From: Seonamhaeicola sp. | GTDB lineage: Bacteria > Bacteroidota > Bacteroidia > Flavobacteriales > Flavobacteriaceae | NCBI RefSeq assembly: GCF_028281565.1 | Contig: NZ_JANQJQ010000015.1 | Coordinates: 62,001 to 126,000, forward strand | Direction: 5' to 3' | Length of the DNA: 64,000 bases | Shown here: piece by piece, positions 1 to 64,000 of the stretch | Layout: each line of letters starts with the position of its first letter | How positions within the stretch are numbered: position 1 is the first letter of the stretch | Translations under genes and position numbers: made by a program | Notes under the pieces: generated by a model | Told to the model about the DNA's origin: nothing | Seen by the model: only the letters and a program-made list of their open reading frames with translations | Databases searched by the model: none

Positions 1-912
1 ACGTAGCACATCATGAACCACTGCCCTAACGTCTTCGGGAATTACATAGCCTCGACGCTTAATAAAGGCATAACATTTAGCCGCAGAGGCCAAATTGATA
101 CTTCCTCGAGGTGATGCTCCAAAAGAAATAAGCGGTTTTAAATCGGCAAGTTTATATTTCTCAGGATATCTTGTAGCAAAAATGATATCCAAAATGTATT
201 TTTCAATCTTTTCATCCATATAAACCTCTCTAACAACTTGTTGTGCTGTTAAGATTTGCTTGATGGAAACTACAGGGTTTACTTTTTCAAAAGCCCCTTT
301 CAGATTAGACCTGATAATAAGTTGCTCTTCATCAATTTTAGGATAATCTATAACAGTTTTCAACATAAAACGGTCTACCTGTGCTTCGGGTAACGGATAG
401 GTTCCTTCCTGCTCCACCGGGTTTTGCGTGGCCATTACCAGGAAAGGTTTATCCAAAATAAAGGTTTCGTCTCCAATGGTCACCTGCTTTTCCTGCATAG
501 CCTCCAGTAAGGCCGACTGAACTTTTGCCGGTGCCCTGTTGATCTCATCGGCCAACACAAAATTTGCAAAAATAGGACCTTTCTTTATTGAGAAATCGTT
601 TTCTTTTATGTTATAAATAAGAGTTCCGATAACATCGGCAGGTAATAAGTCCGGAGTAAATTGAATTCTGCTAAAACTACCATCTACTGCCTGTGACAAG
701 GTGTTAATAGCCAGGGTTTTTGCAAGTCCCGGAACACCTTCCAATAAAATATGCCCCTGGCCCAGCAAGCCGATAAGCAAACGTTCTACCATGTGCTTCT
801 GGCCTACAATGACTTTATTCATTTCCAGCATCAGTAAATCAACAAAAGCACTTTCTTTTTCAATCTTCTCGTTAATTGTCTTAATATCAATTGTACCTGT
901 TTCTTCCATCAT
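1..912 (-). CDS. MoxR-family AAA+ ATPase, 3' end cut off by the window edge
   Basis: MoxR ATPases are cytoplasmic AAA+ chaperones thought to help assemble or activate surface or metal-containing complexes, often together with DUF58 and von Willebrand factor proteins. Translating the reverse strand from ATG at 912 gives 304 codons with no stop. Visible motifs are the Walker A loop GVPGLAKT (about residue 60), the Walker B LADEINRAPAKVQ and the sensor motif MATQNPVEQEGTYPLPEAQ. The family is usually about 320 to 335 residues, so only the last few residues are missing. A second in-frame ATG lies one codon inside. The partner genes, if any, lie outside the window. Family assignment is secure; the specific client is unknown. 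Confidence 0.93.
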   Translation of the reverse strand, partial: MMEETGTIDIKTINEKIEKESAFVDLLMLEMNKVIVGQKHMVERLLIGLLGQGHILLEGVPGLAKTLAINTLSQAVDGSFSRIQFTPDLLPADVIGTLIYNIKENDFSIKKGPIFANFVLADEINRAPAKVQSALLEAMQEKQVTIGDETFILDKPFLVMATQNPVEQEGTYPLPEAQVDRFMLKTVIDYPKIDEEQLIIRSNLKGAFEKVNPVVSIKQILTAQQVVREVYMDEKIEKYILDIIFATRYPEKYKLADLKPLISFGASPRGSINLASAAKCYAFIKRRGYVIPEDVRAVVHDVLR

Positions 913-1040
913 TTTTTATTTTTTAAAGCCCGAATATAATAAGCTTCTTTGAGCATTGCAAATTGTTAAAATTTTTACTGAATTCTTGTTAAGAATTGGT
1001 TAAAATATTAAGACAATAGCTGTTAATACGAGGTTAAAAA

Positions 1041-1070
1041 AAAAGCAACGCTAATGGCGTTGCTTTTTTT
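1041..1070 (-). terminator. Intrinsic terminator of the DUF4382 lipoprotein gene
   Basis: A perfect 7-base-pair stem (GCAACGC at 1045-1051 with GCGTTGC at 1057-1063, 5-base loop) is flanked by A and T runs on either side, so it can work in both directions. It lies about 20 bases after the stop codon of the minus-strand gene ending at 1092. Confidence 0.8.
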
Positions 1071-1091
1071 AGTTGATTTATGCATTCGTGC

Positions 1092-2174
1092 TTATTCCAA
1101 AACCAGTGTGGCGTCTACTATTTCATCTTCATCCGGTTCCAGGGTAATGTCAATTTCCTGGGTCACATAACCCTCAGCACTAATAGTTACTTTGTAATCC
1201 CCAGGTGCTACATTCTCAATGAGATATGCTCCATCATCATTGGTTTCCACGCTTGTAGCGTCAGTATCATTAATTGAAACAGTGGCTTTAACTCCTTCAG
1301 CAAGACCTGAGATTGTTCCGCTTATAGAACCGGGTTTTAAAGGCAGAACAATAGGATCCGCAATAGTTGTTATTTCACCATTAACTACTACAACGCCGCT
1401 GGCACTTCCGGGATTATAATCACCTTCTTCATCCGTTGGAGTCGCTATAACTTCATAGGTCCCAGCAGGCACACCCCATAGGGCAAAGACTCCATTTTCA
1501 TCAGTGAAGGCTGTCACTTCATAATCTCCGTCAGGGTCACTCACAAGAACTTTTACCATGGCCGGTACATCCGTTGGAGATACTGTACCTTCAATAATAC
1601 CGGAACTTGCTTCAGCACTGGCATAAAGTACCGGTTTTAAAATAATGTTTCCTGAGTTCCCGGCATGTACTATTGATTTTTCAACATCAAAATCTAAAAT
1701 AAAATCATAAGTGAACCCTTCTTCAATAACCTTATTTATCTTCACCTTTAAACCAGATTGTTGTCCGCTGGGGGTTTTAAGATCAAATTCTTCCAGCTCC
1801 TCATTTTCCCCTTCTATTACAATGGTATTTCCATCACCAAGAACCAATCTCATTTGAGATAGCGTACCGGCAGGAATTGGGAATCTATCCACTAAAACTT
1901 TACTGATGCCCCCCGTAAAATCTAATAAATTAACAATGTCACTTTCAGCTTCTAATGATATCCACCCATCTTCATCATCACTATCATCATCCATTTTAAT
2001 GGTAACATCAACGATCTCTACATTAACCGCATCATAATCTCCCGGGTTATCAACCAAACGCACCGTTATAGTGGGAGCTTCTTTATTCAAGTTTGTAGAT
2101 CCGGGATCATTATCATTACAAGAGATCAAAAAACATAGAAAAAGCAGTGGAAATATTAATTTTAATTTATTCAT
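1092..2174 (-). CDS. DUF4382 lipoprotein with two carboxypeptidase-regulatory-like domains
   Basis: A probable surface or periplasmic lipoprotein of unknown function. A short hydrophobic signal ends in the lipobox FLISC, with Cys19 as the expected lipidated residue. Residues about 33 to 190 match the DUF4382 pattern (TVRLVDNPGDYDAVNVEI, then FPIPAGTLSQMRLVLG and NIILKPVLYA). Two beta-sandwich repeats of the carboxypeptidase regulatory-like type follow, at about 190 to 280 and 283 to 360, each with the typical G.Y.V or GTYEV turn. The protein is strongly acidic, with a run of Asp and Glu near residue 65. It stands alone between a MoxR gene and a divergent SDR. Domain calls are from recognised motifs; no role can be inferred. 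Confidence 0.85.
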   Translation of the reverse strand: MNKLKLIFPLLFLCFLISCNDNDPGSTNLNKEAPTITVRLVDNPGDYDAVNVEIVDVTIKMDDDSDDEDGWISLEAESDIVNLLDFTGGISKVLVDRFPIPAGTLSQMRLVLGDGNTIVIEGENEELEEFDLKTPSGQQSGLKVKINKVIEEGFTYDFILDFDVEKSIVHAGNSGNIILKPVLYASAEASSGIIEGTVSPTDVPAMVKVLVSDPDGDYEVTAFTDENGVFALWGVPAGTYEVIATPTDEEGDYNPGSASGVVVVNGEITTIADPIVLPLKPGSISGTISGLAEGVKATVSINDTDATSVETNDDGAYLIENVAPGDYKVTISAEGYVTQEIDITLEPDEDEIVDATLVLE

Positions 2175-2382
2175 AATAAAAGCTTTTAAATACTTATGCG
2201 AGAGAATCTGCTATTCGGTTTGTTCAAACACTTGCAGGTAAATTTTATGTTAAAGCTTTATCCCCCATTAGAACAAATTTACTATATCATATCAGTTTTA
2301 AGTATTTTTATGTTTCAATTACTTAAAAAAGCGTTTACTTGTTTCCTTTGTCAATAAAATAATATAAACCCTTGAAAGAAAA

Positions 2383-3135
2383 ATGAATAAAACAGCTCTA
2401 ATAACCGGTGCCACCAGTGGTATTGGTTATGCAACAGCCTTTGAATTTGCAAAACATGGCATGGATCTGATACTTTGCGGACGGCGATTAAACCGATTAG
2501 AAGTCATGCAAAAAGATCTTAGTAAGCTAACCAATGTGCATATTTTAAACTTTGATGTAAGACATAAAGAAGCAACATTTAAAGCTGTGGGGTCGCTTCC
2601 TGAGCATTTCAAACGAATTGACATATTAATAAATAATGCCGGTAATGCCCATGGATTAGACCCAATAAACGATGGGAATATTGATGATTGGGATGCCATG
2701 ATAGACATCAATGTAAAAGGGTTATTGTATGTGAGTAAAGCCATTATTCCGGGAATGACCGAACGCAAATCCGGGCACATCATAAATATTGGGTCTTCCG
2801 CGGGAAAAGAAGTTTACCCGAAAGGCAACGTTTACTGCGGTAGCAAACATGCTGTTTTAGCCATTACCGAAGGTATGCGAATAGACTTAAACCCTTACGG
2901 TATTAAAGTAGGCGCTATAAATCCCGGCCTTGTGGAAACCGAATTTTCTAAAGTCAGGTTTAAGGGTGATAAAATTGCCGATACGGTTTATCAAGGTTAT
3001 AAAGCTTTACAAGCTGAAGACGTGGCCGAAGTCATTTATTTTGCCGTGTCCAGACCACCCCATGTAAATATTGCTGATGTTTTAATGTTTTGTACGGCCC
3101 AGGCCAATAGTACTATTGTGAAGAAGGAATTATGA
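2383..3135 (+). CDS. Short-chain dehydrogenase/reductase (YdfG-like)
   Basis: A classical NAD(P)-dependent SDR of 250 residues, cytoplasmic. The N-terminal TGATSGIG nucleotide-binding loop (residues 8-15), NNAG at about 85, a catalytic Ser in INIGSSAG and the YxxxK pair in YCGSKH are all present, so it should be active. The sequence resembles the YdfG group, which oxidises serine and 3-hydroxy acids, but the substrate cannot be fixed by reading. The gene ends in ATGA, overlapping the start of the HD-hydrolase gene by four bases, which suggests co-translation. Confidence 0.9.
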   Translation: MNKTALITGATSGIGYATAFEFAKHGMDLILCGRRLNRLEVMQKDLSKLTNVHILNFDVRHKEATFKAVGSLPEHFKRIDILINNAGNAHGLDPINDGNIDDWDAMIDINVKGLLYVSKAIIPGMTERKSGHIINIGSSAGKEVYPKGNVYCGSKHAVLAITEGMRIDLNPYGIKVGAINPGLVETEFSKVRFKGDKIADTVYQGYKALQAEDVAEVIYFAVSRPPHVNIADVLMFCTAQANSTIVKKEL

Positions 3136-3761
3136 CTGAAGAATTAAAAAACGAATGGTCACAACTTGTATCAAAATATAGTGCTCAACAGACAATAGCA
3201 GACGAATTGTGGCATGAAATCAAAGCGCAATACACTAAAAAAAACCGGTACTACCATAACCTGTCGCATATAAATACCCTCCTTGTTCAAGCAAAAAAAT
3301 TAAAAGAAACAATTGTAAACTATGACAATCTTTTATTCGCAATCTGGTATCATGATATTATTTACAATTCGAAAAAACAGGATAACGAAGAAAAAAGTGC
3401 TGTTTTTGCCAAAAAACGACTAAAATCACTAGAAATTGATGAAAAAATGGCCCATCTGATTCAAAAACTGATCCTTTCAACCAAAAATCATCAAATAATT
3501 CTAGGTGAAAATGATGACAATGCCTACTTTTTAGATATGGACATGTCAATTTTAGGAGCTGAATGGCCTACCTATCTCAAGTATTTGAAAAGTATTAGAA
3601 AAGAATACGCCATTTTCCCTAATTTTATGTACAAAAAAGGGAGAAAAAAAGCGCTTAATCACTTTTTAGATCGTAAAACCATTTTTTTTACCAAACCCTT
3701 TCAGGCTAAATTTGAAAGCCAAGCCAGAGAAAACATAAATAGAGAAATTGACTTATTATAA
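3132..3761 (+). CDS. Predicted HD-superfamily metal-dependent phosphohydrolase
   Basis: A 209-residue cytoplasmic protein of the small HD-type hydrolase family common in Bacteroidota and Proteobacteria. The pattern includes YHNLSHI (about residue 40), WYHDIIYN with the HD pair at about 74-75, and a downstream DMDMSILGA giving a further metal-ligand Asp. These are the usual metal-binding residues. The substrate is not known for this family. It overlaps the upstream SDR by four bases and is followed after 30 bases by an AlbA_2 gene, so the three may form one transcript ended by the hairpin near 5060. Confidence 0.8.
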   Translation: MTEELKNEWSQLVSKYSAQQTIADELWHEIKAQYTKKNRYYHNLSHINTLLVQAKKLKETIVNYDNLLFAIWYHDIIYNSKKQDNEEKSAVFAKKRLKSLEIDEKMAHLIQKLILSTKNHQIILGENDDNAYFLDMDMSILGAEWPTYLKYLKSIRKEYAIFPNFMYKKGRKKALNHFLDRKTIFFTKPFQAKFESQARENINREIDLL

Positions 3762-3791
3762 TAATTGAACTTTTGCCCTAACCGAAAAGCC

Positions 3792-4925
3792 ATGATTAAC
3801 AAACGCCTGCTTATTAAACATCTTTTGGCTCATAATGATGAGAATAGTTTTTATGATAAGAAGCGTAAAGTAGACATAAGTCATAAAGAGGGTAAGGCTA
3901 AGTTTTTAAAACATATTTGTGCACTTTCAAATAGCAACCCAAAGAATAATTCTTATATAGTCATTGGTGTTGAAGATGAAGACAATAACATTATTGGTGT
4001 TGACTTTTTTGACGACAGTAAGATCCAAAACCTTATCAATGCTTATTTAACGAGTCCGCCCATAGTTCAGTATGAAAACATTCCGTTTCCGCATTTACCG
4101 GATGATAAAGTAGTTGGTTTGGTGACCATTCGCCCTACGGGAACCTTAACTTCTCTTAGAAAAAACATCTGGAAATATTACGGCGGCTCGGTGTTTTTCA
4201 GAGATGGTAGCATGAGTATGCCCAAAGTATTTGACATTGAAATAAAAGATGTAAACTCTAAAATTGTTGAGGCCATTGAAAACAATGCCCAAAACAATAT
4301 TGAACATACGCTTAACGGGGTTTTCGATTTTATGAATAAGCGTAAAGACTTTAATGCCCAATACAAAGTGTTTAAAGAGTATTTTGTATTGTGTTGGTCC
4401 GGTCAAAAAAAGGTTATTAAAGATGACGTTTACTATTCAAGAGTTGACATTGAACTCATTAATGAACAGGTACGGTTATTTTTTTCTGCCTTAGATGAAG
4501 TTTCCATTACCTTTAATGATGACAACTTTAAGATCATTGAATATGTGAATCTCGGACTTCATAACAACAATAAGTATTACAAATTAGAAGAAACCATTAT
4601 TGAGTTTGAAGATAATGCCAATTATAATATTGACACCAAACTTCTATTTGAGCCGCCCCAATTTGACAAAAAAATACTCCATCACATTTACAACACCAAT
4701 AACGCCATACTTGAAAAGCTTAAAAAGGGGTTGACACTTACGAAACATGAAGAATTAGATTTAAGAAATTTATCGGCCACCTACTTAATTTGTTACCTCA
4801 ACTTGTTTCATGAGGCCATAAACAAACTCAAAGAAGCTAAACCTTATTTAAAGGCTCATAGTGACGACGTATACCAACTTTACAAAGAGTCTATGCGGAT
4901 TTTAAGGAAAGTAAAATACAGTTAA
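3792..4925 (+). CDS. AlbA_2 (Schlafen-like) putative DNA-binding protein
   Basis: I place the start at ATG 3792; a TTG 27 bases upstream is open but less likely. The first 130 or so residues fit the AlbA_2 domain found in transcriptional regulators and Schlafen-like proteins: an acidic first strand, LKHICALSNSNPKNNSYIVIGVED and a later VGLVTIRPTGT segment. The remaining 240 residues are mostly polar and helical and match nothing I recognise. There is no clear helix-turn-helix or nuclease motif in the C-terminal part. AlbA_2 proteins are sometimes linked to defence or stress responses, but the neighbours here are metabolic. A terminator hairpin follows. Confidence 0.75.
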   Translation: MINKRLLIKHLLAHNDENSFYDKKRKVDISHKEGKAKFLKHICALSNSNPKNNSYIVIGVEDEDNNIIGVDFFDDSKIQNLINAYLTSPPIVQYENIPFPHLPDDKVVGLVTIRPTGTLTSLRKNIWKYYGGSVFFRDGSMSMPKVFDIEIKDVNSKIVEAIENNAQNNIEHTLNGVFDFMNKRKDFNAQYKVFKEYFVLCWSGQKKVIKDDVYYSRVDIELINEQVRLFFSALDEVSITFNDDNFKIIEYVNLGLHNNNKYYKLEETIIEFEDNANYNIDTKLLFEPPQFDKKILHHIYNTNNAILEKLKKGLTLTKHEELDLRNLSATYLICYLNLFHEAINKLKEAKPYLKAHSDDVYQLYKESMRILRKVKYS

Positions 4926-5022
4926 ACTAATGGCTATTATTTAACCTTAACTTAACGTTAAAATTTTGAAGTCATACAAAATAGTACGACTTTTGTGTCG
5001 CTATTAATCTTTTTAAGATATG

Positions 5023-5066
5023 ACCTTGTTTCTCCCGATAAATTCGGCCTTGAGACAAGGTTTTTT
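5023..5066 (+). terminator. Intrinsic terminator after the AlbA_2 gene
   Basis: ACCTTGTTTC (5023-5032) pairs with GAGACAAGGT (5052-5061) with one G-U pair. The loop contains a smaller CCGA/TCGG stem, and a run of six T follows at 5061-5066. It ends the plus-strand cluster just before the convergent DUF1501 gene. Confidence 0.75.
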
Positions 5067-5070
5067 CTTT

Positions 5071-6261
5071 TTATATAAAGTTTAATTGCTTAAACGATTT
5101 GTTTAAAATCTTCTTGTCATTTACTTCCAGCCATTTGTTTAAAACCGTGGCATAGATGGTTCTAAAGTCTATTTCAAATTTTAAATCGCCATTGCCGTCC
5201 AAATCACTTAAGTTGGCCATTTTATTGTAAAGCCCCGGTTTCCTTAATTGGTTGCCGATTATAAACAGATTATTTGCCGTTCCGTGGTCCGTACCAACAC
5301 TGGCATTTTGTTTTACTCTTCGTCCAAACTCCGAAAAAGTCAAAATCAGTGTATCATCAAAGGTCCCTCCGGCTTTTAGATCCTGAACAAAAGTTTCGAT
5401 CCCTTCGGCATATTGACTTAACAAACGCTTTTGAGTTGGTAACTGGTTTACGTGTGTATCAAAACCATTTAAAGAAGCATAATACACTTTTGTTTCCAGG
5501 TGAGAATTAATGAACTGCGCCGTGGTCTTTAATTGTTTGCCAAACTTATTCTTTGGATATTCTTTTTTGGCCGAAACCGTTTTACTGGTTTCATAAATGT
5601 ATTTAGCAGACGAATGTGCCTCAATCATAGACTTATACAAATAACCCAAATTGTGTTCGCTTAAATGTGTATCGTTTTTATGGCCCTGTAAGTTTTTGAA
5701 ATAGGGGTCTCTGGATAGGTTAAATAATGATTTGGCATCCTGGGTGGCAATGGCATTTTTTGTTTCACCCTTCATAGCCAATGATAAACTTTCATTTATT
5801 TCAATAGCAGTATAAGGCGCATCTCCATAGTTATCTATATAGCGTCCAATCCATCCGCTTTGTGAATACTCATCAGAATCTACCGCCGTTTGCCATATAT
5901 CCATCGATCTGAAATGTGAACGATTTGGATTTGGATATCCAACATTATTAATAATAGTTAAAAGTCCTTTGTCATATAAACGATTTAAAGGTGCTAAACT
6001 GGGATGTAAACCTATCTCATCAGTGAGCTTTAAAACATCCCCTTTGGCAATGCTTAAAGAAGGACGCTCCTTATAATACAGATCATTCTCAAAAGGCACT
6101 ACAGTATTTAAACCGTCATTACCTCCGGATAATTGAATAATTACCAAACGCTTATAACCTAAACTACTGCTGGCAACATTTTCAAAAGCTTTTACAAAGC
6201 TTGGCACAAAAAATAAGCTACTAGCCAGCGACGACTGTTTTAAAAATTTTCTTCTGTCCAT
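5071..6261 (-). CDS. DUF1501 family protein with a Tat-type signal
   Basis: A 396-residue DUF1501 protein (distantly related to the sulfatase/alkaline phosphatase fold), probably exported folded. The N-terminus MDRRKFLKQSSLASSLFFVP is a twin-arginine signal. Conserved blocks are VIIQLSGGNDGLNTVVP near residue 43, NGFDTHVNQ, TFSEFGRRVKQNAS and GTDHGTANNLFI, which would supply metal-binding Asp and His residues. I chose ATG 6261 over an in-frame GTG at 6270 because it gives the standard signal start and leaves two bases after the upstream stop. It follows the DUF1800 gene directly; this pair is conserved in Bacteroidota and Planctomycetes but has no established function. Confidence 0.88.
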   Translation of the reverse strand: MDRRKFLKQSSLASSLFFVPSFVKAFENVASSSLGYKRLVIIQLSGGNDGLNTVVPFENDLYYKERPSLSIAKGDVLKLTDEIGLHPSLAPLNRLYDKGLLTIINNVGYPNPNRSHFRSMDIWQTAVDSDEYSQSGWIGRYIDNYGDAPYTAIEINESLSLAMKGETKNAIATQDAKSLFNLSRDPYFKNLQGHKNDTHLSEHNLGYLYKSMIEAHSSAKYIYETSKTVSAKKEYPKNKFGKQLKTTAQFINSHLETKVYYASLNGFDTHVNQLPTQKRLLSQYAEGIETFVQDLKAGGTFDDTLILTFSEFGRRVKQNASVGTDHGTANNLFIIGNQLRKPGLYNKMANLSDLDGNGDLKFEIDFRTIYATVLNKWLEVNDKKILNKSFKQLNFI

Positions 6262-6263
6262 AA

Positions 6264-7643
6264 TTAACACATTTGATATTCCGGTAACGACATGAGTTGT
6301 ACACAGTATTCCTGTTTTGATACTTTTTCCAAAGAATTTAAATACGCCTGGGCATTAGGCGATATATTACAAGCCAGAATGTGATTGTCTAACTCATTCA
6401 TAGCAACATTTTTGAACTGCTTTTCAAAATAACCCCAGTTGTTTTCCACATTAAACCATTTGCCGTAATTCTTTTTAAAGAACTGTTTTCTTTCTTTTAT
6501 TCTAGCATCTGTTTGCCCTTTTTTGGATTTTGAAATATAGGAGCTGTTCAACAACAAAGACGGTAATTTTAACCTCAGTGCTATCGTATTGCTGTCAATC
6601 CAGTTTTGTCCGCCTTTCCATCCGGCAACATTTGGAGGATCCAACAGTATTTGCCCCATTAACCGTTGCAAATACATTAATTGTTTTTGGTTTTTAAACT
6701 CGGTGGGTACGAGTGTTTTAATACCAACTAAAAACTCTATAGGGGATTTGATCTTTGTACCTATATTTTCTTCGTTATAAAACCAATCCGAAAGGCACAC
6801 AAAGCGCATTAATTTTTCAATATTGTAATCTTTATAGAATGCATCGGTCATAGCTTCTACATGAGCTTTATTAATGGTATCATTCACAAAGTAGCGATAT
6901 ACTTTTTCACTGATGTATTGGGCACATCGTCTTTTTTCCAGTATGATATCTATAATATCTTCGCCGTTAAAGTTTCCGGATTTTCCAAAAAAAGTTTTTG
7001 TACCTTCATGATGCACGCGTCTTCTAAAAACAAAATCGCCTTGCATATTGTGACTATATCCTGTAAAGGCTTTGGCGCTTTCTTTAATGTCCTGTTCTGT
7101 ATAATTCCCAACACCAAGGGTAAACAATTCCATTAATTCACGAGCAAAATTTTCGTTGGGTTTTTGCTTTTTATTTTGCTTGGTGTTTAAATATTTGGTC
7201 ATGGCCGCCTGTTTGGATATAGCAACTACAAAGGCTCTAAAATTTCCCAAAGCATGTTGACGCAATGTATTGTGAAAGTTTTGAGTGTAAACATAGTTAT
7301 TGTCTTCACATACAAAATGATTGGCCCAGAACAAGGTCATTTTTTCTCTTAAAAGCTCTGTTGGATTCGTTAATCTTTCAATCCAGGCTCTGTTAAGTTT
7401 TTGGGTGGATTCCCTACTTAATTTTTGGATATCCCTGATATTGTCTTTGGCCATCATATAAGAAGTTCCCATCAAACTTTTTAGTTCGGTAGTATCTAGC
7501 TCAAGGGGAGTTACATTTTTTGAAGCCTTAAAAAGGTTAGCCACAACCTCTTTTCTTTTCATTTTTGACAACTTATCGAGCTCATTTGGTAATATCCCAA
7601 AACCGACGCGTCTATACAAATGCTGAATATGTTTGCGCTTCAT
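6264..7643 (-). CDS. DUF1800 family protein
   Basis: A 459-residue DUF1800 protein, first gene of a two-gene minus-strand operon with DUF1501. Recognisable blocks are HLYRRVGFGILPNEL at the start, FWANHFVCED, NENFARELMELFTLGVGNYTEQD, the ARAFTG-like AKAFTGYSH and DPPNVAGWKGGQNWIDS. No cleavable signal is obvious at the N-terminus, unlike its partner. The family is described only as a domain of unknown function in exported or membrane-associated proteins; the tight pairing with DUF1501 suggests they act together. Confidence 0.87.
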   Translation of the reverse strand: MKRKHIQHLYRRVGFGILPNELDKLSKMKRKEVVANLFKASKNVTPLELDTTELKSLMGTSYMMAKDNIRDIQKLSRESTQKLNRAWIERLTNPTELLREKMTLFWANHFVCEDNNYVYTQNFHNTLRQHALGNFRAFVVAISKQAAMTKYLNTKQNKKQKPNENFARELMELFTLGVGNYTEQDIKESAKAFTGYSHNMQGDFVFRRRVHHEGTKTFFGKSGNFNGEDIIDIILEKRRCAQYISEKVYRYFVNDTINKAHVEAMTDAFYKDYNIEKLMRFVCLSDWFYNEENIGTKIKSPIEFLVGIKTLVPTEFKNQKQLMYLQRLMGQILLDPPNVAGWKGGQNWIDSNTIALRLKLPSLLLNSSYISKSKKGQTDARIKERKQFFKKNYGKWFNVENNWGYFEKQFKNVAMNELDNHILACNISPNAQAYLNSLEKVSKQEYCVQLMSLPEYQMC

Positions 7644-7732
7644 ATTAAAAAGTTTTATAACCCTTTAGACCGCAATGAGTTAAAAAGGTTTAATCTGTAT
7701 GAAAGTACAAAAAAGTCTTGTTTCCTGACAAA

Positions 7733-9286
7733 TCACAAATCAAACTTTATACCTTGAGCCAAAGGTAACTCCGTTGTATAGTTAATGGTATTGGTTTGTC
7801 TGCGCATATAAATTTTCCAGGCATCAGAACCTGATTCGCGTCCACCACCAGTTTCTTTTTCTCCACCAAAGGCACCGCCAATTTCAGCTCCGGAAGTACC
7901 AATATTGACGTTAGCAATACCACAATCACTCCCTGCATGTGATAAGAAGCGTTCTGCTTCACGAAGGTTATTGGTCATTATAGCAGAGCTTAAACCTTGC
8001 ACCACACTATTCTGAATCGCTATGGCATTTTCAACATCCCCGGAATATGTCAATAAATATAAAATAGGTGCAAAAGTTTCATGTTGTACAATTTTAAAGT
8101 GACCCTCCGCTTCCGCAATGGCAGGTTGCACATAACACCCGCTTTCATAACCTTCACCTGAAAGCACACCGCCTTCAACCACAATATTACCGCCTTCTTT
8201 AACAACTTCTTCCAATGCCCTATTATACATATGCACCGCATCAGTATCAATTAAAGGCCCAACGTGGTTGGTTTCGTCTAACGGATTTCCAATTTTCAGT
8301 TGTTTATAGGCATCCGCAATGGCTTGCTTTACTTTGTCATAAATGCTTTCATGAATGATCAATCGGCGCGTGCTGGTACAACGTTGGCCGGCAGTTCCAA
8401 CAGCGCCAAAAACAGCTCCTATAACAGTCATTTTGATGTCTGCATCAGGTGTTACAATAATGGCATTGTTGCCCCCTAATTCTAATAATGACCTGCCTAA
8501 CCGCGCTGCTACCTCCTGAGCAACTATTTTACCCATTCTGGTAGAACCTGTTGCCGAAACTAAAGGAATTCTTGTGTCTTTGGTCATAAACTCACCTACC
8601 TTATAATCGCCATTGATTAAACATGAAATGCCCTCGGGCAGATCATGCTCTTTTAAAACCTCAGCTATAATATTTTGACACGCAATTCCACAAAGTGGTG
8701 TTTTTTCACTTGGTTTCCAAACACAAACATCACCACAGACCCAGGCCAAAGCTGTATTCCAGGACCAAACCGCTACCGGAAAATTAAAGGCCGAAATAAT
8801 CCCAACAACTCCTAACGGATGGTATTGTTCATACATACGATGCCCGGGTCTTTCCGAGTGCATAGTCAAGCCGTGAAGCTGGCGGGATAACCCAACGGCA
8901 AAATCACAGATATCAATCATTTCCTGTACTTCACCCAGTCCTTCCTGATAGCTTTTCCCCATTTCATAAGAGACCAATTTGCCAAGGGCTTCTTTTTTTT
9001 CACGTAGCTTTTCTCCAAACTGTCTCACAATCTCACCGCGTTGAGGTGCCGGCATCATGCGCCATGTTTTAAAACCGGAAGTGGCCGCTTCCATCACTGT
9101 TTCATAATCAGCTTTAGTAGTGGCTTTTACACTTCCTATTAATCTACCATCAACCGGTGAAAAACTTTCAATAATTGTTCCGTTAGAAAAATAAGTTGAC
9201 CCTGTAGAAGTTCCGTCATTAACTGTTTTTATACCTAATTCATTTAAAGCTTTATCTATGCCAAAATCTGTTGCAACACTGTTCAT
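7733..9286 (-). CDS. ALDH7-type aldehyde dehydrogenase (aminoadipate semialdehyde dehydrogenase-like)
   Basis: A 517-residue NAD-dependent aldehyde dehydrogenase of the antiquitin (ALDH7) group, which oxidises alpha-aminoadipate semialdehyde / piperideine-6-carboxylate in lysine breakdown. The active-site Glu269 lies in LLELGGNN and the catalytic Cys303 in GTAGQRCTSTRRL. The cofactor-binding segment ISAFNFPVAVWSWN (about residue 165) and the C-terminal GGEKETGGGRESGSDAWK, typical of this group, are present. It is flanked by untranslated spacers on both sides, so it is probably a single-gene transcript. The enzyme class is secure; lysine catabolism is the best guess from family resemblance only. 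Confidence 0.9.
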   Translation of the reverse strand: MNSVATDFGIDKALNELGIKTVNDGTSTGSTYFSNGTIIESFSPVDGRLIGSVKATTKADYETVMEAATSGFKTWRMMPAPQRGEIVRQFGEKLREKKEALGKLVSYEMGKSYQEGLGEVQEMIDICDFAVGLSRQLHGLTMHSERPGHRMYEQYHPLGVVGIISAFNFPVAVWSWNTALAWVCGDVCVWKPSEKTPLCGIACQNIIAEVLKEHDLPEGISCLINGDYKVGEFMTKDTRIPLVSATGSTRMGKIVAQEVAARLGRSLLELGGNNAIIVTPDADIKMTVIGAVFGAVGTAGQRCTSTRRLIIHESIYDKVKQAIADAYKQLKIGNPLDETNHVGPLIDTDAVHMYNRALEEVVKEGGNIVVEGGVLSGEGYESGCYVQPAIAEAEGHFKIVQHETFAPILYLLTYSGDVENAIAIQNSVVQGLSSAIMTNNLREAERFLSHAGSDCGIANVNIGTSGAEIGGAFGGEKETGGGRESGSDAWKIYMRRQTNTINYTTELPLAQGIKFDL

Positions 9287-9494
9287 GTTTTATGGATTTA
9301 TTATTTATATTAAAATTGTTTGTGAATATAATAATAAAAAGTCGATTTTGTTAAAATTTTTCAATTATGAAGTTCCATAAGAATAAAGAAAAATCTCATG
9401 CAGACATTAGACCTGTTTAAACTCAAAACACTGCATTAGTGTTTCGTATCACAATGAATGGTTAAAGGCAAATTGTACGTGCTAATTTTTAGAA

Positions 9495-10001
9495 TTAAGC
9501 CTCGGGTGAGCTCGATCTTTTCTTTAGAAAAAGCTGCGTAAAATAATAAGTCCCCGATTCATCCTGAATAACCGCAATACCTATATGGGTAAAATCGCCT
9601 TCTATATTGCGTCGGTGCCCGGGGCTATTCAGCCATGCATTCATAACTACTTGAGCAGATGGCTGCCCGTACGCTACATTTTCGCCAACCTGAGACGCAT
9701 TTTCTTCATCAAAAAGGCGATCGGCCCTTTCATCAAAATCATCATGACTAATATCTCTTTGGCCTATCATATATAACGTGTGTTCGTGTGCCAATGCATT
9801 TGCCAAAGTATTAAAAGATAACGCCTGTTTCCCAATACTTTTTCTATGAGCATTGACTAGTTGCAAAATTTCATTAGCCATAGACTTCGCCTCAGCATTT
9901 TCAACAGTATCTAAGGGATCATCTTTTGAGCATGAGATATTGGCAACTATTACCATAAAACAAAGTAAGATGCAGTAGGTTTTAGAACGAACAGTTTTCA
10001 T
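9495..10001 (-). CDS. CAP-domain (SCP/PR1-like) lipoprotein
   Basis: A 168-residue lipoprotein: signal ending in ANISC with Cys25 lipidated, then one CAP domain. The cavity residues typical of bacterial CAP proteins are visible: LAHEHT, ISHDDF, GENVAYG and WLNSPGHRRNI. Bacterial CAP proteins are secreted and of unclear activity, with proposals including sterol or lipid binding and cell-envelope roles. The domain fills almost the whole mature protein. The gene is monocistronic, with 208 bases to the ALDH gene and 220 to the divergent macroglobulin gene. Confidence 0.9.
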   Translation of the reverse strand: MKTVRSKTYCILLCFMVIVANISCSKDDPLDTVENAEAKSMANEILQLVNAHRKSIGKQALSFNTLANALAHEHTLYMIGQRDISHDDFDERADRLFDEENASQVGENVAYGQPSAQVVMNAWLNSPGHRRNIEGDFTHIGIAVIQDESGTYYFTQLFLKKRSSSPEA

Positions 10002-10248
10002 AATTTAAGTGATTTGGGTATAGAAATATACGCTTCAAAATTGTTTGAGGATGTATAATTTTTAATAATTCGTTGATTTTCAATGAAAAAACGTAGTTCA
10101 TCGATACTTTGTTTGAGATATTCTGTAAAATCTTAAGACTTATTTAACGTTTTTAAAAAAACTAAAGTTCAAATCTTAAACGTAACTTTATTAGCAGGAA
10201 ACCCTTGCGGTTTCTTTATTAATGCTCACTTTAATACCCTTTTGTCTT

Positions 10249-13200
10249 ATGTCAATTAAAAACCTTTTCACCGCCGTTTTAACAATTTTAGTAATTGTTT
10301 CCTGTAAAAAGAAACCTGTTGAAACCGATAATATTTTCAAGTTTAGGGATTATATAAGTTACACTACTTCAGGTATGACTTCGGTTGCGAAACCCATTCA
10401 AATTAATTTGGCAAAAGCGGTTGACGGTTGGGACATGAACCGGGAAATTGACGACAAATTGATCACCATAAAACCGCATGTAGAAGGCAAACTGAAAGTT
10501 GGCAATAACCACACGCTAATCTTTACACCGGATGAGCATTTAGAGCCATCAACAGAATACACGGTGACGGTTAAATTATCTGAAATTTATAAAGACATTG
10601 CCAGTGAATATAAAGACTATACGTTTCAGTTTAAAACCATCACACCTAATTTTAATATTGTTACCAGCAACTTACAGTCTTATAGTAAAAACTGGCAATA
10701 TTTAGAAGGCATTCTTAAATCAGCTGACCTGATCCCGTTAGAAAAAGCAAAACTACTTATACAAGCCGAACAGGATGGCAAAGACTTGAGTATTGTTTTT
10801 AACGAAGCGAGCGAAAGCAGTAACGTTTTTGAATTTAAAATAGATAGTATTCATCGTTTAATAGAGGATAGCCGTATTGATGTATCCTGGAATGGGAAAC
10901 CGATCCGGGCTGGTAACAAAGGAGAAAACACTATTGTAATTCCGGGAATAAACAACTTCACTATCACTAAAACCGAAGTGATTCAATCACCGGAACAATA
11001 TTTGTCTATTAACTTTTCAGACCCTTTGAAAAAGCAACAAAACTTTGATGGTTTGGTGTCGCTTCAAAAAGTAAAGAGCCCCAAATATATTGTTGAAGGC
11101 CATGTCTTAAAAGTGTATCCCGATAGTAAACTGGTAGGAAATATTCAGGTTGATGTGTTTCAGGGTATTAAAAACACCGAAGGTTTCAAACTTAAAAAAC
11201 CGTACTCCGAAACTATCGCCTTTGAGGCTTTAAAACCACAGGTACGTTTAATTAATAATGGTTCCATTCTGCCAAACTCCCAAGAACTAAAGTTCAATTT
11301 TGAAGCTGTGAACTTGAGCGCCGTAGATGTTAGAATCATCAAAATTTTTGAAGATAATATCCTTCAATTTTTACAAGACAATAATCTAAATAGCAATAAT
11401 GAATACAATATAAAAAAGGTAGGACGTCGCATTGCAAAACAAACCATTCAATTACAAACGGCTGCAGAAAACACCGGAAAGTGGAAAGCCTACAGTATGG
11501 ATCTATCAAAGTTTTTTAAGGCCGATGCCGGTGCCATCTACAGAGTTGAAGTGAGTTATGACAGAACGTATTCCCTTTACGATTGCGAAGCAAATTCCAA
11601 TGTTTCAAACGATGAGGATGACTACTACGAAGAAGATTTTTATGAAGCAGATTCCGATGCCTTATCTGAAGAAGACGAAGCCTTACGTGAGGAACAATAT
11701 TGGGATGACTTATTATACCGCTACAAAAATTACAGTTATAATTGGCGCGAAGAAAAGAACCCTTGTCATGATGCCTATTATAATGCCCGTAAAATAGTAT
11801 CGCAAAACTTAATTGCTTCCAATTTGGGAGTCATTGCCAAACGCGGAAGTAACAACTCCTACTATTTTGCAATTACCAATATTTTGAGTACCGAACCTGA
11901 AGCCAATGCAACTATTTCACTTTATAATTTCCAGCAACGAAAAATGGAAACCGCTTCAACAGATAAAGATGGATTAGCCATTATTGATGCCGAAAAACAC
12001 GCCAATTTTGCCATTGTTTCAAAAGGGAATAATACTACTTATGTGCGTCTTTATGACGGTAATGCGCTATCACTAAGTAAGTTTGATGTTTCGGGTAGCA
12101 GACTGCAACGCGGACTTAAAGGTTACATTTATGGGGAGCGTGGCGTATGGCGTCCGGGCGACTCGTTGCATTTAACCTTTATGCTGAATGACAAAGCCAA
12201 CAAACTTCCAAAAGGACATCCGGTAAAAATGGAAATCACGGACCCCAACGGCAAAATGGTTTATAAAAAAATAACACGTGATCATCTAAACAACTTTTTT
12301 AAATTCACGGTTCCTACTTCAACTGAAGATAAGACCGGTAACTATAGTGCTAAAGTTTCTGTTGGAGGAGCCACCTTCAGAAAAAACCTAAAAATAGAAA
12401 CGGTAAAACCCAATCGGTTAAAAATTAAAATTGACTTTAATGACGAGGTGCTTACAGCCACCAAACCACTTACAGGTCATTTAGATGTAAAATGGTTACA
12501 CGGTGCTCCGGGAAAAAACCTGAAAGCCGAAGTAAAGGCTAAATTCTCTACATCGTATTCCGGGTTTGAAAGCTACAAAGATTATGTTTTCACAGATCCT
12601 TCAAGAACGTTTGAAACCGAAGAATTCAATGTGTTTGAAGGCCATGTAAATGAAGAAGGTTTAGCCAAAATAAATTCAAAATTAAATATCAAAAAGAATG
12701 CTCCCGGATTATTAAACGTACAATTTTTAGTGAGAGCCTTTGAAAATGGCGGCGACTTCTCTATTGATGCATTCACAAAAAAATACGCGCCTTATAAATC
12801 GTTTGTCGGATTGCACTCCCCTAAAGGAAATGCCTATGGATCCTATTTTACGGACGAAAACCAAACCTTTGACATTGTAACAGTTGATGCTTTGGGCAAA
12901 CCGATTAAACGTAATAACCTTGAAGTAAAAATCTATAAAATTGAATGGCGTTGGTGGTGGAATGCCTCTTACGATAATCTATCAAGTTATGTTTCCAGTA
13001 GTTATCACAGACCCTATTCAACCTCAAAAATAAATACGGATGCTAATGGTAAAGGAAGCTTTAAAATAAAAGTCCCGGACCACGATAGGGGCCGATATTT
13101 AATAAGAGTTGTTGATCCTGTTAGCAATCACGCCACAGGAAGAACTGCCTATTTCTACAGGAACTGGTGGCAAAACGCTGGTTCCGGTGATAAAGAAGCA

Positions 13201-15810
13201 GCTAAGATGCTCATTTTTGCCAGTGATAAAGAAACCTACAGTGTGGGCGAAACCGCTAAGGTGACATTCCAATCCGGTAATGAAGGACGCGCTTTGGTGA
13301 GCGTTGAAAATGGCACTGAAGTGTTGGATTATAAATGGATAAAAACTCAAAAAGGAGAAACTACGGTAGACATTCCGGTCACATCGGAAATGGCTCCAAA
13401 TGTGTTTATCAATATTTCATTATTACAACCGCATGCTATTACAGCCAATGATTTGCCAATCAGATTATACGGTGTTATTCCGATGATGGTTGAAGACCCT
13501 AACACCAGGTTGGAACCTCAACTTAGCATGCCCGATGTGTTACGCCCGGAACAGGAATTCAAAGTAACGGTCTCAGAAAAAAGTAAAAACCCTATGACTT
13601 ACACCATTGCCATGGTTGAAGAAGGCCTGTTGGATCTAACCCGTTTTAAAACACCTAATGCATGGCAAAGTTTTTATGCCCGGGAGGCTTTGGGTGTGAA
13701 AACCTGGGATATTTTTGATGATGTGGTAGGAGCGTATTCCGGCAGTATAGATCAAGTGTTTGCTATTGGTGGAGACGGAACTGCTACCGCCGGTAAAAAG
13801 AAAAAAGCGAATCGTTTTAAACCTGTAGTGAAGTACCTGGGCCCTTTTAATTTAAAGCAGGGAGAGCAAAAATTACATACCATAAAAATGCCCAATTATA
13901 TAGGTTCGGTTAGAACTATGGTAGTTGCCGGCGATCCTACCAAAGAAGCTTACGGCAGCACGGATAAATCGGTTCAGGTTAAAAAACCTTTAATGGTGTT
14001 AGCAACGCTTCCTCGGAAATTAAGCCCTGGAGAAAAGGTGACTTTACCGGTAACCGTTTTTGCTATGGAGCCTAAAGTAAAAAACGTTACTATCAGCTTA
14101 AAGCTAAGCAATGGTATTACGGTTGAAGGTAATGCCTCTCAATCACTGTCGTTCCCAAAACCCGATGAAAAAATGGCTTACTTCATTTTAGACGTCAGTA
14201 AAGCAAAAGGTATTAATACTGTAGAGGTGATCGCTTCAGGGAATGGCGAAAAATCAACGTATAAAGTAGCGTTGGATGTGGTAAACCCCAATCCTATTAC
14301 ATCAAAGGCTATAGACAAAACACTTACGGCTGATTCTAGTGAATCGATAGCGTTTTCAACCTTTGGTGTGACCGGTACTAATACAGCCACGGTAGAGTTT
14401 TCAACCTTACCTCCAATGGATTTTTCACGCAGATTGCAATACTTAATTCAGTATCCGCATGGCTGTGTGGAACAAACAACATCAAGTGTGTTTCCTCAGT
14501 TATTCCTAAGTGATATTTTCGATGTAACAGCTGATAAAAAACAAGCCATTCAAGACCACGTAAAAAATGCCATTAAACGCCTTGGGCATTTCCAAAGACC
14601 ACATGGAGGCCTAAGTTATTGGATGGGTGAAAACAGTGCTAATGATTGGGGCACAAGTTATGCAGGACATTTCATGATTGAAGCCGAAAAAAAGGGGTAC
14701 GTATTACCGCTTACATTTAAAAGCAATTGGATTAAATATCAAAAGCAGGCTGCCAGGGATTGGAGACCAAGCTACAGACGTTATAACTCGGATTTAGCTC
14801 AAGCATATAGGTTGTACACTTTAGCATTAGCCGGAAGTCCGGATCTGGCATCTATGAATCGCTTACGTGAATTTTCAGAATTGTCCAACGAAGCTAAATG
14901 GCGATTAGCTGCTGCTTACGCACTCGTAGGCCAAAAAGAAGCCAGTGAAAGCATTTCTAAATCGGCTAACGTCAATTTCGTTCCAAACAGGTATAATTAT
15001 TACACCTATGGTTCGGCTGACAGAAACAGGGCCATGGCTTTAGAAACTATGGTACTTACCAAAAATGAAAAAACCAGAGAACTGGCAGAATCTATAGCCA
15101 AAGATCTATCCGGCAACCGTTGGATGAGCACGCAAACCACAGCGTACAGCTTATTGGCTATGGCAAAAATGGTGGATGCCAATGGTGGAAAAGCAATGAA
15201 ACTCAGTTATGCTTTAAATGGAAAAACTCAAACAATTGAAACCACAAATGCAGTTGCCCAACGTGAATTAAAAATAGTTGATGGCACCAATAAAATGTCT
15301 TTTACTAATAAAAATAACAACGTTGTTTATGTTAGAATTCTGAACTCTGGGAAACTACCATTAGGACAAGAAACCACCGAACAACGCGGATTAAGCATTA
15401 GCTATTCTTATAAAGATCTACAAGGTAACAGAGTCGATGTTTCCGAGTTAAAACAAGGGCAGGATTTTATTGCCACCGTGGAAGTGAGCAACCTCAAAAA
15501 CAGCCCCGTTAAGGATGTGGCTTTAACACAACTATTCCCTTCGGGTTGGAACATTGTAAATACCCGGTTTACAGATTTTGGAAATACAACCTCTAGTCAG
15601 GCGCGCTATACAGACATAAGAGACGACCGTGTGAATTTCTACTTTGATCTAAGCAGAAATGGAAACACCAATAGCACCAAAACGTTTTCGGTAATGCTAA
15701 ATGCTTCCTATTTAGGACGCTATTATTTGCCGGGAATTCAGGCGGAAGCTATGTATGATAATGACTTTTTAGTGAGAACTAAAGGGGCATGGATTAATGT
15801 AATTAAATAA
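10249..15810 (+). CDS. Bacterial alpha-2-macroglobulin family lipoprotein with thioester motif
   Basis: A 1,853-residue periplasmic protease-trap homologue. I start at ATG 10249 (nine codons after an in-frame ATG at 10222) because this gives a standard signal ending in VIVSC with Cys19 lipidated. The order is: MG1-like domains, an acidic tyrosine-rich insert (about 449-490), MG2 (GYIYGERGVWRPGDSLHL near 630), the A2M bait region (about residues 950-1100), and the thioester domain with HGCVEQTTS, where Cys1406 and Gln1409 would form the reactive thioester. The 3' neighbours are an SH3-like gene and pbpC; A2M-PBP1C pairing is known in many bacteria and fits defence of the envelope against proteases coupled to peptidoglycan repair. 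Confidence 0.95.
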   Translation: MSIKNLFTAVLTILVIVSCKKKPVETDNIFKFRDYISYTTSGMTSVAKPIQINLAKAVDGWDMNREIDDKLITIKPHVEGKLKVGNNHTLIFTPDEHLEPSTEYTVTVKLSEIYKDIASEYKDYTFQFKTITPNFNIVTSNLQSYSKNWQYLEGILKSADLIPLEKAKLLIQAEQDGKDLSIVFNEASESSNVFEFKIDSIHRLIEDSRIDVSWNGKPIRAGNKGENTIVIPGINNFTITKTEVIQSPEQYLSINFSDPLKKQQNFDGLVSLQKVKSPKYIVEGHVLKVYPDSKLVGNIQVDVFQGIKNTEGFKLKKPYSETIAFEALKPQVRLINNGSILPNSQELKFNFEAVNLSAVDVRIIKIFEDNILQFLQDNNLNSNNEYNIKKVGRRIAKQTIQLQTAAENTGKWKAYSMDLSKFFKADAGAIYRVEVSYDRTYSLYDCEANSNVSNDEDDYYEEDFYEADSDALSEEDEALREEQYWDDLLYRYKNYSYNWREEKNPCHDAYYNARKIVSQNLIASNLGVIAKRGSNNSYYFAITNILSTEPEANATISLYNFQQRKMETASTDKDGLAIIDAEKHANFAIVSKGNNTTYVRLYDGNALSLSKFDVSGSRLQRGLKGYIYGERGVWRPGDSLHLTFMLNDKANKLPKGHPVKMEITDPNGKMVYKKITRDHLNNFFKFTVPTSTEDKTGNYSAKVSVGGATFRKNLKIETVKPNRLKIKIDFNDEVLTATKPLTGHLDVKWLHGAPGKNLKAEVKAKFSTSYSGFESYKDYVFTDPSRTFETEEFNVFEGHVNEEGLAKINSKLNIKKNAPGLLNVQFLVRAFENGGDFSIDAFTKKYAPYKSFVGLHSPKGNAYGSYFTDENQTFDIVTVDALGKPIKRNNLEVKIYKIEWRWWWNASYDNLSSYVSSSYHRPYSTSKINTDANGKGSFKIKVPDHDRGRYLIRVVDPVSNHATGRTAYFYRNWWQNAGSGDKEAAKMLIFASDKETYSVGETAKVTFQSGNEGRALVSVENGTEVLDYKWIKTQKGETTVDIPVTSEMAPNVFINISLLQPHAITANDLPIRLYGVIPMMVEDPNTRLEPQLSMPDVLRPEQEFKVTVSEKSKNPMTYTIAMVEEGLLDLTRFKTPNAWQSFYAREALGVKTWDIFDDVVGAYSGSIDQVFAIGGDGTATAGKKKKANRFKPVVKYLGPFNLKQGEQKLHTIKMPNYIGSVRTMVVAGDPTKEAYGSTDKSVQVKKPLMVLATLPRKLSPGEKVTLPVTVFAMEPKVKNVTISLKLSNGITVEGNASQSLSFPKPDEKMAYFILDVSKAKGINTVEVIASGNGEKSTYKVALDVVNPNPITSKAIDKTLTADSSESIAFSTFGVTGTNTATVEFSTLPPMDFSRRLQYLIQYPHGCVEQTTSSVFPQLFLSDIFDVTADKKQAIQDHVKNAIKRLGHFQRPHGGLSYWMGENSANDWGTSYAGHFMIEAEKKGYVLPLTFKSNWIKYQKQAARDWRPSYRRYNSDLAQAYRLYTLALAGSPDLASMNRLREFSELSNEAKWRLAAAYALVGQKEASESISKSANVNFVPNRYNYYTYGSADRNRAMALETMVLTKNEKTRELAESIAKDLSGNRWMSTQTTAYSLLAMAKMVDANGGKAMKLSYALNGKTQTIETTNAVAQRELKIVDGTNKMSFTNKNNNVVYVRILNSGKLPLGQETTEQRGLSISYSYKDLQGNRVDVSELKQGQDFIATVEVSNLKNSPVKDVALTQLFPSGWNIVNTRFTDFGNTTSSQARYTDIRDDRVNFYFDLSRNGNTNSTKTFSVMLNASYLGRYYLPGIQAEAMYDNDFLVRTKGAWINVIK

Positions 15811-15849
15811 TATTGAACGTCCTTCATAAGTAATAAACAAGCTTGTCAA

Positions 15850-15925
15850 CCTGAACTTGTTTCAGGTTCTCATTAAAGTTATGTCAAACTTAATGGATAA
15901 TGAGATTCCGAAATAAATTCGGAAT
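15850..15925. repeat. REP-like double palindrome, copy A
   Basis: Two inverted repeats in the spacer after the macroglobulin gene: CCTGAA/TTCAGG at 15850-15866 and ATTCCGAA/TTCGGAAT at 15905-15925. Between them is TTCTCATTAAAGTTAT, which resembles the linker of the element at 33900-33957. It looks like a dispersed intergenic repeat rather than a terminator, as no T run follows. Confidence 0.6.
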
Positions 15926-15978
15926 GACATAAAAATTATTTCTCAAAATGGGCATTCGCAAAAAAACTTTAAAAAAAA

Positions 15979-16848
15979 ATGACAAAATATATTTATATAG
16001 TGGCTCTATTGATGGTATTCAATATAGCCAAAGCACAGGAAATCAGATACGTAAACGCCGATAATGGCCTGTTTTTAAGAGATAAACCCAGCCAGGATTC
16101 CAAACGCCTTGACAAACTGGTCTATGGAACTCAACTGGAGATAACACAACGCACTAATTTAAAACTCGATGTTCAGGATAATAATGAAATAATCTCAGGT
16201 GAATGGGTAAAAGTGTCTTGTACTGATGACATTCACAATAACCGATCCGGTTATGTTTTTAATGGTTTCCTAACAGAGGAAAAAATTAAGAAACGGTTTA
16301 GTATTGACTTTGAAGATTTCACTATGGAAATTGATAATTTGAGTGCAGAAATCATCGGTGATTCGCAAATCACAACACAGGCTTCTAATAATCTTGATGC
16401 CATTGTTGAATTAGGCGAAACTGTTGAAAACAAAACACTACGAATTAGGCATCATTCAAAATATAAAAAGATTGAAGTATTCCAAAGACACGAAAATAGT
16501 ATTACCATTATGAATGATGGCCCACATTGTGACCTTACTGAATGGGAACACTACTATTCTGCCTGGGAGCCTTTAAAAACTATCGGAAAAAGTAATGTGT
16601 TCACAACAATTACCTATAAACCCAAAGCCTGGAATAAATTTATTAAGGTAGATATAGACGACTTTAAAAAGGCCGTAAAAGAACATTGTGGTGAAGCGTG
16701 GTACAATTTAGTTAAAGATGCCAAAGCTGTCAACAAGGGAGCATCAAGTGTATCGATCAGTAAAATATACTTTAAAGTGATTTTTACGACCATGCACGAT
16801 GAAAAATTAGAGAAGATCATTGCTTTTGATATTCCTCTAGGATGTTAA
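15979..16848 (+). CDS. Secreted protein with N-terminal SH3-like domain
   Basis: A 289-residue exported protein: signal peptide ending near IAKAQ (about residue 20), then a bacterial SH3-like segment (YVNADNGLFLRDKPSQDSKRL to GYVFNGFL, about 24-98). The rest, about 190 residues, has no motif I know; it carries mixed beta-type sequence and ends in a CxxxH-free acidic tail. It lies between the macroglobulin gene and pbpC, 11 bases before pbpC, so it is likely co-transcribed with it. SH3-like domains in such proteins often bind cell-wall peptides, which would fit a role beside PBP1C, but that is inference. Confidence 0.75.
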   Translation: MTKYIYIVALLMVFNIAKAQEIRYVNADNGLFLRDKPSQDSKRLDKLVYGTQLEITQRTNLKLDVQDNNEIISGEWVKVSCTDDIHNNRSGYVFNGFLTEEKIKKRFSIDFEDFTMEIDNLSAEIIGDSQITTQASNNLDAIVELGETVENKTLRIRHHSKYKKIEVFQRHENSITIMNDGPHCDLTEWEHYYSAWEPLKTIGKSNVFTTITYKPKAWNKFIKVDIDDFKKAVKEHCGEAWYNLVKDAKAVNKGASSVSISKIYFKVIFTTMHDEKLEKIIAFDIPLGC

Positions 16849-16859
16849 TTTGATTATAT

Positions 16860-19217
16860 GTGAAGGTGGGCAAAGTAATAGGCTACATAAAAAAGCACAG
16901 AGTTAGGGTTACAGTATTATTACTGATACTAATGGCCTATTACTTTTGTTTACCCAAACAACTTTTTAAAGATGCTACGGCAACGGTAATCACAAGTTCG
17001 GATAATGAACTCATCGGTGCTAAAATTGCTGAAGACGGTCAATGGCGGTTTCCTCATAATGATAGTATCCCTGAAAAATTCAAAACCTGTATCATTCAGT
17101 TTGAAGACGAATATTTTTATAAACATCCGGGGTTCAATCCCATCTCCATTTTTAAAGCTTTAAGAGAAAATATAAAATCAGGAAATGTTAAACGGGGCGG
17201 AAGTACCATTACGCAACAAGTTATTCGTTTATCCAGAAAAGGGAAGTCAAGAACTTATTTTGAAAAAATAAAAGAGCTTGTTTTGGCTACCCGTTTAGAA
17301 CTTCGGGATTCAAAAGAAAAAATATTGGCCTATTATAGTAGTAATGCTCCTTTTGGAGGTAATGTAGTTGGATTGGATGCTGCTTCATGGCGCTATTTTA
17401 ACAGAGAGGCGAACAATCTGTCATGGGCAGAAAGCGCCACCTTAGCAGTTCTGCCAAATGCCCCAAGTTTAATCTATCCGGGAAAGAATGAAAAACACTT
17501 ATTGAATAAACGCAACAGGTTACTAAAAAAATTACTGGAAAATGCTATAATCGATTCGCTTACATACCGGTTATCCATTGCAGAAAAACTTCCTGAAAAG
17601 CCATACCCGTTGCCTCAAATAGCGCCACATTTGTTGCAAAAATTGTCCAAAACACACCAGGGACAATCTATTAAAACCACCATCAACGCTTCACTACAAA
17701 CTCAGATCAATAGGGTTATTAAACAGCATTATAATGTTTTAAGTCAGAACGAAATTCATAATGCTGCGGTGTTAGTTTTAGATGTTAAAACCAGGCAGGT
17801 TTTAGCTTATATAGGTAACACGCCAACAGGTAAAGCCCATCAAAAGGATGTAGATATCATTGATAAACCCCGAAGCACCGGAAGTATTTTAAAACCTTTT
17901 TTATATGCCGCTATGTTAGATACAGGTGATATATTACCTAATACTTTAGTGGCCGATGTTCCCAGTCAATTTGGAAGCTATAATCCTGAAAATTTTAATA
18001 AGACCTATGACGGTGCTATTCCGGCCAGCAAGGCTTTATCGCGTTCTTTAAATGTCCCTTCGGTCAGGATGTTACAAGCATTTGGACTGGATAGGTTTCA
18101 TCATTATTTAAAAGCATTACAGTTAAAAGACTTAAAATACAATGCCAATCATTATGGATTATCATTAATTCTGGGAGGAGCCGAAAGTAATTTATGGGAT
18201 CTATGTAAAAGTTATGCGGCATTTTCTTCAACTATAAATCATTTTTCTGAAACTTCGAGCGAATACTATGCCAAGGAATTTTGCGAACCAACGTTATTAC
18301 TTTCTGAAAAAGTTGACTTTGGAACTTTGCAACCTGAAAAAACACTTTTTGATGCGGCTTCTATCTATCTGACTTTCGAGAGTTTAAAAAAAGTCAACAG
18401 GCCGGAAGGTGATGAAAATTGGGAGTTTTTTGATAACTCAAAACAAATAGCCTGGAAAACAGGCACCAGTTTTGGTTTTAGAGATGCCTGGGCCATTGGG
18501 ACCACCAAAGATTATGTGGTGGGCGTTTGGGTAGGCAATGCTGACGGTGAAGGCAGACCGGGGTTAGTAGGTGTGCAAACGGCTGCTCCTATCCTTTTTG
18601 AAGTGTTTGATCTGTTACCAAAAAGTGACTGGTTTTCAAAACCTTTTGATGCCATGCAAGAGGTAACTATTTGTAAACAAAGCGGGCACAGGGCATCATC
18701 AAATTGTAATGACACAAAAGACACATTTATTCAAATAAGTGGTCTGAAAACCCAACCTTGTCCGTATCATGTTTTAATTCATGTTGATAACAATGAAACC
18801 TACCAGGTAAATACTTCCTGTGAAGATGTCAATAATATTAAACACAGATCCTGGTTTGTACTGCCTCCGCTTATGGCCTATTATTACAAAACTAAAAATC
18901 CGTTTTATAAGCCTTTACCAAAATTCAGAAATGACTGTTTAGGTGACCATATCGTCTCCATGGAATTTATTTATCCTAAGGAAAATAACAGTATCTTTTT
19001 ACCTAAAGATTTTAACGGAAACACCAATGAAATGATTTTAAAAATAGCACATTCAAAACCTGAAAGCACCTTGTTTTGGTATATTGATGACACTTTTATT
19101 GGCAATACCAAAGACACTCACGAATTGGCTGTTTTGCCTGAACAAGGTAAACATACACTTACAGTTGTAGATGAATTTGGGAATGAAGCGAAGCGGTATT
19201 TTGAAATTTCAAATTAA
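16860..19217 (+). CDS. pbpC: Penicillin-binding protein 1C (bifunctional transglycosylase/transpeptidase)
   Basis: A 785-residue inner-membrane peptidoglycan synthase. After one transmembrane helix (about 15-32), the GT51 glycosyltransferase domain shows FEDEYFYKHPGF and RGGSTITQQV. The transpeptidase domain has the SxxK motif in STGSILKPF (Ser342), SRSLN as the SxN motif and KTGTSFGFRD (Lys533). The C-terminal 90 residues match the BiPBP_C domain specific to PBP1C. The start is GTG at 16860; an in-frame TGA six bases upstream excludes an earlier start. It overlaps the convergent T9SS gene by four bases. Pairing with the macroglobulin gene is the usual arrangement. Confidence 0.95.
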   Translation: MKVGKVIGYIKKHRVRVTVLLLILMAYYFCLPKQLFKDATATVITSSDNELIGAKIAEDGQWRFPHNDSIPEKFKTCIIQFEDEYFYKHPGFNPISIFKALRENIKSGNVKRGGSTITQQVIRLSRKGKSRTYFEKIKELVLATRLELRDSKEKILAYYSSNAPFGGNVVGLDAASWRYFNREANNLSWAESATLAVLPNAPSLIYPGKNEKHLLNKRNRLLKKLLENAIIDSLTYRLSIAEKLPEKPYPLPQIAPHLLQKLSKTHQGQSIKTTINASLQTQINRVIKQHYNVLSQNEIHNAAVLVLDVKTRQVLAYIGNTPTGKAHQKDVDIIDKPRSTGSILKPFLYAAMLDTGDILPNTLVADVPSQFGSYNPENFNKTYDGAIPASKALSRSLNVPSVRMLQAFGLDRFHHYLKALQLKDLKYNANHYGLSLILGGAESNLWDLCKSYAAFSSTINHFSETSSEYYAKEFCEPTLLLSEKVDFGTLQPEKTLFDAASIYLTFESLKKVNRPEGDENWEFFDNSKQIAWKTGTSFGFRDAWAIGTTKDYVVGVWVGNADGEGRPGLVGVQTAAPILFEVFDLLPKSDWFSKPFDAMQEVTICKQSGHRASSNCNDTKDTFIQISGLKTQPCPYHVLIHVDNNETYQVNTSCEDVNNIKHRSWFVLPPLMAYYYKTKNPFYKPLPKFRNDCLGDHIVSMEFIYPKENNSIFLPKDFNGNTNEMILKIAHSKPESTLFWYIDDTFIGNTKDTHELAVLPEQGKHTLTVVDEFGNEAKRYFEISN

Positions 19218-21736
19218 CGCTTCAACGTAAAATGTGCCCTGAATTGTTTTCTCTCATTGGTATTTGGTTCGTTATAGGCTATTACAAACCAATAATCATC
19301 GGTTGGCATTTTTACACCATTATAAATACCGTTCCACCCAGCCCCGTTAGGGTTAAGCTGCTTTAATAGTTTACCATACCTGTCAAAAATAAATATCTCT
19401 GCAGTGGCTAGAAAAGTATTGGGGTTCGCTGGAGCTATAATATTCCATGTGTCATGAGACCCGTCATCATTAGGTGTAAAATATTTAGGGTACCCAATCA
19501 CTATAACTGTTTGAGAACTTTCAATACATCCTCTGGTGTCTCTAACCGTTACTGTATGCGCTCCTATTGAAACATTTGTGAATATAGGGCTCTCTTGCCA
19601 GGGTCCGTTATCTAAACTATATTCAAAAATCCCAGCACTTATTGTAGTAACCTCAATAATTTGATTTTCTAAAAACACTTCAGAAGTCACATTTGCTTCA
19701 AATACAGGCTCTAACAAAGCTGTTACTGTTGTTGCAGCTCGTGTTTCACACAAAGTCATGGCATTTTGAACTACAACCTCATAAATACCTGCCTGGGTTG
19801 GTGCATAACTTCCCAGATTAGCTCCCGGGATTATCACTCCACCTAAAAACCAGGTAAAATTAAAAGTCCCTGTGGGTAATCCAGTGTTAATACTTAATGG
19901 TATGGCAACGCCTCCGCCTGTATTAAAACACAAGAAGTATTCATTTTGCAAGATCACGTTAGGGTTATCATTCACTACAATGGTCATAGTAACGGTAGTT
20001 GGGCAAAATCCCGGATCCGGAGTAAACGTATATGTGGTTGTCATGGTATTATCCAATGCCGGACTCCATGCTCCCGTAACACCTTCATTGGATGTTGTGG
20101 GCAAAGGTGATAAGGTATCGCCACTACAAATTGCAGGCACTTGTGTGAAGGTTGGTGTGACTATTGGGTTGACCGTGATGGTCATGGTCTGGGTTACTGT
20201 GCACTGTCCTGCATCCGGGGTAAAGGTATAAATAGTAGTGGCCGTATTATCTAATGCCGGACTCCATGTTCCTGTAACACCTTCATTGGATGTTGTAGGT
20301 AAAGGCGATAAGGTATCTCCATTACATATAGCAGATACCTGAGTAAATGTTGGGATGACCGTTGGGGTGACCGTAATAGTCATGGTTTGGGTTATTGCAC
20401 ATTGTCCCACATCCGGGGTAAAGATATACGTAGTAGTGGCCGTATTATCTAATGCGGGACTCCATGCTCCCGTTATTCCTTCATTGGAGGTAATGGGTAA
20501 TGGTGATAAAGTGTCTCCGCTACAAATATCTGCTACTTGGTTGAACGTAGGTGTAACTATCGGGTTAACCGTGATGGTCATGGTTTGGGTTACTGCGCAC
20601 TGTCCTGCATCCGGAGTAAACGTATATGTGGTTGTCATGGTATTATCCAATGCCGGACTCCATGTTCCCGTTATTCCTTCATTGGAGGTAGTGGGCAATG
20701 GCGATAAGGTATCGCCACTACAAATTGCAGGCACTTGTGTGAAGGTTGGTGTGACTACTGTATTTACTGTTATCTGGTATACGTCAGACAAGGTATTACA
20801 TTGAGGATTATTTATGGTATTTGCTGTCTCTGTTACTTTTGTCCTGTAATACATGGTATTTGTAATACCTGTAACGCTAAAGCTTTGGTTGGTTTCCCCT
20901 GCAATATCTGTCCATGTGGTGCCATCTGTACTTTGCTGCCACTGATAAAAATGATTAGCAAAAACGATCCCGTCAGGGTTAGCTGTTAGTGTAGTTGAAT
21001 AAGGTGTGTCTGTACTACATATGATTGCACTACTATTTCCTAAACCATCAGTTACTGTTGTTAAATCCCCACAGGTTTTAAACTCGATATCATCTATGGC
21101 CAGATCATTACCGCAACCTCCTGTGCCATTATTTCTCATTTTTAATATAACTGCCGTTTGCCCTGGTGATGTCTGAAAAACCAAACCATATTCCTGCCAA
21201 TTGGGGGTGAATGTTTCTGTAATATTACCTGTATCTCCTGATGCCAACAATACAGTATCTGTACTATCCCATATTTCAAACCTAACGTTTATGGGTATGG
21301 CTCCTGCTCCGCAAATGGTGTTTCCTATTAGCAAATTAATTACCCAGGCTGAAAACTCATACGTTGTGTTTTCGCAAAGTCCTATAATTGATGTTCTATA
21401 AAATTCTCCTGCAGCCAGCGCCGCATTTACAATAAGTAATTTACCATTGGTATCTCCTACGGTGTGATCTGGTATTTCATGCCAATCACTCCAACTACCA
21501 AACGTGCCATTAGAAACCGTATAAAATCCATCTGAAGGAGTTCCTGATGAATATGAATATGTTGTGGTACCAGACGGTAACGGATTATTTGTGGTCCCTG
21601 TACCAAAGGTTTCTGTAAATATAGGATCGCCTGAATTACCGGTACAAAAACCTAATTGAGCATAAGATCCTTGTATTAAGAAACACCCGAATAGAAACCC
21701 TATGAAAATTATTTTTTCAGTTCCAATTCTGCGCAT
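19214..21736 (-). CDS. Large secreted repeat protein with type IX (T9SS) type B sorting domain
   Basis: An 840-residue secreted protein; ATG at 21736 is preferred over a TTG two codons upstream. After a signal ending in SYAQ comes a beta-sandwich domain with carbohydrate- or adhesin-like features (WVINLLIG..., CGNDLAIDDIEF), an Ig-like segment, four near-identical 66-residue repeats (about 320-590), another Ig-like segment and a gliding-motility/CHU_C-type C-terminal domain (YPKYFTPNDDGSHDTWNI, IFIFDRYGKLL, GVKMPTDDYWFVI). That last domain directs export and surface attachment by T9SS. Probable role is adhesion, by analogy. It ends convergent to pbpC. Confidence 0.9.
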   Translation of the reverse strand: MRRIGTEKIIFIGFLFGCFLIQGSYAQLGFCTGNSGDPIFTETFGTGTTNNPLPSGTTTYSYSSGTPSDGFYTVSNGTFGSWSDWHEIPDHTVGDTNGKLLIVNAALAAGEFYRTSIIGLCENTTYEFSAWVINLLIGNTICGAGAIPINVRFEIWDSTDTVLLASGDTGNITETFTPNWQEYGLVFQTSPGQTAVILKMRNNGTGGCGNDLAIDDIEFKTCGDLTTVTDGLGNSSAIICSTDTPYSTTLTANPDGIVFANHFYQWQQSTDGTTWTDIAGETNQSFSVTGITNTMYYRTKVTETANTINNPQCNTLSDVYQITVNTVVTPTFTQVPAICSGDTLSPLPTTSNEGITGTWSPALDNTMTTTYTFTPDAGQCAVTQTMTITVNPIVTPTFNQVADICSGDTLSPLPITSNEGITGAWSPALDNTATTTYIFTPDVGQCAITQTMTITVTPTVIPTFTQVSAICNGDTLSPLPTTSNEGVTGTWSPALDNTATTIYTFTPDAGQCTVTQTMTITVNPIVTPTFTQVPAICSGDTLSPLPTTSNEGVTGAWSPALDNTMTTTYTFTPDPGFCPTTVTMTIVVNDNPNVILQNEYFLCFNTGGGVAIPLSINTGLPTGTFNFTWFLGGVIIPGANLGSYAPTQAGIYEVVVQNAMTLCETRAATTVTALLEPVFEANVTSEVFLENQIIEVTTISAGIFEYSLDNGPWQESPIFTNVSIGAHTVTVRDTRGCIESSQTVIVIGYPKYFTPNDDGSHDTWNIIAPANPNTFLATAEIFIFDRYGKLLKQLNPNGAGWNGIYNGVKMPTDDYWFVIAYNEPNTNERKQFRAHFTLKR
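19970..20756 (-). repeat. Four tandem 198-base coding repeats in the T9SS protein
   Basis: Each unit encodes 66 residues centred on AICSGDTLSPLPTTSNEG and TWSPALDNT..TTYTFTPD. The units are nearly identical at DNA as well as protein level; the last unit diverges at its C-terminal end. Borders are approximate. Confidence 0.85.
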
Positions 21737-21877
21737 AACCAAATACTATTTAGTAAAGAAAAATTATTTAGCTATAATATTAGAAAAGAATACAAACCAA
21801 GTAATCTATTTGTATACATTAAAGTATACAAAATACTATGAGAAGGTATCTAAAAGCAAAATTTTGTTATAAACAAA

Positions 21878-22762
21878 CTATAATTTAGCTCTAATTATAG
21901 TGCTAACGATAGCATGATCTGATTTCCACGTACCGATTTTTTTGGCTCTTAGAATCTCTAAATCCTTAGAGGCCCATATATGATCAAGGGAAAGGAAGGG
22001 AATATTCCAAAACCAGGTTTCTCTAAATCCGTTGCCTTTTTCAGTAAAAGCATGATTAAAGTTTTCTTTTATCGGATCTAAAAATTTCGATTCATAAGGC
22101 ACATTAAAATCACCCAGCACCACTGTGTTTTTTGTTTGGGTAATCGTTTCATCAACAAATTCCAGTTCCCAGCTTCTGGGCACATCAATACTGGCTGACA
22201 CATCAACCGCATAAAAGTTTAAGTCATGTGTTTTGAAATTAATGACCGTTGATCCATATTTTGAGGGCATCACCTGTATTACCTGTATCGGTTCTTTTGA
22301 AAAAATACCCATTTCTTCAGCAGAACTTTCATAAAAATGATACTTGGAATAATTAGTCCTGGCTTCTTCTAAATAATCACCATGATATTCAACCAAAACC
22401 ACCACATCCGGTATGCTTCCGTCTTCTTCAAATACGTCTTCAAACTCCCGATAATGTGTTGCATTCCAAAATACAACTTCCACGTCAGTTTCATCAATAG
22501 CATCAGGAAAGTGAATTTTAAAACTCCGGCTTAACCATATTATCAAAAAAATGCCTGCAATGAACAAATTGTACTTTCTAAAACTTTTACTGAGAAAAAT
22601 TGAAAGTACCAAAACAATAATAATGATGGCGGGAAGCGGAAAGGTATAATAATACAGGGACGTTTGATACGTACTTTCTTTTATTATAAAGTGAATGGCT
22701 ATTAGTGCCAGAATAGCCACGGCATTGATAATATGAAAAATGGGGCGTAAGATTTTAAACAT
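21878..22762 (-). CDS. Membrane-anchored endonuclease/exonuclease/phosphatase family protein
   Basis: A 294-residue protein with three hydrophobic helices at the N-terminus (about 5-95) followed by an EEP (DNase I-like) domain facing the periplasm or cytoplasm. Motifs are FWNATHYREF, VVVLVEYHGD with the metal-ligand Glu, GDFNVPYESKF, SLDHIWAS and a final SDHAIV with the catalytic Asp-His. I start at ATG 22762, which overlaps the upstream TGA as TGATG, rather than the earlier ATG within the YciI gene. Substrate could be nucleic acid or a phosphoester; neighbours do not decide. Last gene of a three-gene overlapping operon. Confidence 0.82.
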   Translation of the reverse strand: MFKILRPIFHIINAVAILALIAIHFIIKESTYQTSLYYYTFPLPAIIIIVLVLSIFLSKSFRKYNLFIAGIFLIIWLSRSFKIHFPDAIDETDVEVVFWNATHYREFEDVFEEDGSIPDVVVLVEYHGDYLEEARTNYSKYHFYESSAEEMGIFSKEPIQVIQVMPSKYGSTVINFKTHDLNFYAVDVSASIDVPRSWELEFVDETITQTKNTVVLGDFNVPYESKFLDPIKENFNHAFTEKGNGFRETWFWNIPFLSLDHIWASKDLEILRAKKIGTWKSDHAIVSTIIRAKL

Positions 22763-23301
22763 CAGCGCAACGGGAACCCTTTTGCTGCCCACCAGGGGTG
22801 GACTTCAATCTCTAATCTACCAGCTTTTACCGCAGGATCAGCTTTAGCTAAACTATCGGCCATTTTTAGGGTGGGTACATTGTAAATAGTAATGCCGCGA
22901 ATGTCACCATCATCTCCAAAAGGCCCGGAAATATCAGCATACCCTAACTCGTACATTTTACCTAAATGCTCTAAATGCTCTTTTTGAATTAACGCTGCTT
23001 CCTCTTCGTTTTGAGTTCTGATAGGTCCGCGTTTTAAAAAAGCAATGAAATACTGTTGCATTAAAACCGTGTCTTTGGTCTTTTCATCAACATAATCGAA
23101 AATCTGGAAACCTTTCGCTGTTAATTCTTCCTTTAATTGTTTAATAGTCTTTTTAACAGGTTCTTTAATAACCTCAACTTGAGTTGAATCTGTTGCTTCC
23201 TCAGATACCATTTCTTTAATATCCGGTAAATTGGCTTTTGACTCTTCTTTACATGATACAATGATCAGCAAAACCAAAATTGTAAATAGTATTTTTTTCA
23301 T
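22762..23301 (-). CDS. YciI-like domain lipoprotein
   Basis: A 179-residue lipoprotein: the signal ends in IIVSC (Cys17). A low-complexity Lys/Glu linker is followed by a YciI-type alpha/beta domain (about 80-179) with YFIAFLKRGP, EHLEHLGKMYELGYADISGPF and ADPAVKAGRLEIEVHPWW. YciI domains are small ferredoxin-like folds with a His-Asp pair proposed as a catalytic site. Their role as exported lipoproteins is unknown. The start overlaps the end of the CYTH gene by four bases, and the stop overlaps the next start by one base, so all three genes are probably translated together. Confidence 0.8.
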   Translation of the reverse strand: MKKILFTILVLLIIVSCKEESKANLPDIKEMVSEEATDSTQVEVIKEPVKKTIKQLKEELTAKGFQIFDYVDEKTKDTVLMQQYFIAFLKRGPIRTQNEEEAALIQKEHLEHLGKMYELGYADISGPFGDDGDIRGITIYNVPTLKMADSLAKADPAVKAGRLEIEVHPWWAAKGFPLR

Positions 23302-23783
23302 ATTATCTCTTTATTTTCCCAATTGCAAAACGGATTTTTACTTAATTGAGAGTTATAATATTTTATATTTCCTGTGACTTCTTTTCCCAGCCAACCTGGT
23401 TTCTCATAAGCCTCATTTTCCGAACTCAATTCAACCTCTGCAATCACCAATCCTTCATTATCTCCAAGAAATTCATCTATCTCAAAAATATGATTTTTTA
23501 CGGGCACCTCATAGCGAATTTTATCAATTACCCCTGATTCACAAAGATTTAACAAACTTTTAGCATCTTCATCGATTATTTCGGTTTCCCATTCAAAGCG
23601 CTTTAAACCATCTTCGGATGATATCCCTTTTATTGTTAAAAATCCTGTTTCGCCCTTAAGCCTAACTCTAACGGTCCGTTCTTTATGCGTGTTTAAAAAC
23701 CCCTGGGTTATTCGTATTTTTCTACTGGCTTCATCTTTATAAGCATTGGAGGTCACCAAAAATTTGCGTTCTATTTCTACCAT
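23298..23783 (-). CDS. CYTH domain protein (triphosphatase-like)
   Basis: A 161-residue CYTH protein. ATG 23783 gives the N-terminus MVEIERKFLV, the diagnostic ExExK metal/phosphate motif; an in-frame ATG at 23801 would add six residues. Further family residues are RKIRITQGFL, VRVRLKGETGFLTIKG, FEWETEI and EIDEFLGDNEGLVIAEVEL with the acidic metal ligands. Such short CYTH proteins hydrolyse inorganic triphosphate or act as class IV adenylate cyclases; bacterial stand-alone forms of this type are most often triphosphatases. Cytoplasmic. First gene of the operon with the YciI-like and EEP genes. Confidence 0.88.
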   Translation of the reverse strand: MVEIERKFLVTSNAYKDEASRKIRITQGFLNTHKERTVRVRLKGETGFLTIKGISSEDGLKRFEWETEIIDEDAKSLLNLCESGVIDKIRYEVPVKNHIFEIDEFLGDNEGLVIAEVELSSENEAYEKPGWLGKEVTGNIKYYNSQLSKNPFCNWENKEII

Positions 23784-23895
23784 AAGTATGGCAATTTTCA
23801 ATTAATAAAATTCCAAATTCCAAAAATGGCTAAATTATGTTTTGGTATTTAGAGTTTGAATTTTTGTTATTCAAAATTAATATAATTTTGTTTTT

Positions 23896-24996
23896 ATGTC
23901 TGTTGATTTACCAATACGAAAAATTATTCATGTGGATATGGATGCCTTTTACGCCTCTGTAGAGCAAATGGATAACCCCGAGTTAAAGGGAAAACCTATT
24001 GCTGTTGGTGGTGGCGGTAAGCGTGGTGTGGTAAGTGCCGCCAGCTATGAAGCCAGAACCTTTGGTGTTAAAAGTGCCATGGCCGGAAATCTGGCAGCTA
24101 AATTATGTCCGGATATTATTTTTGTGAGGCCTAATTTTGAACGTTACTCCGAAATCTCTAAAAAAGTAAGGCGCATTTTTTATGATTATACCGATTTGGT
24201 AGAACCACTGTCTTTAGACGAAGCTTATTTGGATGTTACTCAAAATAAAAAAGGAAACCCAAGCGCTACCTTAGTTGCCAAGGAAATAAGAGCACGTATT
24301 TTTAATGAGGTTGGATTAACGGCATCGGCCGGTATTTCAATTAATAAATTTATTGCTAAAGTAGCAAGCGATTTCAATAAACCTAATGGGCAAAAGACCG
24401 TAAACCCCGAAGAAGTACTGGAGTTTTTAGAAGCACTGGACATTAGAAAGTTTTACGGTGTTGGTAAGGTAACTGCCGAAAAAATGTATCAAAAAGGCAT
24501 TTTTACCGGAAAGGATTTAAAACAGAAATCACTGGAATATCTGGATGCTAATTTTGGTAAGTCAGGCAGATATTATTACCACATTGTTAGAGGCATTCAC
24601 ACCAATGAAGTAAAACCACATCGGACCAGAAAATCGTTAGCGGCAGAACGTACCTTTAGTGAAAACCTGTCCAGTGAAGTGTTTATGCTTGAAAAATTGG
24701 AGCATATTGCCGAGGAGGTTTCCAAACGATTAAACAAAAGCCAGGTTGCCGGGAAAACAGTGACCTTAAAAATTAAATACAGTGATTTTACACTGCAAAC
24801 CCGCAGTAAAACATTGCAGTACTATATTAGTGATAAAAGTGTGATTCTTGATACTGCAAAAGATCTGTTATACCAGGAAAAATTAAATAACTCGGTCAGG
24901 TTATTAGGTATCTCATTATCTAACCTGAATACCGAAACCGAGAAGAAAGCACCGAAGGAAAAAAGCGTAAGTGTACAGTTAAAGTTTGAGTTTTAA
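23896..24996 (+). CDS. dinB: DNA polymerase IV (Y family translesion polymerase)
   Basis: A 366-residue Y-family polymerase that copies past damaged template bases. The catalytic acidic residues are in HVDMDAFYASVE (Asp14 and Asp16) and PLSLDEAYLDVT (about 112-120). The palm and finger segments SAASYEARTFGVKSAM, the helix-hairpin segment FYGVGKVTAEKM and the little-finger domain follow. The usual C-terminal clamp-binding motif would be QLKFEF at the last residues. A TAATTTTG box sits only five bases before the ATG with TTTG 16 bases further up; this may be the promoter but the leader would be very short. No SOS box recognised. Confidence 0.95.
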   Translation: MSVDLPIRKIIHVDMDAFYASVEQMDNPELKGKPIAVGGGGKRGVVSAASYEARTFGVKSAMAGNLAAKLCPDIIFVRPNFERYSEISKKVRRIFYDYTDLVEPLSLDEAYLDVTQNKKGNPSATLVAKEIRARIFNEVGLTASAGISINKFIAKVASDFNKPNGQKTVNPEEVLEFLEALDIRKFYGVGKVTAEKMYQKGIFTGKDLKQKSLEYLDANFGKSGRYYYHIVRGIHTNEVKPHRTRKSLAAERTFSENLSSEVFMLEKLEHIAEEVSKRLNKSQVAGKTVTLKIKYSDFTLQTRSKTLQYYISDKSVILDTAKDLLYQEKLNNSVRLLGISLSNLNTETEKKAPKEKSVSVQLKFEF

Positions 24997-25017
24997 TAAT
25001 TTATTATATTTAGGAAT

Positions 25018-26130
25018 ATGAAAAATAAAGTAACTGTATCCTTCAAGATTTCTTTTTTAACTATTACTCTAATACTTCTTTTATCTCCATTAACTTTTTC
25101 TCAAGAAGAAATAATTAAAGACTCTGAGATATCCACAAAAGAAATGATTTCAAAAATTAATACTGATGTAGATCCTGAATTTGTTTATGAATATGACCAG
25201 ACAAAATTTGTTCCTCCAAATGGAAAAACACTGCTTATCATGGGACAAACTGTTGAAAGTATTACGGAATATCAGAATCATTTTTCTAACAAAAAAACGC
25301 CTGGTGGTTGGTCTGCTTATTGGGCAATAACAGAATTTAAAGGTGTTACTGAGAGACATAGAAATGACACTGGTAGCTCTCAAAACCATCAGATGTTAGT
25401 TAATAAATTTCCTAATACGGCCATTCAAAGTGCGCTGTGGATGGTTGGTAAATTAAGAATTCCCGAAAATGCCAGTTTGGGTTTTTATGACAAGGGCATT
25501 AAAAAATATGCCGCCTGGGCGAAGTCTGTTAACAGACCGATCTATCTCAGAATTGGTTACGAATTTGACGGACCGCATAACGCCTTAGAGCCTGCAAAAT
25601 ATAAAAGAATATACAAACGTATTGTAGATATATTGCGAAAAGAAGGCGCTAATAATATTGCTTTTATATGGCATTCTTACGCCTCCAGACCCTATAAAGA
25701 TTATAAGCTGTCTGATTGGTATCCGGGCGATGCTTATGTGGATTGGGTGGGCATCTCTGTTTTTGGGCATGCCTACAATGCGGATTTTGGGCCTCATTGT
25801 GACACCGTTTTAGCATTTGCCAGGCAACATAAAAAACCGGTGATGATTGCTGAATCTAATCCTATTTATGGCATTGATAAAGACACTACTAAAGCTTGGG
25901 ATGACTGGTTTGTTAATTACTTCAGCTTTATCTATAACAAGAATATTAAAGCGGTTAGTTTTATAAATGAAAATTGGCAAAACCTTAATATTCCCGGGAT
26001 TCATGAATGGAAAGATGCCCGACTCCAGAATAATAAAAAAATATCAGAAGCTTGGTTTATGGAAACCGATAAAGAGCAATACTTAAAGCAGTCTCCTCAA
26101 CTATTTAAGTTGTTGGGGTACAAAGAATAG
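25018..26130 (+). CDS. Secreted GH26-like glycoside hydrolase
   Basis: A 370-residue exported (beta/alpha)8 hydrolase resembling the GH26 beta-mannanase clan. The signal peptide ends near LTFSQ. The proposed acid/base Glu182 is in RIGYEFDG and the nucleophile Glu279 in PVMIAESNP; WHSYASRP and DWVGISVFGHAYN fit the clan GH-A barrel. The protein is about the length of a single catalytic domain with no binding module. It stands apart from any SusC/D genes, 21 bases after dinB, so it may be read from the dinB promoter or from its own. The GH26 call is from pattern only; substrate could be mannan or another beta-glycan. Confidence 0.72.
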   Translation: MKNKVTVSFKISFLTITLILLLSPLTFSQEEIIKDSEISTKEMISKINTDVDPEFVYEYDQTKFVPPNGKTLLIMGQTVESITEYQNHFSNKKTPGGWSAYWAITEFKGVTERHRNDTGSSQNHQMLVNKFPNTAIQSALWMVGKLRIPENASLGFYDKGIKKYAAWAKSVNRPIYLRIGYEFDGPHNALEPAKYKRIYKRIVDILRKEGANNIAFIWHSYASRPYKDYKLSDWYPGDAYVDWVGISVFGHAYNADFGPHCDTVLAFARQHKKPVMIAESNPIYGIDKDTTKAWDDWFVNYFSFIYNKNIKAVSFINENWQNLNIPGIHEWKDARLQNNKKISEAWFMETDKEQYLKQSPQLFKLLGYKE

Positions 26131-26172
26131 ATACTTAACTTTATAAAAATTTTCAACTAACTTCGTTTAACT

Positions 26173-26703
26173 ATGGAAAGGATAGTTCAATATATTCAAC
26201 AAGACTCCTTTCGTATGGAGGTTCTTAAAGCAATTTCTACCCTTAACCTGAATGATTGTTGGGTTGGTGCAGGTTTTATACGCAACCTCATTTGGGATGA
26301 ACTTCACAGTTTCCAAAGATCTGGTTTAAACGATATTGATATCGTATATTTCGATCGAAATAAAAATCCGTTTATAGAATCTAAAATCAAAGAAGACCTT
26401 GAGACCCGCTTTCCCAAAAACACCTTTGAAATTAAAAATCAATTCTATATGTCTGAACCAAATGGCGACCCGGAATATAAAAGTACCATGGATGCCATTA
26501 GTTACTGGCCCGAAAAAGAAACAGCCATTATTGCAAGATTAAATACATCGGGAACCATAGAAGTATGCTCTCCATTTGAATTGGAATCCATATTTGATCT
26601 ACACATCACCTGGAATACTAAAAGAGAACAAGCTATTTTTCAATCGCGAATACAAAAGAAAAACTGGCTTCAAAAATGGCCGCTTTTGTCAGTCAAGATT
26701 TGA
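26173..26703 (+). CDS. Nucleotidyltransferase-like family protein (DUF925 type)
   Basis: A 176-residue cytoplasmic protein of the small nucleotidyltransferase-fold family. WVGAGFIRNLIWD corresponds to the G-[GS] substrate loop and LNDIDIVYFD carries the paired Asp metal ligands. CSPFELESIFDLHITWN is a further conserved block. Substrate unknown. It is 42 bases after the hydrolase gene on the same strand and convergent with pyk. Confidence 0.8.
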   Translation: MERIVQYIQQDSFRMEVLKAISTLNLNDCWVGAGFIRNLIWDELHSFQRSGLNDIDIVYFDRNKNPFIESKIKEDLETRFPKNTFEIKNQFYMSEPNGDPEYKSTMDAISYWPEKETAIIARLNTSGTIEVCSPFELESIFDLHITWNTKREQAIFQSRIQKKNWLQKWPLLSVKI

Positions 26704-26756
26704 TAAAAACAAAAAAGACCTGTCCGCAAGCAAACAGGTATAGGAAAGTGCAGTTC

Positions 26757-26791
26757 ATTGTGGTGTCTGAAGTTCTCAAAGACACCACAGT
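26757..26791. terminator. Stem-loop between the convergent pyk and nucleotidyltransferase genes
   Basis: GTGGTGTCT (26760-26768) pairs with AGACACCAC (26780-26788), extendable by a few bases with one wobble, around an 11-base loop. There is no T run on either strand, so it may be a 3' stability element or a Rho-aided stop rather than a classical terminator. A shorter ACCTGT/ACAGGT stem lies just upstream at 26718-26739. Confidence 0.5.
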
Positions 26792-26808
26792 AACACTATA
26801 AATATTTT

Positions 26809-28251
26809 CTAGAAACTACAGGATTTGATCTCTGTAACGCGTAAGGTATTCACCATACCTTTATCTTGTATTGGCATGGCTGCTAAACTCACCAACATAT
26901 CACCGGCATCTACATAGCCTTTTTGGCAGGCTATTTTGTTTACGTCTTCAATGGTTTCATCGGTGCTGACAAACCTGTCGTAATAAAAAGCACGAACACC
27001 CCAAAGCAAACTAAGGCGCGTTAAAATACGCTTATTAGAAGTAAAAACAAGAATGTGACACGATGGCCTCCATGCCGAAATTTGAAATGCGGTATAACCA
27101 CTATTTGTTAAGGTTGAAATAGCTTTAGCATCAATTTCATTGGCCATATTGGCGGCATGATAACAAATAGATTTGGTAATATAACGATTGGTACGTATAT
27201 GTGGTGGCAATTGCGGCACTTTTATTAACGGAGAATCCTCAACACTTTTAAGAATGTTAGCCATTTGCCTGATGACCTGCACCGGATAATTACCTACCGA
27301 TGTTTCTCCCGAAAGCATTACGGCATCGGCACCATCCATTACGGAGTTAGCCACATCGTTAACCTCTGCCCTGGTAGGTGTTAAGCTGGAAATCATTGTT
27401 TCCATCATTTGCGTAGCAATGATTACCGGAATTCTGGCTTTCTTAGCGCGTAATACCAATTGCTTTTGAATTAAAGGAACGTCGGCAGCCGGAATTTCAA
27501 CACCCAGATCACCACGAGCTACCATGATACCGTCACAGTGTGTCACTATTTTATCGATATTCTCAATAGCTTCCGGCTTTTCAATTTTCGCTACAATGGG
27601 GATTTTATAATCACTGTGTTCATTGATTAGATCACGCAACTGCATTAAATCTTCTGAATGACGCACAAACGATAAGGCTATCCAGTCTACACCCTGACCA
27701 ATTGCGAAAATAGCATCATTGATATCTTTCTCTGTTAATGCCGGTTGCGATATATTGGTATTTGGCAGGTTTACTCCTTTCTTAGATTTAAGTGGGCCAC
27801 CCTGAATGACTTTGGCTTTTACTTCAGATTTTTGGTCCGTTGAAACCACTTCAAAAATTAATTTCCCGTCGTCTAAAAGAATGCTTTCTCCTGGTTTTGC
27901 ATCTTGCGGAAACCTATCATAGGTCATGTAAACACGCTCTTTGGTGCCTTCAAAGCGTTCACCGGTTGCAAAGATTATTTCATCACCCGGATTAACCACT
28001 ACCTCTTCTTTCATCACACCAACACGAAGCTTTGGTCCTTGTAAATCTGCTAAAATGGCGGCAGTAAACCCATATTCTTCATTAAGTTCGCGAATCATTT
28101 TTATACGTTCGGTCACATCATCATAATCGGCATGGGAAAAATTTATTCTGAAAACATTAGCACCTTCTTCAAGCATCCCTTTCAAAACTTCTTTACTGCT
28201 TGTTGCCGGTCCTAATGTGGCTACTATTTTGGTTTTCTTTCTTATTGACAT
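26809..28251 (-). CDS. pyk: Pyruvate kinase
   Basis: A 480-residue glycolytic enzyme making pyruvate and ATP from phosphoenolpyruvate and ADP. The N-terminal TKIVATLGPATSS, the catalytic-Lys block PIVAKIEKPEAIENID, MVARGDLGVEIP, TQMMETMI and DGADAVMLSGETSVG are all present. The C-terminal allosteric domain ends in a two-Cys-free extension of normal size. The start ATG at 28251 shares its A with the TAA stop of the IPExxxVDY gene (TAATG), giving translational coupling. Last gene of the acpP-fabF-rnc-IPExxxVDY-pyk block. Confidence 0.96.
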   Translation of the reverse strand: MSIRKKTKIVATLGPATSSKEVLKGMLEEGANVFRINFSHADYDDVTERIKMIRELNEEYGFTAAILADLQGPKLRVGVMKEEVVVNPGDEIIFATGERFEGTKERVYMTYDRFPQDAKPGESILLDDGKLIFEVVSTDQKSEVKAKVIQGGPLKSKKGVNLPNTNISQPALTEKDINDAIFAIGQGVDWIALSFVRHSEDLMQLRDLINEHSDYKIPIVAKIEKPEAIENIDKIVTHCDGIMVARGDLGVEIPAADVPLIQKQLVLRAKKARIPVIIATQMMETMISSLTPTRAEVNDVANSVMDGADAVMLSGETSVGNYPVQVIRQMANILKSVEDSPLIKVPQLPPHIRTNRYITKSICYHAANMANEIDAKAISTLTNSGYTAFQISAWRPSCHILVFTSNKRILTRLSLLWGVRAFYYDRFVSTDETIEDVNKIACQKGYVDAGDMLVSLAAMPIQDKGMVNTLRVTEIKSCSF

Positions 28252-28733
28252 TAGCTAAAAATTAAATGGTCCTTAGATTTTAGTTGATTAGGTTCAATAC
28301 TATAGGCTGTGGCCACTTGCGGGATTTTTAATATACTGTTTAAAATATACTTTTCTTTACTAAAATTGAATTCGTTATCTATCTTCAAAAAATAATTAAC
28401 GCTTTTATATTCCGGTATTAAATGATTGGTTCGGGTTATTTTTTCCTGTACGTTAAACAACGAATCATCATTACCTTGTCTATAATCTTCCGTTTTACAA
28501 ACATTGGATACTAAACTCCAAATGGTTTGCTGTTTGCAATCTTCCCATTCATAAATGGAATAGGTTAATGCTCCATTTTGGAAATCCAGATCAGATGCTT
28601 TCCTGGTAAGCGTAATACCTAAAAACTTATTTAACAGATATGCTAACCTATAATCTTCAAGGGTGCAATGTATTGCAATTAAAGTAAATAGGTCTTCATC
28701 AATAGCATCTAAAACAAGTTTATGAACAGCCAT
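28251..28733 (-). CDS. IPExxxVDY family protein
   Basis: A 160-residue cytoplasmic protein of the Bacteroidota-specific IPExxxVDY family, named for a conserved motif. Here the motif reads IPEYKSVNY, with Asn replacing the usual Asp. The N-terminal half (LFTLIAIHCTLEDYRLAYLLNK, then FLGITLTRK) is typical. Function is unknown, but the gene is regularly found between rnc and pyk in this phylum, and it overlaps pyk by one base. Confidence 0.88.
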   Translation of the reverse strand: MAVHKLVLDAIDEDLFTLIAIHCTLEDYRLAYLLNKFLGITLTRKASDLDFQNGALTYSIYEWEDCKQQTIWSLVSNVCKTEDYRQGNDDSLFNVQEKITRTNHLIPEYKSVNYFLKIDNEFNFSKEKYILNSILKIPQVATAYSIEPNQLKSKDHLIFS

Positions 28734-28851
28734 ACCCTAATTTTTCGGCGTAAATATAGTATTTAATATGCTGAATTGTAAAGGGTTTTACCTAATCTTA
28801 AAAATAAAGCTAACTAAAACGTTATAGTTGACTTCTTTTGTAAATAAAATG

Positions 28852-29592
28852 TTATATCATTTTTGAAATTTTGTTCTGAAATGCAAAAAAAGCACGTTTT
28901 GAAGCTTTTTCTTCGGCCTTTTTCTTTGAAGTTGCCCTGGCTTTGGCCACTATTTTTTCATCAATGGAAAGCTTTACGGAAAAGTGTCTCACATCATCAT
29001 TTCCCGTATCTTCATAAACATTATACCCAAATGTTTTCTTTTCTTTCTGGCACCACTCTATAAGTAAGCTTTTATAGCTTATGACTTTGCCCTCAAGCTT
29101 TTCAATATCCACATACGGAATTATAACACGTTTGAATATAAACTTTTCACAGTATTTATAGCCTCGATCTAAAAAGATAGCACCCACAAGTGCTTCAAAT
29201 AAATTACCGTGAATATTATCTCCAAATTGTCCTGCAGGAATTTTGCTTTGTACTAAATTAATTAGGTTTAACTCTTTACCTAATTCATTTAAATGCTCTC
29301 TACTTACAACCTTAGAGCGCATCTTTGTCAAGTAACCTTCATCGCCGCTTGGCACCTCCTGATACAAGTGCGAGGCAATAACGGCACTTAACATGGCATC
29401 CCCTAAAAACTCTAACCGCTCATAATTGATAGCGTTACCCCCACTATCTTTTATGTTCATGGAGCGATGGGTGAATGCTGTTTTAAAATACTCAATACGT
29501 TTGGGTTTGAACCCAAGAATCTTGGTTATTTGCATAAAAAAATTCCCGTTGCGTTTAAAACGGGAATTTAATATGTTACGAATGTTTTTCAT
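28852..29592 (-). CDS. rnc: Ribonuclease III
   Basis: A 246-residue double-stranded-RNA endonuclease for rRNA and mRNA processing. The signature ERLEFLGDAMLSAVIA (about 80-95) and the second metal-binding block GNLFEALVGAIFLDRGY are intact, and a double-stranded-RNA-binding domain occupies about 165-240 (KARATSKKKAEEKASKRAF at the end). The first 20 residues (MKNIRNILNSRFKRNGNFF) match the extended N-terminus of Bacteroidota rnc, supporting this start. It follows fabF after 109 bases. Confidence 0.95.
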   Translation of the reverse strand: MKNIRNILNSRFKRNGNFFMQITKILGFKPKRIEYFKTAFTHRSMNIKDSGGNAINYERLEFLGDAMLSAVIASHLYQEVPSGDEGYLTKMRSKVVSREHLNELGKELNLINLVQSKIPAGQFGDNIHGNLFEALVGAIFLDRGYKYCEKFIFKRVIIPYVDIEKLEGKVISYKSLLIEWCQKEKKTFGYNVYEDTGNDDVRHFSVKLSIDEKIVAKARATSKKKAEEKASKRAFFAFQNKISKMI

Positions 29593-29701
29593 CTGATAAT
29601 TAATACTCTATTTTAATGTCAGATGTAATAAACCATGGTTCATATCAATATGTAAAATTTAATTTATCGTTATGGTTTATTTCATTCGGGATTCTGTCTA
29701 T

Positions 29702-30949
29702 CTATATTTTCCTGAATAATACACAAGCGTTATGTCCGCCAAATCCAAATGTATTACTCATTGCTACATTTACGTCGCGTTTTTGAGCCTTGTTTAAAGT
29801 TAAATTTAATTCCGGATCAATATTTTCATCAACCGTAGTGTGATTTATTGTTGGAGGCACTACACCATGCTCTATAGCTAAAATACTCGCTATGGCTTCA
29901 ATAGCCCCGGCTGCACCTAACAGGTGCCCTGTCATTGATTTTGTAGAATTAATATTTATGTTTTTTGCATGACTTCCAAATACTTTTGATATGGCTTTAA
30001 GTTCTGCCACATCACCTAAAGGCGTAGAGGTACCATGTGTATTAATATGGTCTACATCTTCCGGGTTAAGTCCTGCATTTTCTAAACAATTTTTCATTAC
30101 CTCAACTACACCAAGTCCTTCCGGGTGAGGTGCCGTCATGTGATAGGCATCTGAAGATAAACCTCCACCTGCAACTTCCGCATAAATTTTAGCGCCTCTT
30201 GCTTTGGCATGCTCATACTCTTCTAAAATTAAAGCACCTGCTCCTTCGCCTAAAACAAAACCATCTCTGGTTGCATCAAAGGGTCTTGAAGCTGTTTCTG
30301 GACTTTCATTTCTGGTTGATAGTGCATGCATGGCATTAAAACCACCCATACCGGCTATGGTAACTGCCGCTTCACTTCCTCCTGTAACAACTACATCTGT
30401 GTACCCTAAACGTATAGAGTTCAGGGCATCAAATAAAGCATTGGCAGAAGAAGCACAAGCAGAAACCGTTGTGTAATTCGGCCCCATAAAACCATGCTTT
30501 ATGGAGATGTTTGCTGGTGCAATATCAGCAATCATTTTTGGAATAAAGAAAGGGTTGAACCTTGGAGACCCATCTCCTGCAGCAAAGTTTAATACTTCTT
30601 GCTGAAAGGTTTCTAAGCCACCAATACCTGCTCCCCATATAACACCCACGCGCAACTTGTTAACCTCGTCCAGGTTTAATTTGGCATCTGCAATAGCTTC
30701 ATCTGAAGCTACCATAGCATATTGCGCAAACTTATCCATTTTACGAGCTTCTTTTCTGTCAAGAAAATCGGTTGCATTAAAGTTTTTTACCTCGCAAGCA
30801 AACTTGGTTTTAAACTTTTCGGTATCATAATACGTTATAGGCGCAGCACCGCTTTTACCATTAGCCAGACCATCCCAATATTCATCTTTGGTATTGCCTA
30901 TTGGTGTTAAAGCCCCTAAACCTGTGACTACAACTCGCTTTAATTCCAT
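29702..30949 (-). CDS. fabF: Beta-ketoacyl-ACP synthase II
   Basis: A 415-residue condensing enzyme that extends acyl-ACP with malonyl-ACP in type II fatty-acid synthesis. The catalytic triad is Cys165 (VSACASS), His305 (INTHGTSTPLGD) and His342 (MTGHLLGAAG). The C-terminal NTFGFGGHN is standard. It starts 12 bases after the acpP stop and is co-transcribed with its carrier-protein substrate. Confidence 0.97.
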   Translation of the reverse strand: MELKRVVVTGLGALTPIGNTKDEYWDGLANGKSGAAPITYYDTEKFKTKFACEVKNFNATDFLDRKEARKMDKFAQYAMVASDEAIADAKLNLDEVNKLRVGVIWGAGIGGLETFQQEVLNFAAGDGSPRFNPFFIPKMIADIAPANISIKHGFMGPNYTTVSACASSANALFDALNSIRLGYTDVVVTGGSEAAVTIAGMGGFNAMHALSTRNESPETASRPFDATRDGFVLGEGAGALILEEYEHAKARGAKIYAEVAGGGLSSDAYHMTAPHPEGLGVVEVMKNCLENAGLNPEDVDHINTHGTSTPLGDVAELKAISKVFGSHAKNININSTKSMTGHLLGAAGAIEAIASILAIEHGVVPPTINHTTVDENIDPELNLTLNKAQKRDVNVAMSNTFGFGGHNACVLFRKI

Positions 30950-30961
30950 AAAGTAATGTGC

Positions 30962-31195
30962 TTATTTTGCAGCTTCTATGTAAGAAATAGCTTGACCAAC
31001 TGTTGCTATATTTTCAGCTTGATCATCTGGTATTTGAATGTCGAATTCTTTTTCGAATTCCATAATTAGTTCTACAGTGTCTAATGAGTCTGCTCCTAAA
31101 TCGTTAGTGAAGCTAGCTTCTGCAACAACTTCGTTCTCATCAACTCCTAATTTGTCTACGATAATCGCTTTTACTCTTGATGCAATGTCTGACAT
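30962..31195 (-). CDS. acpP: Acyl carrier protein
   Basis: A 77-residue acidic carrier protein. Ser37 in [10 protein letters not shown] is the 4'-phosphopantetheine attachment site. First gene of the acpP-fabF-rnc block. Confidence 0.97.
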
Positions 31196-31495
31196 AATCT
31201 TTTAATTTTAAGTTTTAATTCAGTTGGCAAAAATAAAAAACTTTATTTTTAAAACACATCTTTACTATAAAAATGTGTTTGTAATTTACTAAAATAACTT
31301 TTAAGTATTTTAATTTTACCTCCTAATTGTTAATAATTATTCTTTTTTTTGTTCGAACAATCTTAACATTACTATCGGTCATATGAAATGAGCTTGACGA
31401 ACTTTACAAGGCATTCTTTAAATTTTGATAGCGAATTACATACCTGTGCTGAGCTAAGCCGAAGTATGACTGTAATTTAAAATATAAACCATCAG
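31196..31495. other. 300-base spacer between divergent acpP and purN
   Basis: It contains the acpP promoter near its left end. On the right, around 31444-31470, a degenerate inverted repeat (GTGCTGAGCTAAGCCGAAGT) resembles dispersed intergenic repeats. No reading frame or RNA gene is evident in it. Confidence 0.6.
31228..31258 (-). promoter_or_regulatory. Probable acpP promoter (Bacteroidota type)
   Basis: On the minus strand TATTTTTG (31228-31235) matches the -7 box TAnnTTTG, and TGTG (31255-31258) lies exactly 19 bases upstream where TTTG is expected. The predicted start is about 28 bases before the acpP ATG. Confidence 0.6.
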
Positions 31496-32062
31496 ATGAA
31501 ACGTGTGGTAATTTTTGCATCCGGAAGCGGATCTAATGCTGAAAATTTAATTAAGTTTTTTCAAAACAGCGATAATGTATCTGTTATTCAGATACTTACA
31601 AACAATCCCCATGCCAAAGTTCTGGACCGTGCCAAAAGACTCAAAGTGAGTGCCTTATCGTTCAACAGAGTGGCTTTCACAAAGACTAATGATGTATTGA
31701 ACATTTTAAAAGTCTCAAACCCGGACCTTATTATATTAGCCGGATTTTTATGGAAGTTCCCGGAGACTATTTTAAACGTATTTCCTAACAAAGTGATTAA
31801 TATACACCCTGCTTTATTACCAAAATTTGGAGGTAAAGGCATGTATGGTATGCATGTACATAATGCTGTGGTTGAAAACAAGGAAACTGAAACCGGTATT
31901 ACCATTCATTATGTTAATGAAAACTATGATGAAGGCGCTACCATTTTTCAAGCAAAATGCGAAGTATTCCCTACTGATACTGCCGAAGATGTGGCCGCTA
32001 AGATTCATGCACTGGAAATGGAGCATTTTCCAAAGGTGGTTGAGAAACTTTTGAATGAGTAA
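31496..32062 (+). CDS. purN: Phosphoribosylglycinamide formyltransferase
   Basis: A 188-residue enzyme of purine synthesis that transfers a formyl group from 10-formyltetrahydrofolate to GAR. FASGSGSNAENL binds the substrate phosphate; the catalytic residues are Asn102 and His104 in NIHPALLPKFGG and Asp145 in NYDEGATIFQ. The gene overlaps rnhA by eight bases. purF is a few genes downstream. Confidence 0.96.
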   Translation: MKRVVIFASGSGSNAENLIKFFQNSDNVSVIQILTNNPHAKVLDRAKRLKVSALSFNRVAFTKTNDVLNILKVSNPDLIILAGFLWKFPETILNVFPNKVINIHPALLPKFGGKGMYGMHVHNAVVENKETETGITIHYVNENYDEGATIFQAKCEVFPTDTAEDVAAKIHALEMEHFPKVVEKLLNE

Positions 32063-32696
32063 AAAGAAGCAAAAATATTACGCCGTTTGGAAAGGTCATA
32101 AAACAGGGGTTTTTGAATCCTGGGATGACTGCAAAGCCCAGATAAAAGATTTTCAGGGAGCCCGGTACAAATCCTTTTCAACATTTGAAGCTGCCAAAAA
32201 AGCATTGAAAGGAAACTATAAAGACTACATTGGAAAATCGGCAAAATTCAAAAGCGAACTTTCCGAAGCACAGCTTAAAAAAATTGGGCAACCTAACTAC
32301 AACTCTATCTCGGTTGATGCTGCCTCTAGTGGCAACCCGGGGAAAATGGAATACCGTGGCGTGGATACCAAAACAAAAAAACAACTTTTCATTCAGGGCC
32401 CTTTTGAAGAAGGCACTAATAATATAGGCGAGTTTTTAGCAATAGTACACGGATTGGCTTTTTTAAAAAAGCACAATAGCAATCATATTATATATACCGA
32501 TTCCAGAACCGCTATGAGTTGGGTCAGAAAGAAAAACTGTAACACCAAACTGGAACGCACCGAAAAAAACAAGCCGCTTTTTGAATTGGTCGACAGAGCC
32601 GTGAACTGGTTAAAGTCTAACACTTACGATACAGTTATTGTCAAATGGGAAACTAAAGCCTGGGGAGAAATTCCTGCTGATTTTGGGAGAAAATAA
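32055..32696 (+). CDS. rnhA: RNase HI with N-terminal viroplasmin domain
   Basis: A 213-residue enzyme removing RNA from RNA-DNA hybrids. Residues about 7-52 form a caulimovirus-viroplasmin-like domain (YYAVWKGHKTGVFESWDDC, FQGARYKSFSTFEAA), which binds hybrids in eukaryotic RNase H1. The catalytic domain has Asp88, Glu126 and Asp149; the C-terminal WGEIPADFGRK is the form usual in Bacteroidota. It starts inside the end of purN with an 8-base overlap. In the spacer after it, an 8-base-pair long-range stem (32695-32702 with 32765-32772, followed by T) could act as a weak terminator. Confidence 0.92.
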   Translation: MSKKKQKYYAVWKGHKTGVFESWDDCKAQIKDFQGARYKSFSTFEAAKKALKGNYKDYIGKSAKFKSELSEAQLKKIGQPNYNSISVDAASSGNPGKMEYRGVDTKTKKQLFIQGPFEEGTNNIGEFLAIVHGLAFLKKHNSNHIIYTDSRTAMSWVRKKNCNTKLERTEKNKPLFELVDRAVNWLKSNTYDTVIVKWETKAWGEIPADFGRK

Positions 32697-32898
32697 AAGT
32701 GCCTTAAAAAAATCAGGGAACATAAATAATTTATATCCCCCAATCTCAATCAAATCGATTAATAGCACTTTTTAGACACCTCATTTTTTAAAAAGTCACA
32801 ACCTTATTAAAAAAGAGCAAAATGAAAGCGTGAAATACCCCTATGCTCTTCCTCAGAAATAGTTCGTTTCAAGAAATTTTTTATTGGAAAAATTAATG

Positions 32899-32906
32899 TA
32901 CTTTTG
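32899..32906 (+). promoter_or_regulatory. -7 box upstream of the PfkB kinase gene
   Basis: TACTTTTG matches TAnnTTTG exactly and lies 22 bases before the ATG. No good TTTG box is seen at the 19-base position, only a T-rich tract. Confidence 0.5.
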
Positions 32907-32927
32907 CACAAAATTGTCAGTCCTTTT

Positions 32928-33854
32928 ATGGGTAAATTAGTTATAGTTGGCACCATAGCGTTTGATGCTATTGAAACGCCATTCGGAAAAACCGATAAAA
33001 TACTTGGTGGTGCCGCAACTTTTATAGGGTTAGCCGCTTCTCATTTTAGCGTAGATGCTGCAGCCGTATCAATTGTGGGAGGTGATTTTCCCCAGGATTA
33101 TTTAGATTTATTATCCAACAGAAATATTGACCTTACCGGTGTAGAAATTGTAAAAGAAGGCAAAACATTTTTCTGGAGCGGTCGATATCATAACGATATG
33201 AATTCCAGAGATACTCTGGTCACAGAACTTAATACCCTTGCAGAATTCAATCCTGTAGTTCCTGCAAACTATCGTGATGCCAGTGTGGTTATGTTAGGGA
33301 ATTTACACCCGCAAACCCAAATGAGTGTTTTGGATCAAATGACCAGGAAACCGGATTTGGTTATTTTAGATACTATGAATTTTTGGATGGATTCTGCCCT
33401 GGAAGATTTGCACAATGTTATAAAACGCGTTGATGTCATCACCATAAATGATGAAGAAGCAAGACAGCTTACCGGAGAATATTCTTTGGTGGTTGCTGCC
33501 AGAAAAATTTATGCCATGGGGCCAAAATATGTGGTGATCAAAAAAGGAGAACACGGTGCTTTATTGTTCCATGATGACAATGTATTCTATGCCCCTGCGT
33601 TACCATTAGAAGAAGTGTTTGACCCAACCGGTGCCGGCGATACGTTTGCCGGAGGTTTTGCGGGGTACCTGGCAAAAACAAATGACACCTCATTTGAAAA
33701 TATGAAGAACGCTATTATTTACGGTTCTACATTAGCATCGTTTTGCGTTGAAAAATTTGGAACGGAGCGTATGCTGAATTTATCAAATGACGAAGTACAT
33801 AAACGACTACTGCAGTTTAAGCAATTAACGCAGTTTGAAATAGAATTAACCTAA
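32928..33854 (+). CDS. PfkB family sugar or nucleoside kinase
   Basis: A 308-residue ribokinase-family enzyme that phosphorylates a sugar or nucleoside with ATP. I use ATG 32928; a TTG 24 bases upstream is open but would start within the promoter. The anion-hole and catalytic-base motif DPTGAGDTFAGGFAG (about 238-252) and the N-terminal LGGAATFIGLAASHF are intact. The protein fits the Bacteroidota group annotated simply as sugar kinase; the substrate cannot be read. It lies between rnhA and purF, with its own promoter-like box and terminator. Confidence 0.9.
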   Translation: MGKLVIVGTIAFDAIETPFGKTDKILGGAATFIGLAASHFSVDAAAVSIVGGDFPQDYLDLLSNRNIDLTGVEIVKEGKTFFWSGRYHNDMNSRDTLVTELNTLAEFNPVVPANYRDASVVMLGNLHPQTQMSVLDQMTRKPDLVILDTMNFWMDSALEDLHNVIKRVDVITINDEEARQLTGEYSLVVAARKIYAMGPKYVVIKKGEHGALLFHDDNVFYAPALPLEEVFDPTGAGDTFAGGFAGYLAKTNDTSFENMKNAIIYGSTLASFCVEKFGTERMLNLSNDEVHKRLLQFKQLTQFEIELT

Positions 33855-33859
33855 CTTAG

Positions 33860-33885
33860 CGCGCTCAAAAATAGAGCGCGTTTTT
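33860..33885 (+). terminator. Intrinsic terminator of the PfkB kinase gene
   Basis: CGCGCTC (33860-33866) pairs perfectly with GAGCGCG (33874-33880) around AAAAATA, followed by five T. Confidence 0.85.
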
Positions 33886-33899
33886 AATTAAAAAGAATT

Positions 33900-33957
33900 C
33901 CTCGCATGCTTGCATCGAGGTTTCCATTAAAATTATCATTCCCGTGAAGGCGGGAAT
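33900..33957. repeat. REP-like double palindrome, copy B
   Basis: A first imperfect palindrome CCTCG-C-ATGC-TT-GCAT-CGAGG (33900-33920) is followed by TTTCCATTAAAATTAT and a second palindrome ATTCCCG/CGGGAAT (33938-33957). The layout and linker resemble the element at 15850-15925. Such elements are dispersed in Flavobacteriaceae genomes. Confidence 0.65.
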
Positions 33958-34044
33958 CAAATAAAGTCTAGAAATCTAGATAAACTATTTTTATTATTTC
34001 CGTACGTCTAACTAAAGACTGTTAGAGGCGAAAAAAAATTAAAT

Positions 34045-35943
34045 ATGAGTGATATCTTAAAACACGAATGTGGTATAGCTGTTATAAGACTTTTAAAACC
34101 GCTGGAATATTACAAAGAAAAGTATGGAAGTGCATTTTACGGTGTAAATAAAATGTACCTCATGATGGAAAAACAGCACAACCGTGGACAGGATGGTGCC
34201 GGTTTTGCCAGTATTAAATTAAACACCAAACCCGGAGAACGTTATATAAGTAGAATTCGCTCCATAGCCCAACAACCCATACAAGATATTTTTGGTCAAA
34301 TTAATGACCGTATTAATAATGAGTTTAAAGCACACCCTGAATATCTGGATGATGTGGCCGCTCAAAAAAAGAATATCCCTTATATAGGTGAAGTCCTTTT
34401 GGGACATGTACGTTATGGTACTTTTGGTAAAAACAGTGTAGAAAGTGTACACCCGTTTTTAAGACAGAATAACTGGATGCACCGTAACCTAATCATGGCC
34501 GGTAACTTTAATATGACCAATGTTAAGGAATTATTTAGTAACCTCATTGAATTGGGACAGCACCCTAAAGAGTATACGGATACCATTACAGTAATGGAAA
34601 AGATCGGTCACTTTTTAGATGATGCCGTTAGTAAAATATACAAAGACTTAAAACGAGAAGGTTATAACAAACGGGAGGCATCACCTTTAATTGCTGAACG
34701 CTTAAAACTTTCTAAGCTTTTGAAACGTGCGGCCAAAAACTGGGATGGTGGTTACGCCATGGCAGGACTTATTGGTCATGGAGATTCTTTTGTTTTAAGG
34801 GACCCTGCCGGTATTCGTCCCGCATATTATTATAAAGACGACGAAGTAGTTGTTGTTGCTTCAGAAAGACCTGTCATTCAAACAGTTTTTAATGTCCCTT
34901 TTGAGGCGGTACACGAATTGCCTCCGGGGAACGCTATTATCACCAAAAATTCCGGTGAGGTTAGGATTAAGGAAATTTTAGAACCCTTAGAAAGAAAAGC
35001 ATGTTCCTTTGAGCGTATTTATTTTTCCAGGGGAAGTGATGCCGAGATTTATCAGGAACGAAAAATGCTTGGTAAGTTATTAATGCCAAAAGTATTTGAG
35101 GCTATAGACAACGATACGAGAAATACCGTTTTCTCATACATTCCCAATACGGCCGAAACCTCATTTTATGGTATGGTAGAAACCGCCGAAAATGAACTCA
35201 ATAAATCGAAAACCAAAACCATTTTGAGCGGGCAACGCAATATTTCAGCTGAAGAAGTCACCAATATACTATCGGAAAGAATTCGGGTTGAAAAAATAGC
35301 TATTAAAGATGTAAAGCTTAGAACCTTCATTACTGAAGACAGTAGTAGAGACGACTTGGTGGCTCATGTTTACGACATTACCTATGGCGTAGTAAAACCA
35401 AACGACAACCTGGTGATTATTGACGATAGTATTGTAAGAGGAACCACTTTAAAAAAGAGCATTCTGAAAATGCTTGACAGGTTGAACCCCAAAAAGATTA
35501 TTGTGGTCTCTTCCGCCCCTCAGATCCGTTATCCGGATTGCTATGGCATTGATATGGCTAACCTGGAAAGTTTGGTAGCATTTAGAGCTGCCCTGGCATT
35601 ACATAAAGACCGCAATACTTACAATACTATTGAAGACGTTTATAATAAATGTAAAGCTCAGGAAGACCTTGATGATAAAGATGTACAAAACTTTGTGAAA
35701 GAGATTTATAATCCGTTTACAGATGAACAAATATCAGATAAGATAGCGGAACTATTAAGCGACGAAAGTATTGAAGCTGAGGTTAAAATAATCTTTCAAC
35801 CTGTTGAGAATTTACACAAAGCTTGCCCTAAAAACCTGGGAGACTGGTACTTTACAGGGAACTACCCAACGGTTGGAGGGAATAGAGTTGTGAACCGGGC
35901 ATTTATTAATTTTTATGAAGGCAATAAAGAACGTGCTTATTAA
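34045..35943 (+). CDS. purF: Amidophosphoribosyltransferase
   Basis: First step of purine synthesis: makes phosphoribosylamine from PRPP and glutamine. Residues about 9-330 are the class II glutaminase domain; Cys9 (KHECGIAV) would become the N-terminal nucleophile after removal of the propeptide. EKQHNRGQDGAGFASI and the HVRYGTFG block follow. The PRPP-binding loop NLVIIDDSIVRGTT is at about 452-465. At 632 residues it is about 125 longer than the E. coli enzyme, with the extra sequence spread in insertions and the C-terminus (residues 560-632); this is the long form seen in Bacteroidota. Confidence 0.92.
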   Translation: MSDILKHECGIAVIRLLKPLEYYKEKYGSAFYGVNKMYLMMEKQHNRGQDGAGFASIKLNTKPGERYISRIRSIAQQPIQDIFGQINDRINNEFKAHPEYLDDVAAQKKNIPYIGEVLLGHVRYGTFGKNSVESVHPFLRQNNWMHRNLIMAGNFNMTNVKELFSNLIELGQHPKEYTDTITVMEKIGHFLDDAVSKIYKDLKREGYNKREASPLIAERLKLSKLLKRAAKNWDGGYAMAGLIGHGDSFVLRDPAGIRPAYYYKDDEVVVVASERPVIQTVFNVPFEAVHELPPGNAIITKNSGEVRIKEILEPLERKACSFERIYFSRGSDAEIYQERKMLGKLLMPKVFEAIDNDTRNTVFSYIPNTAETSFYGMVETAENELNKSKTKTILSGQRNISAEEVTNILSERIRVEKIAIKDVKLRTFITEDSSRDDLVAHVYDITYGVVKPNDNLVIIDDSIVRGTTLKKSILKMLDRLNPKKIIVVSSAPQIRYPDCYGIDMANLESLVAFRAALALHKDRNTYNTIEDVYNKCKAQEDLDDKDVQNFVKEIYNPFTDEQISDKIAELLSDESIEAEVKIIFQPVENLHKACPKNLGDWYFTGNYPTVGGNRVVNRAFINFYEGNKERAY

Positions 35944-35990
35944 ATGGCAATTTCGCAACCATTTACGGTTAAACTATAAAAAATGCATTT

Positions 35991-36042
35991 TGTCTGATAA
36001 ATGTGCGCTTTATCTAATAAATAATCCTATTATCTAAAATAC
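35991..36042 (+). repeat. Three phased 20-base repeats upstream of sRNA copy 1
   Basis: Related words TGTCTGATAAAT, TATCTAATAAAT and TATCTAAAATAC start at 35991, 36011 and 36031, exactly 20 bases apart (about two helical turns). They end just before the -7 box at 36046. They may be regulator sites, or AT-rich coincidence. Confidence 0.4.
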
Positions 36043-36045
36043 ATA

Positions 36046-36053
36046 TAAATTGG
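36046..36053 (+). promoter_or_regulatory. -7-like box of small RNA copy 1
   Basis: TAAATTGG differs from TAnnTTTG by one base and ends four bases before the conserved element. The spacing is the same as in copy 2. No -33 box is evident. Confidence 0.45.
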
Positions 36054-36057
36054 TCTC

Positions 36058-36130
36058 ACCATAACATAAGTAGGTTAAGTTCATGGTAGATTTGGGGCAA
36101 AAAAAGGTGAACTCTCGTTCGCCTTTTTTT
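36058..36130 (+). ncRNA. Candidate small RNA, copy 1 of a tandem pair
   Basis: A predicted transcript of about 73 bases. It begins with ACCATAACATAAG, has a 46-base segment identical to copy 2 except for one base, and ends in a terminator hairpin with seven T. The first five bases (ACCAT) can pair with ATGGT at 36083-36087, giving a 5' hairpin, then an unpaired AGATTTGGGGCAAA stretch, then the terminator. No open reading frame is shared by the two copies. I know no named RNA family with this sequence. Support is the duplication with aligned -7 boxes and terminators; expression is not shown. Confidence 0.6.
36099..36130 (+). terminator. Intrinsic terminator of small RNA copy 1
   Basis: GGTGAAC (36106-36112) pairs with GTTCGCC (36117-36123) including one G-U pair, loop TCTC, preceded by seven A and followed by seven T. 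Confidence 0.85.
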
Positions 36131-36273
36131 ATGCAATTTAGTTTCTGAAATAACCTGATATTCATTCAAAAGAAGACCTGTTTTCACTTCATCCCCTTTT
36201 TTAAGCCTTATCCCTGTTAAGCCAATTTATTAGTAGTTCAACCAAAATATTTTCTCAATCTCCGGTACACCTA

Positions 36274-36281
36274 TACATTTG
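36274..36281 (+). promoter_or_regulatory. -7 box of small RNA copy 2
   Basis: TACATTTG matches TAnnTTTG exactly, four bases before the conserved element. TTTC at 36251-36254 lies 19 bases upstream, one mismatch from the TTTG box. Confidence 0.6.
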
Positions 36282-36285
36282 AAGA

Positions 36286-36356
36286 ACCATAACATAAGTA
36301 GGTTAAGTTTATGGTAGATTTGGGGCAAAAAGGTGAGCGTTCTAGCTCACCTTTTT
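36286..36356 (+). ncRNA. Candidate small RNA, copy 2 of a tandem pair
   Basis: A predicted transcript of about 71 bases. It shares the 46-base body with copy 1 (one change, C to T, which lengthens the 5' stem from five to seven pairs: ACCATAA with TTATGGT). It then has a different terminator hairpin with the same outer bases. It has the better promoter of the two. It ends about 40 bases before the convergent terminator of the superoxide dismutase gene. See copy 1 for limits. Confidence 0.6.
36332..36356 (+). terminator. Intrinsic terminator of small RNA copy 2
   Basis: GGTGAGC (36332-36338) pairs perfectly with GCTCACC (36345-36351), loop GTTCTA, followed by five T. Compared with copy 1, an A-T pair has become G-C by changes on both sides of the stem. 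Confidence 0.88.
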
Positions 36357-36391
36357 CATTTGTTCTTTTTTTGAACCCGGGGTAACTCCAT

Positions 36392-36426
36392 AAAAAAATC
36401 GCCTGGAAAATGCTCCAGACGATTTT
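36392..36426 (-). terminator. Intrinsic terminator of the superoxide dismutase gene
   Basis: AAAATCGCCTGGA (36395-36407) pairs with TCCAGACGATTTT (36414-36426) with one wobble. Read on the minus strand it is followed by a run of T (36392-36398). Confidence 0.85.
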
Positions 36427-36449
36427 ATAACACTTAAAATTAAATTTGA

Positions 36450-37058
36450 TTACTTTGCTTCCGCGTAGCGCCTTTCAACTTCATTCCAGTTAATCACATT
36501 AAAGAATGCATTGATATAATCCGGACGTCTGTTTTGATAGTTTAAATAGTAAGCATGCTCCCAAACATCTAATCCTAAAATTGGAGTTCCGCCACAACCA
36601 ATTCCCGGCATTAACGGATTATCCTGATTAGCGGTAGAGCAAATTTCAATCTTACCGCCTTTGTGCGCACATAACCAGGCCCAACCAGATCCAAAACGTG
36701 TTGCCGCCGCTTTACTGAAAGCCGCAATAAATTCGTCTTTAGATCCATAAGTTGCCTCAATAGCATCTTTTAATTCACCTGATAAATAACCTCTGTCCTC
36801 AGGGTTCATGACTGTCCAGAATAATGAGTGATTATAAAATCCACCGCCATTATTTCTAACTGCACCATTATTCATATCTAAATTAGTAAGGATCTCTTCT
36901 ACAGACTGCCCTTCTAAATCGGTTCCTGCAATAGCATTATTAAAATTGTTTGTATATCCCTGATGATGTTTAGAATGATGTATCTCCATAGTACGAGCAT
37001 CAATATGTGGTTCTAAAGCATCGTATGCATACCCTAAATCTGGTAATTCAAAAGCCAT
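36450..37058 (-). CDS. sodA: Superoxide dismutase, Mn/Fe family (Mn-type signature)
   Basis: A 202-residue cytoplasmic enzyme that dismutates superoxide. Metal ligands are His27 (MEIHHSKHH), the His of FYNHSLFW, and Asp and His of [19 protein letters not shown]. Gly in NNGGGFYNH with Gln in [10 protein letters not shown] is the pattern of Mn-type enzymes, although Bacteroidota members can be cambialistic. Single gene with its own terminator. A TAAATTTG box on the minus strand at 37095-37102 is a possible promoter. Confidence 0.95.
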
Positions 37059-37181
37059 AATTTCTTGTTTTATTATTATTAATTAATTTCATTTCAAATT
37101 TACATATAAAAGGCTTCAATTAAAAATAATAAATTGTTATGAAACCATTGATAGTTTTTATCTTGTTGCAAATTATCATTC

Positions 37182-40100
37182 ATGAATAAAAACAGTGCTT
37201 TTACCATCTATAATGCTTCCGCTGGTAGTGGAAAAACCTTTGCATTGGTAAAAGAATATTTAAAGGTTTTATTCAAGTCCGGAAACCCGGAGGCCTTTAA
37301 GCATATCCTTGCCATTACATTTACAAATAAGGCCGTGGCCGAAATGAAAGTACGCATTATTGATATGCTTAAGCAGTTTTCTGATGTCTCTATTTTAAGT
37401 AATCCTAATAGCATGTTCCATGCTATTTGTAAAGAATTACAGATAGCTCCAAATGTAGTTCACAATAAGTCCAAAAACATACTTAGTACCATTCTGTTCA
37501 ATTATGCGGCCTTTGATGTTTCTACTATTGACGGATTTACTCATAAGCTAATCAGAACTTTTGCCTACGACTTAAAACTACCTTTAAATTTTGAAGTTGA
37601 ACTGGACCAGGATGCCCTTTTAAGTGAAGCGGTTGATAGCCTTATTGCCAAAGCCGGAACTGATGACGCACTCACCAGTATTCTAGTTGAATTTGCCATT
37701 GAAAAAGCTGATGACGATAAAAGTTGGGATGTGGCTTTAGACTTTAATAAGATCTCTAAATTGCTGGTGAATGAAAATGACATGCCGTTTATTGAAACTT
37801 TAAGGCACAAAACTTTTAACGATTTTAAAGCCTTAAAGACACAATTAAAGAAAGAGATTCTATCTGCTGAAAATAGTATTGTTAAGCACTCAAAAAGTGT
37901 GCTTACTCTAATTAATGAAGCCGGGCTGGAACCTAAAGATTTTACCAGAGGCATCTTACCAAATCATTTTAAAAAGGCTTCTCAACTAAATTTAGAAAGG
38001 CTTTACGATAATAAGCTTGAAAATAATATTACCGAAAGAAAAGGTATCTATAATAAAAGTTTAGATCCTGTTTTAGCTGATACTATTGATACTATTTTGC
38101 CTGAAATTGAAATAACTTTTAAAACAATCAAAGCACATGTTTATCACCTTAAATTTTTAAAGACCTTTTATAAAAACATCACGCCTTTATCTGTTTTAAA
38201 TGCTATAAATAATGAATTAAAACTCCTGAAAGAAGAGCAAAACAAAATGCTTATTTCAGAATTTAATACTATTATAAGCAACCAAATAAAAGGACAACCA
38301 ACACCATTTATTTACGAACGTATTGGTGAAAAATTCAAACACTATTTTATTGATGAATTTCAGGACACCTCTGTTAAACAGTGGGAGAACTTAATTCCCT
38401 TAATAAGTAATTCGCTATCTGCCGAAAATGGAAGCGCTATGTTGGTAGGTGATGCTAAACAGGCTATCTACCGGTGGCGTGGTGGAAAAGCAGAGCAGTT
38501 TATTGGTTTGTTTAATAATGACAACCCGTTTTATGTAGAAAAGCAAATTGAAAACCTTCCGACAAATTACCGGAGCTTCAAAGAAATTGTAACGTTCAAT
38601 AATGGGTTTTTTAAATTTTTATCCGGTGAGGTTTTTACCAACAAAGATTATCAGAAGCTTTATGAGAACGGACACCAAAACACGTTTTTAGAAGATTCGG
38701 GTTATGTAGCATTATCATTTCTGGATTTTGATAGAACCGATGACAGGAATGCATGTTTTACAAAAGCGGTTTTGGAAAAGATCAATACTTGCCTAAGTAG
38801 CGGCTTTAAACCTGAAGATATTTGTGTTTTAGTGAGAAAGAAAAAGGAAGGGGTTACCATAGCTAATTATTTAAGTCAGAATGAAATCCCGATAGTCTCT
38901 TCAGAAACCTTATTAATCAGTAATTCACCGGAAGTCAATTTCATAACCGGCATTTTAACGCTTTTAATTCAGCCTAAAAACAATGAAATAAAAGTATCCG
39001 TATTAAATTATCTAACATCCCTATTTAATATTGAAGACAAGCATCACTTTTTTTCAGAACATCTATACTTGCCATTGCCTCAACTTTTTAAAAGTTTTGA
39101 AAAATATAACATCACTATAAATAGCAATTTATTACAGCTTCCGCTTTATGATCTGGCAGAAACTATTGTTAGAAGTTTTAACTTGGTACAAACATCAAAT
39201 GCTTACATTCAGTTTTTCCTGGATTTTGTCCTGGAATTTACACAAAAAAAAGGATCAGATGTTGCTGCTTTCCTTGAGCATTTCAAAAAGAAAAAAGAGA
39301 CTTTAAGCATTGTTACCCCAAAAGGGCAAAACGCAGTTCAGATTATGACCATTCATAAATCTAAAGGGTTAGAATTTCCAGTGGTTATTTTTCCTTATGC
39401 CGATTTAGACATTTATAAAGAGGTTGAGCCCAAAGCATGGTACAAATTAAATGAAAAGCAATACCAGGGTTTCTCTCATACCTTATTGAATTATAATAAG
39501 GATTTTGAACATTTTGGAGATGAAGGCTTGCGTATTTTTAATAAGCACCAATCTGAACTGGAACTGGACAATATTAACCTGTTGTACGTAGTATTAACCA
39601 GAGCCGTTGAGCAACTATATATTATCTCTAAAAAAGATATATCGTCAAAAGGTGTGGTCAACAATAAAAGGTATTCCGGTTTACTTATTACTTATCTCCA
39701 AAGTATTGGTGTTTGGAATGATCTACAATTAGAGTACAGCTTCGGTAGCTCAGAAAAGACATCAAAGGAATCACCCATTAATGACAAAACATACCTTCAA
39801 AAAACGTTTATTTCTACCGCAAAAGAAGATCATAATATAAAGGTAGTCACAAAATCTGGGTTTTTATGGGATACCAACCAGCAAAAAGCCATTGAAAAAG
39901 GAAACCTCGTCCATCATATTATGTCTCAAATAAAAATTAAAGAGGATGTTGATTTTGTTTTGGATGCTTTTTTAAATAGTTCGGTAATCAGCAAAGAACA
40001 GGTAAACGATTTAAGGCAAGTTGTAACAGCCATTGTAAACCATCCCCTTTTAGAAGCATATTATAACTCTAATGACACCATTTATAATGAACGAGATATC

Positions 40101-40325
40101 ATTACAAAAAGTGGTATGATACTTAGACCGGACCGGGTTAATATTAACTCTGATAACGAGGCCACTATTATTGACTATAAAACCGGGAGTGAAGATAAAC
40201 ACCATGTACAACAACTACAATCGTACCAGGATGTACTTGAAGATATGAATATCCCTGTTAAAAATAAGATACTAATTTATATCGATCAGGAAATTTCAAT
40301 TAAACACGTTACCGGTACACTTTAA
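37182..40325 (+). CDS. AddA-type UvrD-family helicase/nuclease
   Basis: A 1,047-residue subunit of the AddAB/RecBCD-like double-strand-break repair enzyme. Walker A ASAGSGKT (Lys18), AITFTNKAVAEMK, Walker B in HYFIDEFQDTS, YRWRGGKAEQF, NLPTNYRSF, the UvrD C-terminal motif QIMTIHKSKGLEFPVV and LYVVLTRA are all present. The C-terminal PD-(D/E)XK nuclease is marked by GNLVHHIM, LRPDRVNI and ATIIDYKTG, followed by QLQSY. AddB-type partner is the gene at 41942-44707, separated by an OmpA-family gene. Confidence 0.9.
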   Translation: MNKNSAFTIYNASAGSGKTFALVKEYLKVLFKSGNPEAFKHILAITFTNKAVAEMKVRIIDMLKQFSDVSILSNPNSMFHAICKELQIAPNVVHNKSKNILSTILFNYAAFDVSTIDGFTHKLIRTFAYDLKLPLNFEVELDQDALLSEAVDSLIAKAGTDDALTSILVEFAIEKADDDKSWDVALDFNKISKLLVNENDMPFIETLRHKTFNDFKALKTQLKKEILSAENSIVKHSKSVLTLINEAGLEPKDFTRGILPNHFKKASQLNLERLYDNKLENNITERKGIYNKSLDPVLADTIDTILPEIEITFKTIKAHVYHLKFLKTFYKNITPLSVLNAINNELKLLKEEQNKMLISEFNTIISNQIKGQPTPFIYERIGEKFKHYFIDEFQDTSVKQWENLIPLISNSLSAENGSAMLVGDAKQAIYRWRGGKAEQFIGLFNNDNPFYVEKQIENLPTNYRSFKEIVTFNNGFFKFLSGEVFTNKDYQKLYENGHQNTFLEDSGYVALSFLDFDRTDDRNACFTKAVLEKINTCLSSGFKPEDICVLVRKKKEGVTIANYLSQNEIPIVSSETLLISNSPEVNFITGILTLLIQPKNNEIKVSVLNYLTSLFNIEDKHHFFSEHLYLPLPQLFKSFEKYNITINSNLLQLPLYDLAETIVRSFNLVQTSNAYIQFFLDFVLEFTQKKGSDVAAFLEHFKKKKETLSIVTPKGQNAVQIMTIHKSKGLEFPVVIFPYADLDIYKEVEPKAWYKLNEKQYQGFSHTLLNYNKDFEHFGDEGLRIFNKHQSELELDNINLLYVVLTRAVEQLYIISKKDISSKGVVNNKRYSGLLITYLQSIGVWNDLQLEYSFGSSEKTSKESPINDKTYLQKTFISTAKEDHNIKVVTKSGFLWDTNQQKAIEKGNLVHHIMSQIKIKEDVDFVLDAFLNSSVISKEQVNDLRQVVTAIVNHPLLEAYYNSNDTIYNERDIITKSGMILRPDRVNINSDNEATIIDYKTGSEDKHHVQQLQSYQDVLEDMNIPVKNKILIYIDQEISIKHVTGTL

Positions 40326-40452
40326 AATGTTAAAATGTGACTTAATTTACTTAAAAGGGTCTATAATAGTTGAAAAGATAAAATATACTATCTAAAATCA
40401 GTCTGAACTATCGATGAACGGCACTTTTGTAGGTTTTTTTTATATATTTGTC

Positions 40453-40483
40453 TTTGTTAATAATTTTTAACAACTTACTTTTG
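40453..40483 (+). promoter_or_regulatory. Promoter of the OmpA-family gene
   Basis: TTTG (40453-40456), a 19-base gap and TACTTTTG (40476-40483) match the Bacteroidota housekeeping-sigma consensus. The expected start is about 30 bases before the ATG. A second TATATTTG at 40443-40450 lies upstream. Confidence 0.75.
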
Positions 40484-40518
40484 TTTACAATTAACACTTA
40501 AAAATTAAACTTTTGAAT

Positions 40519-41871
40519 ATGAAAAATCTTAGCAGATTATTGTTAGCATTCGTATTTGTACTTGGTTACAATTATGCTGATGCACAAGACAAAAACAATC
40601 CATGGCAAATTACCATTGGAGTAAATGCAGTTGATGCCCATCCTAATGGAGACGGAGCCCCATTTGGCGAATCTATTTTTGATAAATTCGTTGATGTTGA
40701 CAATTACAACATTCTACCATCATTATCGTCAGTCTCTGTATCTAAATATTTAGGCGATGGTTTTTCTTTTGGAGCAACTGGTTCGTTAAACAAAATTGAT
40801 ACCTGGGGAGAAGGTAACTCAGTAGATGATTTATCTTACTACGGTATTGACGGTACAATTAAGTACAACTTTATAGAAGGAACTACTATAGACCCTTTCT
40901 TAGGTGTAGGTGGTGGTTACACCTGGGTTGATGAAGTTGGTGCCGGTACTTTAAATGGTACAGCCGGATTCAACATTTGGTTTAACGAAAATATTGGTTT
41001 CACGCTACAAACTGCTTACAAACATGCTTTTGAAGATTACTTAGATACACACTTCCAACACACTGCCGGTCTTTCTATTAAATTTGGTGGAACTGACACT
41101 GATGGTGATGGTATTTATGACAAGGACGATGCTTGTCCTGATGTTGCTGGTTTAGAAGCGTTCAACGGATGTCCGGATTCTGACGGTGACGGTATTGAAG
41201 ACAGCAAAGATGATTGTCCTAATGAAGCCGGTTTAGCGGAATTAAACGGTTGTCCGGATTCTGACGGTGACGGTATTGCCGATAACAAAGATAAATGTCC
41301 TACTGTAGCTGGTTTAAAAGCTTTAAGTGGATGTCCTGATGCTGACGGTGACGGTATCACTGACGGTGATGATAAATGTCCTAACACTGCAGGTCCTGCT
41401 GCTAACAAAGGATGCCCATGGCCAGATACTGACGGTGACGGTGTATTAGACAAAGACGATAAATGTCCTGAGGTTAAAGGTACTGTCGCTAACGACGGAT
41501 GTCCTGAAGTAACTGAAGAAGTGCAAAAAACTTTAAATGAGTACGCTAAAACTATCAACTTTGATACTGGTAAATCTTCTATCAAAGATGAGTCTGCTGA
41601 AGTATTAGCTGATATCATTAAAATCCTTAACGAGTATCCTAACTCTAAGTTTACTGTTGAAGGACACACTGATAGTGTAGGTAGCGAGAAGTTAAACCAA
41701 GGTTTATCTGAAGCCAGAGCTGCTGCTGTAAAAGATTATTTAACATCACACGGAGTTGATCAATTCAGATTATCTTCTAAAGGATACGGAGAATCTAGCC
41801 CTGTGGCTTCTAACAAAACAAGAGCCGGTAGAGCTCAAAACAGAAGAGTAGAAATTAACTTGGCAAAATAA
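40519..41871 (+). CDS. OmpA-family outer membrane protein with thrombospondin type 3 repeats
   Basis: A 450-residue outer-membrane protein; ATG 40519 is used in place of a TTG two codons upstream. Signal peptide ends near ADAQD. Residues about 25-190 are an eight-stranded OmpA-like barrel, followed by five calcium-binding type 3 repeats (DTDGDGI..., each closing in GCP), then the C-terminal OmpA peptidoglycan-binding domain with [19 protein letters not shown] and NRRVEI. It has its own strong promoter and terminator, so is likely highly expressed. The encoded repeats are AT/GC-balanced and slightly richer in G than the neighbours because of Asp/Gly codons. Confidence 0.93.
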
Positions 41872-41898
41872 GACAGTTAATTCCTTAAATAACTTTTA

Positions 41899-41930
41899 AA
41901 AAACGCTTCGGGATTCCCGAAGCGTTTTTT
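41899..41930 (+). terminator. Intrinsic terminator of the OmpA-family gene
   Basis: CGCTTCGGG (41904-41912) pairs with CCCGAAGCG (41916-41924), loop ATT, with A and T runs on either side. Confidence 0.92.
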
Positions 41931-41941
41931 ATTTTTATACA

Positions 41942-44707
41942 ATGGCTACTTTTATTTTTGATGTTCTAAAAGATTTACAAAAACACCATGTGCATCTTTC
42001 TAACCTCACTTTTATATTACCCAGTAAACGTGCGGGTTTATTTTTAAAACATCAATTATCGCAAATAACAAATCAAACTATTTTTGCGCCCGAAATAATT
42101 AGTATTGAGGCATTTGTAGAAGAACTTTCAGGATTAAAAAACATTAGCAATACAGCGCTTCTTTTTGAGTTTTATAGCACTTACCTCAAACTAACAAATG
42201 AAGACGAAAGAGATCCTTTGGAGTCGTTTTCCAAATGGGCACAAATACTGCTTCAAGACTTTAATGAAATAGACCGATACCTTATTCCTCAGAAAAACAT
42301 TTTCAACTATTTAAGTGCTATTAAAGAAATAGAACACAACCATTGGTCCTTAGAAGAAAACCAAACCGAGTTTATAAAAAAGTATTTATCGTTCTGGAAT
42401 AAACTCAATACCTATTATACTCATTTCACAACATCCCTTCTAAATAAAAAAGTTGGCTATCAAGGGCTCATTTACAGAGAAGCTGTTGAAAACCTAGAAT
42501 CTTACATTCAAAACAATACTGAAAAGCACCATGTTTTTTTAGGGTTTAATGCCCTGAACAGGGCTGAAGAAACTATTATTCAAGAATTACTTCAAAACGA
42601 ATTAGCCAAAATATACTGGGACATTGATCAGGTTTTTATAGACAATCCAAAGCATGACGCAGCACTTTTTATAAGGCAATTTAAAACCAATTGGTTGTGT
42701 TTTGAAAAACAACCTTTTAATTGGGTAGCTAATCATTATTCCAATGAAAAAAATATTTCAGTTTTAGGTATTCCGAAAAATATTGGGCAGGCAAAATATA
42801 TTGGTTCACTATTAAAAACACTAAAGGAAGAAAACCCATCATTACAAAATACGGCTTTGGTTTTGGGAGATGAAGATTTGTTAATTCCAACCCTCAATTC
42901 TTTACCGGAAAATATTCAATCTTTAAATATTACCATGGGGTTTCCATTAAGGTCCATTCCTTTGGCATCGCTTTTCGAGGCCCTGTTCCATATGCATAAA
43001 AATCCTTCAAGATCCTTTTATTACAAAGACATTATCAATATCGTTTCACATCAGTTTATCCAACCTCTTTTTTATATCAACGCTGTTGATCATGCCTCTA
43101 AAATCATAGAGACCATTGATACCAATAACCTCGTTTACCTCACAAGTAAAAGGTTAAAAGAAATTGCTAATGCGTCTTCAAAAATTATTGATCTATTGTT
43201 TGACAATTGGGATAAATCTGTTGATGTAACGTTAAAAAACTGCTCTCAATTAATCCTGGCCATCAAAGAGCATTTGGATAGAGACAAAAGCTCTAATCTA
43301 TTGTCATTAGAATACTTATTTCGTTTTAACGAACTGTTCAATGAGTTGGTGAGATTAAACTCTGAAAACAATCATATCAAAGATATAGTATCATTATTCG
43401 GCGTTTATAAAGAGTTGCTGGCTGCGGAGACTTTGGACTTCCAAGGGGAGCCCTTACAGGGCTTACAAGTAATGGGCATGTTAGAGTCCCGGGTTTTGGA
43501 TTTTGAAACCGTCATTATTTCAGGCGTTAACGAAGGCCTGCTTCCATCGGGAAAAAGTAATAATTCATTCATTCCTTTTGATGTCAAATTAGAAAACCAT
43601 TTGCCCACTTATAAGGAAAAAGACGCTGTTTATACCTATCATTTTTACCATCTTTTACAACGTGCTAAAAACATTTACCTGCTTTATAATACGGAAACCG
43701 ATGTGCTGACAGGTGGCGAAAAAAGCCGATTTATAACTCAATTGGAACTGGAAGGCATTCACAAAATCAGACATCAGATAATTACACCGCAGGTACCGGT
43801 AATTGCAACTGAATTAAATGTAGTTGATAAGACCCCTGATGTCATTGAAAAACTAAAAGTAGTTGCCGAAAAAGGGTTTTCGCCATCGTCACTTACAAAC
43901 TATATTAGAAACCCAATCGATTTTTACTATCAGAAAGTTTTAAAAATAAAGGAGTTTGATGAAGTAGAAGAAACGGTTGCTGCCAATACCTTAGGGACCG
44001 TAGTTCATAACACGCTTGAAGATTTCTATAAACCTTTGATCGGGACATTTCTTTCTGTTGAAATCATTCAAAACTTAAAAAAAAGTATTGCTAAAACCGT
44101 CACACATCACTTTACTGATATTTATAAAGAAGGGGATATTAATACCGGGAAGAACCTTATTATTTTTGAAATAGCTAAACGCTATGTGTCCAATTTTTTA
44201 GACCTGGAAATTAAGGACTTGAAAGCCAACAACGAAATAAAAATAGTGGCCATTGAGGCTGATAATACGGTTTCAATTGATATTCCGGAGCTTGACTTCC
44301 CGGTAAAAATTACCGGTAAAGTTGACCGCGTTGATGAATATAACGGTATAACCCGGATTATTGATTATAAAACCGGTAAGGTTAATCAAACCGAAGTTGA
44401 AGTTGTTAATTGGGAAGCTATTTCAACCGATTATAAAAAGTACAGCAAAAGCTTTCAGGTACTCACCTATGTTTATATGATGCAGCTTTCGGCTAAGATT
44501 AAATTTCCGGTTGAAGCCGGAATTATATCCTTTAAAAACCTGAGCAGCGGTTTTTTAAAATTTGCAAAAAAGGACAAGCCCGGAGCCTACGCAAAAAAAA
44601 ATATGCTCATTACTCAAGAAACAATTGATAACTTTAGTACGGAATTAAGGCAACTCGTTTTAGAGATCTGTAATCCCGATATCCCATTCACCGAAAAAGA
44701 AATATGA
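41942..44707 (+). CDS. AddB-type PD-(D/E)XK nuclease family protein
   Basis: A 921-residue partner of the AddA-type helicase. The N-terminal FILPSKRAGLFLKHQL fits the inactive helicase-like start of AddB proteins. EPLQGLQVMGMLESRVLDFETVIISG resembles the helicase motif V/VI region. The C-terminal nuclease has FSPSSLTNYIRNPIDFYYQ, GTVVHNTLEDFY, KVDRVDEYNG and TRIIDYKTGKVN. The iron-sulfur Cys cluster of Bacillus AddB is not seen. It starts 12 bases after the ompA terminator, so expression may depend on read-through or a promoter I cannot see. It ends in an ATGA overlap with the hydrolase gene. Confidence 0.85.
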   Translation: MATFIFDVLKDLQKHHVHLSNLTFILPSKRAGLFLKHQLSQITNQTIFAPEIISIEAFVEELSGLKNISNTALLFEFYSTYLKLTNEDERDPLESFSKWAQILLQDFNEIDRYLIPQKNIFNYLSAIKEIEHNHWSLEENQTEFIKKYLSFWNKLNTYYTHFTTSLLNKKVGYQGLIYREAVENLESYIQNNTEKHHVFLGFNALNRAEETIIQELLQNELAKIYWDIDQVFIDNPKHDAALFIRQFKTNWLCFEKQPFNWVANHYSNEKNISVLGIPKNIGQAKYIGSLLKTLKEENPSLQNTALVLGDEDLLIPTLNSLPENIQSLNITMGFPLRSIPLASLFEALFHMHKNPSRSFYYKDIINIVSHQFIQPLFYINAVDHASKIIETIDTNNLVYLTSKRLKEIANASSKIIDLLFDNWDKSVDVTLKNCSQLILAIKEHLDRDKSSNLLSLEYLFRFNELFNELVRLNSENNHIKDIVSLFGVYKELLAAETLDFQGEPLQGLQVMGMLESRVLDFETVIISGVNEGLLPSGKSNNSFIPFDVKLENHLPTYKEKDAVYTYHFYHLLQRAKNIYLLYNTETDVLTGGEKSRFITQLELEGIHKIRHQIITPQVPVIATELNVVDKTPDVIEKLKVVAEKGFSPSSLTNYIRNPIDFYYQKVLKIKEFDEVEETVAANTLGTVVHNTLEDFYKPLIGTFLSVEIIQNLKKSIAKTVTHHFTDIYKEGDINTGKNLIIFEIAKRYVSNFLDLEIKDLKANNEIKIVAIEADNTVSIDIPELDFPVKITGKVDRVDEYNGITRIIDYKTGKVNQTEVEVVNWEAISTDYKKYSKSFQVLTYVYMMQLSAKIKFPVEAGIISFKNLSSGFLKFAKKDKPGAYAKKNMLITQETIDNFSTELRQLVLEICNPDIPFTEKEI

Positions 44708-45552
44708 TGCTAAAAAAAGAACATTTTGTAATTAATGGAAGCCATAATAAACCTATTGTAATAGATATTACCCGGGTTGATTCCACTAAAAATAATCCGA
44801 TAATCATCTTTTGCCATGGCTATAAAGGGTTCAAAGATTGGGGTGCCTGGAACTTAATGGCTAATGCTTTTGCAAATACCGGATTTTGTTTTGTGAAATT
44901 TAATTTTTCTCATAATGGCGGCACAGTTGAACAGCCCATAGATTTCCCGGATCTGGAAGCCTTTGGCAACAACAACTACACTAAAGAACTGGATGATTTA
45001 CAATTGGTTATTGATTGGTGTTTTAAGAATGACCGTATCAAAACCATTGGGAACTTAGATAATCTTACACTTATCGGGCACAGTAGAGGTGGTGGGATTG
45101 TTTCAATTACCGCATACGAAGATCCCAGGATAAAAAACGTGATCAGCCTGGCAGGCGTATCTGATTTTTTAAGCAGGTCTGTAACCAATACCGATATTGA
45201 AAACTGGGAAAAAACAGGTGTAAAATATGTTTTAAACGGACGCACCAAGCAGCAAATGCCACATTATTATCAATTTTACGAAGACACTGTGCAAAATAAA
45301 GAACGCCTGGACATAAAAAAGGCCGTGTCTAATTTAAAGATTCCTCATCTCATCATTCATGGTAATAATGATACCAGTATTTTAATTGATGAAGCTAAAG
45401 ATCTTCATAAATGGAATCCGGACAGCGCCCTGATGGTCATCAAGAATGCCAATCATGTTTTTGAAGCTCGCCACCCCTGGGAAGAGGATCAACTCCCGAA
45501 AGAACTTAGGGAAGTAGTTGATAAAATCATTGCATTTTTAGGATTTAAATAA
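44704..45552 (+). CDS. Alpha/beta hydrolase
   Basis: A 282-residue cytoplasmic serine hydrolase. The nucleophile is Ser in LIGHSRGGGIVS (about 121-132); FCHGYKGFKDW forms the oxyanion region, and candidates for the triad acid and base are HGNNDTSILI (Asp) and KNANHVFEARHPW (His). It may be an esterase or peptidase of the type often annotated as dienelactone-hydrolase-like. Overlaps addB by four bases (ATGATG start). Confidence 0.87.
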   Translation: MMLKKEHFVINGSHNKPIVIDITRVDSTKNNPIIIFCHGYKGFKDWGAWNLMANAFANTGFCFVKFNFSHNGGTVEQPIDFPDLEAFGNNNYTKELDDLQLVIDWCFKNDRIKTIGNLDNLTLIGHSRGGGIVSITAYEDPRIKNVISLAGVSDFLSRSVTNTDIENWEKTGVKYVLNGRTKQQMPHYYQFYEDTVQNKERLDIKKAVSNLKIPHLIIHGNNDTSILIDEAKDLHKWNPDSALMVIKNANHVFEARHPWEEDQLPKELREVVDKIIAFLGFK

Positions 45553-45614
45553 TAGCAAGTTTTTTATGGATTCAACTCTTAAATTAATCCATAAAAAAGA
45601 ATTTTTACATGTTT

Positions 45615-45628
45615 CGTGTACGTACACG
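45615..45628. promoter_or_regulatory. Palindromic operator 1 of the hexuronate operon
   Basis: CGTGTACGTACACG, a perfect 14-base palindrome with central CG, the pattern of LacI-family operators. It overlaps the -33 region of the promoter box at 45640. Confidence 0.75.
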
Positions 45629-45639
45629 AAAAAAATTTA

Positions 45640-45647
45640 TATCTTTG
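45640..45647 (+). promoter_or_regulatory. -7 box of the hexuronate operon promoter
   Basis: TATCTTTG matches TAnnTTTG and lies exactly between the two operators. A second, weaker TATCTTTA follows operator 2 at 45671-45678. Confidence 0.65.
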
Positions 45648-45661
45648 CGTGTACGTACACG
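45648..45661. promoter_or_regulatory. Palindromic operator 2 of the hexuronate operon
   Basis: A second identical CGTGTACGTACACG, 33 bases after the first (about three helical turns), at the predicted transcription start. Binding there would block initiation, and looping or cooperative binding with operator 1 is possible. Confidence 0.75.
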
Positions 45662-45713
45662 ATAAAATTGTATCTTTAGAATAAATACACCTTTTAGACC
45701 TAAAAAATAACAA

Positions 45714-46529
45714 ATGAGTCAAAAATTTAATTTACAAAGCAAAGTAGCTGTTATAACCGGAGGAGCCGGTGTTCTTGGAGGTTCTATAGCTGAAAATTTA
45801 GCTGATTCCGGAGTTAAAATTGTTATTCTGGACAGAAGTCAGGAAGCCATTGATGGTAAAGTAAAAGCCATAAATGATAATGGTGGTGAAGCTATTGGTT
45901 TTGAAACTAATGTTTTAGATAAAGCAACCCTGGAAAAAAACAGAACAGACATTTTAAAACACTTTGGGAAAATTGATATCCTCCTAAATGCCGCCGGAGG
46001 CAATATGCCGGGAGCCACCATTGGCCCGGACCAAACAATTTTCGATTTAAAGATGGAAGATTTTCAAAAGGTAACCGATTTAAACCTGAACGGAACTGTT
46101 TTACCTTCCATAGTATTCGGAGAAGTAATGGCAAAGCAAGGTGAAGGTTGTATTGTTAACTACTCCTCTATGACTGTTGAAAGAGCCATAACAAGAGTGG
46201 TTGGATATTCGGCCTCTAAAGCAGCCATGGAGAATTTTACACGTTGGATGTCCGTTGAAATGGCTACAAAATTTGGAGGGAAAATTAGGGTAAACGCTAT
46301 CGCTCCCGGGTTTTTCATAGGTAATCAAAATCGCAGATTACTGACCAATGAAGATGGAAGCTATACAGACCGTGGTAATACAATAATCAATAATACACCA
46401 ATGAAACGCTTTGGAGAGGCGGAAGAACTAAATGGGGCCATTCATTTTTTATGTAGTGAGGCTGCAAGTTTTATTACGGGAATAGTCATTCCAATAGATG
46501 GTGGTTTTAGCGCTTTTAGTGGTGTTTAA
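45714..46529 (+). CDS. uxuB: SDR-type mannonate/fructuronate oxidoreductase
   Basis: A 271-residue SDR that most likely reduces D-fructuronate to D-mannonate with NADH, replacing the long-chain UxuB of enterobacteria. [17 protein letters not shown] is the cofactor loop; NAAGG at about 95, the catalytic Ser in YSSMTVERA and Tyr/Lys in [12 protein letters not shown] are present. The sequence resembles the B. subtilis YjmF/UxuB type. First gene of the operon that continues with uxuA, a kduD-like gene and uxaC, which strongly supports the role. Regulation is through the tandem operators 50-100 bases upstream. Confidence 0.85.
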
Positions 46530-46548
46530 AAATATAATATTAAAAAAA

Positions 46549-47724
46549 ATGGAACAAACTTGGAGATGGTACGGGCCAAATGACCCGGTAACTTTGTCAG
46601 ACATAAAACAAGCGGGAGCTACAGGTGTGGTTTCAGCATTACATCATATCCCCAATGGAGACATCTGGACCATTGATGAAATACAAAAACGAAAAGACAT
46701 AATTGAAAGCGCCGGATTGAATTGGAGCGTTGTAGAAAGTATTCCCGTTCATGAAAATATTAAAACAAGGTCAGGAAACTTTCAAGTCTATATTGCGAAC
46801 TACAAGAAGAGTATTGAAAACCTGGCTAAATGTGGGGTGAACATAGTATGTTATAATTTTATGCCTGTATTGGATTGGACACGTACGGATTTAGGTTTTG
46901 AAGTTGAAGATGGTTCCAAAGCATTACGCTTTGATGTTGTTGCCTTTGCGGCTTTCGAGTTATATTTGTTAAAACGCCCCGGGGCAGAAAGCGAGTATTC
47001 GGAAGAGCAACAAAAGGTCGCAAAAGTGTACGCAGATAATTTATCGGAAGAGGCAAAACAAAAGCTTATAAATAACATTATAGCCGGACTACCGGGAGCA
47101 GAAGAAGGCTATACCTTAGAACAGTTTCAGAGTGTTTTAGATACGTATAATGATATAAGTGATCAAACACTCCGAGAAAATTTGGTTGCTTTTTTAAAGG
47201 AAATCATACCTGTTGCTTCCCAAAATGAAGTGCTTATGTGTATTCATCCGGATGATCCGCCATTCCCGATTTTGGGGCTTCCCAGAGTAGTAAGTACCGA
47301 AGATGATTATGCCTATTTGTTCGATAACGTACCCGATAGGGCTAATGGTATAACATTTTGTACGGGATCATTAGGCGTAAGGGCAGATAATAATTTGGTG
47401 CAAATATTTAAAAGATTTGCCGACCGTGCTCACTTCCTTCATTTGAGAAGTACCCAACGTGACGCGTATGGGAATTTTTATGAAGCCAATCATCTAGAGG
47501 GGGATGTAGATATGTATGCCGTAGTTAAAGAGATTCTTATCGAGGAGAAAAGAAGACGATCGAACGGATATAAAGATGCCACAATTCCTGTGAGACCAGA
47601 TCACGGTCATCAGATGCTGGATGACTTACAGAAGAAAACAAACCCGGGGTATTCCGGAATTGGTAGATTAAGAGGGTTGGCAGAACTGAGAGGTTTAGAA
47701 TTTGGTATTTCAAAATCGATATAA
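46549..47724 (+). CDS. uxuA: Mannonate dehydratase
   Basis: A 391-residue enzyme dehydrating D-mannonate to 2-keto-3-deoxygluconate. I start at ATG 46549, the usual [14 protein letters not shown]; an upstream in-frame GTG lies inside the previous gene. Metal and active-site blocks are [46 protein letters not shown] and [12 protein letters not shown]. It follows uxuB after 19 bases and supplies the third step of glucuronate breakdown. Confidence 0.96.
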
Positions 47725-47736
47725 ATTGAATTAAGA

Positions 47737-48531
47737 GTGAGTATTTCGTTATTTGATATAAAAGGAAAAAATGCATTGGTAACCGGAAGCACCCATGGTC
47801 TGGGTATGGCCATGGCACGTGGGTTAGGGTTGGCTGGTGCTAACATTATAGTTAATGGTAACTCTTCGCAGGAAAAAATTGATAAAGCTGTTGCTCAATA
47901 TAAAAGCGAGGGCATTAATACCACAGGCTACAAGTTTAATGTAACCAGGGAAGAAGAAGTGATTTCGGCTATTGCCCAAATAGAAACAGAGGTTGGGCAA
48001 ATAGATATATTAGTCAATAATGCGGGAATAATAAAAAGAACACCGCTTATTGAAATGGAGGTTTCCGATTTTAAAGAAGTTATAGATGTTGATTTGGTCA
48101 GCCCTTTTATTGTTTCTAAACACGTTGTAAAAGGTATGATAGCCAGAAAAGAAGGTAAAGTGATTAACATTTGCTCCATGATGAGTGAATTAGGACGTAA
48201 CGGCGTAGGCGCTTATGCAGCCGCTAAAGGAGGGCTTAAAATGCTAACCCAAAATATGGCAACTGAATGGGCAAAACATAATATTCAGGTAAATGGCATT
48301 GGACCGGGTTATTTTGCAACATCTCAAACAGCCCCGATTAGAGTTGACGGTCACCCGTTTAATGGCTTTATAGTAAACCGAACACCGGCTGCCAAATGGG
48401 GAGATCCAAGTGATTTAGCCGGAGCAGCCATATTTTTATCATCAAAAGCCAGTGATTTTGTTAATGGACATGTCTTGTATGTTGATGGCGGAATTCTGGC
48501 AACAATAGGAAAACCATCAAATGAATCATAA
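47737..48531 (+). CDS. kduD: KduD-like SDR (2-deoxygluconate 3-dehydrogenase / gluconate 5-dehydrogenase group)
   Basis: A 264-residue SDR starting at GTG 47737. The TGSTHGLGMAMA loop, NNAGIIKRTPL, the catalytic Ser in CSMMSELG and YAAAKGG are intact; the C-terminal DFVNGHVLYVDGGILATIGK is the hallmark of the group annotated as KduD or gluconate 5-dehydrogenase. KduD would convert 2,5-diketo-3-deoxygluconate from unsaturated uronates into KDG, fitting the GH88 enzyme downstream. The alternative is oxidation of gluconate. It overlaps uxaC by 11 bases. Confidence 0.85.
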   Translation: MSISLFDIKGKNALVTGSTHGLGMAMARGLGLAGANIIVNGNSSQEKIDKAVAQYKSEGINTTGYKFNVTREEEVISAIAQIETEVGQIDILVNNAGIIKRTPLIEMEVSDFKEVIDVDLVSPFIVSKHVVKGMIARKEGKVINICSMMSELGRNGVGAYAAAKGGLKMLTQNMATEWAKHNIQVNGIGPGYFATSQTAPIRVDGHPFNGFIVNRTPAAKWGDPSDLAGAAIFLSSKASDFVNGHVLYVDGGILATIGKPSNES

Positions 48532-49924
48532 AAACTTTATAACCGATAATTTTTTGCTTCAGTCTAAAGAGGCTGAAACACTCTACCATGAGTATGCCAA
48601 ATCCATGCCTATTATTGATTATCACAATCATTTATCACCAAAGCAAATAGCTGAAAACAAGCCATTTAGAAATATTACAAAAGCCTGGTTAGGAGGTGAT
48701 CATTACAAGTGGCGGGCCATGCGGACCAATGGTGTTGATGAGGCCTTAATTACTGGGGATACTTCTTCCCTTGAAGACAAATTTAAAACCTGGGCCGAAA
48801 CGGTTCCATATACGTTAAGAAATCCGTTGTTTCACTGGACGCATTTAGAATTGAAACGCTACTTTGATATAGATGATATTTTGCAGCCAGGTACAGCCAA
48901 TGATATTTATAAAAAAGCAAATGCTGTTTTAGCCGTTAAAACACCGGCCGACATATTACAAGATATGAATGTTGAAGTTGTTTGTACTACAGATGATCCT
49001 ATAGATAGTTTAGAGTATCATAAACAAATTGCAGAACTAAATATTTTCACTAAAGTATACCCCTCCTTCAGGCCGGACAAATTGTTCCTTATTAATGAAT
49101 CAAGTTTTCCGGACTACATAGAGAAATTGGAAGCTTGCGCAGAATGTTCCATTCATACGATTACAGATTTACTGAAAGCCATAGAAAATAGAATGGATTT
49201 CTTTGCTTCTCACGGATGTAAGGTTTCGGATTATGGACTGGAACAAATATATGTGGTAGATTTTGCAGAAGCTGAAGCTGATCAGGTTTTTAAAAAGAGA
49301 TTGTCCGGTAAAATGTTATCAAATGAAGAATCGGAAATTTATTGTTCATTTTTACAGTACAATTTTAGCAAGTTGTATCATAAAAAAGGTTGGATCCAAC
49401 AATTTCACCTGGGAGCCATAAGGAATAATAATAGACGCTTAGGCACCCTGTTAGGAAATGATTCCGGATGTGATTCTATTGGTGATTTCACCTATGCCAA
49501 AGCTATGTCTAAGTTTTTTAATAGATTAGACTATGAAGGCGTTTTAACCAAAACCATTTGCTATAACCTAAACCCAACGCAAAATGAAGTATTTGCTACC
49601 ATGATGGGGAATTATAGCGAGGTTGGTATTCCCGGAAAAATGCAATTTGGAACCGGATGGTGGTTTTTAGATCAGAAAGATGGTATGGAAAAGCAAATGA
49701 ATACGCTGTCAAACATGGGGTTGTTAAGTCGGTTTGTTGGTATGTTGACTGATAGCCGTAGCTTTTTGTCTTTTCCGAGACATGAATATTTTAGACGTAT
49801 TTTATGCAATATGATTGCAGATGATTTGAATAATGGCCTGGTGCCGGATGATATTGATTTTCTGGGGAAAATGATTCAGGATATTTGCTATAATAATGCT
49901 AAAAACTATTTCAATTTTGAATAG
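48521..49924 (+). CDS. uxaC: Glucuronate (uronate) isomerase
   Basis: A 467-residue isomerase turning D-glucuronate into D-fructuronate (and galacturonate into tagaturonate). The HxH metal motif is in PIIDYHNHLSPKQIAENKPF, with AWLGGDHYKWRAMR, ILQDMNVEVVCTTDDP and QFHLGAIRNNN further on. Length and motifs are normal. Last gene of the hexuronate operon. Confidence 0.96.
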   Translation: MNHKNFITDNFLLQSKEAETLYHEYAKSMPIIDYHNHLSPKQIAENKPFRNITKAWLGGDHYKWRAMRTNGVDEALITGDTSSLEDKFKTWAETVPYTLRNPLFHWTHLELKRYFDIDDILQPGTANDIYKKANAVLAVKTPADILQDMNVEVVCTTDDPIDSLEYHKQIAELNIFTKVYPSFRPDKLFLINESSFPDYIEKLEACAECSIHTITDLLKAIENRMDFFASHGCKVSDYGLEQIYVVDFAEAEADQVFKKRLSGKMLSNEESEIYCSFLQYNFSKLYHKKGWIQQFHLGAIRNNNRRLGTLLGNDSGCDSIGDFTYAKAMSKFFNRLDYEGVLTKTICYNLNPTQNEVFATMMGNYSEVGIPGKMQFGTGWWFLDQKDGMEKQMNTLSNMGLLSRFVGMLTDSRSFLSFPRHEYFRRILCNMIADDLNNGLVPDDIDFLGKMIQDICYNNAKNYFNFE

Positions 49925-49933
49925 TATGAACTA

Positions 49934-49959
49934 TAAAAATACAATCGATTGTATTTTTA
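49934..49959. promoter_or_regulatory. Perfect 26-base palindrome upstream of the TRAP genes
   Basis: A perfect inverted repeat centred on ACAATCGATTGT with T/A-rich ends, located 10 bases after uxaC and immediately before a TATATTTG box. It could be an operator (central CG, LacI-like), or a terminator, since it is flanked by A and T runs, or both. Confidence 0.65.
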
Positions 49960-49960
49960 C

Positions 49961-49968
49961 TATATTTG
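49961..49968 (+). promoter_or_regulatory. -7 box of the TRAP transporter operon
   Basis: TATATTTG matches TAnnTTTG, directly after the palindrome and 37 bases before the dctP ATG. No TTTG box at the 19-base position. Confidence 0.5.
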
Positions 49969-50005
49969 TAGATAATCAACTTAAAAACTAAACTAATTTT
50001 TCAGT

Positions 50006-50980
50006 ATGAACCATAAATTTCTTTTAGTACTGTTTTTGTCGTTGGGGCTCATTTCATGTAATAAGCGTTCAGATAAAAAAGTGCTCTATTTAGGCCATAC
50101 ACTTCCCCAAACACATCCGGTTCATAAGGGGATTGTAGAGTTTCAAAAAGCATTGGCTAAAAAATCTGACGGGACGCTAACCATTAAAATTTTTCCTGAC
50201 GGCCAATTAGGTTCAGAACGTGAAGTGGTAGAATTACTTCAAATAGGAAGTGTAGCGATTACCAAAGTAAGTGCTGCAACCATGTCGAACTTTGTTCCGG
50301 ATTACCACGTTTTTGGTATCCCCTATTTGTTCAGGGACAAACAACATATGTTCGATGTTTTAGAAGGAGCTATTGGGAAATCAGTTTTAGAAAAAGGAGA
50401 GCAATTTTGGCTTCGGGGCTTATGTTACTATGATGCGGGAAGCAGAAGTTTTTATACCGCCAGCAAAGCGGTAAGAACCCCGGAAGACCTGCACGGATTA
50501 AAAATCAGGGTGATGAACAACCAGATGGCCATCAATATGGTTAATGCCCTGGGGGGTTCTGCCACACCTATGGCCTATGGTGAATTATATACCGCTATTC
50601 AACAAGGGGTAGTTGATGGTGCCGAAAATAATCCACCTTCGTTTGTGTCATCCAACCATTATGAGATTAGTAAGTACTACACTTTAGACGAACATTCTTC
50701 GATTCCCGATGTATTACTCATTGGAACCAAACAATGGGAAAAATTGTCGGACCAGGAGAAAATTTGGGTACAGGAAGCCGCCAATGAATCGGCCCAGGCC
50801 CAAAAACAATTTTGGAAGGAATCTGTTGAAGACTGTATGAGAATAGTAAAAGAAGCTGGTGTAGAAGTCATCATTCCGGAAAAATCATTATTTGCTGATA
50901 AATCTAAATCCGTTTTAGAAGAGTTTAAGAAGGAACACCCTGAACTTGCAGATATAGTTAAAGACATTAAATCACAATAG
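50006..50980 (+). CDS. dctP: TRAP transporter substrate-binding lipoprotein
   Basis: A 324-residue binding protein of the DctP family: lipoprotein signal ending in LISC (Cys19), then GHTLPQTHPVHKGIVEFQ, IKIFPDGQLGSEREVVELLQ, FGIPYLF, LKIRVMNNQM and AIQQGVVDGAENNPPSF, with the conserved Arg that binds a carboxylate. Substrate is probably a hexuronate such as glucuronate, inferred from the operon to the left and the GH88 region to the right. Confidence 0.92.
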   Translation: MNHKFLLVLFLSLGLISCNKRSDKKVLYLGHTLPQTHPVHKGIVEFQKALAKKSDGTLTIKIFPDGQLGSEREVVELLQIGSVAITKVSAATMSNFVPDYHVFGIPYLFRDKQHMFDVLEGAIGKSVLEKGEQFWLRGLCYYDAGSRSFYTASKAVRTPEDLHGLKIRVMNNQMAINMVNALGGSATPMAYGELYTAIQQGVVDGAENNPPSFVSSNHYEISKYYTLDEHSSIPDVLLIGTKQWEKLSDQEKIWVQEAANESAQAQKQFWKESVEDCMRIVKEAGVEVIIPEKSLFADKSKSVLEEFKKEHPELADIVKDIKSQ

Positions 50981-50983
50981 AAC

Positions 50984-51475
50984 ATGAGCACATCCAATTC
51001 CTTATTTAACAAAGTCGTTAGGTTTATGGAAATATTCCTGATTGTCATATTTGCACTTCTTGTGTTTGACGTGCTGTTTCAGGTATTTTCAAGGTATGTG
51101 TTAAAAGGGTCTTTTACGTGGACCGAAGAACTTGCCAGATTTTCATTGATTTGGATGTCTATTCTTGGTGCTGCTTACCTTAACGCCAAAAGGGAACACC
51201 TGTCTATGGATTTTCTGTACCAAAAGTTTTCAGATGCCACAAAGAAAAAGGTGTCTATTATCATTGAGATACTAATTTTTCTGTTCGCCTTGATTGTTAT
51301 GGTTATAGGTGGAAGTAACTTAGTTTACACCACATTACATTTAGGGCAATTATCTGGTACCCTACGTATTCCATTAGGATATATTTACGCCATTTTACCA
51401 TTTAGCGGACTGCTGATTATGTGGTTTTCTATATATCACATTTCTAGAATTTACAAAAACCAAATAACCGACTAA
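50984..51475 (+). CDS. dctQ: TRAP transporter small membrane subunit
   Basis: A 163-residue inner-membrane protein with four hydrophobic helices and the family segment FSRYVLKGSFTWTEELARFSLIWM. Three bases after dctP and two before dctM. Confidence 0.9.
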   Translation: MSTSNSLFNKVVRFMEIFLIVIFALLVFDVLFQVFSRYVLKGSFTWTEELARFSLIWMSILGAAYLNAKREHLSMDFLYQKFSDATKKKVSIIIEILIFLFALIVMVIGGSNLVYTTLHLGQLSGTLRIPLGYIYAILPFSGLLIMWFSIYHISRIYKNQITD

Positions 51476-51477
51476 CC

Positions 51478-52782
51478 ATGAGCATTGAAGTTTTAAGTAT
51501 CATCGTATTATTTGCAAGTTTCTTTTTCTTATTGATGCTCAAGGTCCCTGTGGCATACAGTATCGGTATCTCGACTACTTTGAGCCTTTTATTAAACATT
51601 GATAAAATGCCCGGGCTGACCACCATTGCCCAACGTATGACAACGGGTATAGACAGTTTTGCTCTGTTGGCCATTCCGTTTTTTGTATTGGCTGGAGAGA
51701 TTATGAAACAGGGGGGGATAGCCAATAGGCTTATTAATTTTGCCAAATCTTTAGTAGCCAGCCTGCCCGGTGGTCTGGCTTATGTAAATGTTTTGGCTTC
51801 TATGTTATTCGGGGCCATATCAGGATCTGCCGTTGCCGCAACCTCGGCCATAGGAAGTATCATGACGGACCGTATGGAAGAAGAAGGGTACCCGAGAGCG
51901 TTTTGTGCTTCTGTAAATATTACCTCTTCAACAACAGGCTTATTGATACCTCCCAGTAATATTTTAATTGTATACGCACTTGCAAGTGGTGGAGCAGCAT
52001 CAGTAGCAGCCCTGTTTATTGCGGGGTATTTGCCTGGTATCCTGTTGGGGCTGGCTTTAATAGGATATATAGTTTTTGTTGCTGTGAAAAGGAAATTTAT
52101 TAGAGGACAGAGAGCTACCTTAAAAGAGATATGGAATCATTTTAGGAAAGCTTTTTTTAGCCTGTTGATGCTCGTAATCGTTGTAGGCGGTATCGTTGTT
52201 GGTATATTTACGGCCACTGAGGCTTCGGTGATTGCCGTGTTGTATGCCGCAGTATTAGCTTTGATTTATAAAAGTGTCACAATAAAGAGTTTTCCAAATA
52301 TCTTACTCAACAGTGCCAAGACCACAGCAGTGGTGATGTTCTTGATCTGCACGTCCATGGCCATGAGCTGGCTGTTCTCTTTTGAAAGCATTCCGGAACT
52401 TATGAGCGGATTCCTGTTGGAACAGTTCAGTAGTAAGTTTGCCATATTCCTGGTAATTAACATGACCCTGTTGATCGTGGGAACGTTTATGGACATGACA
52501 CCGGCCGTATTGATCTTTACGCCCATTTTTTTACCGGTTGTAATGGCTCTTGGCATGGATCCTGTACATTTCGGGATTGTCCTGGTACTTAATCTATGTG
52601 TTGGATTGTGTACGCCTCCGGTGGGTACCATCCTCTTTGTGGGTAGTGGTATTGCCAAGGTCTCGGTATCCCAGGTGGTCAAACCACTATTACCGTTCCT
52701 GTTTATAATGGTACTCGTGCTCATGCTCATTACGTATATCCCGGAAATTTCCATGTGGTTACCCAGATTATTTGATTTGTAG
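51478..52782 (+). CDS. dctM: TRAP transporter large membrane subunit
   Basis: A 434-residue sodium-coupled permease with about 12 helices. Typical segments are LLAIPFFVLAGEIMKQGGIANRL, FGAISGSAVAATSAIGSIM and IPPSNILIVYALASGGAASVAALF. Completes the three-part transporter. Confidence 0.93.
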   Translation: MSIEVLSIIVLFASFFFLLMLKVPVAYSIGISTTLSLLLNIDKMPGLTTIAQRMTTGIDSFALLAIPFFVLAGEIMKQGGIANRLINFAKSLVASLPGGLAYVNVLASMLFGAISGSAVAATSAIGSIMTDRMEEEGYPRAFCASVNITSSTTGLLIPPSNILIVYALASGGAASVAALFIAGYLPGILLGLALIGYIVFVAVKRKFIRGQRATLKEIWNHFRKAFFSLLMLVIVVGGIVVGIFTATEASVIAVLYAAVLALIYKSVTIKSFPNILLNSAKTTAVVMFLICTSMAMSWLFSFESIPELMSGFLLEQFSSKFAIFLVINMTLLIVGTFMDMTPAVLIFTPIFLPVVMALGMDPVHFGIVLVLNLCVGLCTPPVGTILFVGSGIAKVSVSQVVKPLLPFLFIMVLVLMLITYIPEISMWLPRLFDL

Positions 52783-52941
52783 AAGTTTTAATAATGTATT
52801 TACCGATTTAGATTACATGTTCTAACAATCTTTTTCAATTTTATTATGTGCATTTTAGCTTTTTACTACAGAAAAGCTACACCTGAATTCGGGCTTTATT
52901 AAATCTTGTTATATTTATTCTTAAAGTCATTAATTTAAAGC

Positions 52942-55900
52942 ATGCAAAAGATCTTTACATACCTTTTTCTTTTAAATTGTATTTGTGGTGTAAAGGCTCA
53001 AAATAATACTTTTGTATTTAACCATTTATCTACTGTTGACGGGCTTTCTCAAAGTTCTGTAATTGCAATGCATCAAGATCATTTAGGTCAAATGTGGATT
53101 GGTACACGTGATGGATTAAATAAATATGACGGAACAAAATTTACCATTTACAGAAACCAGGTTGATAACCCCCTTTCAATTAGTAGTAACGATATTTTAG
53201 CTATTCAAGAGGACGAAAGTGGTTATTTATGGATAGGGACTTATAATGGGCTGAACCGATATAACCCTAAAACAAATCAGTTTACCAGATATTTTCATGG
53301 TCAGGGTAGTAATTCTTTATGTAATAATAATGTATGGACTATCAATACATTATCAAATGGTGAAGTTTGGATAGGCACTTCGGAGGGACTTTCGGTTTAT
53401 CATAAATCTACTAACACTTTTACTAATTATTTAATTAAATCTGATAACAGAAATAGTAGCTGGGTGATGTCAATTTTAGAAACAAAAGCCGGAGATGTTT
53501 TTGTTGGTACAAGGGCAGGGCTGTTCAAATCCAATATACATGTTTCTAATTCCAAATTTGAAATTTTACCGAATACCAAAAACCTATATGTTCAGGATTT
53601 AGTTGCGTATGATAAAGACACTATTTTAATTGCCTCCCGGGATAAAGGTGTACTTAGCTACAACATATCTCAAAACACATTTGGTTCTTTTTCGGAAAAA
53701 GGTGGTACAAATGATAATAGTGAAAATGTAAGACAGTTACTATTTGATAATAGAGGAAGGCTTTGGTTAGGCACTTACAACGGGTTAAAGATAGTTAGTA
53801 AAAACAAAGATGTTGTGACTTTAAGGGCAAACCTTGATGATAAAAAGAGTTTAAGTAAAAATTCCATAAAATCGTTATTCAAGGACAAAAAAGGGTCTAT
53901 ATGGATAGGCACTTATTACGGAGGCATCAACCTTTGGGATGAGGCCAATGGGAATTTTAGAAACATGACTCAAAATAAGGCAGGCAAGGGCTTGAACTAC
54001 TCGGTGGTGAGTTCTATTGAAAACTATGGAGACGATATTTTTTTAGGAACCGAAGGAGGTGGTATTAATGTTTGGAATAAACAAACCAATACATACGAAT
54101 ATATAGATCAAAGCAACTCTCTCCTACGTGATAATAACATTAAAGCTTTAAAGCTTTTAGATGATCATATGCTATGGATAGGTACGTTTGAAAGCGGTGT
54201 AGAACTGTACAACATAAAATCAAAAAAAATTGAAACAAACCGCTTACCCAATGAACTACTAGGTTTGTTAAGTAATGTTGGTGTATATGCTATTAAGAAG
54301 GATGCTTTACAAAATGTTTGGATTGGTACTTTTGGAATAGGCTTGTTAAAGTTTAATCTGAACTCCCGAAAAGTTCAGAGGTTTTATTATTCAAATGAAA
54401 ATACAAGCTCCTTATCCAGTAATTTTATACGGACTATTTGTGTAGATACAGCTAATAATATTTGGGTAGGCACAGAAAAAGGCCTGAACAAAATTACATC
54501 TGAAGGCTCGATAACAAATTATTTTTATGATGAGAAGTTACAATACGGAGACGATATTTTATCCGTTTATCAGGATACTTCCGGGAACATCTGGGTAGGA
54601 ACAAAGTCCAAAGGGTTATACAGGTACAATGGCAATAATTTTAACACCGTCAATTTATCTGTAAATAATAAATCTGTGTCATTAGTGCATAGTATTCTGG
54701 AAGATGAGACTCAGCAGCTATGGATAAGCACGAATCAGGGCATCCTAAAATTCAATCCCCGTAATAATAATGTTAAGCTATATAATCAGACCGATGGGTT
54801 GATCAGTAACGAGTTTAACGATAATGCCAGTTTAAAAGTTGGTGAATCTCAATTCTTTTTTGGTGGTCCTGCCGGTGTTGCTTACATTGATGCGAATAAT
54901 CTAACCACCAATACTTATGCCCCTCAAGTTATTTTGACCGATTTCAATATCCGGGAAAATGATGTGGAACCAAACAACACCGGTAAGGTATTGGAATATA
55001 CATTACCTTATACAAGTGATGTTGGATTATCTCATACCCAGGGAAATTTTAATATTTCGTTCTCCATTCCAAACTTCATTAATTCCAGCAACAACAAGTA
55101 TAAGTATAGGTTAAGAGGTTTAGAGAAAGAATGGAACTTGACCACTAATAATTCAGCATCGTATACTATTCAAAATCCGGGCAATTACATTTTTGAAGTT
55201 ATTGGAGCCAATAATGATAACATTTGGAATGAAACTACCACACAATTAAATATTCATGTTGCTCCGGCCCCATGGAGGACCTGGTGGGCTTTTACAATTT
55301 ATGGCCTCCTGATTTTGGGAGCACTATATTTTCTTTTCAATATTTTAAAGTCTAAAACAAAGCTAAAGCATGAACTGGAATTGGAACATATTGAGACAGA
55401 AAGAACAAAAGAAATAAATAAAACCAAACTGGAATTCTTTACCAATATATCTCATGAGTTTAGAACACCACTGGCACTAATATTAGGACCGCTTAATCAA
55501 ATTATTGAGGACTATCGCGGGAGCAGTAAAATGTATAAAAAGCTGCTTGTTATAGAAAACAGTGCCAATCATTTATTACAGCTGATAAACAGATTGATGG
55601 ACTTTAGAAAGTTTGAAAATAAACTGTTTAGTCTGGAGGCCGCAGAAGGCAATATTGTTAAATTTTTAAAAGAAATTTACCTGTCTTTTACCGAATATGC
55701 CAGAAATGGTGGGTATGACTTTAATTTTATTTGCGATGAAGAAGACATTTTGGTGTATTATGACCGAAATAAATTAGAACGCGTTTTCTATAACCTCATA
55801 TCAAATGCTTTTCGATATACACCAGAGGGTGGGCAAATCACCATCCGGGTAAAAAAGCATGACAAGAACGTAGTTATCAATGTTGAAGATTCCGGGGTAG

Positions 55901-56997
55901 GGATAGCACAGGAATATCAGGACAAAATTTTTGAACGGTTTTTTGAAGTAGCCGTTAACAATAAACCGGACGGTAACTATAATAAAGGTACCGGCATAGG
56001 TTTGTCAATAGCTAAAAATATTGTAGATCTGCACAAGGGAGCAATAACAGTTAAGAGTAATGAAAATAATAGTGGCTCCATATTTTCTGTGTCTTTGCTT
56101 TTAGGGCGTGCTCATTTAAGTGAAACAGAAATTTTACAGAATTTTAAATTTAGTGATGACATATCCCAATACGTTAAACAACTTGAAGAACCCAATGTTA
56201 TCATTGAAGATGACATAGCCGATCTTAATGAAGCTGAAAAAGCTACCATCCTTTTGGTTGAAGATAATAAGCCATTAAGAAAATTTATAAAGGAACTGTT
56301 AAAAAATCAATATAATGTCATAGAGGCCGAGAATGGTAAAGTGGCTTTTAAAAAAGTAAAAAAGGAATCTCCGGATCTTATTGTAAGTGATGTTATAATG
56401 CCTGAAATGACAGGTACGGAACTTTGTACGGCCGTTAAGGAAGAATTAAAAACAAGTCACATTCCTATTATTTTATTAACCTCTCGCACCTCTTTGATCT
56501 ATAAACTGGATGGATTGGAAAGCGGAGCTGATGATTATATAAGCAAGCCTTTTGATGTTAAAGAATTTAAACTTCGGATTAAGAACGTATTACAAACGAG
56601 AGAAAAATTAAAACAAAAATTCGCATCCAATGAAGGGCTTTTGCCAAACGAGGTCCTGGTATCATCGTTTGATGAAACGCTTTATCAAAAAGCACTTAAA
56701 ATAGTTAAAGAAAATATCAGTAATGAGCAATTTGATATCACCTCATTCTGTTCCGATTTAGGTGTTAGCAGGACTATGTTGTTTACAAAAATAAAGGCAT
56801 GGTCAAACTTCACGCCTAATGAATTTATTCTCCATTTTAGAATGAAGCGTGCTGCACAGCTTTTAGAGCAGGGAAAACTCAATGTTTCTCAAATTTGTTA
56901 CAACGTAGGATTCAAAAACCCGAAATATTTTAGCAAGTGTTTTCAAAAGAAATACGGAGAAACTCCCACGCAATACGCAGATAAGTTTTCGAATTAA
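52942..56997 (+). CDS. Hybrid two-component system sensor/regulator
   Basis: A 1,351-residue one-protein regulator of the type that controls polysaccharide loci in Bacteroidota. Order: signal peptide, about 14 periplasmic Reg_prop beta-propeller repeats (LWIGT / IWIGT motif), a Y_Y_Y domain near 690-760, one transmembrane helix (about 772-795), histidine kinase with His838 in FFTNISHEFRTPL, ATPase domain with SNAFRYTPEGG and GTGIGLSIAKN, receiver domain with Asp1150 (SDVIMPE), and an AraC helix-turn-helix at about 1250-1345. It would bind an oligosaccharide and activate the SusC/D genes just downstream. Confidence 0.95.
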   Translation: MQKIFTYLFLLNCICGVKAQNNTFVFNHLSTVDGLSQSSVIAMHQDHLGQMWIGTRDGLNKYDGTKFTIYRNQVDNPLSISSNDILAIQEDESGYLWIGTYNGLNRYNPKTNQFTRYFHGQGSNSLCNNNVWTINTLSNGEVWIGTSEGLSVYHKSTNTFTNYLIKSDNRNSSWVMSILETKAGDVFVGTRAGLFKSNIHVSNSKFEILPNTKNLYVQDLVAYDKDTILIASRDKGVLSYNISQNTFGSFSEKGGTNDNSENVRQLLFDNRGRLWLGTYNGLKIVSKNKDVVTLRANLDDKKSLSKNSIKSLFKDKKGSIWIGTYYGGINLWDEANGNFRNMTQNKAGKGLNYSVVSSIENYGDDIFLGTEGGGINVWNKQTNTYEYIDQSNSLLRDNNIKALKLLDDHMLWIGTFESGVELYNIKSKKIETNRLPNELLGLLSNVGVYAIKKDALQNVWIGTFGIGLLKFNLNSRKVQRFYYSNENTSSLSSNFIRTICVDTANNIWVGTEKGLNKITSEGSITNYFYDEKLQYGDDILSVYQDTSGNIWVGTKSKGLYRYNGNNFNTVNLSVNNKSVSLVHSILEDETQQLWISTNQGILKFNPRNNNVKLYNQTDGLISNEFNDNASLKVGESQFFFGGPAGVAYIDANNLTTNTYAPQVILTDFNIRENDVEPNNTGKVLEYTLPYTSDVGLSHTQGNFNISFSIPNFINSSNNKYKYRLRGLEKEWNLTTNNSASYTIQNPGNYIFEVIGANNDNIWNETTTQLNIHVAPAPWRTWWAFTIYGLLILGALYFLFNILKSKTKLKHELELEHIETERTKEINKTKLEFFTNISHEFRTPLALILGPLNQIIEDYRGSSKMYKKLLVIENSANHLLQLINRLMDFRKFENKLFSLEAAEGNIVKFLKEIYLSFTEYARNGGYDFNFICDEEDILVYYDRNKLERVFYNLISNAFRYTPEGGQITIRVKKHDKNVVINVEDSGVGIAQEYQDKIFERFFEVAVNNKPDGNYNKGTGIGLSIAKNIVDLHKGAITVKSNENNSGSIFSVSLLLGRAHLSETEILQNFKFSDDISQYVKQLEEPNVIIEDDIADLNEAEKATILLVEDNKPLRKFIKELLKNQYNVIEAENGKVAFKKVKKESPDLIVSDVIMPEMTGTELCTAVKEELKTSHIPIILLTSRTSLIYKLDGLESGADDYISKPFDVKEFKLRIKNVLQTREKLKQKFASNEGLLPNEVLVSSFDETLYQKALKIVKENISNEQFDITSFCSDLGVSRTMLFTKIKAWSNFTPNEFILHFRMKRAAQLLEQGKLNVSQICYNVGFKNPKYFSKCFQKKYGETPTQYADKFSN

Positions 56998-57095
56998 GTT
57001 TTGATCACATTACAATGTGCTGACAATCAATATATTGTACTTTTATATACCCATTTCTGTATTTCTATACCCTTGAATTCCACTAGTTTTAGGTG

Positions 57096-57188
57096 ATGAA
57101 AAATATCAAACCGAAAATTAATTATTTAGTGGTCATTCTTATATCAATTATAGTTGGCTTTAGTTTGTTTATTATTTATCTCATCTAA
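57096..57188 (+). CDS. Possible 30-residue single-helix membrane peptide
   Basis: ATG at 57096 opens 30 codons ending in TAA. The product has a basic N-terminus (MKNIKPKINY) and a single hydrophobic helix (LVVILISIIVGFSLFIIYLI). AGGTG directly precedes the ATG. It sits in the spacer between the regulator and SusC. The composition is membrane-like but short frames in AT-rich DNA often are, so this is a candidate only. Confidence 0.3.
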   Translation: MKNIKPKINYLVVILISIIVGFSLFIIYLI

Positions 57189-57217
57189 CTTAAATATTTG
57201 CTAAAACTAATTTAACA

Positions 57218-60200
57218 ATGAAAAAAATGAAACAATTAAAAGGAACACTTTTCCTGGTTTTAAGCTTTTGTTTTGTGCTTAGTGTAACCGCTCAAAACAA
57301 AACTATTTCAGGTAAAGTTACATCCCAATCAGATGGTATGGCATTACCTGGTGTAAATGTTGTAGTAAAGGGAACTACGGTTGGTGCTGCAACAGATTTT
57401 GATGGTAATTATACTATTAATGTATCTAACAATGAGGCAGCACTTGTATTTAGCTATGTAGGCTATGTTACACAAGAAATTGTGGTCGGTTCTAAGAGCG
57501 AAATCAATGTAGCACTAGTAGAAGATGCGGCTAGTTTAGACGAAGTTGTTGTGGTAGGTTACGGAACACGAAAAAAGAGCGATGTTACCGGTGCCGTATC
57601 ATCGGTTAAATCAGAAGAATTAAATGCATTCCCTTTATTGAATGCAGAACAGGCGCTTCAGGGGCGCGCCGCCGGTGTGGTTGTTCAATCCAATAATGGT
57701 GGCGAACCGGGAGCTCCTATCAATATAAAAATTAGGGGGAATACTTCTATTAATGCCAGCAGCGCACCTCTTATTGTTGTGGATGGTTTTGTAGGGGCCG
57801 TAATGCCACAGCCAAATGACATTCAATCCATAGAGGTCTTAAAAGATGCATCGGCAACCGCCATATATGGATCCAGAGGGTCAAATGGTGTTGTATTAGT
57901 AACTACAAAAAAAGGGAAAAGTGGTAGATTATCTGTTGAATTGAATTCTAATTATTCCATTCAAAATACAGCCAATGAACTCGATTTATTAAATGCTGAT
58001 GAATTTGCAGCATATCAGACAGCCATAAACCCCGGTTACATTCAAGGGCCTGCAAATACAGATTGGCAAGACTTATTGTATAGAACAGGGAGTACCCAGA
58101 ACCATCAATTTTCTTTTTCAGGAGGGAGTGATAAAATGAACTTCTATGCTTCGGCAAATTATTTTAAACAGGAAGGGGTTATTATAAATTCTGAATTTGA
58201 GAGAGTGTCTTTCTTATCAAATATTGACGCACAGGTAACCGATAAATTAAAATTAGGCCTTAATCTTTTTGGAAGCAGGGGAAATAAAGATGGGGTTCCT
58301 ACCCAATCAACCGGTGAAACAGCCAACGGTGGTGGCGATGACGTGGTTTCATTAATGTTCAGGTTTGCTCCGGATCTAGGTATATTAGATGAAAACGGTT
58401 TAAATACAATTAATGGTGTAGGTGATGACGTTGATAACCCGTATGCCGTTGCTACCGAAGGTGTAAATGAAATCAAAACGGATAATTACAGGGCAAACTT
58501 ATATGCTAATTATGATATCTTAGAAAACCTTACGTTTAAAACTACCTTTGGTTTCAGTACGGCCAATGGAACAGAAGGCATTTTTAGGCCCTCAACTTTG
58601 ATAACAACAGCAGGAGGAAGTACCGGCGGAAGAGCAACGATTGCAAACTTTAAGAGAACAAACCTGTTAAGTGAAAATTACCTGACTTATACCAAAGAAA
58701 TAGGAAAAGGTAATTTAACTTTACTGGCCGGTTATTCTTATCAAAAAAGGTCTACAGATAGATTTTCAGCAGGTGCTGAAGGATTTACATCTGATTCTTT
58801 TTCTTATTTTAATTTAGGATCGGGGTCTACACAATTAATACCAACCTCCTCTTTTACGGAATCAGAAATTCAATCGCAATTCGGAAGATTAAATTTCGAT
58901 TATGATGATAAATACCTGATCACAGCTACCGTAAGACGCGATGGGGCCTCAAATTTTGCCAAAAATGAAAAGTATGCGATTTTCCCATCTGGTGCCATAG
59001 CCTGGAAAATATCAAATGAAGACTTTTTAAAAGACAGTGAAAAAATCTCAAATTTAAAACTAAGGGTTAGCTATGGTGTAACCGGTAACCAATCTATTGA
59101 TGCTTACGAATCATTAGCAAGTTTTGGTTCGGTTTTCACACCTATTAACGGAGGCACCGTAATTAATGTTACGCCAAACCAAGTTGCCAATCCGGATTTA
59201 AAATGGGAGTCTTCCTATCAAACCAATATTGGTGTTGATTTAGGGTTATTCAAAAACAAAATTTCACTGTCGTTAGACTATTATAACATAGATACCAAAG
59301 ATCTTATAATTCAAGATTCCAGTCAGCCGGAATATCTTGGATTCCTGAATCCGGCAAGTTTAAGAAATGTTGGTGAGGTTAATAACAAAGGATTTGAAAT
59401 TTCTTTAAATACAAGAAATATAACGAACGAAGACTTTAGCTGGACTACAGATTTTAACTGGTCTACTAATAAAAATGAATTTGTTACCCTGTTAGATGGT
59501 CAGGATATATTCCAGGATGCCTCTCCGGGTTATTTTAACATCCCTCGAACGCATGTTTTAAGAGAAGGCGAAGCTGTAGGTGTTTTTTGGGGCTATGAGT
59601 ATCGCGGTGTTTACCAGGGAGGTGATTTCCCGGCAGGGACAGCCATTCTTGATGGTGCTGAAGCAGGAGACCAGTTGTTTACAGATATAGATGGCAGTGG
59701 AGATATTACTACCGATGACCAAAAGATCATTGGTGACCCTAATCCGGATTGGACCATGGGTATTACAAATAACTTTACTTATAAAAACTTTGATTTAAAC
59801 ATCTTCTTTCAGGGATCTCACGGCGGAGATGTCATGAATCTAACAAATGTACAGTTGTTCAACGGTGATTCTAATGCCACCAGAGATGTATTGAACTCCT
59901 GGACACCATCAAATACTAACACGAACATACCTCGTGCTAAACTTAGAGGGAAACAAATTACGTCCCGCTTCGTGGAAGATGGCAGTTATATTAGATTAAA
60001 GAATATAGCTTTAGGTTATAATTTACCTGAAGACATTACTAAAAAGTTAGGTATGGCTAGCGTACGACTAGCAATCAGTGCGCAGAATTTATTGACTATT
60101 ACGGATTATTCCGGTTTAGATCCCGAAGTAAGTTACGGTGTTGTTGGTCAGGGAAGCGAAGCCAGTAATACCACTAATGGATTTGATTTTGGAAATTACC

Positions 60201-60244
60201 CAACAGTGCAATCGGTTAATTTTAGTGTTAATGTAAAATTTTAA
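57218..60244 (+). CDS. SusC/RagA family TonB-linked outer membrane transporter
   Basis: A 1,008-residue TonB-dependent barrel importing oligosaccharides. Signal peptide ends near VTAQN; a carboxypeptidase regulatory-like domain (MALPGVNVVVKGTTVGAATDF) is followed by the TonB-box-like VVVGYG, the plug (LQGRAAGVVVQSNNGGEPGAP, DASATAIYGSRGSNGVVLVTTK) and a 22-strand barrel ending in FSVNVKF. Paired with the SusD gene 12 bases downstream. Ligand probably a uronate-containing glycan. Confidence 0.95.
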   Translation: MKKMKQLKGTLFLVLSFCFVLSVTAQNKTISGKVTSQSDGMALPGVNVVVKGTTVGAATDFDGNYTINVSNNEAALVFSYVGYVTQEIVVGSKSEINVALVEDAASLDEVVVVGYGTRKKSDVTGAVSSVKSEELNAFPLLNAEQALQGRAAGVVVQSNNGGEPGAPINIKIRGNTSINASSAPLIVVDGFVGAVMPQPNDIQSIEVLKDASATAIYGSRGSNGVVLVTTKKGKSGRLSVELNSNYSIQNTANELDLLNADEFAAYQTAINPGYIQGPANTDWQDLLYRTGSTQNHQFSFSGGSDKMNFYASANYFKQEGVIINSEFERVSFLSNIDAQVTDKLKLGLNLFGSRGNKDGVPTQSTGETANGGGDDVVSLMFRFAPDLGILDENGLNTINGVGDDVDNPYAVATEGVNEIKTDNYRANLYANYDILENLTFKTTFGFSTANGTEGIFRPSTLITTAGGSTGGRATIANFKRTNLLSENYLTYTKEIGKGNLTLLAGYSYQKRSTDRFSAGAEGFTSDSFSYFNLGSGSTQLIPTSSFTESEIQSQFGRLNFDYDDKYLITATVRRDGASNFAKNEKYAIFPSGAIAWKISNEDFLKDSEKISNLKLRVSYGVTGNQSIDAYESLASFGSVFTPINGGTVINVTPNQVANPDLKWESSYQTNIGVDLGLFKNKISLSLDYYNIDTKDLIIQDSSQPEYLGFLNPASLRNVGEVNNKGFEISLNTRNITNEDFSWTTDFNWSTNKNEFVTLLDGQDIFQDASPGYFNIPRTHVLREGEAVGVFWGYEYRGVYQGGDFPAGTAILDGAEAGDQLFTDIDGSGDITTDDQKIIGDPNPDWTMGITNNFTYKNFDLNIFFQGSHGGDVMNLTNVQLFNGDSNATRDVLNSWTPSNTNTNIPRAKLRGKQITSRFVEDGSYIRLKNIALGYNLPEDITKKLGMASVRLAISAQNLLTITDYSGLDPEVSYGVVGQGSEASNTTNGFDFGNYPTVQSVNFSVNVKF

Positions 60245-60256
60245 AAAAGAAATAAG

Positions 60257-61783
60257 ATGAAAACGTACAAATATATATTCTTATTGATAGGGCTATCAAT
60301 ATTCGGTTGTTCGGACCTGGAAGAAGAACCGGTAGGTTTATTGTCTCCGGATGGGTTTTTTAATACGCCTAAGGACATCCAAACAGCGGCAAACGCAGCT
60401 TATGGGCACATGACCCATGAAGATTTTTGGGGAAGAAAAATGTCTTTAACAATTATGTTACGTGGAGATATGGTTGATATTGGTGACCCAACAACCTCCA
60501 CCAGAAGAATTGAGCACAATGATTTTAACGTTCCGGCAGACAATGGCATGATCTCGGGTTATTGGCTTAGAGTATATCAAATTATAGCGGCTGCTAATCA
60601 AGCTATTGCAGGGGCCGAATCAGTAGATGCGGCAGACGACGTTAAAAACCCGGTCACCGCACAAGCATATTTTGCCAGAGCGTTTGCTTATTTTCATTTA
60701 GTAAGGCAGTTTGGAGATATTCCCTATTTAACTGAACCGATAACAGATTTAAGCGCATCAAGTTCTATTGGCAAAACATCTGCTGCCGAAGTATACAACA
60801 ACATTATTGCAGATTTAGAATTTGCTAAAACATGGTTACCTAATACGCAGGAAGCCAGATCCATCCCTGCTAAATCAGCGGCTCACTCCTATTTAGCTTT
60901 AGTGTATTTAACTATAGGAGATTATCAAAAGGCCTATGATGAAGCTAAAGGGGTTATTGATAATGAAGGGACCTATAACTTAGGTCTGGAACCTGATTAT
61001 CAGGACTTGTTTGATGCCACTAAAATTGACGGCTCTATGGAACCAATATTCGCTTTGGACTTCATTGGAGCCAGTGACGGAGATGACGGTAGAGATTATC
61101 AGGCGGCATTAACAGGCATTAGAGCTGATGAGCAATACGGTATCGGAGGCGGTTGGTCTGTTGCCGTACCTTCTCTTGAAGTATACAATACCTGGGATGG
61201 CAGAGACTATAGAAAAGCTGTTAGTCTTGATACAACGGGCGTTTTTAATGGCAATGTAGAACCTTATACCATTTTCAGGGATTTCCATAGTAGGGCTGTT
61301 AATCGTCCGCACATTGCAAAATATACACGAATCACCGGTGGAGCAGCCACCAATAACGGTAGAGGTTCCAATCATAATTATTCTATGATGCGTTACGCAG
61401 AAGTACTGTTAATTGCGGCTGAAGCATTGAATGAAATTAATCCGGGAGCCGCAGAGGCCTACGATTATATTAACAGAGTTAGAGCGCGTGCCAGAAACAG
61501 TAATGGTGTAACATCAGGTTTATATCCCCAAGATGTGGCAACAGGACTTACCCAGGAAGCGTTTAGGGATTTAGTTTTGGAAGACCGTAAATGGGAGCTT
61601 GCCTTTGAGTTTAAAAGATGGTATGACATTGCCAGACGAAAAATGGGATCCGAAGTATTTAGTGCCTCAGGATTAGAAGGGTTTAAGGAGAATTTTGATC
61701 CGAATCAAGATTACTTATTTCCATTACCTGCCGATGAGCTGGCAAGAAATCCAAACTTGGAACCTCAAAATCCCGGGTACTAA
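60257..61783 (+). CDS. SusD/RagB family surface glycan-binding lipoprotein
   Basis: A 508-residue outer-leaflet lipoprotein, Cys18 in FGCSDLEEEPVG. The TPR-like core shows FARAFAYFHLVRQFGDIPYLTEP, SYLALVYLTIGDYQKAYDEA, YSMMRYAEVLLIAAEALNEI and the C-terminal LVLEDRKWELAFEFKRWYDIAR and DYLFPLPADELARNPNL. Forms the lid on the SusC transporter. Confidence 0.95.
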   Translation: MKTYKYIFLLIGLSIFGCSDLEEEPVGLLSPDGFFNTPKDIQTAANAAYGHMTHEDFWGRKMSLTIMLRGDMVDIGDPTTSTRRIEHNDFNVPADNGMISGYWLRVYQIIAAANQAIAGAESVDAADDVKNPVTAQAYFARAFAYFHLVRQFGDIPYLTEPITDLSASSSIGKTSAAEVYNNIIADLEFAKTWLPNTQEARSIPAKSAAHSYLALVYLTIGDYQKAYDEAKGVIDNEGTYNLGLEPDYQDLFDATKIDGSMEPIFALDFIGASDGDDGRDYQAALTGIRADEQYGIGGGWSVAVPSLEVYNTWDGRDYRKAVSLDTTGVFNGNVEPYTIFRDFHSRAVNRPHIAKYTRITGGAATNNGRGSNHNYSMMRYAEVLLIAAEALNEINPGAAEAYDYINRVRARARNSNGVTSGLYPQDVATGLTQEAFRDLVLEDRKWELAFEFKRWYDIARRKMGSEVFSASGLEGFKENFDPNQDYLFPLPADELARNPNLEPQNPGY

Positions 61784-61798
61784 AAAATAGTTGTTTGT

Positions 61799-62998
61799 AT
61801 GTTTAGAGTTAGTTGTTTCGTTATAGGGTTTACATGGCTTTTTATAGCCTGTAAGCCCAATAATGACAAGGGTAAGAATATATCTCTATCTGAAGAACAG
61901 ATTGATAGTCTGCTTCAAATAAGGTATTCCAAACTATTAGACTATAAACTTGATTCAACCGCATTTGCGCGTAGTTATAACCCAAAAACGGCTACCATAA
62001 AAAAAGTACCTTCCAAAGATTGGACCAGTGGTTTTTTCCCGGGAAATCTTTGGCAAATATATATGTTAACGGGTGATGAAGCTTTTAAAAACAAAGCTAA
62101 AGCCTGGACTGCGTTTATTGAAAAGGAAAAATATAATGACAGAACCCACGATATGGGGTTTAAAGTGTTTTGCAGTTTCGGCAATGGTTTAAAAGTTGAA
62201 GATAATCAGGATTATAAGGACATCATTGTAAAAAGCGCCCAAACATTGTCGACTCGATTTAATGAAAATGTTGGGAGTATCCGTTCCTGGGATTTTAATA
62301 AAGACGTATGGCAGTTTCCTGTAATTATTGATAACATGATGAATTTAGAGCTTTTGTTTGAAGCTACTAAGATATCAGGCGATAGTACCTTTCATAAGAT
62401 AGCCGTAAAACATGCGAATACAACCTTAAAAAATCATTTTAGAAAAGATGGAAGTACTTGGCACGTATTAGATTATGATACCATTTCGGGGCAGGTTAGA
62501 GCGCGTGCAACTCATCAAGGAATTGGTGATGACTCTGCCTGGTCCCGTGGCCAAGGGTGGGCCATTAATGGTTTTACTATGGTTTACAGATATACTAAGG
62601 ACAAAAAGTATTTAGATCGAGCCGTAGCAACTGCTAATTACTTTATAAATCATGAAAGGTTGCCCAAAGATGGCATCCCGTTCTGGGATTTTGATCACCC
62701 TGAAATACCAAATGTATCACGTGATGTATCGGCCGCTGCCATCGTGGCTGCCGCGCTGGTTGAATTATATCAATATACTGAGAATGAAGCTTTCCTGAAT
62801 TATAGCAATAAGGTTGTTCAAAGTTTAAGGTCAAGACATTATATCCTGTCAGAAGATTTAGATATTCCATTTATTTTGGATCATAGCTTTGGCGATTGGT
62901 CTCATAAGGAAGAAATGGATGAACCTATAGTTTATGGCGACTACTATTTTTTGCAAACACTTATAAGGTTAAAAGCATTAAAACAAACTTCACTCTAA
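61799..62998 (+). CDS. GH88 unsaturated glucuronyl hydrolase
   Basis: A 399-residue lipoprotein (Cys18 in LFIACKP) of the GH88 family, which removes 4,5-unsaturated glucuronyl residues left by polysaccharide lyases. The catalytic Asp residues are Asp118 (RTHDMGFKVFCSFG) and Asp178 (IIDNMMNLELLFEA). GIGDDSAWSRGQGWAINGF is the conserved active-site loop. Periplasmic, 15 bases after SusD. Its product spontaneously forms 4-deoxy-5-ketouronate, which feeds the kduD branch. The lyase that would produce its substrate is not in the window. Confidence 0.93.
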   Translation: MFRVSCFVIGFTWLFIACKPNNDKGKNISLSEEQIDSLLQIRYSKLLDYKLDSTAFARSYNPKTATIKKVPSKDWTSGFFPGNLWQIYMLTGDEAFKNKAKAWTAFIEKEKYNDRTHDMGFKVFCSFGNGLKVEDNQDYKDIIVKSAQTLSTRFNENVGSIRSWDFNKDVWQFPVIIDNMMNLELLFEATKISGDSTFHKIAVKHANTTLKNHFRKDGSTWHVLDYDTISGQVRARATHQGIGDDSAWSRGQGWAINGFTMVYRYTKDKKYLDRAVATANYFINHERLPKDGIPFWDFDHPEIPNVSRDVSAAAIVAAALVELYQYTENEAFLNYSNKVVQSLRSRHYILSEDLDIPFILDHSFGDWSHKEEMDEPIVYGDYYFLQTLIRLKALKQTSL

Positions 62999-63050
62999 AT
63001 AAACACACCAAATTCAAGTGGTTATTTAGTGTCAAATTGAAAACTTGAAA

Positions 63051-64000
63051 ATGAGCATTAAAATTTCTATATACAAGGCCATAACACTAATACTGGTTGG
63101 TATAATTTCATTATCCTGTAATACCAATTCTGAAGGGCGTTATGAACGCACAAAAACAAATATTAATGATAATTGGTTGTATTTAGAGAACAATGCCAGT
63201 TCAATTGATGGTATACCGAGTAAAGAAAATTGGCAAAATATTAATTTACCACATACATGGAATGCGCTTGATGCCACCGACATAACTCCGGGTTACAGGC
63301 GAAGTGCCAGTTGGTATAAGAAGGAATTGGAAATTGATGAAGTTACACCCGGGCTAAAATATCAGTTGTATTTTGAAGGCGTAAATATTGAAAGTGAGGT
63401 TTATGTTAACGGAAAAAAAGTTGGTGGTCATATAGGAGGTTATATTGGTTTTAGGGTTGATATTACCGATGCTATTTCGTCAGGAAAAAATGACCTATTG
63501 GTACGTGCCGATAATACATATAACCCTGAAGTTATACCCTCCCAAAAAAGCGATTTTTTCATTTTTGGCGGTATCACCAGGGATGTTTGGTTAGAAACAC
63601 TTCCCGAACAATACCTTTCAAATTTAAAGATCACAACCCCTAATGTTTCAAATGAAAGTGCCGACCTAATTGCCACGTTTGATGTAAATAACCCGAATGA
63701 TAATGCAAAAATCAGAGCCACCTTAGTAGATACTGACGGAACCGAAATACAATCCAGAACAAAGGACGTTTTTGACTCTGAATGGGAATTTGGTTTCAAT
63801 GACATGCGCAACATAACACTCTGGGATACGGATCATCCGAACCTTTATACATTTAGGTTACAACTTTTACTAAATGATAAGATTATAGATGAAATTTCAG
63901 AAAGTGTCGGATTCAGGTGGTTTGAGTTTAAAGACCATGGCGCATTTTACTTAAACGGTAAGCGATTATTGTTAAGAGGAACCCACAGACATGAAGAACA
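63051..64000 (+). CDS. GH2 family glycoside hydrolase lipoprotein, 3' end cut off
   Basis: From ATG 63051 an open frame of 316 codons runs off the window. Lipoprotein signal ends in LSC (Cys23). The sugar-binding domain (NLPHTWNALDATDITPGYRR, YFEGVNIESEVYVNGKKVGGHIGGY, VRADNTY) and the beta-sandwich are present; the last residues LRGTHRHEE are the start of the GH2 barrel. GH2 enzymes are beta-galactosidases, beta-mannosidases or beta-glucuronidases; the active-site Glu residues are beyond the edge. 53 bases after GH88, same strand, so part of the same locus. Confidence 0.88.
   Translation, partial: MSIKISIYKAITLILVGIISLSCNTNSEGRYERTKTNINDNWLYLENNASSIDGIPSKENWQNINLPHTWNALDATDITPGYRRSASWYKKELEIDEVTPGLKYQLYFEGVNIESEVYVNGKKVGGHIGGYIGFRVDITDAISSGKNDLLVRADNTYNPEVIPSQKSDFFIFGGITRDVWLETLPEQYLSNLKITTPNVSNESADLIATFDVNNPNDNAKIRATLVDTDGTEIQSRTKDVFDSEWEFGFNDMRNITLWDTDHPNLYTFRLQLLLNDKIIDEISESVGFRWFEFKDHGAFYLNGKRLLLRGTHRHEE

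Follow-up and report, generated by a model that had tools for sequence, protein, structure and literature searches.

Tandem predicted small RNA genes in the purF–sodA interval represent an RNA family that is conserved across Flavobacteriaceae and apparently undescribed

Two predicted small RNA genes in the purF–sodA interval

The window, i.e., the complete stretch of 64,000 nucleotides of Seonamhaeicola sp. DNA analyzed here, contains two tandem copies of a short element between purF (a gene with a glutamine amidotransferase domain that owes its name to the earlier note) and the convergent gene sodA, which encodes an Fe/Mn superoxide dismutase (Table 1). The main features that had been described for this element hold. 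The two copies share a 46-nt body, starting at positions 36058 and 36286, with a single mismatch that maps to nt 25, and each body is preceded, at a distance of four bases, by a box of the TAnnTTTG type (TAAATTGG and TACATTTG, respectively); a 20-nt core yields two matches in the window compared with 0.03 expected from shuffled sequences. The terminator hairpins differ exactly as had been stated, with GGTGAAC/GTTCGCC in copy 1 and GGTGAGC/GCTCACC in copy 2, so that an A-T pair is replaced by G-C on both sides and a G-U pair by A-U. In the predicted fold, both copies consist of a 5' hairpin followed by the terminator (z-scores of -3.8 and -4.6, with one of 200 shuffles equal in each case), and the T at nt 25 shifts the 5' stem in the manner described previously. 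The linker AGAUUUGGGGC is unpaired in this fold in both copies and segment A (Table 1) is partly paired, with only GUAGG open at the hairpin tip. The best fold of one of six folded copies of the family (locus L127) has no 5' hairpin.

The claim that the surroundings of the two copies are unrelated stands for the most part, except for operator-like forms located at -55 in front of both. The comparative evidence presented below supports the interpretation of the elements as two paralogous sRNAs of 71–73 nt, each with a promoter and a terminator of its own, transcription itself being inferred. In Pseudomonas, PrrF1 and PrrF2 form a comparable tandem of nearly identical, separately promoted sRNAs, with a sequence, a regulator (Fur) and targets different from those of the sRNAs of the window.

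A scan of the window against Rfam detects no family at the gathering threshold, which agrees with the earlier description of the RNA as undescribed-looking and means that one outcome named there as refuting, a match to a known Rfam family, is not seen. Relaxed matches were rejected, among them STnc40 (28.2 bits, cut-off 45) and L10_leader (also below its cut-off), both of which fall mainly on the terminators, and FopS (RF04319; 19.4 bits, cut-off 56, E-value 1.6), which does not meet the Rfam threshold. No description of the sRNA was found in the accessible parts of the openly licensed PMC literature; these did not include the transcript supplement for Flavobacterium psychrophilum (PMC9723704), where it might be present as an unnamed transcript.

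Table 1. Positions of the genes and predicted features of the purF–sodA interval in the window
Feature	Position	Strand	Remarks
purF, upstream neighbor	34045..35943	+	Glutamine amidotransferase domain
Second operator-like repeat, copy 1	35983..35996	+	11/14; 20 bp upstream
Operator-like site, copy 1	36003..36016	+	-55; 10/14
TAnnTTTG-type -7 box, copy 1	36046..36053	+	Ends 4 nt before body
sRNA copy 1	36058..36130	+	73 nt, T run included; model R1 match
Pairing segment A, copy 1	36065..36079	+	Complementary to start-codon regions
Pairing segment B, copy 1	36087..36097	+	Complementary to CCCCAAATCTA in target leaders
Intrinsic terminator, copy 1	36106..36130	+	
Weak operator-like site, copy 2	36231..36244	+	-55; 8/14; not significant alone
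TAnnTTTG-type -7 box, copy 2	36274..36281	+	Ends 4 nt before body
sRNA copy 2	36286..36356	+	71 nt; model R1 match
Pairing segment A, copy 2	36293..36307	+	
Pairing segment B, copy 2	36315..36325	+	
Intrinsic terminator, copy 2	36332..36356	+	
sodA, downstream convergent neighbor	36450..37058	-	Fe/Mn superoxide dismutase

Distribution and conservation of the family

Homologs were searched for with model R1, which was built from 46 copies and is sequence-only because RNAalifold, applied to a MAFFT alignment of the copies, returned no pairs, the terminators of unequal length being misaligned. Among 149 genomes, one from each of 149 genera of the Flavobacteriaceae, the model matches 123 (E <= 0.01; the matches in G009 and G165 are weak), with 1 to 8 matches per positive genome, some of which may be antisense target sites. 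The genome of the window yields five matches, of which three are sRNA copies, the third one located on another contig. In a set of 59 genomes of relatives, the window's own genome included, all 28 genomes with a match are among the 36 from the same family, and no match was obtained in the 23 genomes from other families; in an order-wide set, the 26 positive genomes out of 196 are all Flavobacteriaceae. Viral contigs (scanned with an exact 28-nt pattern), phages and plasmids yield no match. A search with an exact 35-nt pattern, which inflates the body conservation of the loci found in this way, gives at least 116 stretches among the matches listed. Of these, 80 carry names (Winogradskyella and Salinimicrobium were checked), and the recognized genera are Flavobacteriaceae; a few records give no more than Bacteroidetes or Bacteroidia, and Algicola, a gammaproteobacterial name, is the label of one bin.

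The genomic context is conserved as well. Among the matches listed, purF and sodA both lie within 2.5 kb of the sRNA at 79 of 113 named loci, with purF alone at 18, sodA alone at nine and neither at seven, so that at least one of the two genes adjoins the sRNA at 106 loci; for three of the 116 loci no copy was located, and the fetched stretches end near some of the copies.

The terminators were assessed by anchoring and counting hairpins instead of aligning them. From 275 matches, 14 were dropped by the terminator filter and seven more as target-like loci. A terminator hairpin is present in all 254 retained copies, which had been pre-filtered for a T run; its 5' arm exists in 52 different forms, and double changes are numerous. 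Given that the search accepted no stems other than perfect ones with 5 or more pairs, this pairing arises partly by construction. The -7 box begins at -12 in 93 of the 140 non-redundant promoters and within the range from -12 to -15 in 128 of them (15% in shuffles). Nucleotides 8–24 are at least 98% conserved in the 108 copies kept from 128 BLAST or model matches, a level that the filter, which demanded part of the seed and the T run, itself required in part. Hence a promoter of its own and an intrinsic terminator, as expected of a trans-acting sRNA, are present, at the sequence level only. The two RNA genes of the window appear, from these comparisons, to be members of an sRNA family conserved across Flavobacteriaceae and apparently undescribed.

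Two variants of the RNA were observed in addition. Sequences of the type CATAAGGCGTAAGTAGGTTAGGTC... form a diverged paralog class that shares loci with normal copies (L031, L158, L175, L180 and L088), and in some genomes an A is inserted in the linker (GGTAAGATTTGGGG; L034, L056, L057, L058 and other loci), these copies being arranged in tandem, with up to six per array.

Predicted targets and the shared operator

Two segments of the sRNA show complementarity to mRNAs, segment A (CATAAGTAGGTTAAG) to start regions (e.g., CTTAACCTACTTATG), segment B (TAGATTTGGGG) to CCCCAAATCTA upstream of them. The pairing site proposed in the earlier note fits with regard to the AGATTTGGGGC region, which is unpaired in the fold, but the second segment, CATAAGTAGGTTAAG, had been missed along with the targets and the shared operator.

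The strongest predicted target of the sRNA is an unannotated small ORF. In all seven genomes of the genus, the best match outside the sRNA genes is antisense and lies directly before the start of this ORF (E-values from 2.9e-8 to 1e-4). Uninterrupted pairing extends over 28 positions in four of these genomes and over 18, 15 and 14 in the others; in the genome of the window, the longest run is 14, with 25 of 26 positions paired overall. Three small-ORF leaders of the genus are predicted to pair with the sRNA at -47 to -50 kcal/mol (z-scores of -8.8 to -10.7). The leaders contain repeated complementary sites, including CCCCAAAT near the presumed mRNA start and CCAAATCTACC...CTTAACCTAC in the UTR, and in many genera CTTATG spans the start codon. 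Yet another complementary site, AATCTACC, is located within the ORF, where CTA encodes Leu in 41 of 45 ORFs, its share among the other 259 Leu codons being 22%, and AAT encodes Asn in 45 of 45 (compared with 61% of 67); in the Pro and Thr codons that follow, the third base is not fixed.

The encoded peptide consists of 26–50 amino acids, or 57 in some cases, from an upstream in-frame start, and its C-terminus has LTKKxFML forms or, in a second class, VAKKVFLLM. Comparison with Pfam and NCBIfam assigns it to no family in either collection (one member has an E-value of 0.16 to Tsi6), so that the study of the sRNA exposes a conserved micro-protein outside the families of both. At the two loci seen in full, the small ORF converges with the gene for an oligopeptide-type ABC ATPase and adjoins CoA-transferase genes or a gene for an acetyl-CoA-synthetase-like AMP-binding enzyme. 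The small ORF (E <= 1e-3) is present in 69 of the 149 genomes, all of them sRNA-positive (Fisher's exact test, 1.4e-8, relatedness ignored); among the 80 genomes without a strong match, 54 are sRNA-positive, i.e., 54 of the 123 positive genomes. At a looser threshold (E <= 0.05), the peptide profile detects 87 genomes, four of which are sRNA-negative (G076, G096, G124 and G160; E-values from 0.01 to 0.045).

The sRNA genes and the small ORF share an upstream motif, the putative operator. Near -55 of the sRNA promoters, a motif of the ATGCATTTCATCTAA type is found at 11 or more of 15 positions in 54 of 140 cases, with about 1.6 expected, and upstream of the small ORF the operator is matched at 11 or more of 14 positions in 62 of 73 segments compared with 47 of 1460 shuffles. 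Because the consensus was read from the promoters that were scored, the comparison with shuffles is not independent; independent tests are provided by the counts of the exact motif in the genus, the start-codon sites described below, and the comparison of sRNA-positive and sRNA-negative genomes. Each genome of the genus contains 5 to 10 instances of the exact operator ATGYATTTCATCKAW, the reversed pattern occurring 0 or 1 times. In 20 of the 123 sRNA-positive genomes (about 73 Mb in total), the operator occurs 69 times (reversed control, 1; none in G013), compared with six times in 20 of the 26 sRNA-negative genomes (about 48 Mb in total, i.e., smaller genomes on average; reversed control, 5). 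The consensus of LytTR-type operators points to a LytTR regulator as a possibility; LytTR genes are present in 20 of 20 sRNA-positive and 12 of 20 sRNA-negative genomes, and their presence does not discriminate. The operator is also found upstream of an ECF-type sigma factor and of a weakly TerB-like protein (below the Pfam cut-off), each in two genomes (the L345/L351 and L334/L354 pairs).

Predicted pairing is not limited to the small ORF. Among leaders downstream of the operator in the genus, some of them orthologous, 16 of 36 pair with the sRNA at z < -2, compared with one of 37 genes of the window (Fisher's exact test, 1.7e-5, or 1.5e-4 without the three small-ORF rows; relatedness ignored). 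The single control gene that pairs well is the ORF at 3792 of the window (plus strand; starting with MINKRLLIKHLL; z-score of -5.0, -34.4 kcal/mol); it has no operator of at least 11/14 nearby, and its pairing may be due to chance.

In the start-codon pattern CCAAATN{2,30}CCTACTTATGR, the final base keeps the antisense strand of the common sRNA forms from being matched. The pattern is found 55 times, in 47 of 299 genomes, compared with nine times for its reversed version; within the 149-genome set, it is found in 25 genomes, all sRNA-positive (Fisher's exact test, 0.008, relatedness ignored). Examination of the 49 unique sites reveals an ORF of at least 60 amino acids opening at the paired ATG in 38 cases; crude patterns detect a hydrophobic N-terminus in 36 of these and a lipobox-like motif in 13. 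The other 11 sites open short ORFs, and some of the pattern matches are chance. The operator (at least 11/14) accompanies 24 of the 38 longer ORFs, compared with 1.6% in shuffles and one of the 11 short ORFs. About 15 of the 38 encode a single family of CAP-domain lipoproteins, also present in the genome of the window (C4:79370), so that these sites are not independent. Further predicted targets encode an LRR protein, a Fer4_19 protein and two lipoproteins, one with a Big_9 domain and one with a lipocalin-like match below the threshold. The second property expected of a trans-acting sRNA, conserved complementarity to mRNAs from other loci, is therefore found.

Several individual cases deserve mention. 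At L412 and L418 (G170 and G011, two genera), a hydrophobic peptide of 22 amino acids (MKNIKRIV...SKVFF) starts at the paired ATG and looks like a second tiny-protein target. At L394 (G000 C24:128108), drawn from 20 regions with short single-genome matches, the gene for a 251-aa protein without a Pfam match has TTAACCTACTTATG directly behind a TATATTTG box, with an operator-like stretch adjoining; this is a possible further target in the genome of the window. The match at G000:C19:34937 is on the sense strand and was discarded as a target, being taken as coding and due to chance.

Mode of action, alternatives and related RNAs

The interpretation in which we have considerable confidence is that a multi-copy, trans-acting sRNA pairs at the starts of its targets, represses them and shares an operator with them in a feed-forward arrangement. 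Its conservation, promoter boxes, terminators, start-region complementarity, shared operator and co-occurrence with the small ORF are read directly from the genomes compared. The apical part of the predicted 5' hairpin bears CATAAGTAGGTTAAG and the linker bears TAGATTTGGGG, such that nt 8–22 would pair at the start codon and nt 30–40 just upstream, with CCTACTTATG as a pairing sequence on the target side. Pairing across or just before the translation start would most likely prevent ribosome loading on the small ORF and on the mRNAs for the CAP-domain lipoprotein, the LRR protein, the Fer4_19 protein and further proteins, most of which belong to the envelope or are secreted. Given that the sRNA and the targets share the operator, one regulator would probably control both arms, and the resulting feed-forward loop may damp or sharpen target expression. 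Transcription, repression, the loop and its regulator are all inferences, and neither the sign of the regulation nor its trigger has been shown.

An alternative that cannot be dismissed but appears unlikely is that the small-ORF mRNA acts mainly as a sponge titrating the sRNA, with the envelope mRNAs as the true targets. Each leader contains several complementary sites, extending even inside the ORF, and this mRNA is under the same operator as the sRNA, as would suit a sponge. However, the peptide keeps its C-terminus from genus to genus despite differences in the DNA, and the site of the second peptide class spans the start codon, which together suggest a translated, regulated gene. The two roles of this mRNA could coexist.

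Distinctly less probable is a pair similar to a type I toxin-antitoxin system, in which the sRNA would silence a small peptide acting on membranes, the envelope targets being secondary. The tiny basic peptides of 26–50 amino acids look amphipathic (by eye; toxicity is untested) and the antisense pairing is long, but the sRNA and the peptide are encoded at separate conserved loci, not together with or opposite each other as in such systems, nothing matched on phages, viral contigs (exact 28-nt pattern) or plasmids, and there are many non-toxin targets. Activation of the targets by the sRNA, e.g., through opening or protecting their leaders, can be given no more weight: the common operator makes co-expression plausible and, in many genomes, the pairing extends to the 5' end of the small-ORF leader, but pairing at the start codon is the repressing mode demonstrated for GibS and FopS (PMC7366714, PMC11697453). 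Finally, a DNA repeat or mobile element without an RNA gene is hardly tenable; a dispersed repeat without promoters or terminators was one of the outcomes that the earlier note had named as refuting its inference. The presence of multiple copies, almost invariant over about 40 bp, would suit this reading, but the copies have a fixed locus, promoter boxes and individual terminators with paired changes, and their antisense matches gather at start codons.

For a repressing, start-codon-directed sRNA, parallels exist in Bacteroides thetaiotaomicron. FopS (RF04319), which is bound by RbpB, resembles the sRNA described here in having multi-copy paralogs, a common pairing region and a terminator, and in pairing near the start codons of envelope-protein mRNAs; it differs in the single-stranded 5' end and SusC-type targets reported for it (PMC11697453, which also states the relation between GibS and FopS). 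GibS, described in 2020 as the first trans-encoded RNA of the Bacteroidetes with identified targets, is likewise trans-acting, with two adjacent pairing regions and start-codon targeting without a Shine-Dalgarno sequence, but is 145 nt long and has metabolic targets (PMC7366714; the sequences were not compared). By analogy, blocked ribosome loading, the mode reported for both, is the most likely mode here. Rfp18 from F. psychrophilum shares conservation in flavobacteria and predicted mRNA targets, but these are metalloproteases and an adhesin, paired via the third of its at least three stem-loops (PMC9723704); for the purF–sodA sRNA only a 5' hairpin and a terminator are predicted, so that neither its predicted structure nor its targets agree with those of Rfp18 (no sequence comparison was made with Rfp11, Rfp13, Rfp15 or Rfp18). 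Working in a manner similar to FopS and GibS, yet not being FopS by the Rfam model, the RNA is filed as a new family.

A broader hypothesis, for which we consider the odds to be about even, is that of a family-wide single-operator riboregulon, in which one unidentified factor would drive both the tandem sRNA and the mRNAs, for the micro-protein and surface proteins, that the sRNA shuts off at their start codons. Under the same hypothesis, the operator would occur only where the sRNA occurs and vice versa, and the sRNA site would, in one micro-protein class, have become N-terminal coding sequence. If this is true, the riboregulon is a built-in feed-forward brake on surface remodeling. The sRNA is present in most genera sampled from a large family of ecological importance, and the target predictions at base resolution, together with the shared operator, make riboregulation in Flavobacteriaceae directly testable.
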